Positions 1 to 51,123 of a DNA stretch of 51,123 bases are shown here, piece by piece. Within the stretch, counting starts at the first letter, position 1; every line of letters starts with the position of its first letter. The notes beneath the pieces are model-generated. The model saw only the letters and a program-made list of their open reading frames with translations. It ran no database searches and was not told the DNA's origin. A program made the translations under genes and the position numbers. This DNA is from a virus. Location of the stretch: IMG/VR virus record IMGVR_UViG_3300042518_000793, positions 1-51,123 of that record. One strand, written 5' to 3'.

Positions 1-127
1 ACGACTCACCGTCTCGAAGCCCGTGCGCCGCCAGCGCATCAAGCGCCACCGTCGCCGCGTCTTCGTCTACCCATCTCACTGCCGCGCCCTGACCCATTCG
101 CCCACCGCCTCCCGCCGATAGATCGGC
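1..127. repeat. Terminal direct repeat, left copy
   Basis: Bases 1-127 are identical to 50997-51123. A terminal repeat of exactly 127 bp equals a common maximum assembler k-mer size, so it most likely marks a circular contig closed on itself rather than a biological terminal repeat. It contains the first codons of the primase gene and the end of the small HTH gene at 76-270, so both genes run continuously across the joint. Confidence 0.95.
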
Positions 128-270
128 GTTTTCCCGTCCAACAGCGCCCACGTCGGGGCCGTCCTCTGCACGCGCATGAACTCCAGCGTCACCAAGTCAA
201 CGCCCATAAGCGCCGCCGCTTCGCTCGCCAGAATCCACCCCTTCGGAGGTATGCCCCGGCTCGTGCTCAC
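76..270 (-). CDS. Small excisionase/AlpA-like HTH protein
   Basis: A 64-residue protein with a predicted helix-turn-helix (ILASEAAALMGVDLVTLEFM, residues ~13-32) followed by a wing-like stretch (WALLDGKTPIYRREAVGEWV). This is the layout of MerR/excisionase-type HTH_17 proteins that bind DNA. It overlaps the end of the gene at 267-500 by ATGA, and its own end overlaps the start of the primase gene across the circle joint (97 = 51093). It is therefore co-transcribed with, and probably translationally coupled to, the replication gene. It shares its fold with the protein at 497-697, so the two look like diverged paralogues. A role in origin binding or autoregulation is inference. Confidence 0.75.
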   Translation of the reverse strand: MSTSRGIPPKGWILASEAAALMGVDLVTLEFMRVQRTAPTWALLDGKTPIYRREAVGEWVRARQ

Positions 271-500
271 TTCAGCGTGTCAACCGAGTCTGACGCCGCC
301 CACACGCAAACACGCCTCATGGACTCCAGCCACGCCGTCGCATCCTCTGGGCTCATGTGAACCAGCGCCACCGGGTCGCCCTCTTTCCTGTCCATGACCG
401 ACAGGACCACCACGCCCAGCGATGGAGCGACCATGTGCACCGAGAACCGACCCTCTGCCGCGTGTAGCGACGACCTCACCTGTGATGCGTCGCCGCTCAC
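267..500 (-). CDS. Hypothetical protein, 77 aa
   Basis: Predicted mixed alpha/beta protein with no family I recognise. It contains beta-strand-like stretches (SVHMVAPSLGVVVLSVMDR) followed by MSPEDATAWLESMRRV, a strand-then-helix arrangement also seen in many other small proteins here. The start codon overlaps the stop of the upstream HTH gene (ATGA at 500-497) and its stop overlaps the next start at 270. It therefore sits inside a tightly coupled leftward operon that leads into the primase. Confidence 0.75.
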   Translation of the reverse strand: MSGDASQVRSSLHAAEGRFSVHMVAPSLGVVVLSVMDRKEGDPVALVHMSPEDATAWLESMRRVCVWAASDSVDTLK

Positions 501-697
501 GACTGCACCTCCTCAGCCTTGCCCGGCTCCACCTTTCGCTCTTCGACCCACGCCTTGACATCGGCTTCGTCGTAACGAACGCCGCCCTCCAGCTTCGCGA
601 ACGGCGGTCCTTTCCCGCGCGCTCGCCACGTCCTCAGAGTGTCGGGAGACATCCCGAGCATCTCGCCTACTTCGACTTCGGTCAGCATCTTGGCCAT
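497..697 (-). CDS. Excisionase/MerR-type HTH DNA-binding protein
   Basis: A 66-residue protein beginning MAKMLTEVEVGEMLGM. Residues ~4-50 match the HTH_17 pattern: a helix-turn-helix (VGEMLGMSPDTLRTWRARGK), then a basic turn and a short wing (PFAKLEGGVRYDEADVKAWV). Such proteins serve as excisionases or small regulators. I chose the ATG at 697 because it sits just downstream of a leftward promoter (-35 in the inverted repeat at 745-755). Longer in-frame starts up to 856 would run back through that promoter. It is the first gene of the leftward replication operon, which makes autoregulation likely (inference). No integrase is present, so an excisionase role is doubtful. Confidence 0.85.
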   Translation of the reverse strand: MAKMLTEVEVGEMLGMSPDTLRTWRARGKGPPFAKLEGGVRYDEADVKAWVEERKVEPGKAEEVQS

Positions 698-725
698 TCG
701 ATGCGCCCTCCGTTGGCGCGCAATC

Positions 726-809
726 AGGATGCACGCCGCGCCGATGGGCGTCAAGTGTTGCGCGTTGTGACAATTTCCTCTTGACGCCCACCGCCCCATC
801 TCCCACCAT
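726..809. promoter_or_regulatory. Divergent promoter pair with 11-bp inverted repeat
   Basis: TGGGCGTCAAG (745-755) and CTTGACGCCCA (780-790) form a perfect 11-bp inverted repeat with a 24-bp spacer. Each arm contains a TTGACG -35 box facing outwards. Leftward: TTGACG (754-749) with CATCCT as -10 (731-726, 17-bp spacing). Rightward: TTGACG (781-786) with CACCAT as -10 (804-809, 17-bp spacing). The arrangement would let one dimeric regulator control both the leftward replication operon and the rightward 906 operon. The rest of the 698-905 gap shows no gene. The start at 906 has a strong AGGAGG ribosome binding site. Confidence 0.6.
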
Positions 810-905
810 GAGTCAGCGCAGTAAGCGCCCCCGCTCTTTCGCCCCACGCGCCACACCTTGGGTTAGGACATCGCGCGGGGCATCCAAACACCGCAGGAGG
901 AACCG

Positions 906-1274
906 ATGAACACCGAACAACTCATCGCCCGCAACCAGCGCGTCATCGGCCGCGCCAAAGCCCGCGCCGTTAACCCAACGCCCCGCTACGGCGAAAAGCC
1001 CGCGATGTCGCTCACCCGCTTCCGCAAGCAGGTCAAGGCGTTGTTTCCTCAGCCCGACTTCCGCTTTCGCGCGGACTTCATGGGCTTCACTGCGCTCTCG
1101 GATGACGTGGCGGTCGAATACAACGCCGTCGCCCCCGACGCCGCGCGCTACGAGGTCTGGCTCGGACGCCTCACGCCCACCTACGGCGCAACCCTTCCCG
1201 ACGCGGTGCGCAATGCCCGCGCCGCCCTCACCACCACCCTCGACGCCGCACGCCGGCTGGAGATGGACCGATGA
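906..1274 (+). CDS. Hypothetical protein, 122 aa
   Basis: First gene of a rightward operon with a strong GGAGGA ribosome binding site. The N-terminal third is basic (KARAVNPTPRYGEKP). The rest follows a pattern shared with the products of 1615 and 1905: an amphipathic helix, FRFR-like strand, several beta strands, then GATLPDAVRNAR leading into a C-terminal helix. No known function is recognised. The stop overlaps the next start (ATGA, 1271-1274). Confidence 0.75.
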   Translation: MNTEQLIARNQRVIGRAKARAVNPTPRYGEKPAMSLTRFRKQVKALFPQPDFRFRADFMGFTALSDDVAVEYNAVAPDAARYEVWLGRLTPTYGATLPDAVRNARAALTTTLDAARRLEMDR

Positions 1275-1612
1275 CCGACACCCGCCTGACCGACGCTATC
1301 AGCGAACGCAACGCCATCCGGGCGACGCTTCAGGACGTTGTGGCCCACCGCGACCGCCTCTGTGTGGCGCTCAAGGAAGCCGTGGAGCGCGCCGAGGCTG
1401 CCGAGCGCGACGCCATCGCCGCCATGGCCCCGACCGCATCCGGCAAGGACGCACAGGCGTGGGCCGAAGAAGTCGCGGCGCTCACGGCGAAGCTGAAAGC
1501 CGCCAAAGACCGCGCCGACATGCTGGAACGCGACGCCGCCGAATCCCGCATGAAACTCGACGCCCTCTCTGCGTTCGTTCGCGGCGGCGTCTCGGCGTTG
1601 GTGCGGGGTTGA
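1271..1612 (+). CDS. Coiled-coil protein, 113 aa
   Basis: Almost entirely predicted helical and rich in Ala, Arg, Glu and Asp, with heptad-like patterns (residues ~10-45 and ~60-100). This suggests a dimeric coiled coil with a break around the Pro/Gly/Ser stretch APTASGK. No enzymatic motif is visible. It is translationally coupled to its upstream neighbour by ATGA and followed after two bases by the next start. Confidence 0.75.
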   Translation: MTDTRLTDAISERNAIRATLQDVVAHRDRLCVALKEAVERAEAAERDAIAAMAPTASGKDAQAWAEEVAALTAKLKAAKDRADMLERDAAESRMKLDALSAFVRGGVSALVRG

Positions 1613-1614
1613 GC

Positions 1615-1908
1615 ATGACCTTCGACGACTTCAAGACCGCCGTCACCGAGCGCGTTCCCGGCGCTCCGTGGCGCTTTCGCGACTACGGCGACCAGGGATA
1701 CTTCTCAGCTTTGGCCGACGACGACGACTGGTCCATCGAACTCAGCTACGCCCCCAAAACCGCCCGCTGGAACTGGTGGAACGGCGTCCACCACATTGAG
1801 GGCGCGACGCTTCCCGAAGTCATCGCCGGCGTCATCGAGATGGCCCGCTACCAAACCGACCCACTGCAAGCCATTGGGCTTATGCCGGCGTTCCAGGAGA
1901 AGTTATGA
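1615..1908 (+). CDS. Hypothetical protein, 97 aa
   Basis: The ATG at 1615 follows the stop of the previous gene by two bases; a longer in-frame extension upstream overlaps two genes and is rejected. The protein resembles the 906 product in layout: TFDDFKTAVTERVPGAPWRFR, a Gly/Tyr strand region, then an acidic and aromatic beta section and GATLPEVIAGVIEMARY. The shared WRFR...GATLPE pattern suggests tandem duplication. Function is unknown. Confidence 0.75.
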   Translation: MTFDDFKTAVTERVPGAPWRFRDYGDQGYFSALADDDDWSIELSYAPKTARWNWWNGVHHIEGATLPEVIAGVIEMARYQTDPLQAIGLMPAFQEKL

Positions 1909-2180
1909 CCGCCCCCGACCTCTGCCGCCTCGCCTCTGCGGCGTTCCCCAACCTCACCTTCACCCCCATCGACACCGGGCGCACCATCTCCGCGCGCTCG
2001 CCCGAGTTGCGCATCCTCCAGTTCGTCGGACAGGACGACTTCGCCGTTGTAGTTCGCGGGCGCCTGACGGACTACCAAGGTGCCGGCCCCACCATCGAAG
2101 CCGCGCACGCCGACGCCCTGGCTTGCCGCGCCGAGCACGAGCCCACGGTTAGCGCCCCCGCGCAGCTCCCGTTGTTCTGA
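1905..2180 (+). CDS. Hypothetical protein, 91 aa
   Basis: Third member of the apparent small-protein family with the 906 and 1615 products: an N-terminal helix ending FPNLTF, several beta strands (LRILQFVGQDDFAVVVRGRL), then TIEAAHADALACRAEHE. It overlaps its upstream neighbour by ATGA (1905-1908). The C-terminal SAPAQLPLF tail is hydrophobic. Its QLPLF resembles a beta-clamp binding peptide (consensus QL(S/D)LF), which could tether it to the host sliding clamp; that is inference from a short motif. Confidence 0.7.
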   Translation: MTAPDLCRLASAAFPNLTFTPIDTGRTISARSPELRILQFVGQDDFAVVVRGRLTDYQGAGPTIEAAHADALACRAEHEPTVSAPAQLPLF

Positions 2181-2188
2181 CGCGCGCC

Positions 2189-2206
2189 GCCCGGCATCCT
2201 CCGGGC
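2189..2206 (+). promoter_or_regulatory. Hairpin touching the start codon of the 2207 gene
   Basis: GCCCGG (2189-2194) and CCGGGC (2201-2206) form a perfect 6-bp stem with a 6-base loop that ends on the base before the ATG at 2207. The loop (CATCCT) has no purine-rich ribosome binding site. The hairpin could act as a weak terminator remnant or a translational brake between the 1905 and 2207 genes. Confidence 0.4.
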
Positions 2207-2404
2207 ATGAAGCACGCCGACCCACCCTCACCCCGCTCCCGCTACCACGTCACTCTGACCACCGCCCGCAGCGGCGAGCGCGCCTACGTCGTCTCGGCGG
2301 TGTCGCCAAACCATGCCATCGTGGAAGCGTGCGGGAGAGCGACGGAGGACGGCGCCGCGTGGCACGTCCTCGACGTCGTGGGGGTCAGGCGTCTAGGCGT
2401 CTAG
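2207..2404 (+). CDS. Hypothetical protein, 65 aa
   Basis: Last gene of the first rightward operon. A beta-rich start (YHVTLTTARSGERAYVVSAVS) is followed by NHAIVEACGRATEDG and another strand, the same small alpha/beta plan as several neighbours. There is no clear Shine-Dalgarno sequence, and a hairpin abuts the start. Its 3' end overlaps the convergent gene at 2393-3193 by 12 bases, so both coding ends serve as each other's boundary. Function is unknown. Confidence 0.6.
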   Translation: MKHADPPSPRSRYHVTLTTARSGERAYVVSAVSPNHAIVEACGRATEDGAAWHVLDVVGVRRLGV

Positions 2405-3193
2405 CTCGATGTCGTCGGGGCTGTCCTCGAAGTCCGCCCCCGCCCAAGCCGCGCGCCGAGCTCTACCAATCGGGCACCCATCGCAAGGCGTCCCGCGCTC
2501 GCACGCCGTGGCGTCAACGTACCCGTCGATGCAGTCCGCAAGGCGCACCGCGCCCTGGCTCGGGCACTCGGCGGTCTCGGCGCTGGCCTCGAACGTGATC
2601 CACGACATCGGACCCGACTGCGTGGGCAAGCTGCGCCCGTCGCCGTCCGCGTCGTCGTCCGGGATTCCCTCCGAACCCCGAATCTCGCCGCACCCAGGCC
2701 CCGCAGGTCCGAGCAATTCGACGCGCTTTCCGGTCAATTCCGTGCCCGCCAGCGCGAACAGGAACTCGCCCCGATTGCCGCCACGACGCTCAACGACCGA
2801 CCTCGTGCGACCGACGCACAGCACCTTGTCCGCGTGCTCCGAAACCCACCGCCGCGCCGTGGCCTTCGACGCCTTGAGCCGCGCCGCTATCTCCGTCAGA
2901 GTAAGCCCATTGGAGCCCACAAGCGCTGCCCGCAGCGCGTCCCACGGGTCAGCCGTCACGACCGCCACCTTGACGCTCGACGTAAGCGCCCAGACCACAG
3001 CCGGGCGACCGCCCGCGCCGACCGCCGCACGCTGACCCACCTTCGCGAACCACGGCCCGGCTTTGCGCCGCTGGTCCTCGACCAACGTGTTCTTGACCGT
3101 CTGCTCCCCGACGCCGACCGCCGCAGAAAGCTCAGCAACGGTCATAACGCGCCCGCCGTACAGCGCCGCTCGAATGAGTTCGGCGTTCGTCAC
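2393..3193 (-). CDS. Tandem winged-helix protein with Cys-rich C terminus
   Basis: A 266-residue protein with two predicted HTH segments: residues ~18-40 (TVAELSAAVGVGEQTVKNTL) and ~97-120 (LTLTEIAARLKASKATARRW). It ends in a Cys-rich region (C..C.....C....CDGCPIG near residues 213-243) that could bind zinc. The same order (HTH, HTH, then C..CP.G) is found in the 6686 product, so the two are probably paralogues. This suggests a DNA-binding regulator or replication accessory protein. It lies third in the leftward operon starting at 3896, coupled to its neighbour by ATGA. The product's target is unknown. Confidence 0.75.
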   Translation of the reverse strand: MTNAELIRAALYGGRVMTVAELSAAVGVGEQTVKNTLVEDQRRKAGPWFAKVGQRAAVGAGGRPAVVWALTSSVKVAVVTADPWDALRAALVGSNGLTLTEIAARLKASKATARRWVSEHADKVLCVGRTRSVVERRGGNRGEFLFALAGTELTGKRVELLGPAGPGCGEIRGSEGIPDDDADGDGRSLPTQSGPMSWITFEASAETAECPSQGAVRLADCIDGYVDATACERGTPCDGCPIGRARRAAWAGADFEDSPDDIELDA

Positions 3194-3534
3194 CGCCGCC
3201 CCTCCACCGCGTCGAGTTCGGCAAGCTGCGCCCGCACCTCGGACAGCGCATCCCGCGCCTTGTCCCGGCAGTTGAACGCCGCCCGAAGGTCGCGCGCAAC
3301 GCGAGCCTCTTCAACGCGCAGCGCCTCAACCTCCCGCATCTCGCGCTCCCAGACTTCCTCCGCTCGCGCCTCCCGCTCGCGAAGCCACGCCCGCATCGCC
3401 GCCGCCTCCGTCTCGTGCAGCGTCCCCGGCTGCGCGTCCCACCACGGTCCCTCGCCGTCGCACGCGAGCAGCACGCCGTTCTCCTCGCGCGCCGTGACCA
3501 TCGACACGCCACCTTCACTCGTCCACATCTTCAT
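3190..3534 (-). CDS. Coiled-coil protein, 114 aa
   Basis: I chose the ATG at 3534: GGAGGG lies 6-8 bases upstream and the start overlaps the upstream stop (ATGA). The N-terminal ~45 residues are predicted beta-rich (MKMWTSEGGVSMVTAREENG). The rest is a long charged helix rich in Glu, Arg and Ala (residues ~48-114), almost certainly a coiled coil. No catalytic motif is seen. It is coupled to the downstream tandem-HTH gene, so the two may work together. Confidence 0.75.
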   Translation of the reverse strand: MKMWTSEGGVSMVTAREENGVLLACDGEGPWWDAQPGTLHETEAAAMRAWLREREARAEEVWEREMREVEALRVEEARVARDLRAAFNCRDKARDALSEVRAQLAELDAVEGRR

Positions 3535-3896
3535 AGACCCTCCATCGCCTCGCACAGAGGCACGTTGTTCTTGTCGCACCACTTGAGCAGTTCGCCGCAC
3601 ATCGCCCCGACGTTACCGAGGCACGCCGCCGCCGTGAGCTGCATCCCAAGGACGTGCCAGGGGACTTCCTGCGCAAGGTAGTCGGTGAGGATGATGCGCT
3701 TGTTCTGCGCCTTGAGCAGCGAGCACGCAGCGTGTAGCCACCGCGCCATTCTTCGCGCGGCGACCGCGTCAGCAACGCCCCCGTCGAAAAGCAAACCCGT
3801 GCGTTCCCACAGGCTGACTTGAGCGATGGCAGCCGTGCGGTCTTCTGCCCGCTCTACCCACGCGTCTGCTTGTTCCATTGTCGGTAACATCGACAC
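3531..3896 (-). CDS. Hypothetical helical protein, 121 aa
   Basis: First gene of the leftward operon from the divergent promoter at 3923-3991, with a GAGGAGG ribosome binding site. It is predicted mostly alpha-helical, with a Cys- and Leu-rich second half (LTAAACLGNVGAMCGELLKWCDKNNVPLCEAM). No family is recognised. Because the equivalent position in the matching divergent unit at 13146 holds an HTH regulator, a regulatory role is possible but is inference only. Confidence 0.75.
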   Translation of the reverse strand: MSMLPTMEQADAWVERAEDRTAAIAQVSLWERTGLLFDGGVADAVAARRMARWLHAACSLLKAQNKRIILTDYLAQEVPWHVLGMQLTAAACLGNVGAMCGELLKWCDKNNVPLCEAMEGL

Positions 3897-3922
3897 CTCC
3901 TCAGCCTCCCGGCTTTCCCCAA

Positions 3923-3991
3923 ATCATGCCCGGAGAATCTGCCCTGTCAACGTTGTTTTGTTGTTGACGTTGCGGATTCTGCCGGTAGTCT
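3923..3991. promoter_or_regulatory. Divergent promoters around a 23-bp palindromic operator
   Basis: GTCAAC (3946-3951) and GTTGAC (3963-3968) flank a T/G-rich centre. The whole 23 bp is identical to 13196-13218. Leftward: TTGACA (3950-3945) with CATGAT as -10 (3928-3923, 16-bp spacer). Rightward: TTGACG (3964-3969) with TAGTCT as -10 (3986-3991, 16-bp spacer). Both -35 boxes lie in the palindrome arms, so a protein bound here would block both promoters at once. It separates the leftward 3896 operon from the rightward operon at 4032. Confidence 0.7.
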
Positions 3992-4003
3992 ACTTCCCAT
4001 AGC

Positions 4004-4018
4004 CGGGCCGTGCGCCCG
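4004..4018 (+). promoter_or_regulatory. Conserved leader hairpin before the 4032 gene
   Basis: CGGGC-CGTGC-GCCCG is followed immediately by AAGGAG, the ribosome binding site of the 4032 gene. The same 5-bp stem and 5-base loop followed by AAGGA-like sequence precede the leftward genes at 45773 and 46696 and, with wobble pairs, 45522. Its position next to the Shine-Dalgarno sequence suggests mRNA 5'-end stabilisation or translational control. Confidence 0.55.
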
Positions 4019-4031
4019 AAGGAGAGACCTG

Positions 4032-4265
4032 ATGGAGTGGCAAGCGGTATCAGTGAACGGGCAAGCGTGGACCATCGACAAGTGTCTCGCGCAATGGACC
4101 GCCCAATACTCAAAGCGCACGCCCCGGTTCATCGCAGACAAGGCGACTGGCGTGGCGCGCGTCAAGGCCGCAATCGCCGCCAACAAGCACCGCGTTCGTA
4201 ACGGGGAGGTCCCCGCACGCATTCTCGACTGGATGGATGACGTCGTGTTCCAAGGGGGCGAGTGA
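4032..4265 (+). CDS. Hypothetical protein, 77 aa
   Basis: First gene of the main rightward early operon. It lies behind the promoter at 3964-3991 and the AAGGAGAG ribosome binding site. The protein is basic in the middle (YSKRTPRFIADKATGVARVKAAIAANKHRVR) and ends with acidic, aromatic residues; it could bind nucleic acid but shows no known motif. Overlaps the next gene by one base (TGATG at 4263-4267). Confidence 0.7.
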   Translation: MEWQAVSVNGQAWTIDKCLAQWTAQYSKRTPRFIADKATGVARVKAAIAANKHRVRNGEVPARILDWMDDVVFQGGE

Positions 4266-4381
4266 TGGACTTCTCCCGCATCAATCTGGACTGGCCCCAC
4301 GTCATCGGGGCCTTCGTGTGCGCAGCGGTCATCGTGGCCGTTTGGGCGTGGGGTTGCGTCAACAAAGGATGGGGACAATGA
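4265..4381 (+). CDS. Small single-span membrane protein, 38 aa
   Basis: A short reading frame between two certain genes: its ATG overlaps the upstream stop (TGATG) and its stop overlaps the methyltransferase start (ATGA, 4378-4381). A ribosome binding site (AAGGGGG) sits 8 bases upstream. After ten polar residues comes one hydrophobic span (VIGAFVCAAVIVAVWAWGCV, residues ~13-32), then NKGWGQ. It should be an inner-membrane peptide. No function can be assigned from sequence. Similar tiny membrane proteins occur at 16483 and 11163. Confidence 0.65.
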   Translation: MDFSRINLDWPHVIGAFVCAAVIVAVWAWGCVNKGWGQ

Positions 4382-5301
4382 GCGAATATCAACTGTTCAA
4401 CGAGGACTGCATCACGGCGATGCGCAGGTTTGCCGAAGAAGGTCGGCAGTTCGACCTCGCGGTCTTCAGTCCTCCTTTCGCATCGTTATTCACCTATTCC
4501 AACCACGATGCGGACATGGGTAACTCCCGCGACTCCGACGACGAGTTCCTGCTGCATCACCAGTTCTTCGTCGATGCCCTGTTCCCGCTCATCAAGCCGG
4601 GCCGGCGCGTCTGCGTTCACGTCCAGAACCCCACCCGCACCAAGAACTCGCACGGGTTCATGGGCATTTGGGACATGCGCGGCGACATGATCAAGCAGTA
4701 CCAGCAAGCCGGGTTCATCTACTACGGCGAGGTCACGGTCGATAAGTGCCCGCAAGCGCAGGCCATCCGAACCAAGAGCCACGCGCTCATGTTCGTGAAC
4801 CTCAAGAAGGACTCGGCCATCAACCGCCCCGCGCTCGTGGACTACGTCATGATGTTCGTGAAGCCCGGCGTGAACCTCACCCGCATCGACGGCGTGGACC
4901 GGGGCGAGATCACCAACGAGGACTGGATTCGATGGGCCCGCGGAGTCTGGTACTCCATCAAGGAGACAAACACGCTCAACGCCGCACTGGCTCGCGAGGA
5001 CAGCGACGAGCGCCATCTCTGCCCGTTGCAACTCGACCTCATCGAGCGGTGCGTGAAGCTCTGGAGCAACCCCGGAGAGACGGTCTTCTCACCGTTTACG
5101 GGCATCGGCTCCGAGGGCTTTGTGTCCCTCACGTTCCGGCGCAAGTTCGTCGGCACCGAACTCAAGCGCGCCTACTACGAGCGCGCCAAGCTCAACCTCG
5201 AAACGGCCATTCGTGACCGCGAAGCAGCGGGCTCGCAAGGCGACCTCTTCGGAAGCGCCGTGCGCCAGACCTTCCAAGTCGAAGGCAAGGACATCGAATG
5301 A
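4378..5301 (+). CDS. DNA methyltransferase (N4-cytosine or N6-adenine, beta-type order)
   Basis: A 307-residue protein with the catalytic motif IV as SPPF (residues 31-34, after FDLAVF) and the SAM-binding motif I as FSPFTGIGSEG (residues ~236-246), followed by FVGTELKRAYYERAKLNL. Motif IV before motif I is the beta-class order of amino-methyltransferases. SPPF/SPPY is more often linked to N4-cytosine and DPPY to N6-adenine methylation. No restriction endonuclease gene is adjacent, so it is probably an orphan enzyme protecting or marking phage DNA. The start at 4378 overlaps the upstream stop by ATGA; an in-frame extension back to 4237 is rejected. Coupled by ATGA to the SF2 helicase. Confidence 0.9.
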   Translation: MSEYQLFNEDCITAMRRFAEEGRQFDLAVFSPPFASLFTYSNHDADMGNSRDSDDEFLLHHQFFVDALFPLIKPGRRVCVHVQNPTRTKNSHGFMGIWDMRGDMIKQYQQAGFIYYGEVTVDKCPQAQAIRTKSHALMFVNLKKDSAINRPALVDYVMMFVKPGVNLTRIDGVDRGEITNEDWIRWARGVWYSIKETNTLNAALAREDSDERHLCPLQLDLIERCVKLWSNPGETVFSPFTGIGSEGFVSLTFRRKFVGTELKRAYYERAKLNLETAIRDREAAGSQGDLFGSAVRQTFQVEGKDIE

Positions 5302-6689
5302 GCGCCGTGATCATCGACATCCCGCCGACCGCCGAAGGCTACGCGACCTTCATTCGGTGCAAGTCGCTCCCGTCGTACCGCGTTGTCGGTCGCACGGTCG
5401 AGACGGACGAGGCAAGCTACCGCCTCATCTTTGGCGCGGGCCAAGACCGCCAAGTGTCCACCGAAGACGGCCACCTCTTCGACTATCAGGCATGGGTCAC
5501 GAACCTCGCGCTCGACCGCCAGAGGTTCGCTGTCTTCATGGACTGCGGACTCGGCAAGACCGCCGTCGAAGTTGCATGGGCTCACGCCATCGCGCGCAAG
5601 TTCGGGCGGGTGCTCTTCCTTGCCCCACTCGCGGTCGTGGAGGACATCCAACGATTCACGGCCAAGTTCTACGGCTACCGCATGAGCAACCTTCGCAGCG
5701 AGCCGTGGCAGACGGACGTGGCGATCCTCAACATCGAGTCCCGCCGTGACGTCGACATGACCAACGTGGTCGGCGTCGTGCTCGACGAGTCAAGCTGCCT
5801 GAAGAGCGAGACCGGCGAAACGCGAAAGTGGGTCACGGCGCTCGTGAAGCCGTGTCGCTTTCGGCTCGCGTGCTCCGCGACACCCAGCCCGAACGAGCTT
5901 GCCGAGTACGCAACGCACGCCGTCTGGCTCGGGCACGCAACCACGCTCAACGAGTTCTACGGCCAGTTCTTCCGCAAGGACGGCACCGAATGGCGGCTGA
6001 AGGGCCACGCGCACGCGGCGTTCTACCGGAACCTCCGATCGTGGTGCACCTACATTCAGAGCCCGTCCACGCTCGGATTTAGGGACCATCAAGCCGAACT
6101 CCGCGAGCCGCCCGTCTACCACGAGATCCGCACCGACGCGCCCGACTACAAGCCCAAGGACAAGCTCTTTCAGGACGCCGTGAGCCTGGGCGAGTCGCGG
6201 GAAATCTTCGGAGCGATGCGCGCCGACGTCACCCAGCCCCGATTCAAGGAGTCCGTTGCCGCCATCGAAGGCAAGCGCGCCATCGTGTGGTGCTCGCGCA
6301 ATGCCGAAGAGGACGCCTTTCGCCGCGCCATTGGTGGCCACGTCATCAGCGGCGCAACGCCCGTCGAGGAACGCGTTGACCTCATCGACGACTTCCGCGC
6401 CGGGCGCACGAAGACGCTCATCAGCAAGCCATCCGTGCTCGGGTTCGGCGTCAACCTCCCCGAAGCGACCGATATGCTCTATTCGGGATACACGTTCAGC
6501 TTCGAGCAGTTCTACCAAGCCGTTCGGCGTGCGCACCGATTCGGGCGTGAAGGCCGGCTCACGGTCCATGTTCCCGTGACCGACATCGAGCAGCCAGTGT
6601 GGGGCTTGCTTCAAGGCAAGATGCGCACCTTCGACAAGGACGTGCAGACGCTCCAGTCGATGTTCGCCCAACAGAAGGACGCCGCATGA
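5298..6689 (+). CDS. SF2 (SNF2-like) DNA helicase/translocase
   Basis: A 463-residue ATPase. Motif I (Walker A) is MDCGLGKT (~81-88), motif II is LDESS (~162, DESS in place of DEAH), motif III is SATPSP (~193), and motif VI is QAVRRAHRFGREG (~408-420). The two RecA-like domains and their spacing fit the SNF2-related helicases often found next to phage methyltransferases. It should hydrolyse ATP to translocate on duplex or branched DNA in replication or recombination. Start overlaps the methyltransferase stop (ATGA). Its length is typical for compact phage versions, which lack extra domains. Confidence 0.9.
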   Translation: MSAVIIDIPPTAEGYATFIRCKSLPSYRVVGRTVETDEASYRLIFGAGQDRQVSTEDGHLFDYQAWVTNLALDRQRFAVFMDCGLGKTAVEVAWAHAIARKFGRVLFLAPLAVVEDIQRFTAKFYGYRMSNLRSEPWQTDVAILNIESRRDVDMTNVVGVVLDESSCLKSETGETRKWVTALVKPCRFRLACSATPSPNELAEYATHAVWLGHATTLNEFYGQFFRKDGTEWRLKGHAHAAFYRNLRSWCTYIQSPSTLGFRDHQAELREPPVYHEIRTDAPDYKPKDKLFQDAVSLGESREIFGAMRADVTQPRFKESVAAIEGKRAIVWCSRNAEEDAFRRAIGGHVISGATPVEERVDLIDDFRAGRTKTLISKPSVLGFGVNLPEATDMLYSGYTFSFEQFYQAVRRAHRFGREGRLTVHVPVTDIEQPVWGLLQGKMRTFDKDVQTLQSMFAQQKDAA

Positions 6690-7324
6690 CCACCCTCGCC
6701 GCCCTCCGCGCCGTGTTCGCCGCCCACCGCCGAGCATGGTCCAAAGACGAACTCGTCACCGAGACCGGCAAGCCCCTGTCCTCGGTCAGCCCCGCGCTCC
6801 TCGCCCTGCTCGAAGAGGGGTCCATCCTCCTGACCGCAGGCAAGTACCGCCCGAGCGAGGTTGGGATTCGCGCGTTCGGCCAGGGCCACAACAAGCACCT
6901 CGACCACGACAAGCAGCGGGCGCTGGTCAAGGCGCAGCTTCCCGCGACCATGCGCGAGTTGGAAGACCGCACCGGGCGATCCGCAAGCTACCTCCACCGA
7001 CTCCTGAAGGAACTCGGCGCCGTCGCTGACGTCGGTTGGCGCTACCACCTCGGGGACGTCAAGAGCCCCAAGCGCCACCCCGGCGCGACGCTGCGCACCG
7101 CCGCAGACGAGTACGCGTGCGTGGAGTCCTCTTCGACGTCGTGGCTGGAGACCGAACCAACCTCCGAGGGCTTCAACTGCGAGCGGCGGCGCATCTTCGT
7201 GACCTTCGCGACCTGCTACGACGACCACACCACCGCCGCATCGAGGCAACGGGGCCACGTCGGCGTGTGCCGTACCTGCCCCAAGGGCCAACAACTGCGC
7301 GCCGAGTACGCGCAAGGATCGTGA
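6686..7324 (+). CDS. Tandem winged-helix protein with C-terminal Cys cluster
   Basis: A 212-residue protein. Residues ~5-55 form one predicted winged helix (WSKDELVTETGKPLSSVSPALLALLEEGSILL) and ~83-122 a second (ATMRELEDRTGRSASYLHRLLKELGAV). The C terminus has cysteines at about 145, 165, 177, 195 and 198 with CRTCPKG, a possible zinc site. The same order occurs in the 2393 product, which suggests duplication. Placement between a helicase and a RuvC-like nuclease suggests a DNA-binding accessory to replication or recombination. ATGA overlap with the helicase gene. Confidence 0.8.
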   Translation: MTTLAALRAVFAAHRRAWSKDELVTETGKPLSSVSPALLALLEEGSILLTAGKYRPSEVGIRAFGQGHNKHLDHDKQRALVKAQLPATMRELEDRTGRSASYLHRLLKELGAVADVGWRYHLGDVKSPKRHPGATLRTAADEYACVESSSTSWLETEPTSEGFNCERRRIFVTFATCYDDHTTAASRQRGHVGVCRTCPKGQQLRAEYAQGS

Positions 7325-7326
7325 CC

Positions 7327-7527
7327 ATGATTCGACGACGACGATACTGCTCTGACCGGATGTGTGGCGCGACGGATTGCGCCACCTGCTACGGCCCCGG
7401 CTATGACCGCGAGGACGACGACGACGGAAATGAAGACGGGTTTGAAGAGGGTGGCGAGGACGTCGAAGAAGACGAAGACGAGCCCGACGAAGACCCCGGC
7501 CCCGACTTCGATGACGTGTCGCCGTGA
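7327..7527 (+). CDS. Small highly acidic protein with Cys-rich N terminus
   Basis: A 66-residue protein with two distinct halves. Residues 1-25 are basic and contain four cysteines (CSDRMCGATDCATC), possibly metal-binding. Residues ~26-66 are dominated by Asp and Glu. Such a charge pattern is found in DNA-mimic inhibitors and in acidic tails that bind basic partners, but no family is recognised. An in-frame GTG lies two codons upstream at 7321; the ATG at 7327 was chosen. Its stop overlaps the next gene's GTG start (GTGA). Low sequence complexity makes function uncertain. Confidence 0.65.
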   Translation: MIRRRRYCSDRMCGATDCATCYGPGYDREDDDDGNEDGFEEGGEDVEEDEDEPDEDPGPDFDDVSP

Positions 7528-8246
7528 GCACGCTGATCCTCGGCATCGACAGCGGCCTCGACGGGGCATTCGCGTGGTACTACGGGGGGCGCGTCGTCCA
7601 CCATGTCCTGACGCGGACGCTCGTGAAGGACGACCGTATTGACATGAGCACCCTCGCAGCCCAAGAGGCGTCATCGGGGCTTTTGTCGTCATCACGCATC
7701 GCCTACCTCGAAGAGCCGTTCAACAACGCCATCAGCGGCGGCGCGTCCACGGCGGGCTACACCGACCAGTGCAAGCGGTGGGGGCGCCTCCAAGGCTGGC
7801 TGGAATCGTGGGGCTACGAGGTGCGTGGCGTCCAGGCGAAGACATGGCAGCGGGAGCTTCTGGACCTTGCGCGGTTCGAGGTTCGGACGGAGAAGGCGTG
7901 CGCGCCACGGCTCGCGGAAGGGTGGACGCTCAAAGCCACGACCATATCAGGCGCTCCCGCGTGGTCGCTTCGTCATGGCGGTGACGTGTCCATCTACAAC
8001 CGTCGCGACGGGCAAACGAGAGCGAGCACCATCGCAACGCTTGCGGTCACGCGAGGCGACTGCACAGTGAGCACCAAGACCATCACCTCCCACGACACCA
8101 AAGCCGCCTCCCTCGCCTATGTCCGCGAGCACTTCCCCGACCTCAACCTCATCCCGCCCCGCGCTCGCAACCCGCACGACGGCCTCGCTGACGCCGTTTG
8201 CATTGCGGTGTGGGGCTCACGACAGATCAAGGAGACATCACCATGA
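7524..8246 (+). CDS. RuvC-like Holliday-junction resolvase / RNase H-fold nuclease
   Basis: A 240-residue protein with the acidic residues expected of a RuvC-type active site. GIDSGLDGA (Asp-9) is on the first strand, YLEEPF (Glu-63/64) on a later strand, and NPHDGLADAVCIAVW (Asp-219 and Asp-223) in the C-terminal helix. These coordinate two metal ions for cutting branched DNA. Start is GTG at 7524, coupled to the previous gene by GTGA. The length exceeds bacterial RuvC (~170 aa) because of an insertion around residues 120-190 rich in Thr and Ser. It probably resolves junctions made by the exonuclease/annealase pair at 13701-16313 and debranches DNA before packaging. Confidence 0.8.
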   Translation: MSTLILGIDSGLDGAFAWYYGGRVVHHVLTRTLVKDDRIDMSTLAAQEASSGLLSSSRIAYLEEPFNNAISGGASTAGYTDQCKRWGRLQGWLESWGYEVRGVQAKTWQRELLDLARFEVRTEKACAPRLAEGWTLKATTISGAPAWSLRHGGDVSIYNRRDGQTRASTIATLAVTRGDCTVSTKTITSHDTKAASLAYVREHFPDLNLIPPRARNPHDGLADAVCIAVWGSRQIKETSP

Positions 8247-8761
8247 ACCGCGTTCAACTCATCGGCAATCTGGGCAAAGACGCCCGCGTCAACACCCTGC
8301 CATCAGGCACCACCGTCGCCTCGTTCTCGGTCGCGACCGAGGAGCGTTACCTCGACCGCAAGACCAACGAATGGAAGGGCGTCACGACATGGCACGACGT
8401 CGACGTGTGGGAGCCCAAGCCCCACATCGCTGCGCTTACCAAGGGGCAGCGCGTCTACGTAGACGGCTCTATCAGCGTCCGCGAGGGCAAGGACAAAGAC
8501 GGCAACAAGCGCATGTTCCACGGGGTCAAGGCGCAGTCGGTGGAAATCCTCTTCGTTCCCGACCGCCAGGACGCCCGCCAAGACGCCCCACCCTCGAAAC
8601 CCTGGCAACCCTCGGGGCAAGCGCCGGGCGGGGCTCAGCGTGGGGCGCAGGGGCCGGGACGGGGCAATCCTGCCGCTGACTTGGATCTCGACTCCGTGCC
8701 CTTCGCCTTCCTCCTCCTCGCCCCCATCGCGGGCTATCTCGCGCAGTTCGTGGGGGTGTGA
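8243..8761 (+). CDS. ssb: Single-stranded DNA-binding protein with extra hydrophobic tail
   Basis: A clear OB-fold SSB: MNRVQLIGNLGKDARV at the N terminus, FSVATEERY, then WHDVDVWE and VYVDGSISVREGKD. A Gly/Pro/Gln linker (residues ~110-145) leads to the acidic tip DLDLDSVPF (146-154) that normally ends SSB and docks partner proteins. Here the frame continues for 18 more residues, AFLLLAPIAGYLAQFVGV, a membrane-span-like tail. This is unusual and would bury or anchor the tip. I chose the ATG at 8243, preceded by AAGGAG. It should coat single strands during replication and recombination. Confidence 0.92.
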   Translation: MNRVQLIGNLGKDARVNTLPSGTTVASFSVATEERYLDRKTNEWKGVTTWHDVDVWEPKPHIAALTKGQRVYVDGSISVREGKDKDGNKRMFHGVKAQSVEILFVPDRQDARQDAPPSKPWQPSGQAPGGAQRGAQGPGRGNPAADLDLDSVPFAFLLLAPIAGYLAQFVGV

Positions 8762-8762
8762 C

Positions 8763-9185
8763 GTGGCGATACCGACAGACCGACAAGCGTTCCAACTCGG
8801 AAAGCGGGCGTACTACGCGGGCATGGAGCCGCGCCCCGGCATCTTCGTCCTTGGCGAAGACCCGACGACGGGCATTTACGATGCGGGCGTCATCACGGGA
8901 TTCTCGCCTAACGACAAGGTCGAGACGTCGCGTGGGTTCTTGCTCTCATGGGGCGGCGAGCTGTCCCCCGACTTCCGCGACCCCGGAACCAAAGGGCATG
9001 CGTTGGCGCAGCTTCGGGACCGAACGGGCAACCCGACACTGGTAGCGAGCTACTACGCGCACACCACCATCGTCGGTCGGCCCATCGACCTACAATGGCG
9101 CGTGGACGCAATCGGCGGGAGTCCGTACCCCACCGAAGGCGAAGCCATCGTTGCCGCATTTGAAGCAACCAAGGAGACCCCATGA
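8763..9185 (+). CDS. Hypothetical protein, 140 aa
   Basis: Starts with GTG one base after the SSB stop (VAIPTDRQAFQLGKRAYYAG). It is a predicted beta-rich protein with repeated Gly and aromatic residues and ends in a helix (YPTEGEAIVAAFEATKE), again the strand-then-helix plan common among small proteins here. The in-frame region upstream of 8763 overlaps SSB and is rejected as coding. No known family recognised. ATGA overlap with the MazG-like gene. Confidence 0.65.
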   Translation: MAIPTDRQAFQLGKRAYYAGMEPRPGIFVLGEDPTTGIYDAGVITGFSPNDKVETSRGFLLSWGGELSPDFRDPGTKGHALAQLRDRTGNPTLVASYYAHTTIVGRPIDLQWRVDAIGGSPYPTEGEAIVAAFEATKETP

Positions 9186-9610
9186 CCCACACCGACTACA
9201 CCACCGAAGCTCTGAAGACGTGGACCGCGCCGCTCCGTGGCACCGAAGAAGGCCGCACCTACCTCGTACTCGGGCTCGTGTCCGAATTAGGCGAGGTCGC
9301 GGACGTGCTCAAGAAGGCCATCCGCAACGGGACGCCGAAGGACGAAGTGCGCCGCCGCCTCGTGGACGAGATTGGCGACGTCCTCTGGTACAGCGCGATG
9401 ATTCAGCACGAGGGCGGACTTCCCGCCATCGACCATGAACTCTCGCCGTGGCTCGAATACGTGGCGCGCGGCATCAGCGTGGCCGACTTGCTCGGGTTCG
9501 CAAGGGTGTTCTATGACATCACCGTCGAAGAGTGCCGCATCGCCAACATCGCCAAGCTCCGCGACCGCGCCGCCCGTGGCGTCATCGCGGGGGAGGGTGG
9601 GAGCCGATGA
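9182..9610 (+). CDS. MazG-like nucleotide pyrophosphohydrolase
   Basis: A 142-residue all-alpha protein with the metal-binding signature of MazG-type enzymes: ELGEVADVLKKAIR (Glu-35, Glu-38, Asp-41) and VDEIGDVLWY (Asp-62/Glu-63, Asp-66). These enzymes hydrolyse NTPs or dNTPs, or alarmone-like nucleotides, to monophosphates and pyrophosphate. Phages use them to adjust nucleotide pools or blunt host starvation signalling. It is a single-domain short form. Stop overlaps the start of a phosphoribosyltransferase-like gene (ATGA, 9607-9610), which suggests a joint nucleotide-metabolism role. Confidence 0.85.
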   Translation: MTHTDYTTEALKTWTAPLRGTEEGRTYLVLGLVSELGEVADVLKKAIRNGTPKDEVRRRLVDEIGDVLWYSAMIQHEGGLPAIDHELSPWLEYVARGISVADLLGFARVFYDITVEECRIANIAKLRDRAARGVIAGEGGSR

Positions 9611-10128
9611 GCACGCGAACTGAACTAGCCGTCACCATGCACGACGAGTGGCGCATCGCCAACAAGCTGTGCAAGCAACTCCGTCACGCCAACATGAACG
9701 CCTCCAACACCATCATCGTCACGGTCTCCACCGACTACTCGGCCATGCTCGGCCAGTACCTACGCCACCAGCTTAGCCACGACGGCGAAATCTGCGACGG
9801 GTTCGGAGTCGATGTGCCGTATCCCGACCAGACCTTCGACCATGTATTCGCCCGCAACGTCGGGATCATGTTCGCCATGCACGCTGACGCCGTGACGGAC
9901 AAGACGCTCTTGCTTGTCGAGGCGGGAGTAATTCGCGGCAGCAACTACGAGACGCTCGTGGCTCTCATCCGCGACTACTTCGGCCCGGTGCCGGTCAAGA
10001 CCCTCGCCATGTACGAAAACGTCGGCAGCCGCTTCAAGAGCGACTTCGTAGGCGAGTACTACGACGACACGCGCCAAGACCTCACCTTCTGGTGGGAGCA
10101 GCCCAACAACCACTGGAGGACAACGTGA
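9607..10128 (+). CDS. Phosphoribosyltransferase-like protein
   Basis: A 173-residue protein whose core, TLLLVEAGVIRGSNYETL (residues ~100-117), has the form of the type I PRTase PRPP-binding loop: four hydrophobic residues, an acidic residue, then a Gly/Ser turn and the next helix. The usual acidic pair is reduced to Glu-Ala, so activity is uncertain. A preceding strand (NTIIVTVSTDYSAMLGQYL) and helix fit the Rossmann-like fold. Coupled to MazG upstream and to a small unknown gene downstream. Substrate cannot be told from sequence. Confidence 0.5.
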   Translation: MSTRTELAVTMHDEWRIANKLCKQLRHANMNASNTIIVTVSTDYSAMLGQYLRHQLSHDGEICDGFGVDVPYPDQTFDHVFARNVGIMFAMHADAVTDKTLLLVEAGVIRGSNYETLVALIRDYFGPVPVKTLAMYENVGSRFKSDFVGEYYDDTRQDLTFWWEQPNNHWRTT

Positions 10129-10403
10129 ACACCCTCGACCCCCGCACCGTCATCTGGATGGAACCCGCATGGCGGCAAGACGGCGACCTCTACCGGCGCA
10201 AGTACGTCACCCCGCACCCCACCGACGGCACGCTGGTCTCGTGGACCGCCATGATTGAGCCGCACCCGTCGAAGGGGTGGCGCTTCTCGCTCAGACAGAA
10301 CCACACGTCCGAGGTCAGCTACCAGTCCCCCGAAGCGGCGCAGCTCGCGTGCCAGAACATGATCGTCGTGACCGCCGCCACCGCCCCGCCATGCACGCCC
10401 TGA
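10125..10403 (+). CDS. Hypothetical protein, 92 aa
   Basis: GTG start with GGAGGAC upstream, overlapping the previous stop (GTGA). It is a predicted antiparallel beta protein (VIWMEPAWRQDGDLYRRKYV, VSWTAMIEPHPSKGWRFSLRQ) followed by SPEAAQLACQNMIVV, matching the strand-then-helix form of several small proteins in this genome. Function is unknown. The next gene starts 13 bases before its end. Confidence 0.65.
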   Translation: MNTLDPRTVIWMEPAWRQDGDLYRRKYVTPHPTDGTLVSWTAMIEPHPSKGWRFSLRQNHTSEVSYQSPEAAQLACQNMIVVTAATAPPCTP

Positions 10404-10858
10404 CCTCGCTACTTCTCACCATCGCCCCGCCCCCGTTCACTTGGGAGTGGCCTTCGGTCCGAGCCCACTGGCCGCACGTCAGCCCCGAACTCGAAGCGTC
10501 CATCCAAGTCGGCGCCGTCGTCGGGGGCCTCGTGGGAGACGTCGCACCGTCGTGGCTCGTGGCGACGGCGTTCGTCGAGTCGAGCTTCCGCCCGCGCGTG
10601 GTCGGGGACCGGGGGACGTCGTTCGGGTTGTGCCAACTGAAGCGGCGCACGGCTCGCGGGGCGTGGCCCGTGGCGACGACGGAGCTCCTCCTTGACCCCG
10701 TGGTCAACCTCACCGTGGCCGGCGCGGTGTACCGCCGCATCATCGCCAAGTACGGCAGGACGCGGGCTCAGTCGGTGTTCGGGTGCGGGGTTCGGTGCGT
10801 CGGGGTGACGAAGGGGGCGCGGGCTAAGTGGGCTTGGTGGCGTCGGCTTTCGGGCTAG
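10391..10858 (+). CDS. Lytic transglycosylase (SLT-like) with N-terminal export signal
   Basis: A 155-residue protein. ATAFVESSFRPRVVGDRGTSFGLCQLKRRTARG (residues ~59-90, given here in parts: VESSF with catalytic Glu-63, SFGLCQLK ~77-84) matches the SLT active-site region. Residues 1-14 (MHALTSLLLTIAPP) are short and hydrophobic, like a signal peptide. The enzyme would cut glycan strands of peptidoglycan. It ends the rightward early operon, well apart from the late lysis genes, so it may act in early wall remodelling or as a virion enzyme. Its stop overlaps the convergent gene at 10855 by four bases. Confidence 0.8.
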   Translation: MHALTSLLLTIAPPPFTWEWPSVRAHWPHVSPELEASIQVGAVVGGLVGDVAPSWLVATAFVESSFRPRVVGDRGTSFGLCQLKRRTARGAWPVATTELLLDPVVNLTVAGAVYRRIIAKYGRTRAQSVFGCGVRCVGVTKGARAKWAWWRRLSG

Positions 10859-11166
10859 GCCCCGTCGTCCTCGAACTCACCCGGAAACGGCTCGAACTTC
10901 AGAGGATTCGCGTTCGCCATAGAGAAGCGGGAGCGCAGCCGCTCCACCTCCGCGACCAGCGTCTCGACGTCAGCCCGCGCCGCCGCGACGAACTCCGCAT
11001 CCTCGATGGTCATTGGGTGGCCGTAGCGCCCGACTTGATGCGCGCAGACGGAGCCCTTCGGCCCGCTCACGCCGCCCATGTCGGGGCAGCACATCGCGGA
11101 GTAGGCTTCCCACGGGCCGGGGGTTGCAGCAGCGAGACGCGACTTGATGGCTCCGAGGTCAATCAT
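10855..11166 (-). CDS. Ead/Ea22-like small phage protein
   Basis: A 103-residue protein with the familiar pattern MIDLGAIKSRLAAATPGPWE at the start and EDAEFVAAARADVETLVAEV in the second half, a layout common in phage accessory proteins of the Ead/Ea22 type. Between them lies a Cys/Gly-rich loop (MCCPDMGG). The in-frame region upstream of 11166 belongs to a neighbour's shadow and is excluded. Start overlaps the upstream stop by ATGA. Role is unknown; such genes are usually dispensable. Confidence 0.75.
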   Translation of the reverse strand: MIDLGAIKSRLAAATPGPWEAYSAMCCPDMGGVSGPKGSVCAHQVGRYGHPMTIEDAEFVAAARADVETLVAEVERLRSRFSMANANPLKFEPFPGEFEDDGA

Positions 11167-11345
11167 AGCCCGCACTCCTCCAGCGTTTCCGCCACCACCC
11201 GCGCCGCACCCGCCGTGAGCCCCAGCGCCACGCCGAGCGGGAACAGAGGCCACACGACCACGCCCACGATCAGGCACCCCAGCGCCGTCCCGGAGGCTCG
11301 CCGGGCAATGTGCCATGCTGCGTTGGATAGTCGTCGGTCAGTCAT
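11163..11345 (-). CDS. Small membrane protein, 60 aa
   Basis: Chosen start at 11345 has AAGGAGG seven bases upstream. A basic N terminus (MTDRRLSNAAWHIARR) is followed by a hydrophobic hairpin of one or two spans (TALGCLIVGVVVWPLFPLGV, residues ~20-39, then ALGLTAGAARVV). It is expected in the inner membrane. Two spans joined by a Pro turn resemble small holins, but its place in an early accessory operon argues against a lysis role. Function is unknown. Confidence 0.65.
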   Translation of the reverse strand: MTDRRLSNAAWHIARRASGTALGCLIVGVVVWPLFPLGVALGLTAGAARVVAETLEECGL

Positions 11346-11362
11346 TCGGCCCTCCTTGGCGC

Positions 11363-11611
11363 TTATCGGCACGAGCGCCGCCGTTTCAGAACACGCGCCG
11401 CCATCGTCTCGGCGGTGCGCTTGGCTTCGTCCAGGGTCGAGCACAGCCCTTCCACGGTGAAGCTCTTGCGGTGCGCCCGGTCGGGAATCTGCCCGAGCGT
11501 CCATGGCTCCGTGATGCACCACGCCCAGCCATCGCCAGTGAGTTCGACGTGCAGCGCCACCTGTGGGCGTAGGCTGAATTGGTGGTCCTCGGGGCCAGTC
11601 CAGTCACTCAT
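11363..11611 (-). CDS. Hypothetical protein, 82 aa
   Basis: A beta-rich N-terminal half (PQVALHVELTGDGWAWCITE) and a C-terminal helix STLDEAKRTAETMAARVLKR with a basic end. This is again the strand-then-helix plan with a T..EA motif before the helix. It overlaps the upstream gene's end by eight bases, consistent with coupling. No family recognised. Confidence 0.7.
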   Translation of the reverse strand: MSDWTGPEDHQFSLRPQVALHVELTGDGWAWCITEPWTLGQIPDRAHRKSFTVEGLCSTLDEAKRTAETMAARVLKRRRSCR

Positions 11612-11846
11612 CTAGCGGCCCCATTCGCGCCCAATCAAGCGCCGTCTCTGCGGAAACCACCTCCGAATCGAGGTCGCCCCACTCGGCCTTGATGGCGTCG
11701 AGCAGGCGTGTGGCTTCCACGAGGTCGCCTGAGTCGATGGCCTCGTGAACCTCGCGCCGCCGCCGCTCGCGCTCCTCGACGCGGGCCAGTTCGTCGGGGG
11801 TCAGGGCGCGGCCGATCCATGCCTCAATCTGCGGTGCGTACGGCAT
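11604..11846 (-). CDS. Hypothetical helical protein, 80 aa
   Basis: The ATG at 11846 (MPYAPQIEAWIGRALTPDEL) lies inside the end of the upstream gene; an alternative ATG six codons further up (11864) is less likely. The protein is predicted to be wholly helical and highly charged (ARVEERERRRREVHEAIDSG), with helix-turn-helix hairpins and an acidic tail. It could dimerise as a coiled coil. Function is unknown. Confidence 0.65.
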   Translation of the reverse strand: MPYAPQIEAWIGRALTPDELARVEERERRRREVHEAIDSGDLVEATRLLDAIKAEWGDLDSEVVSAETALDWARMGPLDE

Positions 11847-12201
11847 CAGCCACCTCCACCCCATGCGCCCGCAGGAGGGCGGTCAGGAGGGCGCGGGCGA
11901 TTCCCTCCGGTGTCCCGTCGTGGTGCTCCTCTTCGCTGTCATCACGACCCGGCCCGAGGCACGCCGCATACACGGGGTGAACCTCAATCAGCAGAGCGCC
12001 GTGACGAAGCACCGCCATCGCGAGCGCGGCGGGGGAGTTGTCCCACTCTGGCTCGTCCTTGGAGCAACAGCAGTAGCCCATCTCGTAGCCACATCCCGCG
12101 CACATCCCCGACTCAGGACGCTTGAAGCCGGGCACACTCTCTCCAGCCAGCGCGGCGAGGTCTGCGAGAGTTGTTTCCGTTTTGGAAAGAACTGCCGTCA
12201 C
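11824..12201 (-). CDS. Hypothetical Cys-rich (zinc-knuckle-like) protein, 125 aa
   Basis: GTG start at 12201 overlaps the upstream stop (GTGA); a further ATG at 12222 is possible. The motif CAGCGYEMGYCCC in the first half could bind zinc. The remainder is helical (NSPAALAMAVLRHGALLIEV) with an acidic, His-containing stretch (DDSEEEHHDGTPEG) and a final helix. Nothing identifies a partner. It lies mid-operon in the leftward unit governed by the HTH gene at 13146. Confidence 0.65.
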   Translation of the reverse strand: MTAVLSKTETTLADLAALAGESVPGFKRPESGMCAGCGYEMGYCCCSKDEPEWDNSPAALAMAVLRHGALLIEVHPVYAACLGPGRDDSEEEHHDGTPEGIARALLTALLRAHGVEVADAVRTAD

Positions 12202-12605
12202 GGCGTCACCTCCCGCGCCCACTGCGCCAACAGGAGGCGGGCGCAGGCTTCGGCGAGCGACTTGCCCGTGAAGCCATCGAGGGCGTCAGCGCACCGGACG
12301 TAACCCCACGACTGCGCCGTGAGGCTTGGCCTCCCCGCCATCGCCCACAGAACCCCGCCCGTCGCGTCGTCATCGAGGTCGGGAATTGCCCTCTCGAACG
12401 CAGCCGGCATCATCGGAGCCTCGTGCAAGTCGCCCTCCGACGTGACCGCCGACAGGTCGGGCTCTCCGTCCACGATGCGCCACACGTAGTCACCGGGTTG
12501 CCAGTTACCCGTGGGCGACCGCTCGCGCGCCAGCATGCCCGCCCGCCACTCGAACTTGGGGTTCGCGGCAAGTTCCCGCGCAAGCTTCAGCTGTTCGTCG
12601 TTCAT
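12198..12605 (-). CDS. Hypothetical phage protein, 135 aa
   Basis: Chosen ATG at 12605 has GGAGGTG upstream, and an in-frame extension to 12704 overlaps the previous gene. The C-terminal half has the pattern IPDLDDDATGGVLWAMAG...GKSLAEACARLLL, recalling a common phage family in which DLDDPAT..G.LL and a T..EA helix occur; its role is unknown. The N-terminal half contains NPKFEWRAGMLA and a strand-rich segment with VWRIVDGEPDL. Coupled to both neighbours by overlapping codons. Confidence 0.7.
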   Translation of the reverse strand: MNDEQLKLARELAANPKFEWRAGMLARERSPTGNWQPGDYVWRIVDGEPDLSAVTSEGDLHEAPMMPAAFERAIPDLDDDATGGVLWAMAGRPSLTAQSWGYVRCADALDGFTGKSLAEACARLLLAQWAREVTP

Positions 12606-12934
12606 GGCTGCACCTCCATCTTCGCCAGGAGCTTCTTGATTCGGGCGACTTCGGTGTCGTTCGCCGCGATCTGCGTGTTCGCCTTCGTGATATCGTCCCG
12701 GCACCGGGATGAACTCTTCTCGACGAAATCAAGTGTCTCTTTGGCCGCTGCGATTCCAGCCGCTTGCGCTGCCGACTCATCATCGAACACGCGCGCACCC
12801 TCGGCGTACGTCTTGCCGCCCGCGCCATCCCAGATGAACCCGCCATCGTAGTACCGCTTTCGCCGGTTCCGCACCTTGACCACCTTCGGCTTGAAGGTCT
12901 TGGTGTCGTAGGACCATCGCTCTTCCCACTTCAC
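12602..12934 (-). CDS. Hypothetical protein with C-terminal coiled coil, 110 aa
   Basis: Starts with GTG at 12934, overlapping the stop of the HTH gene (GTGA), with GGAGGTG upstream. The N-terminal ~50 residues are basic and aromatic (MKWEERWSYDTKTFKPKVVK, RNRRKRYYDGG). Residues ~52-110 form a long amphipathic helix. A basic head with a coiled-coil tail could bind DNA as a dimer, but no known motif supports that. It is translated directly after the regulator, so the two may be functionally linked. Confidence 0.65.
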   Translation of the reverse strand: MKWEERWSYDTKTFKPKVVKVRNRRKRYYDGGFIWDGAGGKTYAEGARVFDDESAAQAAGIAAAKETLDFVEKSSSRCRDDITKANTQIAANDTEVARIKKLLAKMEVQP

Positions 12935-13146
12935 GACTGCACCTCCCGCCGAACCTCCTTGTAGACGCTGCGGACGAGCTTGGTAGCAATCCTCAGCACC
13001 GACACATCCCCCGGTGCCGACGCCCGCCGCGTCGCGACCTCGACCGCCTGCTTGGAGCGCCCGTAGTCTTTGGCGATTGACGCCCACTTCTCGCCCTTCT
13101 CGCGGCGTCGCTTGATGTCCTCGAAGTCATACGGTCGTTTCTGCAT
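12931..13146 (-). CDS. Small HTH transcriptional regulator
   Basis: A 71-residue protein: MQKRPYDFEDIKRRREKGEK, then WASIAKDYGRSKQAVEVATR, a clear helix-turn-helix (residues ~21-40) of the type that recognises palindromic operators. The C-terminal part (DVSVLRIATKLVRSVYKEVR) is probably a dimerisation helix. The start at 13146 has GAGGAGG seven bases upstream and lies just downstream of the leftward promoter at 13200-13172. The adjacent 23-bp palindrome is therefore the natural binding site for its product, and the identical site at 3946 a second target (inference). Confidence 0.8.
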   Translation of the reverse strand: MQKRPYDFEDIKRRREKGEKWASIAKDYGRSKQAVEVATRRASAPGDVSVLRIATKLVRSVYKEVRREVQS

Positions 13147-13171
13147 GGAAGCGCCTCCTCGCGCTCCCGAC

Positions 13172-13241
13172 ACAATGCCGCGCGGAATCGTCGCGGTCAA
13201 CGTTGTTTTGTTGTTGACGACGGATTACGGGGCGGCATCAT
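13172..13241. promoter_or_regulatory. Second divergent promoter pair with the 23-bp palindrome
   Basis: GTCAAC (13196-13201) and GTTGAC (13213-13218) with the same centre as at 3946-3968; all 23 bp plus the following G are identical. Leftward: TTGACC (13200-13195), CATTGT as -10 (13177-13172, 17-bp spacer). Rightward: TTGACG (13214-13219), CATCAT as -10 (13236-13241, 16-bp spacer). It drives the HTH-regulator operon leftward and the recombination operon rightward. Flanking sequences differ from the first copy, so only the operator core is conserved. Confidence 0.7.
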
Positions 13242-13265
13242 GGGGGAGCAACCGAGGAGGTTCCA

Positions 13266-13493
13266 ATGGTCCACAGTCTCTACAAGGTCGTTTCGCTGCT
13301 CGGGGAGTCCGAGGAGCTTGCGCCCACTGCCGATGAAGCAGCCCTGCAACACGTCCGCGCCGGGCGTCCGCTCACCCGAACGACGGTCACCGTCAACCGC
13401 GAAGGCGTCACGCTCGCCTTCCGCGTCGAGCCGACGCTGGATTACCGCGCGTTCTCCCTGCCGGTGCCCGGCTGCTTCGAGGCCCGCCAATGA
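13266..13493 (+). CDS. Hypothetical protein, 75 aa
   Basis: First gene of the rightward recombination operon, with GAGGAGG upstream. It contains TADEAALQHVRAG followed by beta strands (TRTTVTVNREGVTLAFRVE) and ends LPVPGCFEARQ. No family is recognised. Coupled by ATGA to the next gene. Being first in the operon, a regulatory or anti-host role is possible but unsupported. Confidence 0.7.
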   Translation: MVHSLYKVVSLLGESEELAPTADEAALQHVRAGRPLTRTTVTVNREGVTLAFRVEPTLDYRAFSLPVPGCFEARQ

Positions 13494-13708
13494 CCGCCGC
13501 CGAGAGGTTCAAGGCGTGCCCCATCGCGGACCGCGAAGCGCCCATTATGGCGCTCGAACGCGAAGCCCGCAGCCTCACCGCGAAGGCGCTTGCCTGCCGA
13601 GACCACGGCGCGGACGCCATCGCGGACATTGCAGTGGGCCAACAAACCGCCGTGCTTGCGGCGCTCGAAGTGCTCCGCGCGCTTCACAAGGAGGCCACCA
13701 ATGGCTGA
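13490..13708 (+). CDS. Hypothetical helical protein, 72 aa
   Basis: Short all-helical protein: MTAAERFKACPIADREAPIM, then EREARSLTAKALACRDHGAD and a final helix VAALEVLRALHKEATNG-like. Overlaps the exonuclease start at 13701 by eight bases, so the two are likely coupled and may act together. Its size and charge would suit a small nuclease accessory, which is inference from position. Confidence 0.65.
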   Translation: MTAAERFKACPIADREAPIMALEREARSLTAKALACRDHGADAIADIAVGQQTAVLAALEVLRALHKEATNG

Positions 13709-14780
13709 CCTCGCCAACTGGCACGACGTACGCGGCACCGTGACCACCGCAAGCAACATCGCCGCGCTCGCCAAGCTCAGCAAGTGGGAGACCCCATGGT
13801 CGCTCTACATGCGCCGCAAGGGCCTACTCCCGCCCGTCGAAGAGACGGAGGCGATGTGGTTTGGCACCGCCTTGGAGCCCGTCATCATGGCGCGGCTTGC
13901 GGTGGTTCTCGACTGCCCCGTGGTCAGATGGGAGGACTTCGCTCGCGGCAACGCCATCAGCGAACAACACCTCTTCGACATGGGCACCGTCATCGTGCAG
14001 ACGGACCGCTGCCCCGTGCTCATCAACGAGCGCCTCGGCACCGGAGGCACCCCCGACGGCGTGGCCTACATCGACGGCCAATGGTGGCTCGTCGAGTGCA
14101 AAACCGTGGGCTACCAAGCCCATTGCGCGTGGGCCAAGTCGGACGGTGAAGCGACCTTCGACGGACTCAAGCCCCCGCAGCGCGAGCTTCCCGATGGCTA
14201 CGTCACGCAACCGACCGTCTACTGCGGCCTTCTCGGACTCGCGGGCATCGTGGTCCCGGTCCTCGTGGCGGGGCAACACCTCGACGTGTACCGCGTAGAG
14301 TTCGACAGGGACCTGTTCGATGCGCTCTGCGTGCTCTCGCAGGAGGCAGCGCAGGCCGATGAGCCGCCCGAGTTCGACCCCTACAAGGACGGCGAGCGCG
14401 TGGGCCAGTGGGCTGCGATGATGCCCGCCACCGAGACCGTGACCATCGACGACCCGGAGTTCGTGACGCTCGCTCGCGAAGCCGACGCCTTCCACCAGCT
14501 TGCGAAGCGCGCCAAGGAAGAAAGCGACGCCCGCCGCGCCGCGCTCCTGCACCGCATGGTCGAGGCCGGTATCGCCAAAGCCACGGTGCCGGGCGTCGGT
14601 AAGGTGTCCGTCACCACCCTGAAGGCCGTCCCGGAGCGCACCGTGACCCAGAAGGCCCGCGCCGCGACCTGTTACGCCCGTATCGCTCTCGGCAAGGACA
14701 CCGAGACCGCAACCGCCATCGTGGCCGCGTCCGAGCAGGTTCGGGTGTTGGCCTTGAGTGACAAGGAGACCGAGGAATGA
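13701..14780 (+). CDS. YqaJ/lambda-Exo-like recombination exonuclease
   Basis: A 359-residue protein of the PD-(D/E)XK superfamily. GTPDGVAYIDGQWWLVECKT (residues ~116-135) supplies Asp-119, Glu-132 and Lys-134 of the active site. Upstream, WFGTALEP (residues 53-60) has the conserved Glu in the GTA-LEP motif of YqaJ-type enzymes. It would degrade one strand from double-stranded ends, leaving single-stranded tails for the annealase encoded at 15519. The C-terminal third is helical and charged, without recognised motifs. Preceded by AAGGAGG; an in-frame extension to 13590 overlaps the previous gene and is rejected. Confidence 0.88.
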   Translation: MADLANWHDVRGTVTTASNIAALAKLSKWETPWSLYMRRKGLLPPVEETEAMWFGTALEPVIMARLAVVLDCPVVRWEDFARGNAISEQHLFDMGTVIVQTDRCPVLINERLGTGGTPDGVAYIDGQWWLVECKTVGYQAHCAWAKSDGEATFDGLKPPQRELPDGYVTQPTVYCGLLGLAGIVVPVLVAGQHLDVYRVEFDRDLFDALCVLSQEAAQADEPPEFDPYKDGERVGQWAAMMPATETVTIDDPEFVTLAREADAFHQLAKRAKEESDARRAALLHRMVEAGIAKATVPGVGKVSVTTLKAVPERTVTQKARAATCYARIALGKDTETATAIVAASEQVRVLALSDKETEE

Positions 14781-15214
14781 AGCTGCTACGAACCTACCAC
14801 CCGGGCGGCGACCCCAAGGGATACTTCGACCCCGTCGTTCGGGCTGACTACGGAGTAACCCGCATCGCAGACTTTGGCGGTCCTCGCTTTGTCGTGGACG
14901 TCTACACGGGCGACGGGCCGCGCCAACAACTGTCCCCGCCGTTCGCCACCGAAGCCGAAGCCCTCACCGAACTCGACCGCATCGCCGCGCTCATCAGCGG
15001 GGAGGCTGCGCCCGTGCCGTCGTTCGGGTGGGTTCCGGGACCGCCGCCCGATGACGGCAAGTGGTATCTCGTCCGCTACGACGACGAGCCTACGCCGGGT
15101 GTCGCCCGATTCAGTTCAGGTCAAGCCGAGTACGTTGACGACGCCGGTCAAAGCTACGGCGGCAACCTCATCACCCACCACAACCCCACGCCCATCAGCC
15201 TGGAGATTTCATGA
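14777..15214 (+). CDS. Hypothetical protein, 145 aa
   Basis: Lies between exonuclease and annealase, coupled to both neighbours by ATGA. The first half is beta-rich (RIADFGGPRFVVDVYTGDGP) with a helix ATEAEALTELDRIAALISG. The second contains a Pro-rich link and another beta block (KWYLVRYDDEPTPGVARFSS). The two halves look like two small beta domains joined by a linker. No known recombination partner domain is recognised. Confidence 0.7.
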   Translation: MKLLRTYHPGGDPKGYFDPVVRADYGVTRIADFGGPRFVVDVYTGDGPRQQLSPPFATEAEALTELDRIAALISGEAAPVPSFGWVPGPPPDDGKWYLVRYDDEPTPGVARFSSGQAEYVDDAGQSYGGNLITHHNPTPISLEIS

Positions 15215-15522
15215 GCAACGACACCGCCATCATCATCCAGTCCGTCGAAGGGCGCTTGTGCGTCGTGACCATCGGCGCTGACATCGCAGCGGTCGCCGCC
15301 ATGCTGAACCGCGAGGAGGTCATCGGCCAAGTTGCGTCGGTGCTTTACGAGGGCAAGCCCAACTACCGCGACCGCGTGCCGAACCAAAACAACGACCACC
15401 ACCTCAGCGACGCCACCCGCCTAGAGTCGATTCTCGAAAGCATCGAAGACGCCAAGCGCATTGTGATTGCGCTCCGTAACCAGCACCTCAACGAAGTCAT
15501 TCGCTCCAAGGAGGCCCCATGA
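15211..15522 (+). CDS. Hypothetical protein, 103 aa
   Basis: Starts AIIIQSVEGRLCVVTIGADI (beta), followed by helices and a polar centre rich in Asn, Asp and His (DRVPNQNNDHHLSDATRLES). It ends in a long helix ESIEDAKRIVIALRNQHLNE. Sits directly upstream of the annealase and overlaps it by ATGA, with GGAGG-like sequence at its end serving that gene. Function unknown. Confidence 0.7.
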   Translation: MSNDTAIIIQSVEGRLCVVTIGADIAAVAAMLNREEVIGQVASVLYEGKPNYRDRVPNQNNDHHLSDATRLESILESIEDAKRIVIALRNQHLNEVIRSKEAP

Positions 15523-16313
15523 CCACCGAGACCGCCATTCAATCCACCAGCGCTTTCAACTCCTCCGAGGGCTTCGAGCTTCTTCAGCGCGTCGGCAACA
15601 TGTTCGCGAAGAGCGAGCTTGTGCCCCAGCACCTCCGGGGCAAACCCGCAGACTGCATCATCGCGGTGCAGCTCGCGCACGAGATGGGCCTTGCGCCGCT
15701 CTCCGTGCTCCAGAACATCTACATGGTCAGCGGCAAGGCGGGATGGTCCGCTCAGTTCCTCATCGCCCGCGCCAATGCGTCGGGGGTCTTTGACGACTCG
15801 GGCATTGACTGGGAGATCACGGGCAGGGGCGCTGACCTCGAAGTAACGGCCTTCGCCACCAAGCGCGCGGGAAGTCGCCGCGTCGAGTACACGGTGAGCT
15901 ACGCCATGGCCAAGGCCGAAGGATGGACGAAGAACGCCAAGTACCAGACGATGCCCGAGCTGATGTGTCGCTACCGTGCCGCGACCACCCTCATCGGGCT
16001 CTACTGCCCCGAGGTCAAGTTCGGTCTTGGCGTGCGCGAAGAACTGGAGGACATCGCCGTGTCCACTCCGCCCGCCCAGACGTCGCGCATCAAGGACCGT
16101 GTCCTTGCCGCCGCCCGCCACCAGCCCGAGCCCGCCGACGTCATCGACGAGCCCGCCGTGGAACCCAAGACCGCCGCGCGAGTCAAGGCGACGGACGACA
16201 TTCGCGACGGCACCATGGAACCCGGCGAGGCCGTGGCGTACCTCGTCGGTGCGGGGTTCACCGAGGGTGAGGCTAACCGCGTCGTCGAGGCGGCATTGGA
16301 AGGTGACGCGTGA
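15519..16313 (+). CDS. RecT-like single-strand annealing protein
   Basis: A 264-residue protein whose core resembles RecT-family annealases: FELLQRVGNMFAKSELVPQH, PADCIIAVQLAHEMGLAPLS, VLQNIYMVSGKAGWSAQFLI, then a beta-rich segment and ELMCRYRAATTLIGLYCPEV. These proteins coat single strands left by the partner exonuclease and anneal them to complementary DNA. Residues ~175-215 are a Pro/Ala-rich linker. A small helical C-terminal domain follows (MEPGEAVAYLVGAGFTEGEA), possibly a protein-binding module. The exonuclease lies 740 bases upstream. Confidence 0.82.
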   Translation: MTTETAIQSTSAFNSSEGFELLQRVGNMFAKSELVPQHLRGKPADCIIAVQLAHEMGLAPLSVLQNIYMVSGKAGWSAQFLIARANASGVFDDSGIDWEITGRGADLEVTAFATKRAGSRRVEYTVSYAMAKAEGWTKNAKYQTMPELMCRYRAATTLIGLYCPEVKFGLGVREELEDIAVSTPPAQTSRIKDRVLAAARHQPEPADVIDEPAVEPKTAARVKATDDIRDGTMEPGEAVAYLVGAGFTEGEANRVVEAALEGDA

Positions 16314-16486
16314 CACCCTGGACCCGCATCGAAGACCCCCGCCAAAGCCCGCCCGAGGTCGATCAGTGCGACGAGTGCGGGTGGGTCAAGGCGACCAACC
16401 CCAACTGCCCCGAGTGTCTCCGCGTCGCTGCTATCCGGGAGGATGCGGAGACCGACCCTGAGGGACCGCGACGGAGGCGAGAATGA
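16310..16486 (+). CDS. Zinc-ribbon-like small protein, 58 aa
   Basis: GTG start overlaps the annealase stop (GTGA). After a short N terminus (MTPWTRIEDPRQSPPEVDQ) comes CDECGWVKATNPNCPEC, two CxxC pairs 10 residues apart, expected to bind one zinc ion. The tail is charged (EDAETDPEGPRRRRE). Such zinc ribbons bind nucleic acids or proteins. Its direct coupling to the annealase suggests a role in the recombination complex, which is inference. Confidence 0.7.
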   Translation: MTPWTRIEDPRQSPPEVDQCDECGWVKATNPNCPECLRVAAIREDAETDPEGPRRRRE

Positions 16487-16593
16487 CCGCAGCCGACGTT
16501 GTGCTCTACGGGCTGGCATACATTGCGGCTCCCTTCATCGTCGGGGCTGCCGTTGGCTTCGGCGCTTGTTGGGTCGCAGACAAACTCCACTGA
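16483..16593 (+). CDS. Small single-span membrane protein, 36 aa
   Basis: A short frame coupled to the zinc-ribbon gene by ATGA (16483-16486), with GGAGGCGAG upstream. Almost the whole peptide is one hydrophobic helix (VVLYGLAYIAAPFIVGAAVG, residues ~6-25) ending CWVADKLH. It ends the rightward operon just before a strong stem-loop. It resembles in kind, not in sequence, the 38-residue membrane peptide at 4265. Function unknown. Confidence 0.6.
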   Translation: MTAADVVLYGLAYIAAPFIVGAAVGFGACWVADKLH

Positions 16594-16598
16594 CCCTC

Positions 16599-16653
16599 GC
16601 CACCTCACCGCCGTGGACTCTTCTCGGTTCCTCACTACGCGCGGTGGGGTGGC
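16599..16653. terminator. Long stem-loop between convergent operons
   Basis: GCCACCTCACCGC (16599-16611) and GCGGTGGGGTGGC (16641-16653) pair over 13 bp with one mismatch, separated by a 29-base loop, and are followed on the plus strand by TCTTT. It lies where the rightward recombination operon meets the leftward late operon. The right arm is inside the last codons of the gene at 16635. It probably terminates the rightward transcript and may also act on the leftward one. Confidence 0.55.
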
Positions 16654-17000
16654 TCTTTCCAACGCTCCCGCTCCCGCTTCTCCACCGCCAGCAGCGCATA
16701 TCCCGCGATGTCGCGCCACGGGCTTTCTCCGAAGGCGTCCCGGTCGCTGGCAATCCTGAACAGCTTGTCGAGCACGCGGATCACGGCGAGCGCGTCGCCC
16801 ATCTGCGCAAGCGGAATCCCGTTCGGGTAGAGGATGGCCATGACTTCGCCCGACCGCTCGAACGAGTCACCGTAGGCGGCGTTCTTTTCCGCGACGGTGG
16901 CGGCGATGGACCGGGCGATGTCGTCCCAATTGCGGGTCAGGGCCGGCGCGGGCTTCCAGTCCGCTGCGCGAGTCGTCGCCGTGCCGTCCCACCCTCTCAT
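16635..17000 (-). CDS. Nmad1/DUF1599-like protein
   Basis: A 121-residue helical protein with the pattern EKNAAYGDSFERSG, then AQMGDALAVIRVLDKLFRIA and ESPWRDIAGYALLAVEKRE. The KN..YG.SF...G and DK..R....W.DIAGYALL segments match the Nmad1/DUF1599 family, linked by comparative genomics to modified-nucleotide pathways of phages. I chose the ATG at 17000 (GAGG five bases upstream); an ATG at 17015 is possible. It is the last gene of the late leftward operon. Whether it acts on nucleotides here is untested. Confidence 0.65.
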   Translation of the reverse strand: MRGWDGTATTRAADWKPAPALTRNWDDIARSIAATVAEKNAAYGDSFERSGEVMAILYPNGIPLAQMGDALAVIRVLDKLFRIASDRDAFGESPWRDIAGYALLAVEKRERERWKEPPHRA

Positions 17001-17007
17001 GGCGTCC

Positions 17008-17250
17008 TCACCCATTGGCCTTGTCCTGCACCCCGCGAAGGTCGCTCACGATGGCCCCGCCCTGCTCTCGGCGGTCTTCAAGGACAATGCCGGGTGCGGT
17101 GATGTGGACTTCGCGCACGGCGTCACGGATGGCGGGAAACAGGTACTCCTCGACCAGTGCCAGCGAGAACGCAAGGCGCTGATTGCCTTCGTTCGCGACA
17201 CGCTCACGGGCGTACTTGATGGCAAGGCCCGCGATGGCTTCGGGGGTCAC
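17008..17250 (-). CDS. Hypothetical protein, 80 aa
   Basis: GTG at 17250 overlaps the stop of the lipoprotein gene (GTGA); an ATG at 17298 would overlap that gene by 52 bases. The product begins MTPEAIAGLAIKYARERVAN, is helical through LALVEEYLFPAIRDAVREVH and ends in a beta strand and charged tail. No family recognised. Position between a lipoprotein and the Nmad1-like gene gives no clear clue. Confidence 0.6.
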   Translation of the reverse strand: MTPEAIAGLAIKYARERVANEGNQRLAFSLALVEEYLFPAIRDAVREVHITAPGIVLEDRREQGGAIVSDLRGVQDKANG

Positions 17251-17402
17251 GGCTTCACCGGATGCGTGATGGTGACGGACTTCCCATTCGACGGGCACTT
17301 GACCACCGTGCGGGTGTCTTCAAGCGTCACGGTGGCGGGGACCGGGCACGTCCATGAGACGGTGGTGCAACCGGTCAACAGGAGGATGGCAACGATTCGC
17401 AT
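17247..17402 (-). CDS. Small lipoprotein, 51 aa
   Basis: Starts MRIVAILLLTGC, a short signal peptide ending in a lipobox (LLTGC, Cys-12), so the mature protein is predicted to be lipid-anchored. The rest is beta-rich with three more cysteines (TVSWTCPVPATVTLEDTRTV, KCPSNGKSVTITHPVKP). Size and lipid anchor recall outer-membrane spanin subunits, but it lacks the usual Pro-rich segment. It lies in the lysis end of the late operon, overlapping its upstream neighbour by 28 bases. Confidence 0.65.
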   Translation of the reverse strand: MRIVAILLLTGCTTVSWTCPVPATVTLEDTRTVVKCPSNGKSVTITHPVKP

Positions 17403-17605
17403 GAGTGCTCCAGTGCCGTCTCTACGGCGTCGAGTTGAGTTGTGCCGGTTGCTACCACGACCCCACCGCACCACACCTCGAACTCTCCGGGAATCCCGGA
17501 TGGTTCGACGGAGCACGGTGCGCCCATTCGCGCGGTCAACTTGGCAAGTTTGGCCGAGACCTCAAACGCGGGCGACCATGAGGGGTGGTCTACGAGGCCG
17601 CGCAC
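17375..17605 (-). CDS. Hypothetical protein, 76 aa
   Basis: The GTG at 17605 is preceded by AAGGAG with an 8-base gap and lies inside the end of the 17590 gene; this is a better start than the internal ATG (MGAPCSVEP). The protein has EVSAKLAKLTARMGAPCSVE, then a beta region GEFEVWCGGVVVATGTTQLD and a final helix AVETALEHSCESLP. The T..DAVETA end again fits the strand-then-helix plan. Function unknown. Confidence 0.55.
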   Translation of the reverse strand: MRGLVDHPSWSPAFEVSAKLAKLTARMGAPCSVEPSGIPGEFEVWCGGVVVATGTTQLDAVETALEHSCESLPSSC

Positions 17606-17715
17606 TTGGCCCGCTCCTTCGCCCGCGCCACGAACTTGCGGAAGTACGCCGGCCAGTGCAGGTCGCACGGCGGGACGGTGGTCCAATCGAGGTGGGTTTT
17701 GCAGGGGCAGGTCAT
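17590..17715 (-). CDS. Small Cys-containing protein, 41 aa
   Basis: A short frame starting by ATGA overlap with the gene at 17712-17969. Sequence MTCPCKTHLDWTTVPPCDLH, then WPAYFRKFVARAKERAKCAA. It has five cysteines, the first two as CPC, and a basic C-terminal helix. It may bind a metal. Its end overlaps the next gene by 16 bases and contains that gene's ribosome binding site, which supports its being translated. Confidence 0.55.
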   Translation of the reverse strand: MTCPCKTHLDWTTVPPCDLHWPAYFRKFVARAKERAKCAAS

Positions 17716-17969
17716 TCGCTCTTCTCCAGTGACGCGAGCCACTTGCCGAGCGCCTTCCGCTGGTCAATGGTCACGCCGGTCGCCGCCTCCACCTCATCCA
17801 TGGTCGCGCTCGGGTCGTTCTTCGCGTAGGCCCACGCGCGGCGGGCGTCGTCGACTTGCTTATCGGCGCTCTTCAGTGCGTCCGCGATCTTCTCTTGGAT
17901 GGCACGTAGCCGCGCCTGCTCCTGGATCGCGTTGCACATCACGAAGTCAGCGGCTTGTTCGGGGGTCAC
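17712..17969 (-). CDS. Hypothetical helical protein, 85 aa
   Basis: GTG start at 17969 overlaps the holin-candidate stop (GTGA). Predicted all-helical: TPEQAADFVMCNAIQEQARL, then a long charged helix and TMDEVEAATGVTIDQRKALG near the C terminus. The in-frame region further upstream has no coding character and is left out. Function unknown; position in the lysis cluster is the only clue. Confidence 0.65.
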   Translation of the reverse strand: MTPEQAADFVMCNAIQEQARLRAIQEKIADALKSADKQVDDARRAWAYAKNDPSATMDEVEAATGVTIDQRKALGKWLASLEKSE

Positions 17970-18313
17970 AGCCGCTCGTCCGTGTCGCCGGTCTTCGTCT
18001 CGGCTTTGGGTCGGTAGAAGTCCGCAACCGGACCCATGTAGCCGTGTTTCAGGTAGTCGTCGGCGGACGTCGGGAGTGGTCGCGGCTCCTCGCGCACCGG
18101 AGCAATCTCCACCGGCTGCGGCACCGGCCCCGCCTGCCGAAGCACGCGCGTGATGATGCCGATGCACAGAAGCACCGGCCCCGGCCACGACTGCCCGGTG
18201 AGCACGCCCGCCTCGACAAGCGCAGTCAGCACCGCGCCCGCCGTGGTCACGATGTCGGAGAAAATCAGGGTCTTCGAGACCCCGCCAGATCGTCGTTGGT
18301 AGAGCTTGCGCAT
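17966..18313 (-). CDS. Holin candidate, 115 aa
   Basis: The ATG at 18313 begins MRKLYQRRSGG, a basic N terminus, followed by two hydrophobic segments (IVTTAGAVLTALVEAGVL, residues ~20-37, and GPVLLCIGIITRVLRQ, ~43-58). A long Pro/charged cytoplasmic-type tail follows (PVPQPVEIAPVREEPRPLP and on). Two close spans in a lysis cluster fit a class II holin that would release the endolysin. An ATG at 18340 is an alternative start. A degenerate copy of the 23-bp operator lies immediately upstream at 18344-18366, so transcription could begin very near this start codon. Confidence 0.55.
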   Translation of the reverse strand: MRKLYQRRSGGVSKTLIFSDIVTTAGAVLTALVEAGVLTGQSWPGPVLLCIGIITRVLRQAGPVPQPVEIAPVREEPRPLPTSADDYLKHGYMGPVADFYRPKAETKTGDTDERL

Positions 18314-18343
18314 GCAGCTAGGTTGCCCCGCGCACGGCATCGC

Positions 18344-18366
18344 GTCAACGTTGGAATGTTGTTGCT
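18344..18366. promoter_or_regulatory. Degenerate third copy of the 23-bp operator
   Basis: 18 of 23 positions match the copies at 3946 and 13196: GTCAACGTTG and GTTGTTG are kept, the centre reads GAAT instead of TTTT, and the right-hand GAC end is lost. The left arm still supplies a leftward TTGACG -35 box (18348-18343) pointing at the holin candidate. The rightward -35 is destroyed, which fits a site needed in one direction only. It overlaps the stop codon of the 18345 gene. Confidence 0.5.
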
Positions 18367-18743
18367 ACCGCTTCTCGCGAGCCGCAGAGGACGTGCCCCG
18401 AATGGCCCACGGGAACGCCCCGGCACTCCGCGCTCAACAGTGGCTCCGCGTACTCATCGACGCACGCCCGCGCGCAGTCGCCAGTCAGCGCGCCCCACTC
18501 GTGGACCATCTGGCCGGTGCCCGCCACGACCGCAAGCGCCCACCCGTCGCCACCGATGAAATCGACCGCCGCGTGGAGTGCCTCGCCCTGCAATTCGGAT
18601 TCGAGGTTGTGAACCCTCGCGAGCATCGATTCGGTGTCTTCGTCGATGCGCTCAATGGCCGCGTTGATTCGGTCGAGGTTCGGAGTGGGAAGGTCCGACG
18701 CGCACGCCGTCTCGGAGTAGCCCTGTTCGCACCCGACAAGCAT
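18345..18743 (-). CDS. Cys-rich protein, possible outer-membrane spanin-like partner
   Basis: A 132-residue protein starting by TGATG overlap with the 18743-18985 gene (MLVGCEQGYSETACASDLPT). Reading the same frame further upstream gives GILAALMLVGC, a lipobox-like run, but no usual start codon lies before it, so a lipid anchor remains unproven. The centre (LDRINAAIERIDEDTESMLARV) is a coiled coil; the C-terminal half has several cysteines and a Gly/Trp-rich domain. The pairing with a preceding single-span coiled-coil protein resembles a two-component spanin. A secreted, disulphide-bonded protein is an alternative. Confidence 0.5.
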   Translation of the reverse strand: MLVGCEQGYSETACASDLPTPNLDRINAAIERIDEDTESMLARVHNLESELQGEALHAAVDFIGGDGWALAVVAGTGQMVHEWGALTGDCARACVDEYAEPLLSAECRGVPVGHSGHVLCGSREAVATTFQR

Positions 18744-18985
18744 CAGCGCGGCGAGGATTCCATGCGCCCCTCCAGACGGGACAGGCGCGTGTCCACGTTC
18801 GCCACCTTGTCGGCCACCTTCTCGATCTGACCCGCGATGGGACCGAGCTTGGCGTCCATCCCCGTCACCGCGCTCGCAAGCTGGTTCTGCGTCACGAGGT
18901 CCCGGCTCAGCGCCCACGTCGTTGCGACCGCCCCGACCAGCAGCGACGTGACCACGCCCACCGTCAGTTTCGCGTTTGAAAGCAT
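18743..18985 (-). CDS. Single-span coiled-coil protein (i-spanin- or holin-like)
   Basis: An 80-residue protein: MLSNAKLTVGVVTSLLVGAV with one hydrophobic span (residues ~7-26), then an amphipathic coiled coil (LASAVTGMDAKLGPIAGQIE and KVADKVANVDTRLSRLEGRM). N-terminal anchor plus periplasmic coiled coil is the plan of inner-membrane spanins, although it is short for one; pinholin-like or lysis-timing roles are alternatives. GAGGTGGTG provides the ribosome binding site. Its last codons are used as the start of the next gene. Confidence 0.6.
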   Translation of the reverse strand: MLSNAKLTVGVVTSLLVGAVATTWALSRDLVTQNQLASAVTGMDAKLGPIAGQIEKVADKVANVDTRLSRLEGRMESSPR

Positions 18986-19115
18986 CCATCACCACCTCTC
19001 CCCCGTGCAGGGGGTCACGGCACACGAGACAACACCGGACCGCAGTCCGAATCTCTCTCGCATGTCGCCACCCCGTACACGTTATCACCCTCCCGTGGTT
19101 TTCCCTAGAGCGGCG
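18986..19115 (-). promoter_or_regulatory. Non-coding gap with two hairpins upstream of the lysis genes
   Basis: This 130-base gap between the 19116 gene and the lysis cluster holds two short perfect hairpins: CCCCC-GTGCA-GGGGG (19000-19014) and CGGAC-CGCA-GTCCG (19036-19049). Neither is followed by a T-run. They may mark partial termination or mRNA processing before the lysis genes. I do not see a convincing promoter, though one is plausible here. Confidence 0.4.
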
Positions 19116-19631
19116 TCAGCGGGTCGGCTTCACGTAGAACCGGAGATTGACGGACGCATCACAGGAGTTCGCGCCCGCCACGAGCCGAAACACGGTCGAT
19201 GCGTCTGACTTAAGCATGCGCTCTGCCGTAAAGCTTGATTGAGCCAGGATGGTCCCCGTCGTGATCTGACGCGTGTGAATCGTCGTGCCACCCGTGTAGG
19301 TTAGCGGCGTCGCGGGAACGCCGGCCTTGCACGTAATGCCCGACGTCGTGGCGCTGTTCCGATTCGCGTTGTAGATGGTCGCTGCCGTGCCCGCCGCGAG
19401 GCTCGTTACATCCTCCACAATGGTCAGCGCTGCGATCTTCTCCGACGCAATGTCGAACATGACGTGAGGCACCACCCCCGCCGGGACCGTCAACGCGACT
19501 TCCATGGCTTCGGTCGAGGCCAACGTTGCGCGCAGCGACACGTCGAACACTTGGCCCTCATGGACCGCTTCGTGTGTCGAGTCGAGCGTGGGAGAGTAGG
19601 GGTTGGCGTAGGGTCCGCGATAGAGAGGCAT
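19116..19631 (-). CDS. Predicted virion protein, 171 aa, beta-rich
   Basis: Begins MPLYRGPYANPYSPTLDSTH and continues HEGQVFDVSLRATLASTEAM, then beta strands rich in Thr, Val and Ala to a final SCDASVNLRFYVKP. The composition and the late-operon position between the cell-wall hydrolase and the lysis genes suggest a capsid-decorating or tail-associated protein. I do not recognise the family with confidence. AAGGAGCC precedes the ATG. Confidence 0.65.
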   Translation of the reverse strand: MPLYRGPYANPYSPTLDSTHEAVHEGQVFDVSLRATLASTEAMEVALTVPAGVVPHVMFDIASEKIAALTIVEDVTSLAAGTAATIYNANRNSATTSGITCKAGVPATPLTYTGGTTIHTRQITTGTILAQSSFTAERMLKSDASTVFRLVAGANSCDASVNLRFYVKPTR

Positions 19632-19633
19632 GG

Positions 19634-20602
19634 TCAGGCTCCTTGCAGGGCCGCCAGAGCGCGCCCGTAGTTCACGTCGATTGACTTCATCTGCCAGAAC
19701 CAGAGTTGCTCAGGCTCGAACCAGAGTGCCGCCGCGACCTGTTCGGTGATCTGCGTCTTCTTCGGCATCCCGTCAATCGGGTCGTACGCCGCAAGGCCCA
19801 CGCCGAGACGCCGGCCCTCTGCGAACTCGCCCCAATTGCGCTCGCTCATGGCGACCGACTGCGTCTCGCCGGGCCAAAGTATGTTGTCGGGGGACGCCTT
19901 CAGCCCGTTCGACTCCCCGACGGAGTACGCCTGCGGTCGAAGCTGCACGCCGCACACGAGGAGCTGCTCAGTCACGCCTTGCAAGAACGCGTAGTCGTTG
20001 ATCGACACGCGCTTCGGGTCCACCGCTTCGTACAGCTTGCCCACGACTTGCGCCCGCTCGGATGCGGCCTTGCGCCCACCCGACGCCCACGCCATCTCCG
20101 TGTCCAAGTCGAGTTTCACGTCGGGGAACGCCTTGAGGATGGGGGCGACGTACGCGAGCAAACCGTCGAGGTACTTGACCGACGGCCAAATCCACGCCGT
20201 CAGGTCCACGCCGACGCCCGCCGCCTTGAGTTCGGTGATGACACCCTTTAGTTGCGCCATCGAACCAAAGGGCTTGAACACCGGGCCGTCGCCGTGGGAG
20301 TTCAGGAAGAGCCCGAGACGCGCAGGACGAAAGCCGGTGCGTTGGTACAGCTCCTCGACCTCTTTCGCGGTGCCGTCCTTCGCGTCCCACCACGACCACT
20401 CGCGCGAGGTCCACGCGCACAGGGGCGGCACGCGTCGGGGCTGCGGGTAGCCGTAGAGCTCTACGGCGGCGCGGGTGCCGGGGCCGTACTTGCCGTCGAC
20501 GACCAGCTTCGCGCCTTGCTCGTTGAGCCAGCGCTGAAACACTTTCACGAGTTCAGTACGCTTGTCGCCGGGGACGGGAATGAGGGGTTGTAGCATCGTC
20601 AC
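19634..20602 (-). CDS. Peptidoglycan-binding glycosidase (endolysin or virion lysin)
   Basis: A 322-residue enzyme with two domains. Residues ~14-50 form a peptidoglycan-binding type 1 domain (VFQRWLNEQGAKLVVDGKYG, PGTRAAVELYGYP). The remainder is a TIM-barrel-like domain with FLNSHGDGPVFKP, a strand VDLTAWIWPSVKYL, and VKLDLDTEMAW, where the Asp/Glu of LDLDTE sit like glycosidase catalytic acids. It lacks a signal peptide, so it would need the holin to reach the wall, or be carried in the virion. It is preceded directly by the 2021-residue protein gene (ATGA-type overlap at 20599-20602). Best call: endolysin. Confidence 0.75.
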   Translation of the reverse strand: MTMLQPLIPVPGDKRTELVKVFQRWLNEQGAKLVVDGKYGPGTRAAVELYGYPQPRRVPPLCAWTSREWSWWDAKDGTAKEVEELYQRTGFRPARLGLFLNSHGDGPVFKPFGSMAQLKGVITELKAAGVGVDLTAWIWPSVKYLDGLLAYVAPILKAFPDVKLDLDTEMAWASGGRKAASERAQVVGKLYEAVDPKRVSINDYAFLQGVTEQLLVCGVQLRPQAYSVGESNGLKASPDNILWPGETQSVAMSERNWGEFAEGRRLGVGLAAYDPIDGMPKKTQITEQVAAALWFEPEQLWFWQMKSIDVNYGRALAALQGA

Positions 20603-23600
20603 GGGTTACGCTCCTGCGCGGCTTTCGTGCGGGCCGCTTTGGCTTTGGTTCGATTCTGGATGCCTTCGCGGAGGGCGTCGTCGAACAGCTTGTCAGCCGT
20701 CGCCATCCACCGGACGTCGTTCATGGTGCCGCGCTCCAACAGGTCGAGGTTCTTCTTGATGCCGCGCACGAGACGCGACGCCGGGAAGGGCTCAACCGCT
20801 TCGCCATAGACCTTGAGTAGCGGGGTCAGTCGCTTGCGGTACTCGGCGGCAAACGCCCGAAGCTGCGGCGGGCGCATCTGTGACACGGGTACGAGGATGC
20901 CGGTCGCCTCCTGTGCGGACCGAGCCACCTCGCGACGCTTGGCCTCGGCTTGCTCCGTCTGGTTCACGAGCGCGTCGTCGATGTCAACCGACTGCCCGCG
21001 CGTCCCGAGGAAGACGTCTCGCACCGCTCCAGAGAGCGGGCGTTCGCGGCCTTGGTAGTCAGGCACACCCGCCGCCGACGCAGCCAGACGCTCGTACTGC
21101 GAGCCGCCCTTGATGCGCGTTCGGTCTATCGGCCCCGACCCAATTGCGCCGCCCGCGCCGATGTCGGACAGCGACGGCGTGATGGGCGGGAGATAGGCTT
21201 GGATCAGGTGCGACATTCGCGCCGCGCGCTCTTCTTCGGGCGTCATGCCCTGCCGCACGATGGGTTGACCCGTGAACGTCGGGACCGCGCCCATCTGCTC
21301 GGCAAGCGGGCGCACGAGCGGGTTGATGTCGATGTTCAGCACCTCGCCCATGAAGTCCCAAAGCTGCGCGCTGTCCGAGTCATAGCGCGTCGTCTTGCCG
21401 CCCGCGTACTGCGAAACCGGGGACAGGTAGCCCGTATTGAGCAGGTCGATTCGCCCCTCCGAGTCCTTGCCCATGCCGGGGATGATCTCGCCCATCGCGG
21501 TCATGCTTGACGGGGACGTACCGCGCACGCCGCCCTTCGCCGCCTCGACCTCATCCGTGGTGAGTCCCGACCGCGCGAGGTTGATGTCGCTCAGATAGTC
21601 GCTCGTTTGCATCCACAGTTGCGCGCGTAGCGGGTCCTCTGCAAGCCACCGCTGCATGCGCGGAATCGCTCGCGCCGAGAAGGCGATGAACGGCTGACCA
21701 GCGAGGTAAAACGCCGCCCGTGCGCCCGCTCGTGACTTGCCTTCGCGTGTGACCGGGGCCATGGGCGAGCGCAGCACTTGCGCAAAGCCCGGCACGTTCT
21801 CGTAGTCGATGAACGCCTCGCGGGCCTTGTTCGCCGCCGCTGACCGCGCTTCTTGGCTCACGAGCGTCGGTGCGACGCCTTCGGCCCTCGCGGCTTGGTC
21901 GATCATCTTGCGGTAGTAGGCCAGCCGGAACAGGTCATCTTGCGCGCTGTAGACCATGCCAGGAAGACGAGTGAGCGCAGACCCCGACGCTTTCGCCGCC
22001 TGCCACGACCGCTTAGCCGGCGCAAAACTCTTGGGCTCCGACGCGCCTTGACGAAGACGCATCCACTGGTCTTGGCCTTCGACGTCCCGCAGCTTTGCGC
22101 GCGTCTGCCGTTCACGCTGGAACGCACCCGACCGGATGTCATCCACCGCGCCCTTGGCCGCTTCGCCCGCTTCACCGACGGCCTCAAACAAGCGGGCCAG
22201 CGGCTCCGTCGTCGACTTGAACGCGCCTTCGAGTTGCGACGCGAGGTAGTCCCGGCCCAGCTCCGAACGCCCGAACGTGCCTTGAAACACGCCGTCCTGC
22301 TGCGCCATCTTGTACACGTCGGACTTCTTGCCGCGCGCAAGGTCGCTCAGGGCGTCGGCGTAATAGCCGAGGTTCCGGGGGTTCCAGAGCGACATGCCGA
22401 CCATGGGCGCGAACACGAGCGCGGACGACAGCACGTTGCGCGCATGGGTCGCGGGGCTCCACACGGTCTTGGCGCTCTTCCATCGGCGGTTGATGGCCGA
22501 CACCGCGTTGTTAGCCTCTTCGAGCGCCACGCGGCGGTTCACCATGTCGAAGAACAGGTCAGCGGGGATGTACTTGCCGCCCAGCGCGCCGTACTTCTTG
22601 AGCCCCGGCGAGCCCGCATCGTCCGTCATGCCCGCCGCCTTGCGCACGCCCTCGGGGAAGCGCGCTTCGTCGGGAACCATGATCCACTCGTCCATGCCGG
22701 GAATGTCGCCGCGTGGGTTCACGGGGTCGATGGCTTCAGCGGCAATCCTCGCGGGGTTGCCACGGTACTTTGCTGCGACGCGGGCGTTGTGCTCCGCGAT
22801 GGCTTGCGCGCGTCGCTGAAGGTAGGCGGCTTGGTCAAGCGCCACGCCCGACTTATCGATTTTGTCGTACAGCTTGTAGGTCTCCACGTCGTCGATAAAG
22901 CCCATCAGCCCAACCAGCGCCTCTTCGGCCAAGTCGGTCTTGAGCCCAAACTCAGCCTCACGCCGCGTCATCGGGACGCCTTCGCGACGAAGCGCGTTTG
23001 CTCTCAGCCGCGAACCTTCGAGATAGGGGTTCAGCTTCTTGCGGTCGCTCTTGCTCATGGCTTCGAGCGGGTCCGCGATGGTGCCCTCACGAATAGCGCG
23101 GTCCATGACCTGCGGCCAGTACAGTTGGCGCACTTGCTCGGCGTTCTCAAACATGCCGAGCGACTTGGCGTCATCGGTTGCCTGCCTAGACAGTTCCGCG
23201 AGTCCGCGCCCGTAGCGGTTCACCACGCGCTGTTCGCCGTCCATCTTGGCGACCCACTCGTCTGCTTGAATGGCTTGCCTGCGGAAGTTGGCCGCCATCG
23301 CGGCGCGGTCGGCAGCGTCAGGGACCTTGCGGCCTTGGCGTCGAAGATCGGCCAGTGCGTCCAGTTCGTTCATGCGCGCCGTGAGTAGCGCGGACTCTTC
23401 CATCATCCCAACCAGCGACTCGCGCGACTTGGCCGCATCGCGCGCCAGCACCGGCCCCGCGCTTTGCGCCCGTGGAATCGACGGCCCTTCAGCGCCTCCC
23501 GTGGGCCTTGGCACTGCCGCGCCCATGCGCATCGGGTCCGACGGGCCGAGACCCGTTTCACGACGGATGGCCGCGTTTGCGGACTCCTCGATGCGCGCGA

Positions 23601-26600
23601 GGTCTTCAAGCCGGCTGCGCGCCGCAACCTCAGCCCGGTACGTCGCGCGCCGGGCGTTGTCCCATGCCGTCGCTGCCGCCTGCTTGGCCGCTTGCGCTGC
23701 CTTCAGGTCGGCCACTTCACCACGAAGCCGAGCACCGTCCGCTGCGGCCTGTGCGCGCTCGGACTTAGTGAGGCTGTCCTGCCACGCCGCCCACGCCCGT
23801 GACTCAGCGGCGCGTGCCGCCTTGATGGAAAGCTGCGTACGTAGGTCTTCAGCGCCTTGCGTGCGCGCTTGCTTCAGTTCTTCAGCCCGGCGCTCAGCAC
23901 CGATAGCCTTGTCCCACGTCTCGCGCGTCGCCGTCTTGCCGCCCCGTGGCGTCGCCTCGATGGCAGCCTGTGCCTCTTCGCGAGCAAGCTTCAGCGCATC
24001 GGCCCAGACGTCGCGCATCTCCCCGAGCTTCGCCTTGCGAGCATCGAACGCGGCGCCAACTGCGGCCTCGGTTTGCGCCGAAAGGCCCTGCTTGACCTCG
24101 GCCCTCGCCTGCTTGGTCGCAGCCTCGCGTGCTGCCCGTAGCGACGCCGACAACTCCAGAATGCGCGCCTGCTCAGCCTGCACGGCATCCGCATCCATCG
24201 GGCGATTGTCAGCACGCGCCCCGATGCCGCGCGCAAGGTCAGCCTCCCGAGCCTTCGCCGCGCCCAGGGCGAAGTCAGCACCCTGCGCGCGGATAGCCGC
24301 GTCCTCGGCCTTCGATGCTGCCGCCGCGCCACGTTCAGCGCGCGCCCCGACCAGTTCGTCAATGCGCGCGTTGATGGCGTCAAGGCGCGCCGCCGCTTCT
24401 GCTCGCGCCACGTCAAGCGCTGAATCCGCTAGGTTGTCAAACGCATTGACGGTCGGCGCGCCTCGGTCGATGTCGGTCGCCATCTCGCGAAGCGCTTTCG
24501 CTTCGGCCTTCTTCTTGGCCCGCATCATCTCGCCGTAGTCGGTGCGGACGAACGCAGATTGCTGCCGCGCCCTGCCACCGGGTCGCGGCGGCTTGGCCGA
24601 TTGGTCCCACGTCTTGAACTCAAACATCTGCCGAGAGCGGTCGTTGCCCGGCATCCAGTAGCCGCCTTCTAGCGGCGAGTGCTCGGCTTGAAGAAAGCGA
24701 CGCACCGTAGGACGCTCGGCGTCGGGAACCTTGGCGAGCGCTTCGGTGAGCGCCCGTTCGCGCTTCGTCTTGCTCGCCATGCCCTCGCGTTCCAGCGCTT
24801 GCACGATCTCCCCGACCTGCTCGTTGCGTGGATTCAGCCACCACCGAAGCTCAGGGTAGGCGTTGCCGAGTCGCTTGATGCCGTGGCTGATGAGGTCCGA
24901 TGCCGCCGTGAGTCCGAGAGTTGCGCCGTAGGACGGAGCCCGCGCCGCCGTCTCCACAAGCGCCCGCTTGACGTTTTCGCGCTGCAACTGACGTTCAAGA
25001 CTGATGGTCCATCGTAGCCGCTCGTTCAAAATGCGCCCGGGAACGCCAGCCTCTTTGAGCTTCGCGGCGGCTTCGGCCATCTCGCGCTCAACGGGTGCAC
25101 CTGCCTTGACCGCACGCGCCCACCCTTGCACCGCCTGCTCGGTCTTGGCACTTGGCCCATCGAAGACTTCGACAGCGCGGCGCGTCTCGCGAACCCGCGC
25201 CTCTTGGTCTGCGAAGCGCTTGGCGAGCTCTGCGCGGTCCACATAAGCCGATTCGTCGATTGCCTTGCCGGTGCGCTCAGCGACCTCGATGCGCGCGTCC
25301 ATGGCGTCAAGCGCGTCCTTCGTTCGTGCCGATTGGCGTGCGGCTTCATCCGCTTCGACGTAGAGCGATTGGCGCTCAGCGGCAAGCGGGGCCGTCTCCG
25401 CGCGCGTGGCGTCAAGTTCGCGAGTCAGCTTTGCGGTCCTGGCGGCGCTCGCGTCCGTGATGGGCTCTGCGAGCTTCCGCACGCCTTGACCCGCCATGGC
25501 GGCATTGAGCAGTGTCCCAATAGGTCCGGCCTCAAGCTCCTTGCGGGGGTCAAGCGCGGTGCGAGCAAACGAGCGAAACGCCCCAGTGCCCACTTCCTTG
25601 ACCCCTTCGACGCCACGCTGAACCACGTCCTCGATGTTGCCCTCGGGCGTGCCCAGCGAGCCCAAAGCCTCCGCGCCCGCGACGCCGAGCTGACTAAAGC
25701 CCGTGGCGATGTCGCTGATCTCGGACGGAATGCGCTTCAGTCCGCGCCAAACGGACTCACCCCAATCCTCGCCCTTCGCTGCCGACGCTTCGCCCGGCAT
25801 CGACACGGGGTCGCGGTCGAGCCCGAGACCTTCGTAGAGCGCGCGGTTGAAACCCTTTTCCGCGATGGCCTTGCCCGCCTGCTCGCCCTTGCGCATGGCG
25901 ACGGTGCCAAGTGCAGCGGGGAGCGCGGCAACGTTGCGCCCGATGTTCGTGCCGTACTCATCGCCAAGAGGCAGGAAGCCTTCGTCTTGGGGCTCGCCCG
26001 TGATCGTCTGCTTGGTTTGCCGGTAGAGTTCGGACGCGGCACCAAGCGGCACCGTGACCGGGAGCGCCGCGACTTGACCGGCGCGCTCTACGAACGACGG
26101 CTCACCGACGACGCGCCGTCCACTCGGCAACGTGCGCGGCGTCGCGAAGGCTTCGTCGGGGTCGCCGCCACGAGACGCGACTTCGCGCTCCTTGCGAAAC
26201 TTGTCAAGCGCGAAGCGGGCTTCGGGTGTTTCAAGGCTACCCGGCGTCTCGCGCCCGAGAGGCTTCGGGGCCGTACCGACGCCTGCGATAATGGGGCCTC
26301 CCGGATACCGCTCCTGCCCGACGCGCTCAGCCCGCGCCGTGCCCTCCGCTTCGTTCACGAGGTTCTGACGCACCTTCGGGTCGAAGACGTCCGTGAGGTC
26401 GCGGAGACCGCTTGCGGCACGCTCGGTAATGAAGCGCTCCCGCACGCGCTCGCCCAGAGGCTTGGGCGCGGCGGGAGGCTGAAACGTGGGGGATGGGGCG
26501 GGCGACGGCTTCGGAGCCGCCATGACCGGAGGTGCGAGGTCCGGTGAGTCGGTGAACATCGGCCGCTTTGGGGCAGCCGGTGCCACGTCGGGGGAGTCGG

Positions 26601-26664
26601 TGAAGACAGGCCGCCCGGGGGGCTTCACGATGTCGGGAGAGTCGGTAAACTTGAAGGGCGGCAT
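20599..26664 (-). CDS. Giant internal virion/polyvalent protein, 2021 aa
   Basis: The largest gene. The N terminus carries three FTDSPD repeats (residues 6-11, 21-26, 37-42) in a Pro-rich stretch. A long Ala/Arg/Glu-rich helical section follows, with long coiled coils at ~410-580 and ~690-1110. Around 1150-1300 is QVRQLYWPQVMDRAIREGT and further helical domains. At ~1395-1430 is KTVWSPATHARNVLSSALVF, similar to the LPD38-type domain of large phage polyvalent proteins, followed by SLWNPRNLGYYADAL. Such proteins are packed in the capsid and injected with the DNA, acting as ejection conduit or early host-defence proteins. No transglycosylase or protease motif was seen. The length is typical of podovirus-like phages with giant internal proteins. 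Confidence 0.75.
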   Translation of the reverse strand: MPPFKFTDSPDIVKPPGRPVFTDSPDVAPAAPKRPMFTDSPDLAPPVMAAPKPSPAPSPTFQPPAAPKPLGERVRERFITERAASGLRDLTDVFDPKVRQNLVNEAEGTARAERVGQERYPGGPIIAGVGTAPKPLGRETPGSLETPEARFALDKFRKEREVASRGGDPDEAFATPRTLPSGRRVVGEPSFVERAGQVAALPVTVPLGAASELYRQTKQTITGEPQDEGFLPLGDEYGTNIGRNVAALPAALGTVAMRKGEQAGKAIAEKGFNRALYEGLGLDRDPVSMPGEASAAKGEDWGESVWRGLKRIPSEISDIATGFSQLGVAGAEALGSLGTPEGNIEDVVQRGVEGVKEVGTGAFRSFARTALDPRKELEAGPIGTLLNAAMAGQGVRKLAEPITDASAARTAKLTRELDATRAETAPLAAERQSLYVEADEAARQSARTKDALDAMDARIEVAERTGKAIDESAYVDRAELAKRFADQEARVRETRRAVEVFDGPSAKTEQAVQGWARAVKAGAPVEREMAEAAAKLKEAGVPGRILNERLRWTISLERQLQRENVKRALVETAARAPSYGATLGLTAASDLISHGIKRLGNAYPELRWWLNPRNEQVGEIVQALEREGMASKTKRERALTEALAKVPDAERPTVRRFLQAEHSPLEGGYWMPGNDRSRQMFEFKTWDQSAKPPRPGGRARQQSAFVRTDYGEMMRAKKKAEAKALREMATDIDRGAPTVNAFDNLADSALDVARAEAAARLDAINARIDELVGARAERGAAAASKAEDAAIRAQGADFALGAAKAREADLARGIGARADNRPMDADAVQAEQARILELSASLRAAREAATKQARAEVKQGLSAQTEAAVGAAFDARKAKLGEMRDVWADALKLAREEAQAAIEATPRGGKTATRETWDKAIGAERRAEELKQARTQGAEDLRTQLSIKAARAAESRAWAAWQDSLTKSERAQAAADGARLRGEVADLKAAQAAKQAAATAWDNARRATYRAEVAARSRLEDLARIEESANAAIRRETGLGPSDPMRMGAAVPRPTGGAEGPSIPRAQSAGPVLARDAAKSRESLVGMMEESALLTARMNELDALADLRRQGRKVPDAADRAAMAANFRRQAIQADEWVAKMDGEQRVVNRYGRGLAELSRQATDDAKSLGMFENAEQVRQLYWPQVMDRAIREGTIADPLEAMSKSDRKKLNPYLEGSRLRANALRREGVPMTRREAEFGLKTDLAEEALVGLMGFIDDVETYKLYDKIDKSGVALDQAAYLQRRAQAIAEHNARVAAKYRGNPARIAAEAIDPVNPRGDIPGMDEWIMVPDEARFPEGVRKAAGMTDDAGSPGLKKYGALGGKYIPADLFFDMVNRRVALEEANNAVSAINRRWKSAKTVWSPATHARNVLSSALVFAPMVGMSLWNPRNLGYYADALSDLARGKKSDVYKMAQQDGVFQGTFGRSELGRDYLASQLEGAFKSTTEPLARLFEAVGEAGEAAKGAVDDIRSGAFQRERQTRAKLRDVEGQDQWMRLRQGASEPKSFAPAKRSWQAAKASGSALTRLPGMVYSAQDDLFRLAYYRKMIDQAARAEGVAPTLVSQEARSAAANKAREAFIDYENVPGFAQVLRSPMAPVTREGKSRAGARAAFYLAGQPFIAFSARAIPRMQRWLAEDPLRAQLWMQTSDYLSDINLARSGLTTDEVEAAKGGVRGTSPSSMTAMGEIIPGMGKDSEGRIDLLNTGYLSPVSQYAGGKTTRYDSDSAQLWDFMGEVLNIDINPLVRPLAEQMGAVPTFTGQPIVRQGMTPEEERAARMSHLIQAYLPPITPSLSDIGAGGAIGSGPIDRTRIKGGSQYERLAASAAGVPDYQGRERPLSGAVRDVFLGTRGQSVDIDDALVNQTEQAEAKRREVARSAQEATGILVPVSQMRPPQLRAFAAEYRKRLTPLLKVYGEAVEPFPASRLVRGIKKNLDLLERGTMNDVRWMATADKLFDDALREGIQNRTKAKAARTKAAQERNP

Positions 26665-26702
26665 GACGGCACGTTACCAGTCATCCCGCGCGGTTGAAAG
26701 GG

Positions 26703-28847
26703 TCACTCGAACCCGTAAAGCGCGGCCTCTCGCTCGTAGAGGTCGGCTTTCTGCGACGACGTCAAGCCCGGCATCGCCTGAATCTTGCGCCCGAGTTCTT
26801 CGGCGCTCCTTGCCTGAATCGTCGGGGCACGCGCCGGGGCCGGTCGTGCGGGAGCGGTGCCACCACCGCGAACCCACTCGGGAATGGGCAAGCCCTGCGC
26901 TTCGAGGTCAGCAGCAATCTCCTCGGGCGTCATGCCCGCCGCCGCCGCAGCGGTGCCGACCGTGGCCCTTGCGCGGTTGCGCCGCTCGGTTTCGAGTCGG
27001 GTGCGCGCCTCCGTTGCCCGCGACCTGACCGCGTTGTAGGCGGCAAGGTCAGGGCCGTCGAGGTCAGCCGGGGGTTGTGCGCCCCGGATGGCGGCGGCGA
27101 ACTGGTCCGCATCGAGTAGACCTTCGCCCACGCTCGCGACGTAGTTACCAAAGCCCGCGCCGATGCTCGGGTCTCCCTTGACGACTTGCGCCACCTCGTT
27201 GACGGACACGTCGGTATCGGTCACGGCGGGAATGGCACGAGCCGCCGCCCCCGCACGTTCGCGACGCTCTTGCGCCACGCGGGCTTGTTCGGCTCGCGCT
27301 TCGGCTGCCGTGCGGGCTTCGTCGGTGCGCGCGGTGCGCTGGATGTCCATCGGGGACGTGCCGACTTCTTCGCGAAGCTCAGCCACCGTCGGCTTGTACC
27401 GCGCTTGCCCCGCCATGAAGTTCGCTCGCATGGCGTTCTGTGCTTCGATCACCTTCGCGGCGGCGGCAGGGTCGCCCTTGCGAGCGGCAGGAAGTGCCGC
27501 GCTATACACGCGGAACGCGGCACGGTACGCGCCGGCCTCTTGGTTGTTCATGCCGGCGTCGATGGGCTGGCGAACGTAGCGCTCCCAGAACGCAGGGCTC
27601 TCTTGGTAGGCACGCGGCTGCGAAGACCCCTGCGGGTTGCCTTTCCGGTCGCGGGTCTGCTCCACGACCATGATGATGTCACCCGTGGGCTCCTCGCCAC
27701 CTCGGGCCGCGCCACCCGCGCCGCCCCGACCGCCCCCACCCTGTCGGCTCATTGGGGATTGCGGCACAATGTCACCGCGCAAGCCGTCGTCGGTGTTGCC
27801 GCTCGGGAGCACGGTCTGCGGCGGGGTGTAGACGCCGAGACCCCTGACGTACTTCGGAGCGCCACGGCTGCGGGCGCTCATCAGGAGGTCGAGTTGCCGC
27901 ATCTCTTCGGCCTTGGCCTTGGCGTCCGCTTCCTGCTGCCGGGCTTGTGCGATAGCCGTAGCCGACGCGCCCCGAGCTTGAAGCGAAGCGACGTTGGCCG
28001 CTGCCTGCTGCTCCTCCCACAAAAGCTTCTTGCGCATCAGCTCCAAGCCAAGCGCCCGCTCGTCGCGCACGTCTTGTGCCTGCTGCGCCAATCCCCGCAC
28101 GCCCACGGGGAGCGACGGGATGGCCTCGCGGTAGCCGGTCTCGCGTGCCATGGCGGCGACGGTGGACGGCATCATGCGCGGTTGCGCGTACACCTCAGAG
28201 CTTCGCATCTCACGGGCCGGCACTGGTGCGGGGCGCTGCGCTACGGGGCTTGGCGGGGCTGCTACGGGCCGGCGCGGGGCTTCCGCTTCCATGCCACGCG
28301 GAGCGATGGGCGCCGACACCACGGGAGCGCTCGTCACGCGGCTGAACTGCGCTTCAAGTCCCGGGGTCAGCATCGGGTTTGACGGCAGGCGAGCGGGGGC
28401 CGGTCCCGGTGGCGTCATGGCAGGGGGCTTCAGGACTTGCGCCTTGACCCCACCGAGCGACGGCGCAGCGGTCTCGATGCCACGGCGACCGAACCCGGTC
28501 TCTGCCGCTTCACCGAACGACGCTTGCGGGCGAAGCTCGGTCGCGGCGCGGGACTCGGCGGCTTGGCGAATCGCGGAGGACACGCCGCCCATTGCGTCGT
28601 CGTCGGGGTAGTAGGTGCCCGCCGCTGCTGCCCGCTCGTTCTTCGTCAGCGAGTCGCGGAACGCGGTGCCGGCGAGGTCCGCGCCGATACCCAAAGCGGT
28701 GCCGAGCACGTCGCCGCCGAGACGACGGAGGAAGTTCTTTGAGGCTTGGTCGCTCTCGAACGCGCGTTGTTTCTCGTTCTCCTGCCGTTGGGCACGAATG
28801 CCCTTCACTTGGCCGAGGTAGTTCGGGGCGAGGTTTGGGACTGCCAT
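26703..28847 (-). CDS. Internal virion/ejection protein candidate, 714 aa
   Basis: Starts MAVPNLAPNYLGQVKGIRAQ, then a charged helix and a Gly/Ala segment GGDVLGTALGIGADLAGTAF that could contact membrane. Residues ~100-240 are Pro/Ala-rich and probably disordered; ~255-300 is a coiled coil (RALGLELMRKKLLWEEQQAA); a Gly-rich tract GGGGRGGAGGAARGG lies near 365. The C-terminal half is helical with several Arg/Ala-rich coils. Low-complexity links and helices next to the giant protein gene fit an internal core or ejection protein. It is separated from the next gene by 38 bases. Confidence 0.65.
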   Translation of the reverse strand: MAVPNLAPNYLGQVKGIRAQRQENEKQRAFESDQASKNFLRRLGGDVLGTALGIGADLAGTAFRDSLTKNERAAAAGTYYPDDDAMGGVSSAIRQAAESRAATELRPQASFGEAAETGFGRRGIETAAPSLGGVKAQVLKPPAMTPPGPAPARLPSNPMLTPGLEAQFSRVTSAPVVSAPIAPRGMEAEAPRRPVAAPPSPVAQRPAPVPAREMRSSEVYAQPRMMPSTVAAMARETGYREAIPSLPVGVRGLAQQAQDVRDERALGLELMRKKLLWEEQQAAANVASLQARGASATAIAQARQQEADAKAKAEEMRQLDLLMSARSRGAPKYVRGLGVYTPPQTVLPSGNTDDGLRGDIVPQSPMSRQGGGGRGGAGGAARGGEEPTGDIIMVVEQTRDRKGNPQGSSQPRAYQESPAFWERYVRQPIDAGMNNQEAGAYRAAFRVYSAALPAARKGDPAAAAKVIEAQNAMRANFMAGQARYKPTVAELREEVGTSPMDIQRTARTDEARTAAEARAEQARVAQERRERAGAAARAIPAVTDTDVSVNEVAQVVKGDPSIGAGFGNYVASVGEGLLDADQFAAAIRGAQPPADLDGPDLAAYNAVRSRATEARTRLETERRNRARATVGTAAAAAGMTPEEIAADLEAQGLPIPEWVRGGGTAPARPAPARAPTIQARSAEELGRKIQAMPGLTSSQKADLYEREAALYGFE

Positions 28848-28850
28848 GGC

Positions 28851-30509
28851 TTAGCCCTCCGTTTCGAGTTCCTGATACCAGAAATCTTGGAAGTCCTCGA
28901 AGGGCATAAAGTCCTCTCCGCGCTCCATCGCTGCCTCGCGGTAGGCGTTCCAAGATGCCATCCAACCCGGATCATCGGGCGTCGTGTTCTTGGTCGGCCC
29001 CATCGCCTGCGGCCATTGCCACACCCAGCCGTTCTTGATGTTGGGCACAGGGTCGGCGACGCCCGTGAGACCGTCGTTACCCGTCGATGCGCCTTGGCCG
29101 CTCTGCTCCGTCGTGTCCGCAGCGTCGGCGGCGTCGAGTACGGACTTCGGAACCGTGAGCTTTTCGCCCGCCTTGACCAGTTCGCGCAGCACGTCGCCGT
29201 AGGACGCCCCCGAATCGAGCGCGTCGTAGGCCCATGCCAGGGCATCCGCGTCCCACTCCTCGCCCTGAACTTGCGCAAGAATGTTGTTGAGCGTCGTGTG
29301 CCGGTCTGACTCCGCTTGGCTCGTCTTGTCGTACTCGAACATCTCGCGTTGAAGGTCAGCGGCTTCCGCTGCCAGCTCCTTGCGCGTCTCGTCGTCGAGC
29401 TGCGACCCGTACGCGGACAGGTAGGTCTTGATCTCGTTGAGCCGCTGCTCGATTTGGATCGCCTTGTTTTCCGTCTGAAGATCCGTCATCGCGGAGATCG
29501 CGCCGACGTCGATGTTGCCAAGCCCCGCGATTTCGAGACCCGACCCGCCGAGACCGCGCCCCGCCATCTGCTGCATGGCCTTGGCCTTGGCTTCGGCGGC
29601 TTGCCGGATGATCTGCGCTTCCTGCGCGGCGAGTTCCTCGGGATTGAACCCGAACTCCGACAGGTCGGAGGTCATGGCCCCGAGCGCTTCCTTGGCCGTC
29701 GTTTCCTTGACCTGCTCCTGCAAACCCTCGATGCCCATCGCGTCGGCCAGAGCTTCCCAATCAAGCTCGTCCGTCGGGTTCGGCCCCGTCGGCGGTCCCG
29801 TACGCATCGGCGTGGTGGACGCCGGGACGATGGGTCGCGGCGGGATGGTCTGCCCGTCGGGTCCAATGGTCGGGTCCACCTCGCCCTCGTTGGGCATGCC
29901 GGGGACGTAGCGCGGATTCATTTCCACCGGGCTCTTGGGAATGAACGAGCCGCTCGTGTCCGGTGCGCCGCGAACGGGCGTCAGGTTCAGTGCGCTGATG
30001 CCGAGGTCCACCACGGGCGCGTTGGGCATCGGAGCGACGTAGCGCACAGGCGCGGGGGCCACCGTTGCCGGGACCACGCCACCCACCGGAGCGGGCGTGT
30101 ACGCTTCGCCCGTCGTGAGGTACGCGGGTTTCGGCTGCCACTCGGGGTTCGGGTAGTCCCCGCCCGTCTGCGCCTTCATGGCCGCGATGGCTTGGGCGCG
30201 GGGGTCCATCTGCGGCGCTTGCTGCATCGGCTGCATCGGGGCTCGAGCCGGCATCTGCTGCTGAACCGCCATGGGGGCCGGGGCCTTCGCGGGCGGCGCT
30301 TGGTAGCGCTGCGGGGCCGGTGCGCCCTGGTAGCGCTGCGGGGGCTGCTGCTGCGCTTGCTGCATCGCAACCGCCTTGATTTGCGCGTCCTGCGCCGGGG
30401 CCGGTGCGCCGCTCGGCGCTTGACCTCGGAGCGGGGCCTTCGGGGGCTTCGCCAGCGTACGCGGCGGTCCTTGGGGGTTCAGTCGTGGAATCGGCGGTTG
30501 TGGCAGCAT
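28851..30509 (-). CDS. Pro/Gln-rich internal virion protein candidate, 552 aa
   Basis: ATG at 30509 is preceded by AAGGGG. Residues 1-120 are a disordered tail of Pro, Gln and Ala with a repeated unit (PQRYQGAPAPQRYQAPPAKA). Residues ~250-300 and ~325-385 are acidic helices (MTDLQTENKAIQIEQRLNEI). The C terminus is Trp- and Pro-rich with an acidic end (MPFEDFQDFWYQELETEG). The organisation resembles structural adaptor or internal proteins. No enzyme motif is visible. It is one of three consecutive low-complexity virion proteins upstream of the lysis genes. Confidence 0.6.
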   Translation of the reverse strand: MLPQPPIPRLNPQGPPRTLAKPPKAPLRGQAPSGAPAPAQDAQIKAVAMQQAQQQPPQRYQGAPAPQRYQAPPAKAPAPMAVQQQMPARAPMQPMQQAPQMDPRAQAIAAMKAQTGGDYPNPEWQPKPAYLTTGEAYTPAPVGGVVPATVAPAPVRYVAPMPNAPVVDLGISALNLTPVRGAPDTSGSFIPKSPVEMNPRYVPGMPNEGEVDPTIGPDGQTIPPRPIVPASTTPMRTGPPTGPNPTDELDWEALADAMGIEGLQEQVKETTAKEALGAMTSDLSEFGFNPEELAAQEAQIIRQAAEAKAKAMQQMAGRGLGGSGLEIAGLGNIDVGAISAMTDLQTENKAIQIEQRLNEIKTYLSAYGSQLDDETRKELAAEAADLQREMFEYDKTSQAESDRHTTLNNILAQVQGEEWDADALAWAYDALDSGASYGDVLRELVKAGEKLTVPKSVLDAADAADTTEQSGQGASTGNDGLTGVADPVPNIKNGWVWQWPQAMGPTKNTTPDDPGWMASWNAYREAAMERGEDFMPFEDFQDFWYQELETEG

Positions 30510-30519
30510 GACGGACCCC

Positions 30520-31011
30520 TTAGCTCTTGTGCAGGACCTTGACGAGCAGGCTACACGAGAAATCGACAATCGTCGCCGTCGTAAGCGTGACCGTGACCGT
30601 GATGGTTTCGCCCGCGCCCAGGCTCACGTCGTTGAACGCCGTGGTGTACTTGACGGTGTTGGCGTCCGACGACGACGACGTCAGCGCCGCCGTGAGCAGG
30701 TTGATCGTTCCGTTGCTGCCCTGAATGGACAGCGACGGAGACCCTGCCGTCGAGTAGTAGTAGGACTCGAACGAAACCGGAATCCACGGGTCGTTGCCCT
30801 GCACCCGGAATGCCGAGCGGTAAGTGCCCGCCACGAGGTTGCCGCACATCGAGAAGAGCGGGACCGTCATGTACGAGTAGGGGTTGGCGAGTTCGCCAGT
30901 GGTGACTTGCCCGCCAGCGAACTTCGCCTCGACCGCGTCAAAGTTGGCGTTCATCTGCGACGCGCTGATGGTGCCGCCGTTCGGAAAGGTGTTCGGAATG
31001 GTCAGGGACAT
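30520..31011 (-). CDS. Tail fibre/appendage protein, 163 aa
   Basis: The real start is ATG 31011 (MSLTIPNTFPNGGTISASQM), with AGGAG upstream; the longer in-frame extension to 31362 is noise. The sequence IPNTFPNGGTISASQMNANF is typical of phage tail-fibre N-terminal regions, where NANFDAVEAKF forms a trimeric coil. The rest is Ser/Thr-rich beta structure (TINLLTAALTSSSSDANTVK). Probably a host-recognition or appendage subunit. Confidence 0.6.
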   Translation of the reverse strand: MSLTIPNTFPNGGTISASQMNANFDAVEAKFAGGQVTTGELANPYSYMTVPLFSMCGNLVAGTYRSAFRVQGNDPWIPVSFESYYYSTAGSPSLSIQGSNGTINLLTAALTSSSSDANTVKYTTAFNDVSLGAGETITVTVTLTTATIVDFSCSLLVKVLHKS

Positions 31012-31019
31012 GGGCGCTC

Positions 31020-31568
31020 CTACGAGACGAGAGAGAAGGCGTCGTTGCCGGTGACGGTCGCGGTGCCCGCTGTGTATTCGATGGTGCCATTGGTCAGCAC
31101 GTTGCCCACGATGGTGCCGTGACCGACGCTGGAACCAAGGCGAATCTTGCGGCCTGCGGACAGCGCTACGGGCGTGTAGGCGTCCGACCCCGCCGTGACC
31201 CCGGTCAGCCCCGTCCATGCGACCGAGTAGGCACCAGAGGCCGTGTGTGACGTCGTGGTCAGGTCGATGTACGAGCCATCGTGGCCGACCGCTGCTGATG
31301 ACACCGTGACTGCCGCCGCGCCGCCGCTCGGGGTGATCGTGTAGTTGCCTGCCGTTGTCCACGTCGAATCGCTCGGGACGGTCACGGCCAGGGTGAGTCG
31401 AACGCGTGTGAGACCCACGGACTGCGCCGATGTGATAGTCGTGTCAGGCACGGTGCCCCCGGGCGCCACGTAGCTGTTGAAGGAGTAGGTGCCCGCAAGA
31501 ATGTTGCGGCTCGACACGCCATTGAGGCTGACCGCAAACGGCGGCACGGCTGCCGAGACCGCTGCCAT
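31020..31568 (-). CDS. Predicted beta-sandwich appendage protein, 182 aa
   Basis: A Ser/Thr/Val-rich protein with regular beta strands and an Ig-like pattern: NYTITPSGGAAAVTVSSAAV, then HDGSYIDLTTTSHTASGAYS and VAWTGLTGVTAGSD. Such Ig-like domains occur on phage surfaces and bind cell-surface carbohydrates weakly. Starts with an overlap of one base on the previous stop (31568). Its partner proteins appear to be the neighbouring appendage genes. Confidence 0.6.
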   Translation of the reverse strand: MAAVSAAVPPFAVSLNGVSSRNILAGTYSFNSYVAPGGTVPDTTITSAQSVGLTRVRLTLAVTVPSDSTWTTAGNYTITPSGGAAAVTVSSAAVGHDGSYIDLTTTSHTASGAYSVAWTGLTGVTAGSDAYTPVALSAGRKIRLGSSVGHGTIVGNVLTNGTIEYTAGTATVTGNDAFSLVS

Positions 31569-32488
31569 TAGAGCGTCTCATCCCAATGAAGCCACAGGTG
31601 CCCGATCACGATGTAGTCGTTTCCGGTGTCCGTGTCGTAGTCGTTCAGCGAGCCGTCGCAGATGCGCAAGTGCTCCCCGAAGTGACCCACGAGCGCAGTG
31701 TTGCGCAGAAACAAGAACGCTGGAGCAGGGAGGTACTTCCCTCCTCGGTCGCGCCAAATGCACGTTGAGCCGGGCGTGCCGGGAGAGTCCGAGTAGCCGA
31801 CACGCGCATACCCCGCCGAGACCAGCGACGTCGTCTGCGCCACCTCCACAGGAGTGCGGCACACGTTCGTGGAGTCCGACGTATCGCGCCCAATGGTAAA
31901 CGACGCGTTCGTTACAAGCGGGATGCCTTGCACTAGGCACGTCGGCCGCGTGTCCACGGCGATGTCGAGCGGGACGTGGTTGCCGACGTAGACGAACTGG
32001 TCAGCCGACGCAGCGCTTGTGTCCCGCAGGTTGAACCACGCATAAGTCCCGGTGTTGCTGCCGTCGATCGCAAACGTCCCCGTGGCACAGTAGACCTGCG
32101 ACCCGACGCCCGGCGCGGCGCCGTCGTTCCATCCGTTGTCAGGGGTCACGGGGTTCGCGCCGAAGTTCTGCGCGGCGTTCGTCCACCCGCCCTTGACCGA
32201 AAACAGGCACTTGAGCGTGTCGGCCGATGCGTTGGTAAACTTGGCTTGCCAGCGCGCAGAGCCGAGCACCGTGACGGGCTCAATGACGAAGTAGCTCCCG
32301 TCGGGGCAGTCGGACGAGGAGGACCACGAGGTCACAAAGCCGGTCCCCTGCTTGTACAGCGCGATGGCACTCCCGGTGTTGTTCACGAACTGTAGCGCCG
32401 TCTGGCCCGATGACGCGATGAACGTGTACATGCGGAACAGAGACTCTTCGCAGGAGGCGGTGCCGTAGCGGACGAACTTGCTAGCCAT
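31568..32488 (-). CDS. Predicted virion surface protein, 306 aa
   Basis: A beta-rich protein with aromatic and Gly/Asn residues (MASKFVRYGTASCEESLFRM, then FNLRDTSAASADQFVYVGNH). It ends near HLWLHWDETL. Seven cysteines are spread through it. Its place between the beta-helix protein and the fibre genes suggests a base or tip component of the tail appendage. No catalytic residues or known domain is seen. Separated by three bases from the upstream stop. Confidence 0.6.
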   Translation of the reverse strand: MASKFVRYGTASCEESLFRMYTFIASSGQTALQFVNNTGSAIALYKQGTGFVTSWSSSSDCPDGSYFVIEPVTVLGSARWQAKFTNASADTLKCLFSVKGGWTNAAQNFGANPVTPDNGWNDGAAPGVGSQVYCATGTFAIDGSNTGTYAWFNLRDTSAASADQFVYVGNHVPLDIAVDTRPTCLVQGIPLVTNASFTIGRDTSDSTNVCRTPVEVAQTTSLVSAGYARVGYSDSPGTPGSTCIWRDRGGKYLPAPAFLFLRNTALVGHFGEHLRICDGSLNDYDTDTGNDYIVIGHLWLHWDETL

Positions 32489-32491
32489 GGG

Positions 32492-33124
32492 TCAGCTCAC
32501 TCGGTTGTTGGCGACGACATAGCCGCTCGACGTGCCCGTGATGTCCACGGTGACGGTGGTCACTGACTCGAACAGGCAATCCCGCACCACGCAGTAGTCC
32601 GCGCTCGCAATCTCAATTGCCGACGACGCGCCGTCAAAGTGGCACTCGACCACCTCGCAGTAATCGCTTGTGATGAGCACGGTGTCATAGCCCGTGTTGA
32701 GCCCGTCCTTGATGGTCAGCCCTTGCAGCCGTAGCCGTGACCCACTCAGCGTGAACACCGGCGCCGTGGGCGTCACCGTGCGACGAAGGACCGTCTTGCC
32801 CGGGGCGAGCGCGATGATCTCGAGCCGCGTGTTGCTGATGGTGATTCCCGCCGCGCCGATGTCGTACTCACCTTCGGAGAGGAAGATGCGCGCGCCCTCG
32901 CTGCCCGTGCGCGTCCCGGTGACGGTGCGAATCGCGTCCTCGATGGACTGGCCGGGGAGCACCACGTACCCAAGCGCGGCAAGGCGGGACTGCGCTTCGC
33001 CAAGACCCACGCCGGCGCGGAGTGCGGGGAGTGCGCCTTGGGCCACGCGGGTGAGACGCTCAGGCGCGAAGCCGAGTCCGATGGGGCCGCCCGAGGCCGG
33101 TGAGACGTAGCGGGCTTGCGTCAT
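32492..33124 (-). CDS. Right-handed beta-helix tail protein, 210 aa
   Basis: The C-terminal two thirds show regular short repeats of the parallel beta-helix type: LRLQGLTIKDGLNTGYDTVL, ITSDYCEVVECHFDGASSAI, EIASADYCVVRDCLFESVTT. The N-terminal part has RLTRVAQGALPALRAGVGLG and a link. Tailspikes that cut host polysaccharide usually have larger helices, so this short form may be a head-binding or connector part. Overlaps the end of the 33121 gene. Confidence 0.65.
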   Translation of the reverse strand: MTQARYVSPASGGPIGLGFAPERLTRVAQGALPALRAGVGLGEAQSRLAALGYVVLPGQSIEDAIRTVTGTRTGSEGARIFLSEGEYDIGAAGITISNTRLEIIALAPGKTVLRRTVTPTAPVFTLSGSRLRLQGLTIKDGLNTGYDTVLITSDYCEVVECHFDGASSAIEIASADYCVVRDCLFESVTTVTVDITGTSSGYVVANNRVS

Positions 33125-35031
33125 CGGTTCGGGCTCTCAGGCGGGCCGAGTTCGAGCGTGATGCTCGCTACGTTCACGGCGTTGGAGCGCGTTCCTGCCG
33201 TGTAGGGGTCGTCGATGATCCCAATCCTGAACCACCGCGACGTGATGTTGACGTCGAGGCGCGACGTAAACCAGTCAAGCGGCGTCCACTTGCTTGTACC
33301 CCACACCGCCGAGCCGAAGAACGCGGACCCTGCCGGGTTCGGGTGAAGCGCCGTCGTGCCCTTCGTATTGAAAGCGGCGGTGCGCGTGATGCGCTCGGTG
33401 TAGTCGTTGGCGGTTCCGGCGTCGTCCACGACGTCCCATCCCGCCTCCTCGCCTTCGATGCAGGACATGGGGAGGTCGATGGGCACGGCGTCGGAGCCCA
33501 CGGTGACGGGCGAGCCGCCTTGACCAGTAGCGAACACGCCCGTGGACAGCACCTTGAAGCGCACCGAGCGGCATTGGCGGTACTCGTCTTCGGCGGGGGC
33601 TAGGCGCTGACTGACCCAGTACATGGGAACGCCGTCGCTGCTCCCTCCATCAAACGTTGCCGTGGGCAGAAGCTCCGCAAGCGTGCCGTTCGAGCCAAAG
33701 CCAAGAACGCGACCCGCCACCTCGGCCATGTCGTAGATGTTGTCACCGTTCGACATTGTCCAGATGTTCCAGCCCCGCCGCTTGAGGTCGTACACGAGCA
33801 GGCACCGGAACTCGTTGAGTTCGCCGAAAGCATCCAAGCCCGCGCCCGCAACCGGCATGCACCACGCGAGGAAGTCGCGCGAGCTACAGACCCGCCCTTG
33901 AACGAACGCGAAGCGGGCGGGGTTGAACGTCCACGGCCACCCAAGCGTGCCTTGAAGTCGCAACCGCATTGGGTCGGGGAGGTTGTCCATCTGACCCGTC
34001 CAGCCCGTCCAGAGCTGCTGAAGGCCCTCCGTCAGCTTGATAGCTTCGGGGGCGCCGAGACCGCCAAAGGCGTAGATGCCATCGGCGGCGGCGAAGTAGG
34101 TCACGCCCGCTTCGGTGATGATGGATTGGTGCGACACGCAGCCGGTGCCCGTAACCACGCGGCTCAGTTGGAACGTGTCATCGGAGTAGCCGGTCAGGGC
34201 GTAGATGTTCCGGTCGGTGAAGATGATGAGCACTTCGCCCGTGGAGTTGAGGCCCGTGACCGTCTCGCCAAAGCCCACTTGAATGAAGTGGTCCGCGCGG
34301 ATACCTGCCGGGTCGCTCTCGTCGGACCAGTAGACCATTGACGGGTTGATGTTGATCTCGGCGCGGGAGGCCGACAGGATCGCCTCCAGCTTGCTCCCTT
34401 GGTTCACGGGAACGGGGTTGTCGAGCGACGCCGCCACGCCCTGATTAAATCCGGCGTAATACACCCGAGTCTGGTGCATGACCGCAATGGGGCCGCGTGG
34501 CACCGACGCCCAATAGGAGTAGTTCACCGCGTTGACGCGGAAGCCGTCGGTGGCGGGCGTCAGTGGGCGCATTTGCGTAGCAGCGTCGGCCGCAAGACGA
34601 GGGTCGTAGACGTAGGTTGCGTACGCCGTGACCAAAAGCGCCACCGGCACTGCAACGCCGCTATCGTTCAGGTACGCCTGAACCCACGAGTAAACCCTTG
34701 GAGTGGCTGACACGTAGCTAGGTTCTGGCAATGACGCGGAACCAAGATCCGCCAGCGACTGGCCGTCGGTCGCTGTAACAGTCCCGCCGCTGCCACCCGA
34801 GCCGCCGAGCGATGCGGCAAGTATCGTCACCGCGAACGGTGGGCAATCAAACAGCGTCACCACCGGGTAGATGCCTCTCCCGCCAACGCTGATTTCATCC
34901 CACGGCGGGCGCGCCTGAATCGTCCCCTGCGACACGTCCACGTTGATGCCAAGGGCGTACGTGCCCTCCTCGGCGTCCGTCTCGCGGAGGTCCATGCCCT
35001 TCCAGGGTCCTTTGAGCGTCAGTGCTGCCAT
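33121..35031 (-). CDS. Large tail/neck protein, 636 aa
   Basis: True start is ATG 35031 (MAALTLKGPWKGMDLRETDA), one base after the stop of the adaptor-like gene; the in-frame run up to 35217 is in that gene. The sequence shows repeated Gly/Asn/Trp-rich beta stretches (INVDVSQGTIQARPPWDEIS, YFAAADGIYAFGGLGAPEAI), as in beta-propeller tail needle or nozzle proteins of podoviruses. Position directly after the adaptor and before the appendages fits a tail hub or stopper. The closest known group cannot be named from sequence alone. Confidence 0.65.
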   Translation of the reverse strand: MAALTLKGPWKGMDLRETDAEEGTYALGINVDVSQGTIQARPPWDEISVGGRGIYPVVTLFDCPPFAVTILAASLGGSGGSGGTVTATDGQSLADLGSASLPEPSYVSATPRVYSWVQAYLNDSGVAVPVALLVTAYATYVYDPRLAADAATQMRPLTPATDGFRVNAVNYSYWASVPRGPIAVMHQTRVYYAGFNQGVAASLDNPVPVNQGSKLEAILSASRAEININPSMVYWSDESDPAGIRADHFIQVGFGETVTGLNSTGEVLIIFTDRNIYALTGYSDDTFQLSRVVTGTGCVSHQSIITEAGVTYFAAADGIYAFGGLGAPEAIKLTEGLQQLWTGWTGQMDNLPDPMRLRLQGTLGWPWTFNPARFAFVQGRVCSSRDFLAWCMPVAGAGLDAFGELNEFRCLLVYDLKRRGWNIWTMSNGDNIYDMAEVAGRVLGFGSNGTLAELLPTATFDGGSSDGVPMYWVSQRLAPAEDEYRQCRSVRFKVLSTGVFATGQGGSPVTVGSDAVPIDLPMSCIEGEEAGWDVVDDAGTANDYTERITRTAAFNTKGTTALHPNPAGSAFFGSAVWGTSKWTPLDWFTSRLDVNITSRWFRIGIIDDPYTAGTRSNAVNVASITLELGPPESPNR

Positions 35032-35032
35032 G

Positions 35033-35752
35033 TCACCACCGTACCCATTTGACGCGCTTCGGGCCTGCGACTTGACGGTCTGCGCCGGTCGCCGCGAGCT
35101 GCGTTTCCCATTGCGACCAGAGCGCCCCGATTTGGGGGTTGGAGCCGCCCTTGCGGTTGTTAAGCGTCCACGCAGCATAGGCCACGACCGCTTGACCGTA
35201 GGCGTCCGCTTTGCCACCGAGGATGGTGTCAGAGGTCGAGGTCAACGTGGCGCGGGGCGGGATGTAGCCGACTTGGAACACCGTCCCGGCAATGGGGATG
35301 GGGGCGACGTAGAGGTCAGCCGAGTCCTTCAGGGCAAAGCGGTACGGGGGCCGGTCCACCGCCGTGATGGGCGTGATCGATGAGCGGTAGATGCCGTCGT
35401 CGCGCACAAGGTACAGCGCCCGCTCGTCCCACCGCATCGGGCCGCAGCGCATTGGGAGGTTGGTTGTGCTCACCGCTGCGTTCGATTGGAGCAGGTCGAG
35501 CGCGACGATCTTGTAGGGCTTCGTGTTCAGGTAGGACACCGACGACAGGTCGATGTTGTCCACGTCCGACGGCCACGTTACGCGGGTTTCGGTCAGCCAG
35601 AAGTCGGGGTTGACGCCCACGAGCATGCGCCAGACGTAGTCGTCCGCGAAATCGATGAGCGTCAGCCACTCAGCCGAGTTCACCGCCGCCGTGCCCTGCG
35701 TGTCCATCAGGGCTTGAACTTGCGTTTTGACGTTCGCGACGGTCAGCGCCAT
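35033..35752 (-). CDS. Head-tail adaptor-like protein, 239 aa
   Basis: Starts MALTVANVKTQVQALMDTQG, with TVANV...V...L.D...N and LIDFADDYVWRMLVGVNPDF. This recalls gp4/gp6-type adaptors, which bind the portal ring and extend it. The centre is beta-rich (NIDLSSVSYLNTKPYKIVAL). The C terminus is basic (KRVKWVRW) and could meet DNA or the next ring. GAGGTCG serves as the ribosome binding site. Confidence 0.65.
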   Translation of the reverse strand: MALTVANVKTQVQALMDTQGTAAVNSAEWLTLIDFADDYVWRMLVGVNPDFWLTETRVTWPSDVDNIDLSSVSYLNTKPYKIVALDLLQSNAAVSTTNLPMRCGPMRWDERALYLVRDDGIYRSSITPITAVDRPPYRFALKDSADLYVAPIPIAGTVFQVGYIPPRATLTSTSDTILGGKADAYGQAVVAYAAWTLNNRKGGSNPQIGALWSQWETQLAATGADRQVAGPKRVKWVRW

Positions 35753-35764
35753 GGAATCGACCTC

Positions 35765-36370
35765 TTAGGCGCTGGCGAGGATGATGCTCCCGCGCGCCGG
35801 ATTGGCTCCCGCCCCTGTCCTCCAGAGGCCGGCGCTTGATATCTTCTTGGCGTCCGCGCTTGTCTTCCGGTGCGCCGTGATGCCGTCCCGCGCCGCGACG
35901 TGACGCATGGCTTGAAACACGTCATCCGATGAACGGCGCTCCAAGACCTCGTTACGCAGCTCCCGCTCCTTGTTCTGCCGAGCAAGCTCGACGTCCGCAA
36001 GGAACTTCTCGGGGCCGGTGCGCACCAAAGACGACTTTTGAATCCACGGAATGAGCCGTGAGTCCTCGATGGAAAGCGGCGCCGTGTCGGGGTCCGTGGG
36101 GTCTTCCCGCCACTCGCCCCAAACCCACGGCACCGTCTCCATCTCCGTGATGCGCTGAACTCCGAAGTGCTTGACCACCTGCACCTTGCGGAGCGTCGCC
36201 ACGACCCAGCACCCGCGCTCGGGGTCAAATGCGACGCGAAGGCCGTCGTCACCCGTCCCTTCTCGGACACGACGCGAGTACGTCGTATTCCAGTCGAGTG
36301 CCCGGATCTTGGCCCAGCCCTCCTCGTGGAGCATGACCGGGGGTGGCGCTGCGGAGTTCAGTACGATCAC
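35765..36370 (-). CDS. Hypothetical virion or assembly protein, 201 aa
   Basis: GTG at 36370 follows AAGGACG and comes 10 bases after the previous stop; the upstream extension to 36412 overlaps that gene. The N-terminal half is a compact beta-rich domain (MIVLNSAAPPPVMLHEEGWA, CWVVATLRKVQVVKHFGVQR) with several Trp. The C-terminal half is a long charged helix (LARQNKERELRNEVLERRSS). Placed between head and adaptor genes; a minor head or neck protein is likely but not proven. Confidence 0.6.
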   Translation of the reverse strand: MIVLNSAAPPPVMLHEEGWAKIRALDWNTTYSRRVREGTGDDGLRVAFDPERGCWVVATLRKVQVVKHFGVQRITEMETVPWVWGEWREDPTDPDTAPLSIEDSRLIPWIQKSSLVRTGPEKFLADVELARQNKERELRNEVLERRSSDDVFQAMRHVAARDGITAHRKTSADAKKISSAGLWRTGAGANPARGSIILASA

Positions 36371-36380
36371 GCGTTCGTCC

Positions 36381-37037
36381 TTACGGCCACGGGTTGACGA
36401 GCACGCGCCCACGCCCCGCCGTCTTCACCTTGCGGTGATAGGCGAGCTGGAGCGAGTGGAAGTACAGATCCTCAGACATGTCCGTGTCCTTGGTGTCCAT
36501 CTCCACCGCAAGAAGCAGCGTGTTCGCGCCGTTGCTGATGCTGCCCGCGTTGATCTTGCCGCCACGGGTGCCCGCCAGCGTGTACGCCGTCGCCACCGGG
36601 ACCGCATCGGACGGGACCACCGTGTTGAGCGCCGTGGTCACGGTCGCGGTCAGGGCGTCGTTGTTGACGCTGATGACCTTGTACGTGACCTTCCAGAGCA
36701 CCGTGTCAGCCGTGTCCGTGGAGCCACTGGCCCACCGAACGCGGACGTAGCACGGCTTCCCCTCGTCGAAGTCAGGCGGCACGTCCCACGAGGTGTGACA
36801 GAGGTCGCCGTCCGTGTTCATCAGAACGCCCGACACTCCGAGGGTGCTGATTTCCTGAAGACGGATCGACGCGTCGTTGGTGCCGGATTGCAGCGCGGAG
36901 AACCCCGCGTCGAAAGCCGCCTTGCTCGCGAGTGCAGCGTCGCCGCTCACGATGCCCGACGGGATGAAATCAAAGTCCTTGCCCCGGAGCGTGACGTACT
37001 CCAGGGACTGACTCAGGTTGGCGGTATCGATTGGCAT
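36381..37037 (-). CDS. Head decoration or minor capsid protein candidate, 218 aa
   Basis: Lies 23 bases after the coat gene, with GGAGGGC as ribosome binding site. Starts MPIDTANLSQSLEYVTLRGK and is beta-rich throughout, with a Thr/Val/Ala stretch (ALTATVTTALNTVVPSDAVP) and a final basic section HRKVKTAGRGRVLVNPWP. Position right after the coat protein is typical of decoration or head-completion proteins. No specific family recognised. Confidence 0.6.
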   Translation of the reverse strand: MPIDTANLSQSLEYVTLRGKDFDFIPSGIVSGDAALASKAAFDAGFSALQSGTNDASIRLQEISTLGVSGVLMNTDGDLCHTSWDVPPDFDEGKPCYVRVRWASGSTDTADTVLWKVTYKVISVNNDALTATVTTALNTVVPSDAVPVATAYTLAGTRGGKINAGSISNGANTLLLAVEMDTKDTDMSEDLYFHSLQLAYHRKVKTAGRGRVLVNPWP

Positions 37038-37060
37038 GGTGAAGCCCTCCTACGCGCCGA

Positions 37061-38293
37061 TTAGGCGTTCAGCGAGTAGTTGAGGTCCTTGAGCACGCCC
37101 GCGCTATTCCGCATGCGGGTGCCGAGGTTGAAGTACTTGCGGAACGTCGCCTCGTAATTGGGCTTGTCCACGACGCGGCTCAGAACGGCCCCGTCCTTGT
37201 CCATCCAGCCCCACGGTTGAAGCGTGAACTGCTTGATGTACTTCATGTTGAGGAAGTAGATCGCGCCGAGCGTGCACTGCCGATCCGTGAAGATCTCGAT
37301 GGGCTTGTCGAAGCCCGCGAAGGTGAGCTTCTCGACGCCGCCCTCCAGCTTCTGCGGCTGGTAGCGCACGTCCTGGACGAGCAAGTCGGTGTACTCCCGG
37401 CGCATCGAGTCATGCATGATGACCTTGTTCGGGGCGAAACCCGACTTGCGCTTGACCTGGTCGCACGTCGCGAACATGAGGCGCAGTTCGAGGTTTCGCG
37501 GCGTGCCGCCGTTGTCGTTCACGACGCCGGCCCAGCCCGGGTAGTTGCCCGTGTCGACGCTTTGAAAGTTGTCGTCTTCGTCGTTGACGATGTACGACAG
37601 CCCGTTGATTTCGTTGGTGTAGCCGTGGTTCGCAACGGCGGTGCCATCGCCGCGAACGACGATGTCGTCATCCGCGAGGGTGACAGACGACGTGGACGTG
37701 ATGGTCACGCCGTCGTCCGAGACGGTGGCGACCGTGAGCAGGACCGGCGTGCCGGTGCCCGTCAGCTCGGCGCTCGTGCCGACCACCAGGGTCTGCCCTG
37801 GCTCGATGTTGTGATTGTCATCGAGAACGATGGTGGTCGTGGCCGAGACCACGCCATTGACCTGCGTGATGGGGCCGGTGTTCGTGTTGCTCGACAGCTT
37901 GTTGCCGTAGAGCTGGCGGTTGATGTCGTACTTCAGGGACTCGATGGCCCCGTCCATCTCCATCGTAACTGCCTCGACGAAGGACCCACGGTCGTTCGAC
38001 GCGGCGCTGATGAGGGTGTCCTCGATCTCGAACCGGCTGAAAAGGCGCTTCGCGCTGATGATCGAGTCCTCGGTCGCGACGTAGCCAGCGGTCGGGAGCG
38101 ACGTGTTACGAGCGCCGGCACCGTTGTTGCGCGCCACCTTCACGGGGAAAACGACTCGCTTACCGGTGAACTTGGTCTGGTCCTGCTCCGTCTCGTTCAG
38201 GAGCGGGTGGGACTCGTTGATGATGGTCTCCACCGGACCGATGTAGTTGTCCTTCAGGATCGCATCGGCGGTGGTCGTGGTCTGTACGGCCAT
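37061..38293 (-). CDS. Major capsid (coat) protein
   Basis: A 410-residue protein with HK97/P22-type coat traits: a helical N terminus (AILKDNYIGPVETIINESHP), a region AKRLFSRFEIEDTLISAASN, and FVEAVTMEMDGAIESLKYDI just before a loop containing NKLSSNTNTG. Residues ~140-210 form a Val/Thr-rich insertion (GQTLVVGTSAELTGTGTPVL), comparable to surface insertion domains. The C-terminal part includes YKYFNLGTR-like aromatic strands. It follows the scaffold gene directly, the usual order. AGGTAG precedes the ATG. Confidence 0.88.
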   Translation of the reverse strand: MAVQTTTTADAILKDNYIGPVETIINESHPLLNETEQDQTKFTGKRVVFPVKVARNNGAGARNTSLPTAGYVATEDSIISAKRLFSRFEIEDTLISAASNDRGSFVEAVTMEMDGAIESLKYDINRQLYGNKLSSNTNTGPITQVNGVVSATTTIVLDDNHNIEPGQTLVVGTSAELTGTGTPVLLTVATVSDDGVTITSTSSVTLADDDIVVRGDGTAVANHGYTNEINGLSYIVNDEDDNFQSVDTGNYPGWAGVVNDNGGTPRNLELRLMFATCDQVKRKSGFAPNKVIMHDSMRREYTDLLVQDVRYQPQKLEGGVEKLTFAGFDKPIEIFTDRQCTLGAIYFLNMKYIKQFTLQPWGWMDKDGAVLSRVVDKPNYEATFRKYFNLGTRMRNSAGVLKDLNYSLNA

Positions 38294-38303
38294 GATGTCT
38301 ACC

Positions 38304-39260
38304 TCAGTAGTTCATTGCGGCACGCCGAGCTTCTTCGAGCGTGCGGATCTTGATGGCCGGTGCCACTACGGCAGCCGCGCCCCCGGGAGGAGGCCGGGGC
38401 GGTGCCGGTCGCGGCGGTGCAGCCACGGGCGCAGGTTGCGCCGCAGGTGCACGCGCCGGGACTGGCCCGGGGCGGCTCTCGCCAAAACGATGTTGCAGGA
38501 TGATGGCCGCGTCCTCGACCGTAAGGCCGGGGTTGCTTTTGACCATGTCCCAGAGCTTCCCCGCGTGTTCGCGGTTGCCCAAGACCGGGTACTTGCCTTT
38601 GGCAGCCTCCCAGTCCTTGCGAAGGTCAGCCTCGATAGCCGACGCCTTGGCGCTCAGCTTCTCGGTCTCGCGCTCTTGCTTGATGGCGTCGAGTTCAGTC
38701 TTCAGCGCCTTGAACTCGGCCATCTCGCGGCGCAGGGCGGCGAGTTGCTGCAACGCCGGGTCACCGTAGTCGTCTTCGGCGTACTCGGGCTCAGCGGCGG
38801 CTTGTGGCGCGGCGGGTTGCGCCTTCTGCTGTTGGAGGTACTCGACGACCTGCTGAAGCTGGTCACGCAGCAAACCGACCTCAGCCTCGGCACGCATGCG
38901 GGCTTGGGTCTCGCTGTCGGCCTTCGCGCGGAAGTGCTTGACCAGTCCGAAGTCAGGCTTGGCCGCTTCGACCTTGGGCTCCTCGGTGGGCTCGGCGTCG
39001 CCTTCGGGCGTCTTGCCTTCGGGTGCCGGGGGATCTTCGCCACGAGCCGCCGCTTCGGTGATAGCCGCCGCCGCCGCAATCTGCGCCATCGGGTCGGCGG
39101 GTAGCGCCGGTGCAGCCGGGGCCGCATCACCGGACGCCACGTCGGGCGCGTAGTCTGCGGCCATCGCGTTACGCGTGGCTTCTGCGAGGGTCTTGGCCGT
39201 GCGAGCCGGTGCAGCAGGAGCCGCAGCGGGGGCAGGGGTGGTGGTGACGGTCTCGGACAT
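38304..39260 (-). CDS. Scaffolding protein
   Basis: A 318-residue Ala/Pro/Glu-rich protein directly upstream of the coat gene. Disordered ends flank a central helical zone with a long coiled coil (LRDQLQQVVEYLQQQKAQP, MAEFKALKTELDAIKQERET). The C terminus is Pro-rich, then KIRTLEEARRAAMNY. That end echoes the N-terminal KTLAEATRNAMAADY, a possible duplicated coat-binding helix. Such a composition is typical of scaffold proteins that guide coat assembly and leave or are cleaved. AGGAG precedes the ATG. Confidence 0.8.
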   Translation of the reverse strand: MSETVTTTPAPAAAPAAPARTAKTLAEATRNAMAADYAPDVASGDAAPAAPALPADPMAQIAAAAAITEAAARGEDPPAPEGKTPEGDAEPTEEPKVEAAKPDFGLVKHFRAKADSETQARMRAEAEVGLLRDQLQQVVEYLQQQKAQPAAPQAAAEPEYAEDDYGDPALQQLAALRREMAEFKALKTELDAIKQERETEKLSAKASAIEADLRKDWEAAKGKYPVLGNREHAGKLWDMVKSNPGLTVEDAAIILQHRFGESRPGPVPARAPAAQPAPVAAPPRPAPPRPPPGGAAAVVAPAIKIRTLEEARRAAMNY

Positions 39261-39287
39261 GGGGCTAAGCTCCTGCGCGTCTCGCGC

Positions 39288-39324
39288 GTCTCATATTGAG
39301 AACGACGGCGTGCGGTCTTGTCAA
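39288..39324 (-). promoter_or_regulatory. Putative leftward promoter with 15-bp palindrome upstream of scaffold
   Basis: In the 65-base gap between portal and scaffold genes, the minus strand has TTGACA (39324-39319). Eighteen bases on comes CTCAAT (39300-39295) as a weak -10. The palindrome TTCTCAATATGAGAC (39302-39288) overlaps the -10 position. The same 15-mer occurs at 42279-42293. A bound factor here would block the promoter, or RNA read-through could form a hairpin. It would set scaffold and coat expression separately from the portal. Confidence 0.5.
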
Positions 39325-39325
39325 G

Positions 39326-41623
39326 CTACATCCCTGAATTGAGGTCGAGCGGCGGCACGCCGGGACCACGAACGGACGGCATCCCCGACTCCATCGGCAG
39401 CGGTTGCGCGTTCTCCATGCCCACCGCCATTGGGACCGGGGTAGGGCCAAACACGTCGAGTGGCATGCCCGTGGCGGGGTCCACCATCGTCGCCGGGTCC
39501 GTCGGTGCGACGGCCATCGGCGCTTCGACGGGGATGGTGGGTTGCGGCTGCGGCGGCGGGGACACCTTGGCCGCGACGTCGGGGGCGTACTCGCGCCACC
39601 ACTCGTAGCCTTGACGCAGCCCTGACAGGTAGCCCTCGTGCTCGGCAAGGTGACGGACGGCCCACTGATAACGCTCCACCTCGGCCTCCCGAAGGGCGTC
39701 GCTCATCAGGAGAGACTTGATCTCTCGAATGTGCGCCGCGTGATCCTCGTACGGCTCAGCCTTGACCGGGCTCGGCGGCGGGAGGTTCGGGTCAGCCGCC
39801 GGCATGATGGGCGCGGTCAGAATCTGATAGTTCTCCTCGCGCTGATAGCGGACCTCTTGATCGGCCTCGCCTTGAATGCGCCCCGGCGTCCCGAACTCCA
39901 TCTCTTGGAGAACGCGGTTCCGCGCTTCAGGGTCGTTCACGACGTCGCCGTACATGCCCATGTTGGCGAGCATCAGCACAGTTTCGCGGTTCACGCTCGG
40001 GTGACGTACCGCCATCGAGCCGGGAAGCACGCGGACGTTCGTGGTGCTGATGTCCTCAGACTGGAACGACAGCACTTCGAGCTTGCTGCCCTTGCCCATC
40101 ACTTGGATGGTGGTCTCGACGGGCATGTAGTCGCGCCAGAGCTTCAGAAGCATCGAGCCCGTGACGCTGAACGCCTCTTCGAGTTCGCGCGTCGTCGGAG
40201 CCAGCTTCGTGGCGTCCAGCTCGGCCATCCATTGCGCCGCGCGTCCGCTGATAGCCGCCGGGACAATGCCTTGCGTGATCTCGTTGATGCCCGAGATTTC
40301 GCGGATGTGCTGGATGGCCGCCGCTTCGAGCGCTTCGTGCTGCGGGCTCACCTGCGGAGACTGGATAGGTTGCGGCGGCACCGTGCCGGGGTTGTAGAAC
40401 ACCGTTTCGCCGGGCTCAGACGTGAGCACGCCTGCGTCAATTGAGCCCTTCATCACGGCCCACTTCGGTGCGCCGTTCAGTTCGACGACTTCGAGCCGCT
40501 TGCTAATTTGGCCGTTCAGCATGTCCTGCACCGGGCGCACGACGTCGACCATGCCCTGACCGAACAGCTTCCCGGGAATCGAGTTGTACCGCACGATCAC
40601 GAAAGGCAGCCGCCCGCACGGGAGGCCTTCGTACTCTTCGAGCAGCACGTTGCCCGCCGTGACCGCGTAGTAGCCCCGGGGGTGACGCGGGCTCGGGCGC
40701 TCGTAGTAGAAGACGACCCGGCAGCGGTCGAGCGTCAGGTCTTGCGATGACCCGGAGTCTGATCGGATGTCGGCGAGCAGCGTGGCCGCGATGTTGTCGC
40801 CGCCCATCGCACGGTCACACGTCACGAACTCGGCCATCGTGGGCCAGCGGTCGCGGATGACGTCGATGTGAAGCCAGCGGATCTCGGCGGCCCATTGGCA
40901 ATCGGACAGGTCCTTACGCGCCGCGCCGGGGTCGAAGACCATCGAGAACGGCGGCACTACCTCGACCGTCGGGAAGCCCATCGCGTGGTGCGTGCCGGGC
41001 GGTCCCTCGAAAAGCTCGTCCGCGCTCTCGGGCTCGGCCATCGGCATCGGCTCCGAAGGGTCCGCGCCGAAAGGCAAGCCGGGCGCTTTGTGCTCCGTGT
41101 CCGCGTCAGGACCGCCCATCGTATCGGTCGCCGCCGAATCGAAATCCACCCGGAGGATACCGACGCCCGTGATGAGCGCCCATTTCATCAGCTCTTGAGT
41201 CTTGCTGCCCATCGTGAGCTGGTGCCAGAGGTACTCTAGCAGCTTCTCGGACGCGCGAGCACTCTCGGTGTCCTCTTCGTCGTCGGTCTGCGGCGTGACA
41301 AGCCACCCGGGCTGGTGCTGCGTCAGCTTCGCAACGGCGGTGTCCACGGCGGGCCTGATGTAGTTCAGGACCATGTGGATTTCCCAGGGGTCAGCCGGGA
41401 TGTCCCGAAGCCGCTGAAGCCCGCGCGAGTACTCAATCCATTGCCGCCCGGTGTAGTACGCGACGCACTCCCACGCGGTCGCGATGAACGACTCGCGCGC
41501 CGCTTCGCCCGACTTCACGAGACGGTCGATGGCCGCAATGGTCTTCGCCGTCCGCGTGTCGGGGCTATACGTCTGGCGTGGCTGACGCTCGCTGTACCAG
41601 TCGGCAACGGGTGACGTGCTCAC
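39326..41623 (-). CDS. Portal protein
   Basis: A 765-residue protein with the start MSTSPVADWYSERQPRQTYS and the portal-like segment YYTGRQWIEYSRGLQRLRDI, then EIHMVLNYIRPAVDTAVAKL. Later come FVIVRYNSIPGKLFGQGMVD and RPVQDMLNGQISKRLEVVEL, typical of podovirus (P22/N4-like) portals. The length suits the large portal class and so a short-tailed virion. A Pro-rich C-terminal end follows the helical barrel. It would form the dodecameric ring through which DNA is packaged. Overlaps the 41620 gene by ATGA. Confidence 0.85.
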   Translation of the reverse strand: MSTSPVADWYSERQPRQTYSPDTRTAKTIAAIDRLVKSGEAARESFIATAWECVAYYTGRQWIEYSRGLQRLRDIPADPWEIHMVLNYIRPAVDTAVAKLTQHQPGWLVTPQTDDEEDTESARASEKLLEYLWHQLTMGSKTQELMKWALITGVGILRVDFDSAATDTMGGPDADTEHKAPGLPFGADPSEPMPMAEPESADELFEGPPGTHHAMGFPTVEVVPPFSMVFDPGAARKDLSDCQWAAEIRWLHIDVIRDRWPTMAEFVTCDRAMGGDNIAATLLADIRSDSGSSQDLTLDRCRVVFYYERPSPRHPRGYYAVTAGNVLLEEYEGLPCGRLPFVIVRYNSIPGKLFGQGMVDVVRPVQDMLNGQISKRLEVVELNGAPKWAVMKGSIDAGVLTSEPGETVFYNPGTVPPQPIQSPQVSPQHEALEAAAIQHIREISGINEITQGIVPAAISGRAAQWMAELDATKLAPTTRELEEAFSVTGSMLLKLWRDYMPVETTIQVMGKGSKLEVLSFQSEDISTTNVRVLPGSMAVRHPSVNRETVLMLANMGMYGDVVNDPEARNRVLQEMEFGTPGRIQGEADQEVRYQREENYQILTAPIMPAADPNLPPPSPVKAEPYEDHAAHIREIKSLLMSDALREAEVERYQWAVRHLAEHEGYLSGLRQGYEWWREYAPDVAAKVSPPPQPQPTIPVEAPMAVAPTDPATMVDPATGMPLDVFGPTPVPMAVGMENAQPLPMESGMPSVRGPGVPPLDLNSGM

Positions 41624-41901
41624 GCGCCGTAACCTCGACCCGGGCTCGGCATCGGGCGGCCCTGCGGCATCGAGAGGCCCGCGAGCAGTGCAGCCAGCGA
41701 CCCGCCAGGACCCTTCTGACGCCGAAGCGCATGAAGCTGGATAGACGACGTGTCAGGACGCTGCGCCATGGCTTGCGCCGGCTCGCCTGCCGTCATTTCC
41801 CGCATCTTCGCGATGGCCTGCGCCCGCGCGTCGTCGTCGCTCTGACGCATCGTGTCGTAACCCGGGGTCTCGTCCATCTTGCTCTTGAACATGGGAATCA
41901 T
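41620..41901 (-). CDS. Small virion-region protein, 93 aa
   Basis: Charged, helical N-terminal half (MDETPGYDTMRQSDDDARAQ, AIAKMREMTAGEPAQAMA) and a Gly/Pro-rich C terminus. It is coupled to both neighbours by ATGA overlaps. Lies between portal and terminase genes where small head or assembly proteins are found. No family recognised. Confidence 0.65.
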   Translation of the reverse strand: MIPMFKSKMDETPGYDTMRQSDDDARAQAIAKMREMTAGEPAQAMAQRPDTSSIQLHALRRQKGPGGSLAALLAGLSMPQGRPMPSPGRGYGA

Positions 41902-42149
41902 AGGCCCAGCTTCCCTCTCAGGCTCTGGATGGCCTGAAGTCGTGTGTCATTGGGGTCGATGCCGCCACCGGTTGCCCCAGGGTCGAAGTTGACCGGCTGC
42001 CGTGACGCCATCGGCTGACGCTGCATCGGCTGAAACTCAGGCTTCGGGCGCTCGGGTGGGGTCTTCGCGGTGGTCGAGCCGCCTTGACCGGCACTCATGG
42101 CGGTGCCGATGAGGCTTGGTATCAATCCAAGTAGCGCTTGCCACATCAC
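41898..42149 (-). CDS. Small virion-region protein with hydrophobic N terminus, 83 aa
   Basis: Starts MMWQALLGLIPSLIGTAMSA, a short amphipathic or membrane-binding helix, followed by a Pro/Gln-rich linker (PKPEFQPMQRQPMASRQPVN) and a helix RLQAIQSLRGKLGL. An N-terminal hydrophobic helix with a disordered tail resembles ejection or internal proteins. Coupled by ATGA to both neighbours. Confidence 0.65.
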   Translation of the reverse strand: MMWQALLGLIPSLIGTAMSAGQGGSTTAKTPPERPKPEFQPMQRQPMASRQPVNFDPGATGGGIDPNDTRLQAIQSLRGKLGL

Positions 42150-42373
42150 GTCACCTTCGCTGCGCGCTTTCGGCGCTCTTCCACAGCCCGCTCAAAGGCG
42201 GCGCGGTGATGAACCTCGAACCGTTGCCACGCTTCGTCGTGCGGGGCGACGCTCTCAGCCTGCACCACTTCGGGCGCTTTCTCAATATGAGACGTGCGAG
42301 ACTCGCGACGCAAGACCGCCCAGACGGACAGCGCAAGCGACGCGACGGACAAAATCAGCGAGAACCAAACCAT
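42146..42373 (-). CDS. Small membrane-anchored protein, 75 aa
   Basis: One N-terminal span (MVWFSLILSVASLALSVWAV) followed by a charged helical tail (EAWQRFEVHHRAAFERAVEE). Start lies inside the last 19 bases of the terminase gene. It contains the second copy of the 15-bp palindrome at 42279-42293. A membrane anchor within a packaging gene block is unusual. Function unknown. Confidence 0.65.
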   Translation of the reverse strand: MVWFSLILSVASLALSVWAVLRRESRTSHIEKAPEVVQAESVAPHDEAWQRFEVHHRAAFERAVEERRKRAAKVT

Positions 42374-44244
42374 CGGTTTCTCCGTTCGGGGCGGCTCAGC
42401 GACTCCCGGTAATCAATGTTGTTGGGGTCGTTGCGAACCACCGTGATCTCGATGGGCGCGGGGAGGATGCGGTCGCCGGCAAGAGCGAGAGCCGATGCGA
42501 TGATGAGGTCCGAGCGCTTGCCCGCGATGTGGTCCATGCGCCCGTTCTCGTCGTAGACCAGCGTTCGGCACTCGGCTTGAAAGCGCGGGGAGTGCGCCAC
42601 AAGCGTCCCCTGCACCAGTGCCGCGCGCCATGCCGTAAGCAGCGTCGGTCGCGTGCTCTGGTTCGTCTCGTGCCCATAGATGGACGTCCACGCGTCGGGG
42701 CGAGCGCCGTCGTGGTTCGTCGGGTGAACGCGCGTGAAGATGCGCGGGTAGCCGAGGTCAAGCAGCTTGCGAATCGTGGCAATGCCTTGGTTGTTGCACT
42801 CGGGGACCGCCATGGCGGGACCGCTCTCGCCGCCGTAGAGCCGCCCTATCGCGTCAAGCTGCACCCCGAGCTCGTCAGGCGTGATGTCCTCGCCGTGGAA
42901 CTCGGCCACGATGCGACGGGTCACGCGGTCAAGTACTTGAATGGCGCTCGCGTCAGGGCCACCACCTCCCGCGACGTCGCACCCAATGGCGTAGCGGTCA
43001 CGCCACGACCACACCGGCTCCGCGTAGATGCGCCAGTAGCGCCCCGGGTTGGCGATGGCCGCGCGCCACTGGTCGGGTTGGCGACGCTTGTCGCCAGGGG
43101 TTGCCATCGGGAGGCACCCGGCCCAGATGGGCGTCGGGACCTCGGGCTCTGCGATGGACTCCACCACGGACGGCGGGAGCACCGGACGCCCCGACGCCGC
43201 AAACGCGTGCGCCGGGGACAGCGGGAACTCCTGATCGACGATCACGATGTCGCGGTTCTTCTCGTTCCACTTGCCGACGTACCACCGAACCTGCGGCGGG
43301 GTGAGGTTGTACTCGACGGCGCGCGGGGCGAAGAGGTCAGCCGCTTCGGCGTCGAACTTGCCCGCCGATGTAATGAACACGCCCGAGGTCTTCCACGCTT
43401 CGACGGGGTCCGATGCCGCTGCGATGGCCGCGACCATCTCGGCATCGCCGGGGCGAAGCGGGTAGATGTGTTTGCGGGCGGTCTGCCATGGGAAGAAGAG
43501 CGGCGTCCACCCTGACTCGCCGGTTGAGGCACGCTGCCACCGCTCGTAGAACGAGCCCTGCTGTCCGTTCGCCGTGGACTCGATGATGGCAATGGTTCCC
43601 GGTGCCGCGCGCTCTCCGTCGGTTTCAAGCGCGTCCAGCGTCGCCGCGATAGACTCCTCAGCCGTGCTCGAGCGCCGCCCGTGGTCCCAAAGACCCACCT
43701 CGGACATGTGAAGCAGCGACGGGCTCGACCCACGAGCGGCGTGGTCAGAGCGCTGCGTCTGCACCGACATCGTCGACCCGTTGGCCCAGACGATGCCGCC
43801 CTCTTTCGGCGTGGCTCCCATGTAGGGCCGGAACAGCTCAGGCAGGTTCTTCGCCATGTCCACGCCCATGCGCGCGATGACGCGAGTAGACGGGGCGATG
43901 TGCGCGATGGTCACGGACTGCCAGCCGGGACGAAAGCAGCCGAACCAGAACGCGAGCGCCTGAACGACCGTTGAGATACCAAGCTTGCGGGCCTTCAGAA
44001 CGATGATGCGGGAGCCCCGACCCTCCGCTTCGTCCCGAAGAATGGTGTCCACCACCGCTCGTTGCTCGTCGTTGAGCCGTAACGGGATGATGCGCCACCG
44101 CTTCGCCTTGCTCTTGCGCGTCGGGGCGTCGTCGTCCTCGTCGTCCGCGAGCGCACGGATGCGCACGCACAACTCGCAGAACGCCTCGAAGTCGTCCCGG
44201 AGATGCGCTAAGACTTCGACGGCTTCGGGCGAGAGTGCTCCCAC
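42355..44244 (-). CDS. Terminase large subunit
   Basis: A 629-residue packaging motor. The ATPase region has VLKARKLGIST (~82-92), a Walker A of the K/R-x-R-K-x-G-x-S-T type seen in TerL, and LLHMSEVGLW as the Walker B region. The nuclease region has AIGCDVAGGGGPDASAIQVL, with catalytic Asp, then MAVPECNNQGIATIRKLLDL and KRSDLIIASALALAG (third acidic site). It drives DNA into the capsid and cuts it. The gene overlaps the small subunit candidate by 37 bases. Packaging mode cannot be told from sequence alone. Confidence 0.9.
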   Translation of the reverse strand: MGALSPEAVEVLAHLRDDFEAFCELCVRIRALADDEDDDAPTRKSKAKRWRIIPLRLNDEQRAVVDTILRDEAEGRGSRIIVLKARKLGISTVVQALAFWFGCFRPGWQSVTIAHIAPSTRVIARMGVDMAKNLPELFRPYMGATPKEGGIVWANGSTMSVQTQRSDHAARGSSPSLLHMSEVGLWDHGRRSSTAEESIAATLDALETDGERAAPGTIAIIESTANGQQGSFYERWQRASTGESGWTPLFFPWQTARKHIYPLRPGDAEMVAAIAAASDPVEAWKTSGVFITSAGKFDAEAADLFAPRAVEYNLTPPQVRWYVGKWNEKNRDIVIVDQEFPLSPAHAFAASGRPVLPPSVVESIAEPEVPTPIWAGCLPMATPGDKRRQPDQWRAAIANPGRYWRIYAEPVWSWRDRYAIGCDVAGGGGPDASAIQVLDRVTRRIVAEFHGEDITPDELGVQLDAIGRLYGGESGPAMAVPECNNQGIATIRKLLDLGYPRIFTRVHPTNHDGARPDAWTSIYGHETNQSTRPTLLTAWRAALVQGTLVAHSPRFQAECRTLVYDENGRMDHIAGKRSDLIIASALALAGDRILPAPIEITVVRNDPNNIDYRESLSRPERRNRWFGSR

Positions 44245-44693
44245 TGGTAGCGCTTCTCCGCTTTGGTGAGGGGCTTCTCAACGAGGTCGGCTGACCCGTT
44301 GCGCGCAGACCGGAACGCAAGCGCGTCTTGCATCTGCCGCCACGCTTGCGCCTGCATCGCGTCGTCGCTCTTCTTCTGCTCCACATCGCTCGCGCGAGCG
44401 ATGATCTCCATTTGCGCGCGGCGAGCTTCGGACACGGCCTTGAGGTCAAGCGCGGCTTGCCGCTTCTCGTCACCGTCAAGCGCGTTTTCCAATGCCCACC
44501 GCTTGGCCTCAATGTCCGCGCAAAGCATGCGCGCGACCCAGATAGCTTCCGATTCGCCGTCCTGCCGCTCGCGGTCAAGCCATGCCTGCACGCGCGTGGA
44601 CAGCCCGGCCACGGGCACCGCGTCAAGTTCGTCGTTGTTGCGTTTGCGGGGCACGTCGGCCAGTCTCATCTTGAGACACCGCCGCGTCAACAT
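44208..44693 (-). CDS. Terminase small subunit candidate
   Basis: A helical 161-residue protein (or 153 if started at the ATG 44669) directly upstream of and overlapping the large subunit. Residues ~35-60 are QAWLDRERQDGESEAIWVAR, followed by a long charged helix (ALDLKAVSEARRAQMEIIAR). No clear HTH is seen; assignment rests on gene order. Neither start has a good ribosome binding site. A TTGACG box (44690-44685) lies across the upstream ATG, and the 15-bp palindrome at 44663-44677 overlaps the second ATG, so the start and promoter here are uncertain. Confidence 0.6.
   Translation of the reverse strand: MLTRRCLKMRLADVPRKRNNDELDAVPVAGLSTRVQAWLDRERQDGESEAIWVARMLCADIEAKRWALENALDGDEKRQAALDLKAVSEARRAQMEIIARASDVEQKKSDDAMQAQAWRQMQDALAFRSARNGSADLVEKPLTKAEKRYQWEHSRPKPSKS
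44663..44677. promoter_or_regulatory. 15-bp palindrome at the late-operon start
   Basis: GTCTCA-TCT-TGAGAC is a perfect 6-bp inverted repeat with a 3-base centre. Two close relatives (both TTCTCAATATGAGAC on one strand) occur at 39288-39302 and 42279-42293. It lies at the beginning of the late leftward operon, about 8 bases beyond a leftward TTGACG box. It may be an operator or activator site for late transcription. Confidence 0.45.
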
Positions 44694-44716
44694 CCAAGCG
44701 GCGAAAGGATGACCCC

Positions 44717-45163
44717 GTGACCCACGCCTCCCGCAAAGAGCGGCACGCCCCGGTTGAGCCCGTCGATGTTGCTCTGCCCGCCGCCGTGACCCTGCCCGCC
44801 ACCGTGACCCTCTCCGTGCCCAGCGACATGCCCGCGCTCATCGGCGTTCTTGCCAAGCGCCTGCTCGTTGACCCAGAGGACCTGCTCTCGCTCTGCATCG
44901 CCTTCGCGGTAGGGCAGGCGCGGTCGCAAGGCTTCGCCCGCCACGACCTGCCGCCGCAGCCCGAAGGGGGTTATGCGGGCTCATTTGTCGTCTCGCGGGA
45001 CTGGTACGACCACCATGCGCTTCGAGCTGCGACCGTCGGGTGTTCCGTCGGAGTTCTCGCCTCGACCACGCTGCGGGAGCTCGCGGGATGGCTCGGGCGC
45101 TCGCCCAAGATTCGGCTGCGGGGACGCTCGCTCATCGAGCAGGGCCTAACTCGAAAGGCGTAG
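44717..45163 (+). CDS. Hypothetical protein, 148 aa
   Basis: The only rightward gene in this half of the map, divergent from the late operon. GTG start at 44717 has AAAGGA eight bases upstream. An 18-base unit is duplicated in tandem (44774-44791 and 44792-44809, one mismatch), giving LPAAVTLPATVTLSVP. The rest is helical then mixed (IGVLAKRLLVDPEDLLSLCI, LRAATVGCSVGVLASTTLRE), ending basic. No family recognised. The N-terminal repeat may be a flexible link. Confidence 0.65.
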   Translation: MTHASRKERHAPVEPVDVALPAAVTLPATVTLSVPSDMPALIGVLAKRLLVDPEDLLSLCIAFAVGQARSQGFARHDLPPQPEGGYAGSFVVSRDWYDHHALRAATVGCSVGVLASTTLRELAGWLGRSPKIRLRGRSLIEQGLTRKA

Positions 45164-45231
45164 TCAGTGCGCGCGCGGGCGCGGGACGGTTGGAAACCGT
45201 GACTACTTGGTCATGCTTCTGTTTTGATAGC

Positions 45232-45266
45232 GTGTCAGTTTTGACACAACGTGTCTGTTCTGACAC
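45232..45266. promoter_or_regulatory. Two tandem 16-bp palindromes
   Basis: GTGTCAGTTTTGACAC (45232-45247) and GTGTCTGTTCTGACAC (45251-45266) are palindromic (GTGTC/GACAC arms), with 14 of 16 bases shared, and centred 19 bases apart, close to two helical turns. Phased repeats of this sort are typical of dimeric regulator sites bound cooperatively. They lie between the ends of two convergent genes, where no promoter is needed, so their use is unclear. The remaining part of 45164-45330 holds only the terminator next to them. Confidence 0.6.
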
Positions 45267-45277
45267 AGCCCCAAACG

Positions 45278-45311
45278 ACGAAAGCCCCGAGGCGAACCCC
45301 GAGGCTTTCGT
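45278..45311. terminator. Bidirectional intrinsic terminator candidate
   Basis: ACGAAAGCC (45278-45286) and GGCTTTCGT (45303-45311) form a 9-bp stem with a 16-base loop, followed by TT on the plus strand and preceded by AA-rich sequence for the opposite strand. It sits between the convergent genes at 44717-45163 and 45331-45522, where a two-way terminator is expected. The T-run is short, so strength is uncertain. Confidence 0.65.
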
Positions 45312-45330
45312 TTGGCGCTTTCGCCCTGGC

Positions 45331-45522
45331 TCAGATGCGCGTGCCGAGTTCGTACTTGCCCGTCGCCGCACTTCGGAACCCGAGGAAGCACGCACCGCGC
45401 ACCCCGTGAAACGCGTAGTGCTTGCCGTCCCAGCCACGCGCAATCATGTCAGCCCGCAGGCGCTCGCCGACCGGCGACATCTCTTCGACTTGGTACTTCC
45501 GACCCTTGATCACAACTTGCAT
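45331..45522 (-). CDS. Small basic protein, 63 aa
   Basis: A well-placed start (MQVVIKGRKYQVEEMSPVGE) with GGAGGAGAG upstream and a leader hairpin of the conserved kind at 45537-45551. The protein is basic and beta-rich with RADMIARGWDGKHYAFHGVR and GFRSAATGKYELGTRI. It may bind nucleic acid or a host protein, but no family is recognised. It is the last gene of the leftward early block. Confidence 0.7.
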   Translation of the reverse strand: MQVVIKGRKYQVEEMSPVGERLRADMIARGWDGKHYAFHGVRGACFLGFRSAATGKYELGTRI

Positions 45523-45536
45523 GCTCTCTCTCCTCC

Positions 45537-45551
45537 CAGGCGCTCAGCCCA
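45537..45551 (-). promoter_or_regulatory. Leader hairpin of the 45522 gene (wobble variant)
   Basis: Minus strand: TGGGC-TGAGC-GCCTG, followed by GGAGGAG. Two outer G-U pairs replace the G-C/C-G pairs of the other copies while the loop TGAGC is unchanged. This suggests RNA-level conservation of the structure. Confidence 0.5.
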
Positions 45552-45559
45552 TCTGCACT

Positions 45560-45581
45560 GGCACCCTTTCGCCGGGGTGCC
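45560..45581 (-). terminator. Intercistronic hairpin between 45594 and 45522 genes
   Basis: GGCACCC (45560-45566) and GGGTGCC (45575-45581) form a 7-bp stem with an 8-base loop, with no T-run after it on the minus strand. It follows the stop of the 45594-45773 gene by 13 bases. It may attenuate or stabilise the transcript between these two genes rather than end it. Confidence 0.45.
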
Positions 45582-45593
45582 GTCGGCGTTCGT

Positions 45594-45773
45594 TCACGCT
45601 GCCTTGCGTTGTTCTTGTCGTCGCCAGATCTCATCGATCTCAGCCAAAAGCTCTTTACCTTCGCGGCTTCCCATGTAAATCCACGCTTCAGCCAGCGCCC
45701 CCGCCAAAGTCCCGTTGTCCAGTTCAGCCGCTTTCAGAACCGCCGCTTTCAGAACATCTTTCGTCGTCGCCAT
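45594..45773 (-). CDS. Small helical protein, 59 aa
   Basis: A short frame starting MATTKDVLKAAVLKAAELDN, continuing GTLAGALAEAWIYMGSREGK and ending ELLAEIDEIWRRQEQRKAA. It is entirely helical. AAGGAAAG lies upstream as ribosome binding site and the conserved promoter and leader hairpin lie just before it. Its own promoter and strong leader indicate a highly expressed early protein. Function unknown; small helical host-takeover proteins look like this, which is inference. Confidence 0.7.
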   Translation of the reverse strand: MATTKDVLKAAVLKAAELDNGTLAGALAEAWIYMGSREGKELLAEIDEIWRRQEQRKAA

Positions 45774-45787
45774 GGAGTCTTTCCTTC

Positions 45788-45847
45788 CGGGCGCTCAGCC
45801 CGTCCTGGGTACAAAGCAACTATGCCGCCTCTCACCCAACCTTGCAA
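45788..45847 (-). promoter_or_regulatory. Leftward promoter and leader hairpin for the 45773 gene
   Basis: Minus strand: TTGCAA (-35, 45847-45842), 17-base spacer, CATAGT (-10, 45824-45819), then the leader hairpin CGGGC-TGAGC-GCCCG (45802-45788) leading into AAGGAAAG. An A-run lies upstream of the -35 box like an UP element. The same arrangement occurs at 46711-46771. The spacing, -10, hairpin and loop agree between the two copies. Confidence 0.7.
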
Positions 45848-45866
45848 GCTCTTTTTTGCGCGCACC

Positions 45867-46085
45867 TCACTTTTTCTGGAGCTTGGCCAGAGCGTCGCAC
45901 AGAAGCTCCTCGACTGCCGACACAACGCGCTCTGCGTCTGCGTCCGTCGGTGCTGCAAATCGACCCCGCTCGAGCCCAGCCCACGTTCGAAGCCGAGACT
46001 TCGGGACGCCACTCGCCCCGACCACTTCCCGGATGGTTCCGGGGTAAATGGCCAGGGCGTAGGCGATGCGTTCACTCGGCGTCAT
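45867..46085 (-). CDS. Small HTH protein, 72 aa
   Basis: Starts MTPSERIAYALAIYPGTIRE and contains TIREVVGASGVPKSRLRTWA, a probable helix-turn-helix (residues ~18-37), then a helical C terminus (ADAERVVSAVEELLCDALAK). The size suits a Cro-like or excisionase-like regulator. The ATG at 46085 overlaps the end of the upstream gene; the in-frame region above 46085 is rejected. It could bind the palindromes at 45232-45266 or regulate the promoter just downstream. Confidence 0.65.
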   Translation of the reverse strand: MTPSERIAYALAIYPGTIREVVGASGVPKSRLRTWAGLERGRFAAPTDADAERVVSAVEELLCDALAKLQKK

Positions 46086-46272
46086 CGTCGCCCCCTCCGA
46101 ACTCCGCATCCGCTTCGCACCACTCGCAAATCCCAGGCACGGCCGGCACAGGCCGCACTTCCTGAACGTGCGGGTTGTCCCGTGCGATGTCCGCGCACAT
46201 GGCGCAGCACTCGTCCATCGTCCCCGACTTCCACACCGCCACGAACTCGATGGTGTCACACGCTACTTGCAT
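46072..46272 (-). CDS. Cys-rich small protein, 66 aa
   Basis: Starts at the ATG of a TGATG overlap with the 46272-46499 gene (MQVACDTIEFVAVWKSGTMD); a GTG one codon earlier is also possible. It has five cysteines as CCAMC and CEWC, able to form one zinc site, and an acidic Gly/Asp end (AEFGGGDDDAE). It may be a zinc-binding partner of the neighbouring HTH protein, with which it overlaps. Function unknown. Confidence 0.65.
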   Translation of the reverse strand: MQVACDTIEFVAVWKSGTMDECCAMCADIARDNPHVQEVRPVPAVPGICEWCEADAEFGGGDDDAE

Positions 46273-46499
46273 CACTCACCCCCAACCAAACGACCAGTGC
46301 GCTCGACCTTCGCGGCCACCCGCAACCACGAAGCCGCCGCCTCAATGTTACCCGCTTGCATGCACTTCTCAGCGTGCGACCTCAGAACCGCAGCCTTTTC
46401 GGAAGCGGTCAGCGTTGCACGCTTCGTGTCGTTATTCGCGTTGTCCGCAGCAAACCGAGCCGCCGCGCTGTCGATGTGCTCTTGCGTCGTCTTGACCAT
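46272..46499 (-). CDS. Small helical protein, 75 aa
   Basis: Helical, charged protein (MVKTTQEHIDSAAARFAADN, LTASEKAAVLRSHAEKCMQA, IEAAASWLRVAAKVERTG). Its start overlaps the upstream stop as TGATG. The helix pairs look like a small tetratricopeptide-like fold, although only one repeat length is visible. No function known. Confidence 0.7.
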   Translation of the reverse strand: MVKTTQEHIDSAAARFAADNANNDTKRATLTASEKAAVLRSHAEKCMQAGNIEAAASWLRVAAKVERTGRLVGGE

Positions 46500-46696
46500 C
46501 AGAGTTTTCCTGCCATCGCAAGCTGAAGCACGCCCAGAGCACGCCGCGCACGCTCAGCCGGGTCCGCAGACGCCCGCTTGGTTCCAGTCTTGGCGTCGAT
46601 GACGGCTTGCCAAGCGTCCATCGTGTCCGCGATGTCGTTGCGGCCCAGCTTGCGCCACCCGTTGCGAAACTCAGTCGTCTCGATTTGCTTTGCCAT
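46499..46696 (-). CDS. Small protein, 65 aa
   Basis: First gene after the second conserved promoter at 46711-46771, with AAGGAGTTAGG upstream. Sequence MAKQIETTEFRNGWRKLGRN, then DIADTMDAWQAVIDAKTGTK, ending in a helix RARRALGVLQLAMAGKL. No family recognised. Its own promoter and leader suggest early expression. Confidence 0.7.
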   Translation of the reverse strand: MAKQIETTEFRNGWRKLGRNDIADTMDAWQAVIDAKTGTKRASADPAERARRALGVLQLAMAGKL

Positions 46697-46710
46697 GGTC
46701 CTAACTCCTT

Positions 46711-46771
46711 CGGGCGCTCAGCCCGTCTCGGTTGATGTCCTGACTATGCCGCCCCTCAAACCACCGCGCAA
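46711..46771 (-). promoter_or_regulatory. Leftward promoter and leader hairpin for the 46696 gene
   Basis: Minus strand: TTGCGC (-35, 46771-46766), 17-base spacer, CATAGT (-10, 46748-46743), then CGGGC-TGAGC-GCCCG (46725-46711) running into AAGGAG. The A7 run (minus strand of 46775-46781) lies just upstream of the -35 box. It agrees with the promoter at 45788-45847 over about 90 bases. The non-coding gap 46697-46838 otherwise holds nothing recognisable. Confidence 0.7.
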
Positions 46772-46838
46772 GTCTTTTTTTGCTCACGCCGCACTTTTTC
46801 TCACGCCTCCGATGGCGACGGCATCCTAGCGCGCCCGT

Positions 46839-47267
46839 TCACCGCCTCGACGGTAGCGGATTCGGCAAATGCGCCACCTGCCCGTCCATCACCACCGTCT
46901 CCGAGTGCCAGTCCCGGAACCGAATGCCATCCCACGCGACGCAGCCAAACGCCCCGCATCGGGCGACCACGTACCAAAGCCCGCCCTTCGGCGGCTCGCC
47001 GGCCACCCACTGGCTTGAGGCTCCCTCGCTCGAGCTTTCGGGGCTCGAAGCCAGCGGCTCGACCAACGTCCCGCACCTCACCGCAATCGCCGCCGACAGC
47101 CGGCACGCCGCCGCGTGGTCTGCGACCGGATACACCTCCGACCACTCACCGCCGTCCGCTGCCATGAACGTCACCTTGACCCCAAAGTTCATCACGTCGA
47201 TTCGCGTGATAGCGTCGCTGTCCTCGATGACGTCGAACCCGCCTTCTCGCTCAATCACCAGTCTCAT
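46839..47267 (-). CDS. Hypothetical protein, 142 aa
   Basis: Predicted alpha/beta protein. It opens MRLVIEREGGFDVIEDSDAI, then a strand region (RIDVMNFGVKVTFMAADGGE, WSEVYPVADHAAACRLSAAI), a Ser/Glu linker and a Trp/Gly-rich C-terminal domain (LWYVVARCGAFGCVAWDGIR). Starts by ATGA overlap with the 47264 gene. No recognised family. The two halves may be duplicated small beta domains. Confidence 0.7.
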   Translation of the reverse strand: MRLVIEREGGFDVIEDSDAITRIDVMNFGVKVTFMAADGGEWSEVYPVADHAAACRLSAAIAVRCGTLVEPLASSPESSSEGASSQWVAGEPPKGGLWYVVARCGAFGCVAWDGIRFRDWHSETVVMDGQVAHLPNPLPSRR

Positions 47268-47485
47268 TGCTTCATCCTCCCCGCGACCGCTTCCCCGCGT
47301 TCCTCAAGCCAGCCTGCCATAGCCGACGCCTCATAGCCGTACCATCCCCGCCCCTTCCACCGGCCGAACAGGTACGCCGCGCGCTTCGGGTCCATGCCCA
47401 GCGCCGCCACAACCTCGCGCCCCTTCGGCGCCACTCCATCCACCCGGCGCATTCCCAGCAGCAACCGGCGTTCTTCGTCCTTCAT
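47264..47485 (-). CDS. Small basic helical protein, 73 aa
   Basis: ATG at 47485 follows GGAGGGG; an in-frame ATG at 47500 is less well placed. Sequence MKDEERRLLLGMRRVDGVAP, then KGREVVAALGMDPKRAAYLF and RWKGRGWYGYEASAMAGWLE, with a probable winged-helix-like pattern (helix, GMDP turn, helix, aromatic wing). Possible DNA-binding. The 94-base gap on its upstream side shows no clear promoter. Confidence 0.65.
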   Translation of the reverse strand: MKDEERRLLLGMRRVDGVAPKGREVVAALGMDPKRAAYLFGRWKGRGWYGYEASAMAGWLEERGEAVAGRMKQ

Positions 47486-47579
47486 CACTACCCCTCCCAT
47501 CCGTTGCGTTTCCAGCCGTCTCCAGCCTACGTAAAGGCCCCGCGCGCACCATGCCCGCTAGGGTGGTAGCCTCACCATC

Positions 47580-47948
47580 TCACCGCGCCTCAGCGTCGCT
47601 CGTAGCCGCCTTCCCGGTTCGCGCGCCCGATGCGACCGTGGGCAACGTCCGGGACCGCTCGACGAACGCCCCCATCCCTTCCTCTGCGAACGCCGCCGCC
47701 TCATCCCGGAACGCTTTGACCGCGACCCGGTACGCCTTGACCTGCTCGCCGCTCATCTCGGCCATGCACCGGCCCACCGCTTCCCGCAGCGTCGGCGCAT
47801 CCACACCGCCGAGGTACGCCTTCGCCATGACCGTGACCAATGCAAGCCCCGCAGGCCCGCCCTGACGCCATGCCTCCACCGCGCCGTCCGTCGCCAGCGC
47901 CACGAACTCACGCATCACCGCGCCGTCATTCACCTTTCCGTCACTCAT
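47580..47948 (-). CDS. Hypothetical helical protein next to the origin region, 122 aa
   Basis: Starts MSDGKVNDGAVMREFVALAT at 47948 with AGGAGGG upstream; the in-frame extension to 47972 is less likely. Helical with Ala-rich repeats (AWRQGGPAGLALVTVMAKAY, EMSGEQVKAYRVAVKAFRDE). The first codons hold one more iteron copy (TGACGGA at 47943-47937), so its start lies at the edge of the origin region. A role in replication control is possible but only by position. Confidence 0.65.
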   Translation of the reverse strand: MSDGKVNDGAVMREFVALATDGAVEAWRQGGPAGLALVTVMAKAYLGGVDAPTLREAVGRCMAEMSGEQVKAYRVAVKAFRDEAAAFAEEGMGAFVERSRTLPTVASGARTGKAATSDAEAR

Positions 47949-48279
47949 GCTGCCCTCCTGCCCCGACTTCACGCCGGGGTCAACGCCCTGGTTATTGACG
48001 GAGTACGTTGTACAGTCACCATTCCGTCAATAACTCCGTCAAGACTTATTTCCATGATTCCAAGTACTTGTATGGGTACTGACGCAATTGACGCAGATCC
48101 ACGCACACGCACACGAGCGCACACGCGCACCCACAGACGTGCGGACGTACGCACATGTCCGCATGCAGCCCTCGGAAACTCCGTCAATTCCGTCAGTGCT
48201 ATCGTAACTCCGCGCCGTCGTTCAACTTCGGCTTGACGGAGACACTGACGGAGTACTGACGGACCACCCATCTCCGTCA
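47937..48279. other. Putative replication origin with TGACGGA iterons
   Basis: The largest non-coding gap in the genome (47949-48276, between the primase end and the 47948 gene). It holds ten exact copies of TGACGGA on either strand, at 47937, 47996, 48023, 48035, 48180, 48189, 48234, 48246, 48257 and 48273, plus two TGACGCA variants at 48080 and 48089. Many are flanked as TTGACGGAGT. Between the clusters lie an AT-richer stretch (48028-48095), the palindrome CAAGTACTTG (48061-48070), and an alternating CA/CG run (48099-48165) that could form non-B DNA. Iterons, AT-rich segment and adjacent primase gene together fit an origin. No initiator protein is identified. Confidence 0.7.
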
Positions 48280-51093
48280 AGACCACCACGTCTCGTCCTT
48301 CGCCTCAGTCGGGGCCAGCGTCGATGGTCCGGTGTTCGTGTCCAGCCGCTTGCCCGTCGCAACCGCTTGAAACTGCAAGCCCCGCAGCCCGCGCTTAGCC
48401 GACGGCCCAAACTTCAGCCCGGCCACCACACGCCCCTCGTTGGTCGCCACCGCCCGCCTCAGATGCTTCGTGATCGCCGCTGCGTCGATCTGGACCCCGC
48501 ACGCGGTCACGATGGCGTGCGTGAGCCGCCGACGCTTCGCCTTGTCCGACTCCGTCATCGACCCGCCGCCGCCGCCGTGCTTCAGCGCCACAAGCTCCTC
48601 CACCGCTTCAGCCAGCGACACCGGGCGCTCCCCGTAGACGTCGTGCCACGCCGCCGCCAGTTCGAGGTAAGCGGACACGTCCTCGTCGGAGTCCACGCGC
48701 TGCGCCTCGATGCTCGCGATGACGTCGCCCCGACCCAGCCACATCAGCGGCTCCCTCACCATCGCGTTCCATTGCACGAACTCCCGCAACGGCGAGCACT
48801 TGTTCGGCCTGCCCGCCAGCAGGTACGCCCGCGCAATGCTCAAACACGCCGGCACCAGCGACTCGCGGTTCTCCCTGACGTAGTCCACAAGGTCCGGGTA
48901 CTTGAACGTTCGCCCAACGTCGGGGCGCTCCATCATCGTCACCATGCGCGCCCGCACTGTTCGCCCCACGCCGTCGCCCCGGAACTTCACGTTTCGGCCC
49001 GTGATCGTGATCAGCGTGCGGTTCGGCGCTGATTCCGTGCTGCTCTCCCCGAGGACCCGCTGCGTGTAGATCTCCGAAGTCATCATGGTGTCATACGCCT
49101 CACCGCCGAACGGGAGCGTGATGTTGTCGATGGACAGGTGCGGCACGCCGTCTCGAAGGTAGCTGAACACGGTCTTGCGCAGTTCGTCCTCGCTCCCCGG
49201 CTGGTTCATGTTCGCCGGCATGTGACCGCTCATCAGCATCGACGTCATGTTGACCAGCGTGCCCTTGCCGATGCCCGAGCTGGGAGAGTCGATCAGGAAA
49301 CCAGGGCACAACCGAAACGTGCGCCGCATGGTCGCCGTAATCAGCAGAGCCACCATCGTCGTGCGGTCAAGCTCCGACTCCCACGGGAAGTCACACAGCA
49401 AGTCCTCCAGCCATTCCACCGCCTTGACCGCTGCCTCACGCGTCGTCCTCGTCTCCGCGAACTTCGCGCCGCTGAAGTCCACCAGTAGCTTCGTCTCCGG
49501 GTCATACCCCTCCCCGACCAGTTCGCCGTTCATCCGAAGCACTGGCAACCGATGCACGCCGTGAACCTCGCGAAGCACGCCGCCCCACCGTTCGGGCATC
49601 GTGATCACCGCCTCGACCACCCGATCACTCACCGACCGACGCTGCGGCACCGGCCCGTTCTTGCCGCGCCGCTCCTCCACGAATACCGCGCGCTCCTCGA
49701 TAATCACCCGCGCCGACGCTTTCGACAGCGCCCGAAGCTGCGTCAGCCCGTCGCCACCGCGCCCCGCCATCACCATCGAGTTCGTCCGCGAGTAGATGTC
49801 GGGATGCTTCGCCAGCGCTCTGACCACCGCATCGACCTGCGCCCCGAGTTCGCCATCGACCACGAGAATCACATCCCGCTCGATTTGCGCCGCCTTTGGT
49901 TGCGCGGGCGCAGCCTCACTCGTGACCTCGACCTCATCGGGAATCGGCTCGCGCACCCACTCAGGCGGCTCCGCTTCAGCCTTCGCCGCCCGCGCCGGTC
50001 GCTCCTCCCACGCCTTGAGGTATCCCTCTGACACGAGATGCTCTTTCGGCGTCTTGCCTCCCGCGTGCGCGTCGATGTCGAGCGCGTCCCCCGTAAACGA
50101 GTTCTTGCCCTCGATCCACCCGCCGACGCCCACGCCTTCCGTGTGCCCCGACGACCAGCAGATCCACCGATCCGACGCGCCAGCTAGCGCCTTGAAACAC
50201 CCGTTGTGCTGGCACACCGGACACGTCCCCACCGACGTCGGGTAAGCCCGGCTGCGCTCCGCGACGTACCGCGCGGCGGCGTCCTGAAAGCGCGTTGACG
50301 CTGCGCCGCTCGCCCCACTGGCCCACACGGCCGGCGTCGTCTTCGGCGCGGCCACCGGCCCAACGAACGCCTCGATCTGCTCCCGGCTCACCGGCACGCC
50401 GTCGCCCCACTCCAGCACGTTTGCCATTCGGTGCGGGCGCTCCTCGGTTGACTCGCCCTTCGCGCTCCACGTCCCCGGCAACCGCCAGATGCGGGCCGCG
50501 TTGCCGACCACGGGATCAACCGCCGCGTGCGCAGTCGAGAACCGCATCAGTGCCTTGACGAAACGCATCGGCAGGTCGCTTGCCGCATCGAGGTCACACA
50601 GCCACATGACGTGTGCCCCGTTGCCCGAGTCTGTCACCACCGGGCGCGGCCATCCCAGCCCATCGCACAACTCGCCCACGATCAGCGACGCCACACGCCG
50701 CGCGTGCCCGCGCTCTTCCTCCGTAGCCGACACGCCCTTGGGTCGCACCGCGTCGATGTCCACGAGCAGCCAGCGCCGCCGAGTAACGTCTGCGTCCTTC
50801 GCTCCGTCGCCGGTCTTGGCCTTCGCCAGCGCCCCGGTCACAAGCCGCGCCACCGGGTTCGGCGTGAAGTAGCACCCCATCCACCCGTTGCGCTTGCCGT
50901 GCGACACGAGCGCCTTGACGCACGCTGCCACGTCCCCCGGCCCGAACGTCCCGATGGTCACGCCGCGCTCGCCCCGGCTCAGGATGCGAACCTCAAACGA
51001 CTCACCGTCTCGAAGCCCGTGCGCCGCCAGCGCATCAAGCGCCACCGTCGCCGCGTCTTCGTCTACCCATCTCACTGCCGCGCCCTGACCCAT
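48277..51093 (-). CDS. Archaeo-eukaryotic-type primase fused to helicase-like ATPase
   Basis: A 938-residue replication protein. Residues ~1-215 form a PrimPol-type (AEP) primase: WLLVDIDAV (metal-binding Asp-112/Asp-114), VTDSGNGAHVMWLCDL (~153-168, with catalytic His-161), and ARIWRLPGTWSAKG (~200-213). Cys-291, Cys-294, Cys-312 and His-317 form a zinc-finger-like site. Residues ~590-800 form a P-loop ATPase with Walker A DSPSSGIGKGT (~606-616) and Walker B LSIDN (~651). It should prime and unwind DNA at the iteron region downstream of its own stop. Alternative GTG start seven codons in overlaps the upstream stop as GTGA. Runs across the circle joint. Confidence 0.88.
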   Translation of the reverse strand: MGQGAAVRWVDEDAATVALDALAAHGLRDGESFEVRILSRGERGVTIGTFGPGDVAACVKALVSHGKRNGWMGCYFTPNPVARLVTGALAKAKTGDGAKDADVTRRRWLLVDIDAVRPKGVSATEEERGHARRVASLIVGELCDGLGWPRPVVTDSGNGAHVMWLCDLDAASDLPMRFVKALMRFSTAHAAVDPVVGNAARIWRLPGTWSAKGESTEERPHRMANVLEWGDGVPVSREQIEAFVGPVAAPKTTPAVWASGASGAASTRFQDAAARYVAERSRAYPTSVGTCPVCQHNGCFKALAGASDRWICWSSGHTEGVGVGGWIEGKNSFTGDALDIDAHAGGKTPKEHLVSEGYLKAWEERPARAAKAEAEPPEWVREPIPDEVEVTSEAAPAQPKAAQIERDVILVVDGELGAQVDAVVRALAKHPDIYSRTNSMVMAGRGGDGLTQLRALSKASARVIIEERAVFVEERRGKNGPVPQRRSVSDRVVEAVITMPERWGGVLREVHGVHRLPVLRMNGELVGEGYDPETKLLVDFSGAKFAETRTTREAAVKAVEWLEDLLCDFPWESELDRTTMVALLITATMRRTFRLCPGFLIDSPSSGIGKGTLVNMTSMLMSGHMPANMNQPGSEDELRKTVFSYLRDGVPHLSIDNITLPFGGEAYDTMMTSEIYTQRVLGESSTESAPNRTLITITGRNVKFRGDGVGRTVRARMVTMMERPDVGRTFKYPDLVDYVRENRESLVPACLSIARAYLLAGRPNKCSPLREFVQWNAMVREPLMWLGRGDVIASIEAQRVDSDEDVSAYLELAAAWHDVYGERPVSLAEAVEELVALKHGGGGGSMTESDKAKRRRLTHAIVTACGVQIDAAAITKHLRRAVATNEGRVVAGLKFGPSAKRGLRGLQFQAVATGKRLDTNTGPSTLAPTEAKDETWWS

Positions 51094-51123
51094 TCGCCCA
51101 CCGCCTCCCGCCGATAGATCGGC
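50997..51123. repeat. Terminal direct repeat, right copy
   Basis: Exact copy of bases 1-127. If the molecule is circular one copy should be dropped, giving a 50,996-bp genome. The repeat lies inside coding sequence (start of the primase-helicase gene), which argues against a packaging-generated terminus placed in an intergenic region. Confidence 0.95.

Follow-up and report, generated by a model that had tools for sequence, protein, structure and literature searches.

An iteron array with mirror symmetry at the 3′ end of a primase-helicase gene, a probable replication origin in an uncultured phage genome

Genes and features of the locus

The stretch of DNA analysed, comprising all 51,123 nucleotides of IMG/VR record IMGVR_UViG_3300042518_000793 (hereafter, the window), has an exact 127-bp direct terminal repeat (1-127 and 50997-51123) and therefore looks like a complete phage genome that is circular or circularly permuted. 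Its phage genes include those for a P22/SU10-like portal and a terminase, together with a capsid match. On the arm opposite the initiator gene, a recombination pair is encoded (Table 1). It was also noticed that the window contains a direct repeat of about 96 bp (45782-45877 and 46706-46801, 76% identical), a second direct pair (3904-3969 and 13153-13219, 78%) and a 28-bp inverted repeat, 93% identical, which flanks the portal gene (39275-39302 and 42279-42306).

The gap between the stop codon of a 938-aa primase-helicase gene and the ATG of a 122-aa ORF, for which no family match was found, is filled by an array of short repeats. As had been predicted originally, the primase-helicase gene ends inside this array, its TGA stop being the first three bases of iteron 1. 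Between 47937 and 48279 (343 bp), TGACGGA occurs in ten exact copies, four on the plus and six on the minus strand, and the variant TGACGCA occurs twice. The whole window has 24 copies of TGACGGA, compared with 9.3 expected; in its other parts no 7-mer exceeds 6 copies per 343 bp, and among 500 first-order Markov simulations of the region, 499 reached at most 5 copies and one reached 7, counts above 4 being very rare. The original count of ten exact and two near copies in both orientations within about 340 bp was thus confirmed, and it lies beyond chance. The extent first assigned to the array, 47937-48279, needed correction: the repeats are real, but the copy at 47937 belongs to the beginning of the following gene (ATGAGTGACGGA), reads CAACGGA in a close relative and lies outside the mirror set described below. 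The functional unit is therefore best taken as 47996-48279, and the copy at 47937 is probably not part of the origin.

Table 1. Positions of the initiator gene, the repeat sites and neighbouring features in the window
Feature	Position	Strand	Remarks
Initiator gene, 938 aa	48277..51093	-	AEP-like primase, SF3/D5-like helicase and C-terminal winged helix, fused
AEP-like primase half	50329..51015	-	about residues 27-255
Helicase half	48280..49950	-	residues 382-938; homologous to pWTY27 RepA
C-terminal winged-helix region	48358..48615	-	residues 827-912; predicted iteron reader, from secondary structure of model
Iteron 1	48273..48279	-	overlaps stop codon; mirror partner 47996-48002
Iteron, extra	48257..48263	+	without mirror partner; degenerate in relative (TTCGTCA)
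Iteron	48246..48252	+	mirror partner 48023-48029
Iteron	48234..48240	+	mirror partner 48035-48041
Inner iteron	48189..48195	-	mirror partner 48080-48086
Inner iteron	48180..48186	-	9 bp from iteron 48189..48195; mirror partner 48089-48095
Central spacer	48096..48179		84 bp; alternating purine/pyrimidine tract
Inner near-iteron TGACGCA	48089..48095	+	
Inner near-iteron TGACGCA	48080..48086	+	
AT-rich segment	48042..48079		candidate DNA unwinding element; the genome's AT-richest 40-bp windows extend into it
Iteron	48035..48041	-	
Iteron	48023..48029	-	
Iteron	47996..48002	+	outer mirror partner of iteron 1
Tenth exact copy	47937..47943	-	in start of next ORF; not conserved
Downstream ORF, 122 aa	47580..47948	-	start ATG at 47948
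YqaJ-type nuclease and RecT-type protein	13590-14780 and 15519-16313		recombination pair

Symmetry and composition of the array

Counted from the stop codon in the direction of the gene, the sites start at -3(+), 13(-), 24(-), 36(-), 81(+), 90(+), 181(-), 190(-), 235(+), 247(+), 274(-) and 333(+). Five oppositely oriented pairs, -3/274, 24/247, 36/235, 81/190 and 90/181, have an identical midpoint, so the ten sites concerned share one axis to the base, located at about 48137 inside the alternating spacer; the outermost site, 333, does not belong to the mirror set. The array is hence an inverted repeat built of five exact mirror pairs. At least five exact pairs arose in 2 of 200,000 shuffles of spacings and orientations (p = 1.5e-5).

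Two compositional features named in the original prediction were borne out. The AT-richer patch is real, with the AT-richest 40-bp windows of the genome starting at 48027-48041, inside the array, and the alternating CA/CG tract, at about 48097-48175, ranks in the top 0.07% of 84-bp windows for purine/pyrimidine alternation. A palindrome, CAAGTACTTG, is indeed present at 48061-48070, but it is not conserved, the relative having CAAGTGCATA, and is probably incidental.

Conservation in a close relative

The primase search of IMG/VR yielded one close relative only, record 3300021961_000198, with an initiator 85% identical to that of the window. The sites of this relative are mirrored in the same way, except that the axis is displaced by half a base. 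Between the two genomes, identity is 96% over eleven sites, 67% over the spacer and 89% over the other array bases; the spacer has drifted in sequence, whereas its length is kept within 1 bp in site spacing and its strong purine/pyrimidine alternation is retained (top 0.12%). Although two genomes are few, conserved sites around a diverged spacer of steady length are consistent with binding sites whose separation is constrained. The relative keeps neither the 47937 copy nor the palindrome.

Searches at the DNA level gave little beyond this record. The array region had no blastn match among phages, and IMG/VR pattern scans for pairs of TGACGGA returned nearly exclusively isolated pairs or coding repeats, the sole matching array being that of the same relative; among the portal relatives, none except this record reached the origin region. 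One bi-oriented cluster (locus L162) was rejected as a counterpart, because it is located within a DUF1376-like gene and shows no sequence relationship. As an observation in its own right, this segment (548-1675 of L162), which we take to be a DUF1376-like replication gene, is coding sequence with TTGACGGA repeats in both orientations and represents a possible in-gene origin with a similar iteron.

The primase-helicase as probable initiator

The N-terminal half carries the catalytic motifs of AEP primases (DxD, sGxGxH and a third acidic motif) as VDID at residue 111, SGNGAH at 156 and VDP at 192. It matches phrog_2478. A Bacteroides phage DNA polymerase has a related N-terminus (28% identity), in which these motifs recur when the two are aligned. 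Pfam gave no Prim-Pol (PF09250) hit up to an E-value of 5, hhalign to Prim-Pol rows gave a probability of 0.4%, and the AEP domains encoded upstream in other loci had no phmmer match to the window N-terminus. With these AEP-type motifs, the N-terminus is not a Toprim-type primase of the phage P4 alpha kind. An AlphaFold model of this half, made with two sequences, was poor (pLDDT 35) and was not used.

The helicase half (residues 382-938) was modelled by AlphaFold at high confidence, with a pLDDT of 88.7. Its best PDB match was the SaPI5 primase-helicase 7ola (Z 15.3, model residues 21-517), followed by poxvirus D5/E5 helicases, ASFV PrimPol and NrS-1, and the AAA+ fold shared by the predicted model with SaPI5, D5 and NrS-1 places it in the SF3/D5-like helicase class. 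The likeness to SaPI is one of fold only, as phmmer and profile searches of PDB sequences matched no SaPI chain. At its end the model has helices 446-457, 467-484 and 490-503 followed by a beta hairpin, which fits a winged helix. By analogy with SaPI Rep and Cch2, this element is the predicted iteron reader.

In tblastn, residues 482-831 were 26.9% identical to RepA of the Streptomyces plasmid pWTY27 (E 9e-22). It had been remarked that the array is accompanied by no obvious Rep protein; the primase-helicase, whose helicase/winged-helix half is homologous to RepA, a protein that binds iterons beside its own gene, is very probably itself the Rep. The HTH proteins near the array that had been put forward as binders are not needed.

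Arrays beside homologous helicases

Homologues found by tblastn in plasmids and phages were about 25-30% identical, and the aligned homologous helicases with arrays of their own about 21-27% identical, to the window protein. At the 3′ end of the helicase gene, 8-mers arrayed in both orientations were present in pCM32, pWTY27, three Streptomyces plasmids, pGP6, AZO_p2 and the archaeal virus vir525; in these the array is the strongest repeat cluster or among the strongest, and the 8-mer differs in nearly every one. A further 80 actinobacterial and 74 viral loci came from locus searches, for which a broad alignment (A4) was too divergent to be used. For each locus, 8-mer copies were counted in a segment of constant length (450 bp) at the stop codon and compared with control segments. 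At least five copies were present in 77 of the 80 actinobacterial loci versus 5 of 1126 control segments, in 8 of 20 annotated plasmids and phages versus 2 of 334, and in 5 of 72 viral loci versus 1 of 1087. With a threshold of at least four copies, the viral loci gave 11 of 72 versus 10 of 1087; the remaining 61 phage loci had fewer than four copies of any 8-mer after the gene. The actinobacterial loci are not independent events, because plasmids with arrays had served to build the query and the loci are mutually related; at 70% identity, the array-bearing set reduces to 24 representatives, the window included.

The giant Caulobacter and Ruegeria phages have no array. A large group of IMG/VR phages (L297-L322) has related helicases without a dense 8-mer array after the gene, and their origins may use fewer or degenerate iterons. 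The distance from the stop codon to the next gene ranges from about 180 bp to 1.7 kb among the homologues. In Kibdelosporangium banguiense, an array of AAACCCGC (nine copies) lies 1.7 kb downstream of the helicase stop and not directly after it, and pWTY27 has a second array, CCGCGAAC in ten copies at about 401-825 of its locus, far from rep. The Bacteroides phage protein that shares the AEP half only has a DnaB-like helicase, and its 9.7-kb locus contains no array; this single case, although weak evidence, is in line with an association of the array with the helicase half.

Iteron similarity correlated with similarity of the C-terminal domain (rho 0.29) no better than with that of the ATPase core (0.37; partial 0.07), and the role of the winged helix as iteron reader therefore stays a prediction. 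Only about half of 91 arrays passed the dyad test at 0.05, and arrays of other loci are symmetric in ways that differ from that of the window; symmetry is therefore common, while its exact plan varies.

The closest agreement in plan was with Winogradskya humida (L229), whose helicase is 23% identical. Like those of other actinobacterial elements, its array follows the helicase stop; it differs in having the iteron AAACCCGG and in being located on a chromosomal contig. Counted outward from the inner pair, the window sites are spaced 9, 45, 12 and 27 bp on both sides, and those of W. humida 9, 48, 12 and 27-28 bp. With the spacer left free, the ten mirrored sites of the window match those of W. 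humida in order and orientation, with spacing within 3 bp. A match as good as this to any representative array was obtained with 2 of 9216 shuffled window arrays (p = 3e-4).

Function of the array

The array is very likely the replication origin of the phage, to which the primase-helicase from the adjoining upstream gene would bind in cis; from sequence comparison and analogy, we put the probability at roughly 0.85. Both the comparative evidence and the example of pWTY27 support the proposal of an iteron-type origin beside the primase-helicase. Most likely, the initiator would read the TTGACGGA-type iterons with its C-terminal winged helix, and one helicase ring would assemble on each mirror half, so that two hexamers would face each other head to head across the 84-bp spacer. 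Duplex opening may take place at the AT-rich segment 48042-48079 and/or in the alternating spacer; the fused AEP domain would then prime, and forks would depart both ways. A change of GC skew at this point had been suggested as a check, and there is no sign change at 48 kb, which lends no support to this scheme. Also counting against the assignment are the many homologous phage loci without a dense array and the clear mirror symmetry of only about half of the arrays.

The other readings explain less. Autoregulation through origin binding is common in plasmids, and an array that is mainly an operator, through which a regulator or the initiator controls the operon starting at 47948, would account for the co-directional ORF directly downstream with its Shine-Dalgarno-like GGAGGG; an HTH_17/MerR-like protein, a conceivable regulator, is encoded at 497-856. 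Twelve sites over 340 bp with an exact dyad and an AT-rich segment nevertheless go beyond a usual operator, no second such cluster of sites occurs in the window, and the next gene in homologues stands at no constant distance, which makes this explanation improbable. An additional autoregulatory role of an array that is primarily the origin is quite possible.

Iteron arrays serve as centromeres too, and one homologous plasmid (L210) has parA downstream, so that a partition or incompatibility site of a plasmid-like prophage, as opposed to a replication start, was considered. This is more doubtful still, given that about 30 window proteins scanned included no ParA/ParB family match, that nearly every actinobacterial locus has the array after its helicase gene and that the pWTY27 precedent concerns replication. 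Several 10-12 bp inverted repeats would suit mRNA hairpins, a terminator or a packaging signal, but this reading is the least probable: no T-run follows the repeats, the mirror pairs span 280 bp around a diverged spacer, an identical layout recurs with another iteron sequence, and the terminase large-subunit gene is about 4 kb away.

Comparison with known systems

The pairing of iterons with an AEP primase had seemed unfamiliar when the array was first noticed, yet close parallels exist in pWTY27 repB/repA with its iterons, pRN1 orf904, phage BPP-1 and SaPI-type elements. The basic replication locus of pWTY27 consists of repAB and an adjacent 300-bp iteron region, to which RepA binds as shown by EMSA and by protection in DNase I footprinting; with added telomeres the locus propagates in linear form, indicating bidirectional replication (PMC3583192). 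As in pWTY27 and the SaPI type, the window has short iterons directly 3′ of the helicase gene, and its helicase is a RepA homologue. Both the window and pWTY27 have iterons in both orientations just after this gene (8-bp iterons in pWTY27), with inner pairs 9 bp apart across a spacer, and in pWTY27 10 of 10 sites are mirrored. The plasmid differs in its iteron (GTGGGAAC), in the outer site layout and in encoding the primase RepB separately from the iteron-binding RepA.

In SaPI Rep, the C-terminal domain recognises iterons directly downstream of its own gene, and SCCmec Cch2 binds the region downstream of its gene (PMC7581432). These proteins share with the window initiator the helicase fold, the downstream iterons and a C-terminal DNA-binding domain, and two hexamers have been proposed for them (PMC7581432); in contrast, no sequence similarity was detected by phmmer or profile search, and Cch2 has three 5-nt iterons. 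The alpha protein of phage P4 likewise joins a winged helix that binds origin repeats with unwinding and priming in one protein (PMC4234260), but its primase is of the Toprim type, whereas that of the window is AEP-like.

An element of 100 nt that follows orf904 is indispensable in pRN1, and a counterpart has been proposed for phage BIP-1 (PMC4234260), for which we examined the genome of Bordetella phage BPP-1. ORF904 and the BPP-1 protein resemble the window initiator in combining AEP primase, SF3 helicase and winged helix in one chain, with an origin downstream that is essential (pRN1) or proposed (BIP-1). The differences are that these origins have been described as a single stem-loop (about 100 nt in the pRN1 type) and not as an iteron array (PMC4234260), a repeat search in the window having shown no single large hairpin, and that the BPP-1 helicase matches D5_N in Pfam while the window helicase does not. 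The BPP-1 region contains two copies of TTGCCTCGT 9 bp apart and, about 70 nt further on, two inverted copies also with 9-bp spacing, and it resembles the inner core of the window array.

We tentatively suggest, at somewhat less than even odds, that a single origin plan is common to the replicons of phages, plasmids and actinobacterial elements, with spacing and polarity fixed across a dyad at the 3′ end of the initiator gene and the iteron sequence exchanged many times; the "stem-loop" origin of the BPP-1 kind would be a reduced form, and geometry rather than sequence would be what a double hexamer requires. If geometry is conserved while iterons change, these elements would offer a simple system for studying initiator/origin co-evolution and the placement of two rings. 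The assignment also provides an origin and an initiator for an uncultured lineage of phages in which no Rep protein had been recognised, and a testable rule, namely that a mirror-symmetric iteron array is to be sought just past the stop codon of helicases of the window type. Compared with the systems above, function and type, an iteron origin beside its primase-helicase, are already known; the iteron sequence and the phage lineage are new, and what is unusual is that the site geometry recurs in a distant element that uses another iteron.
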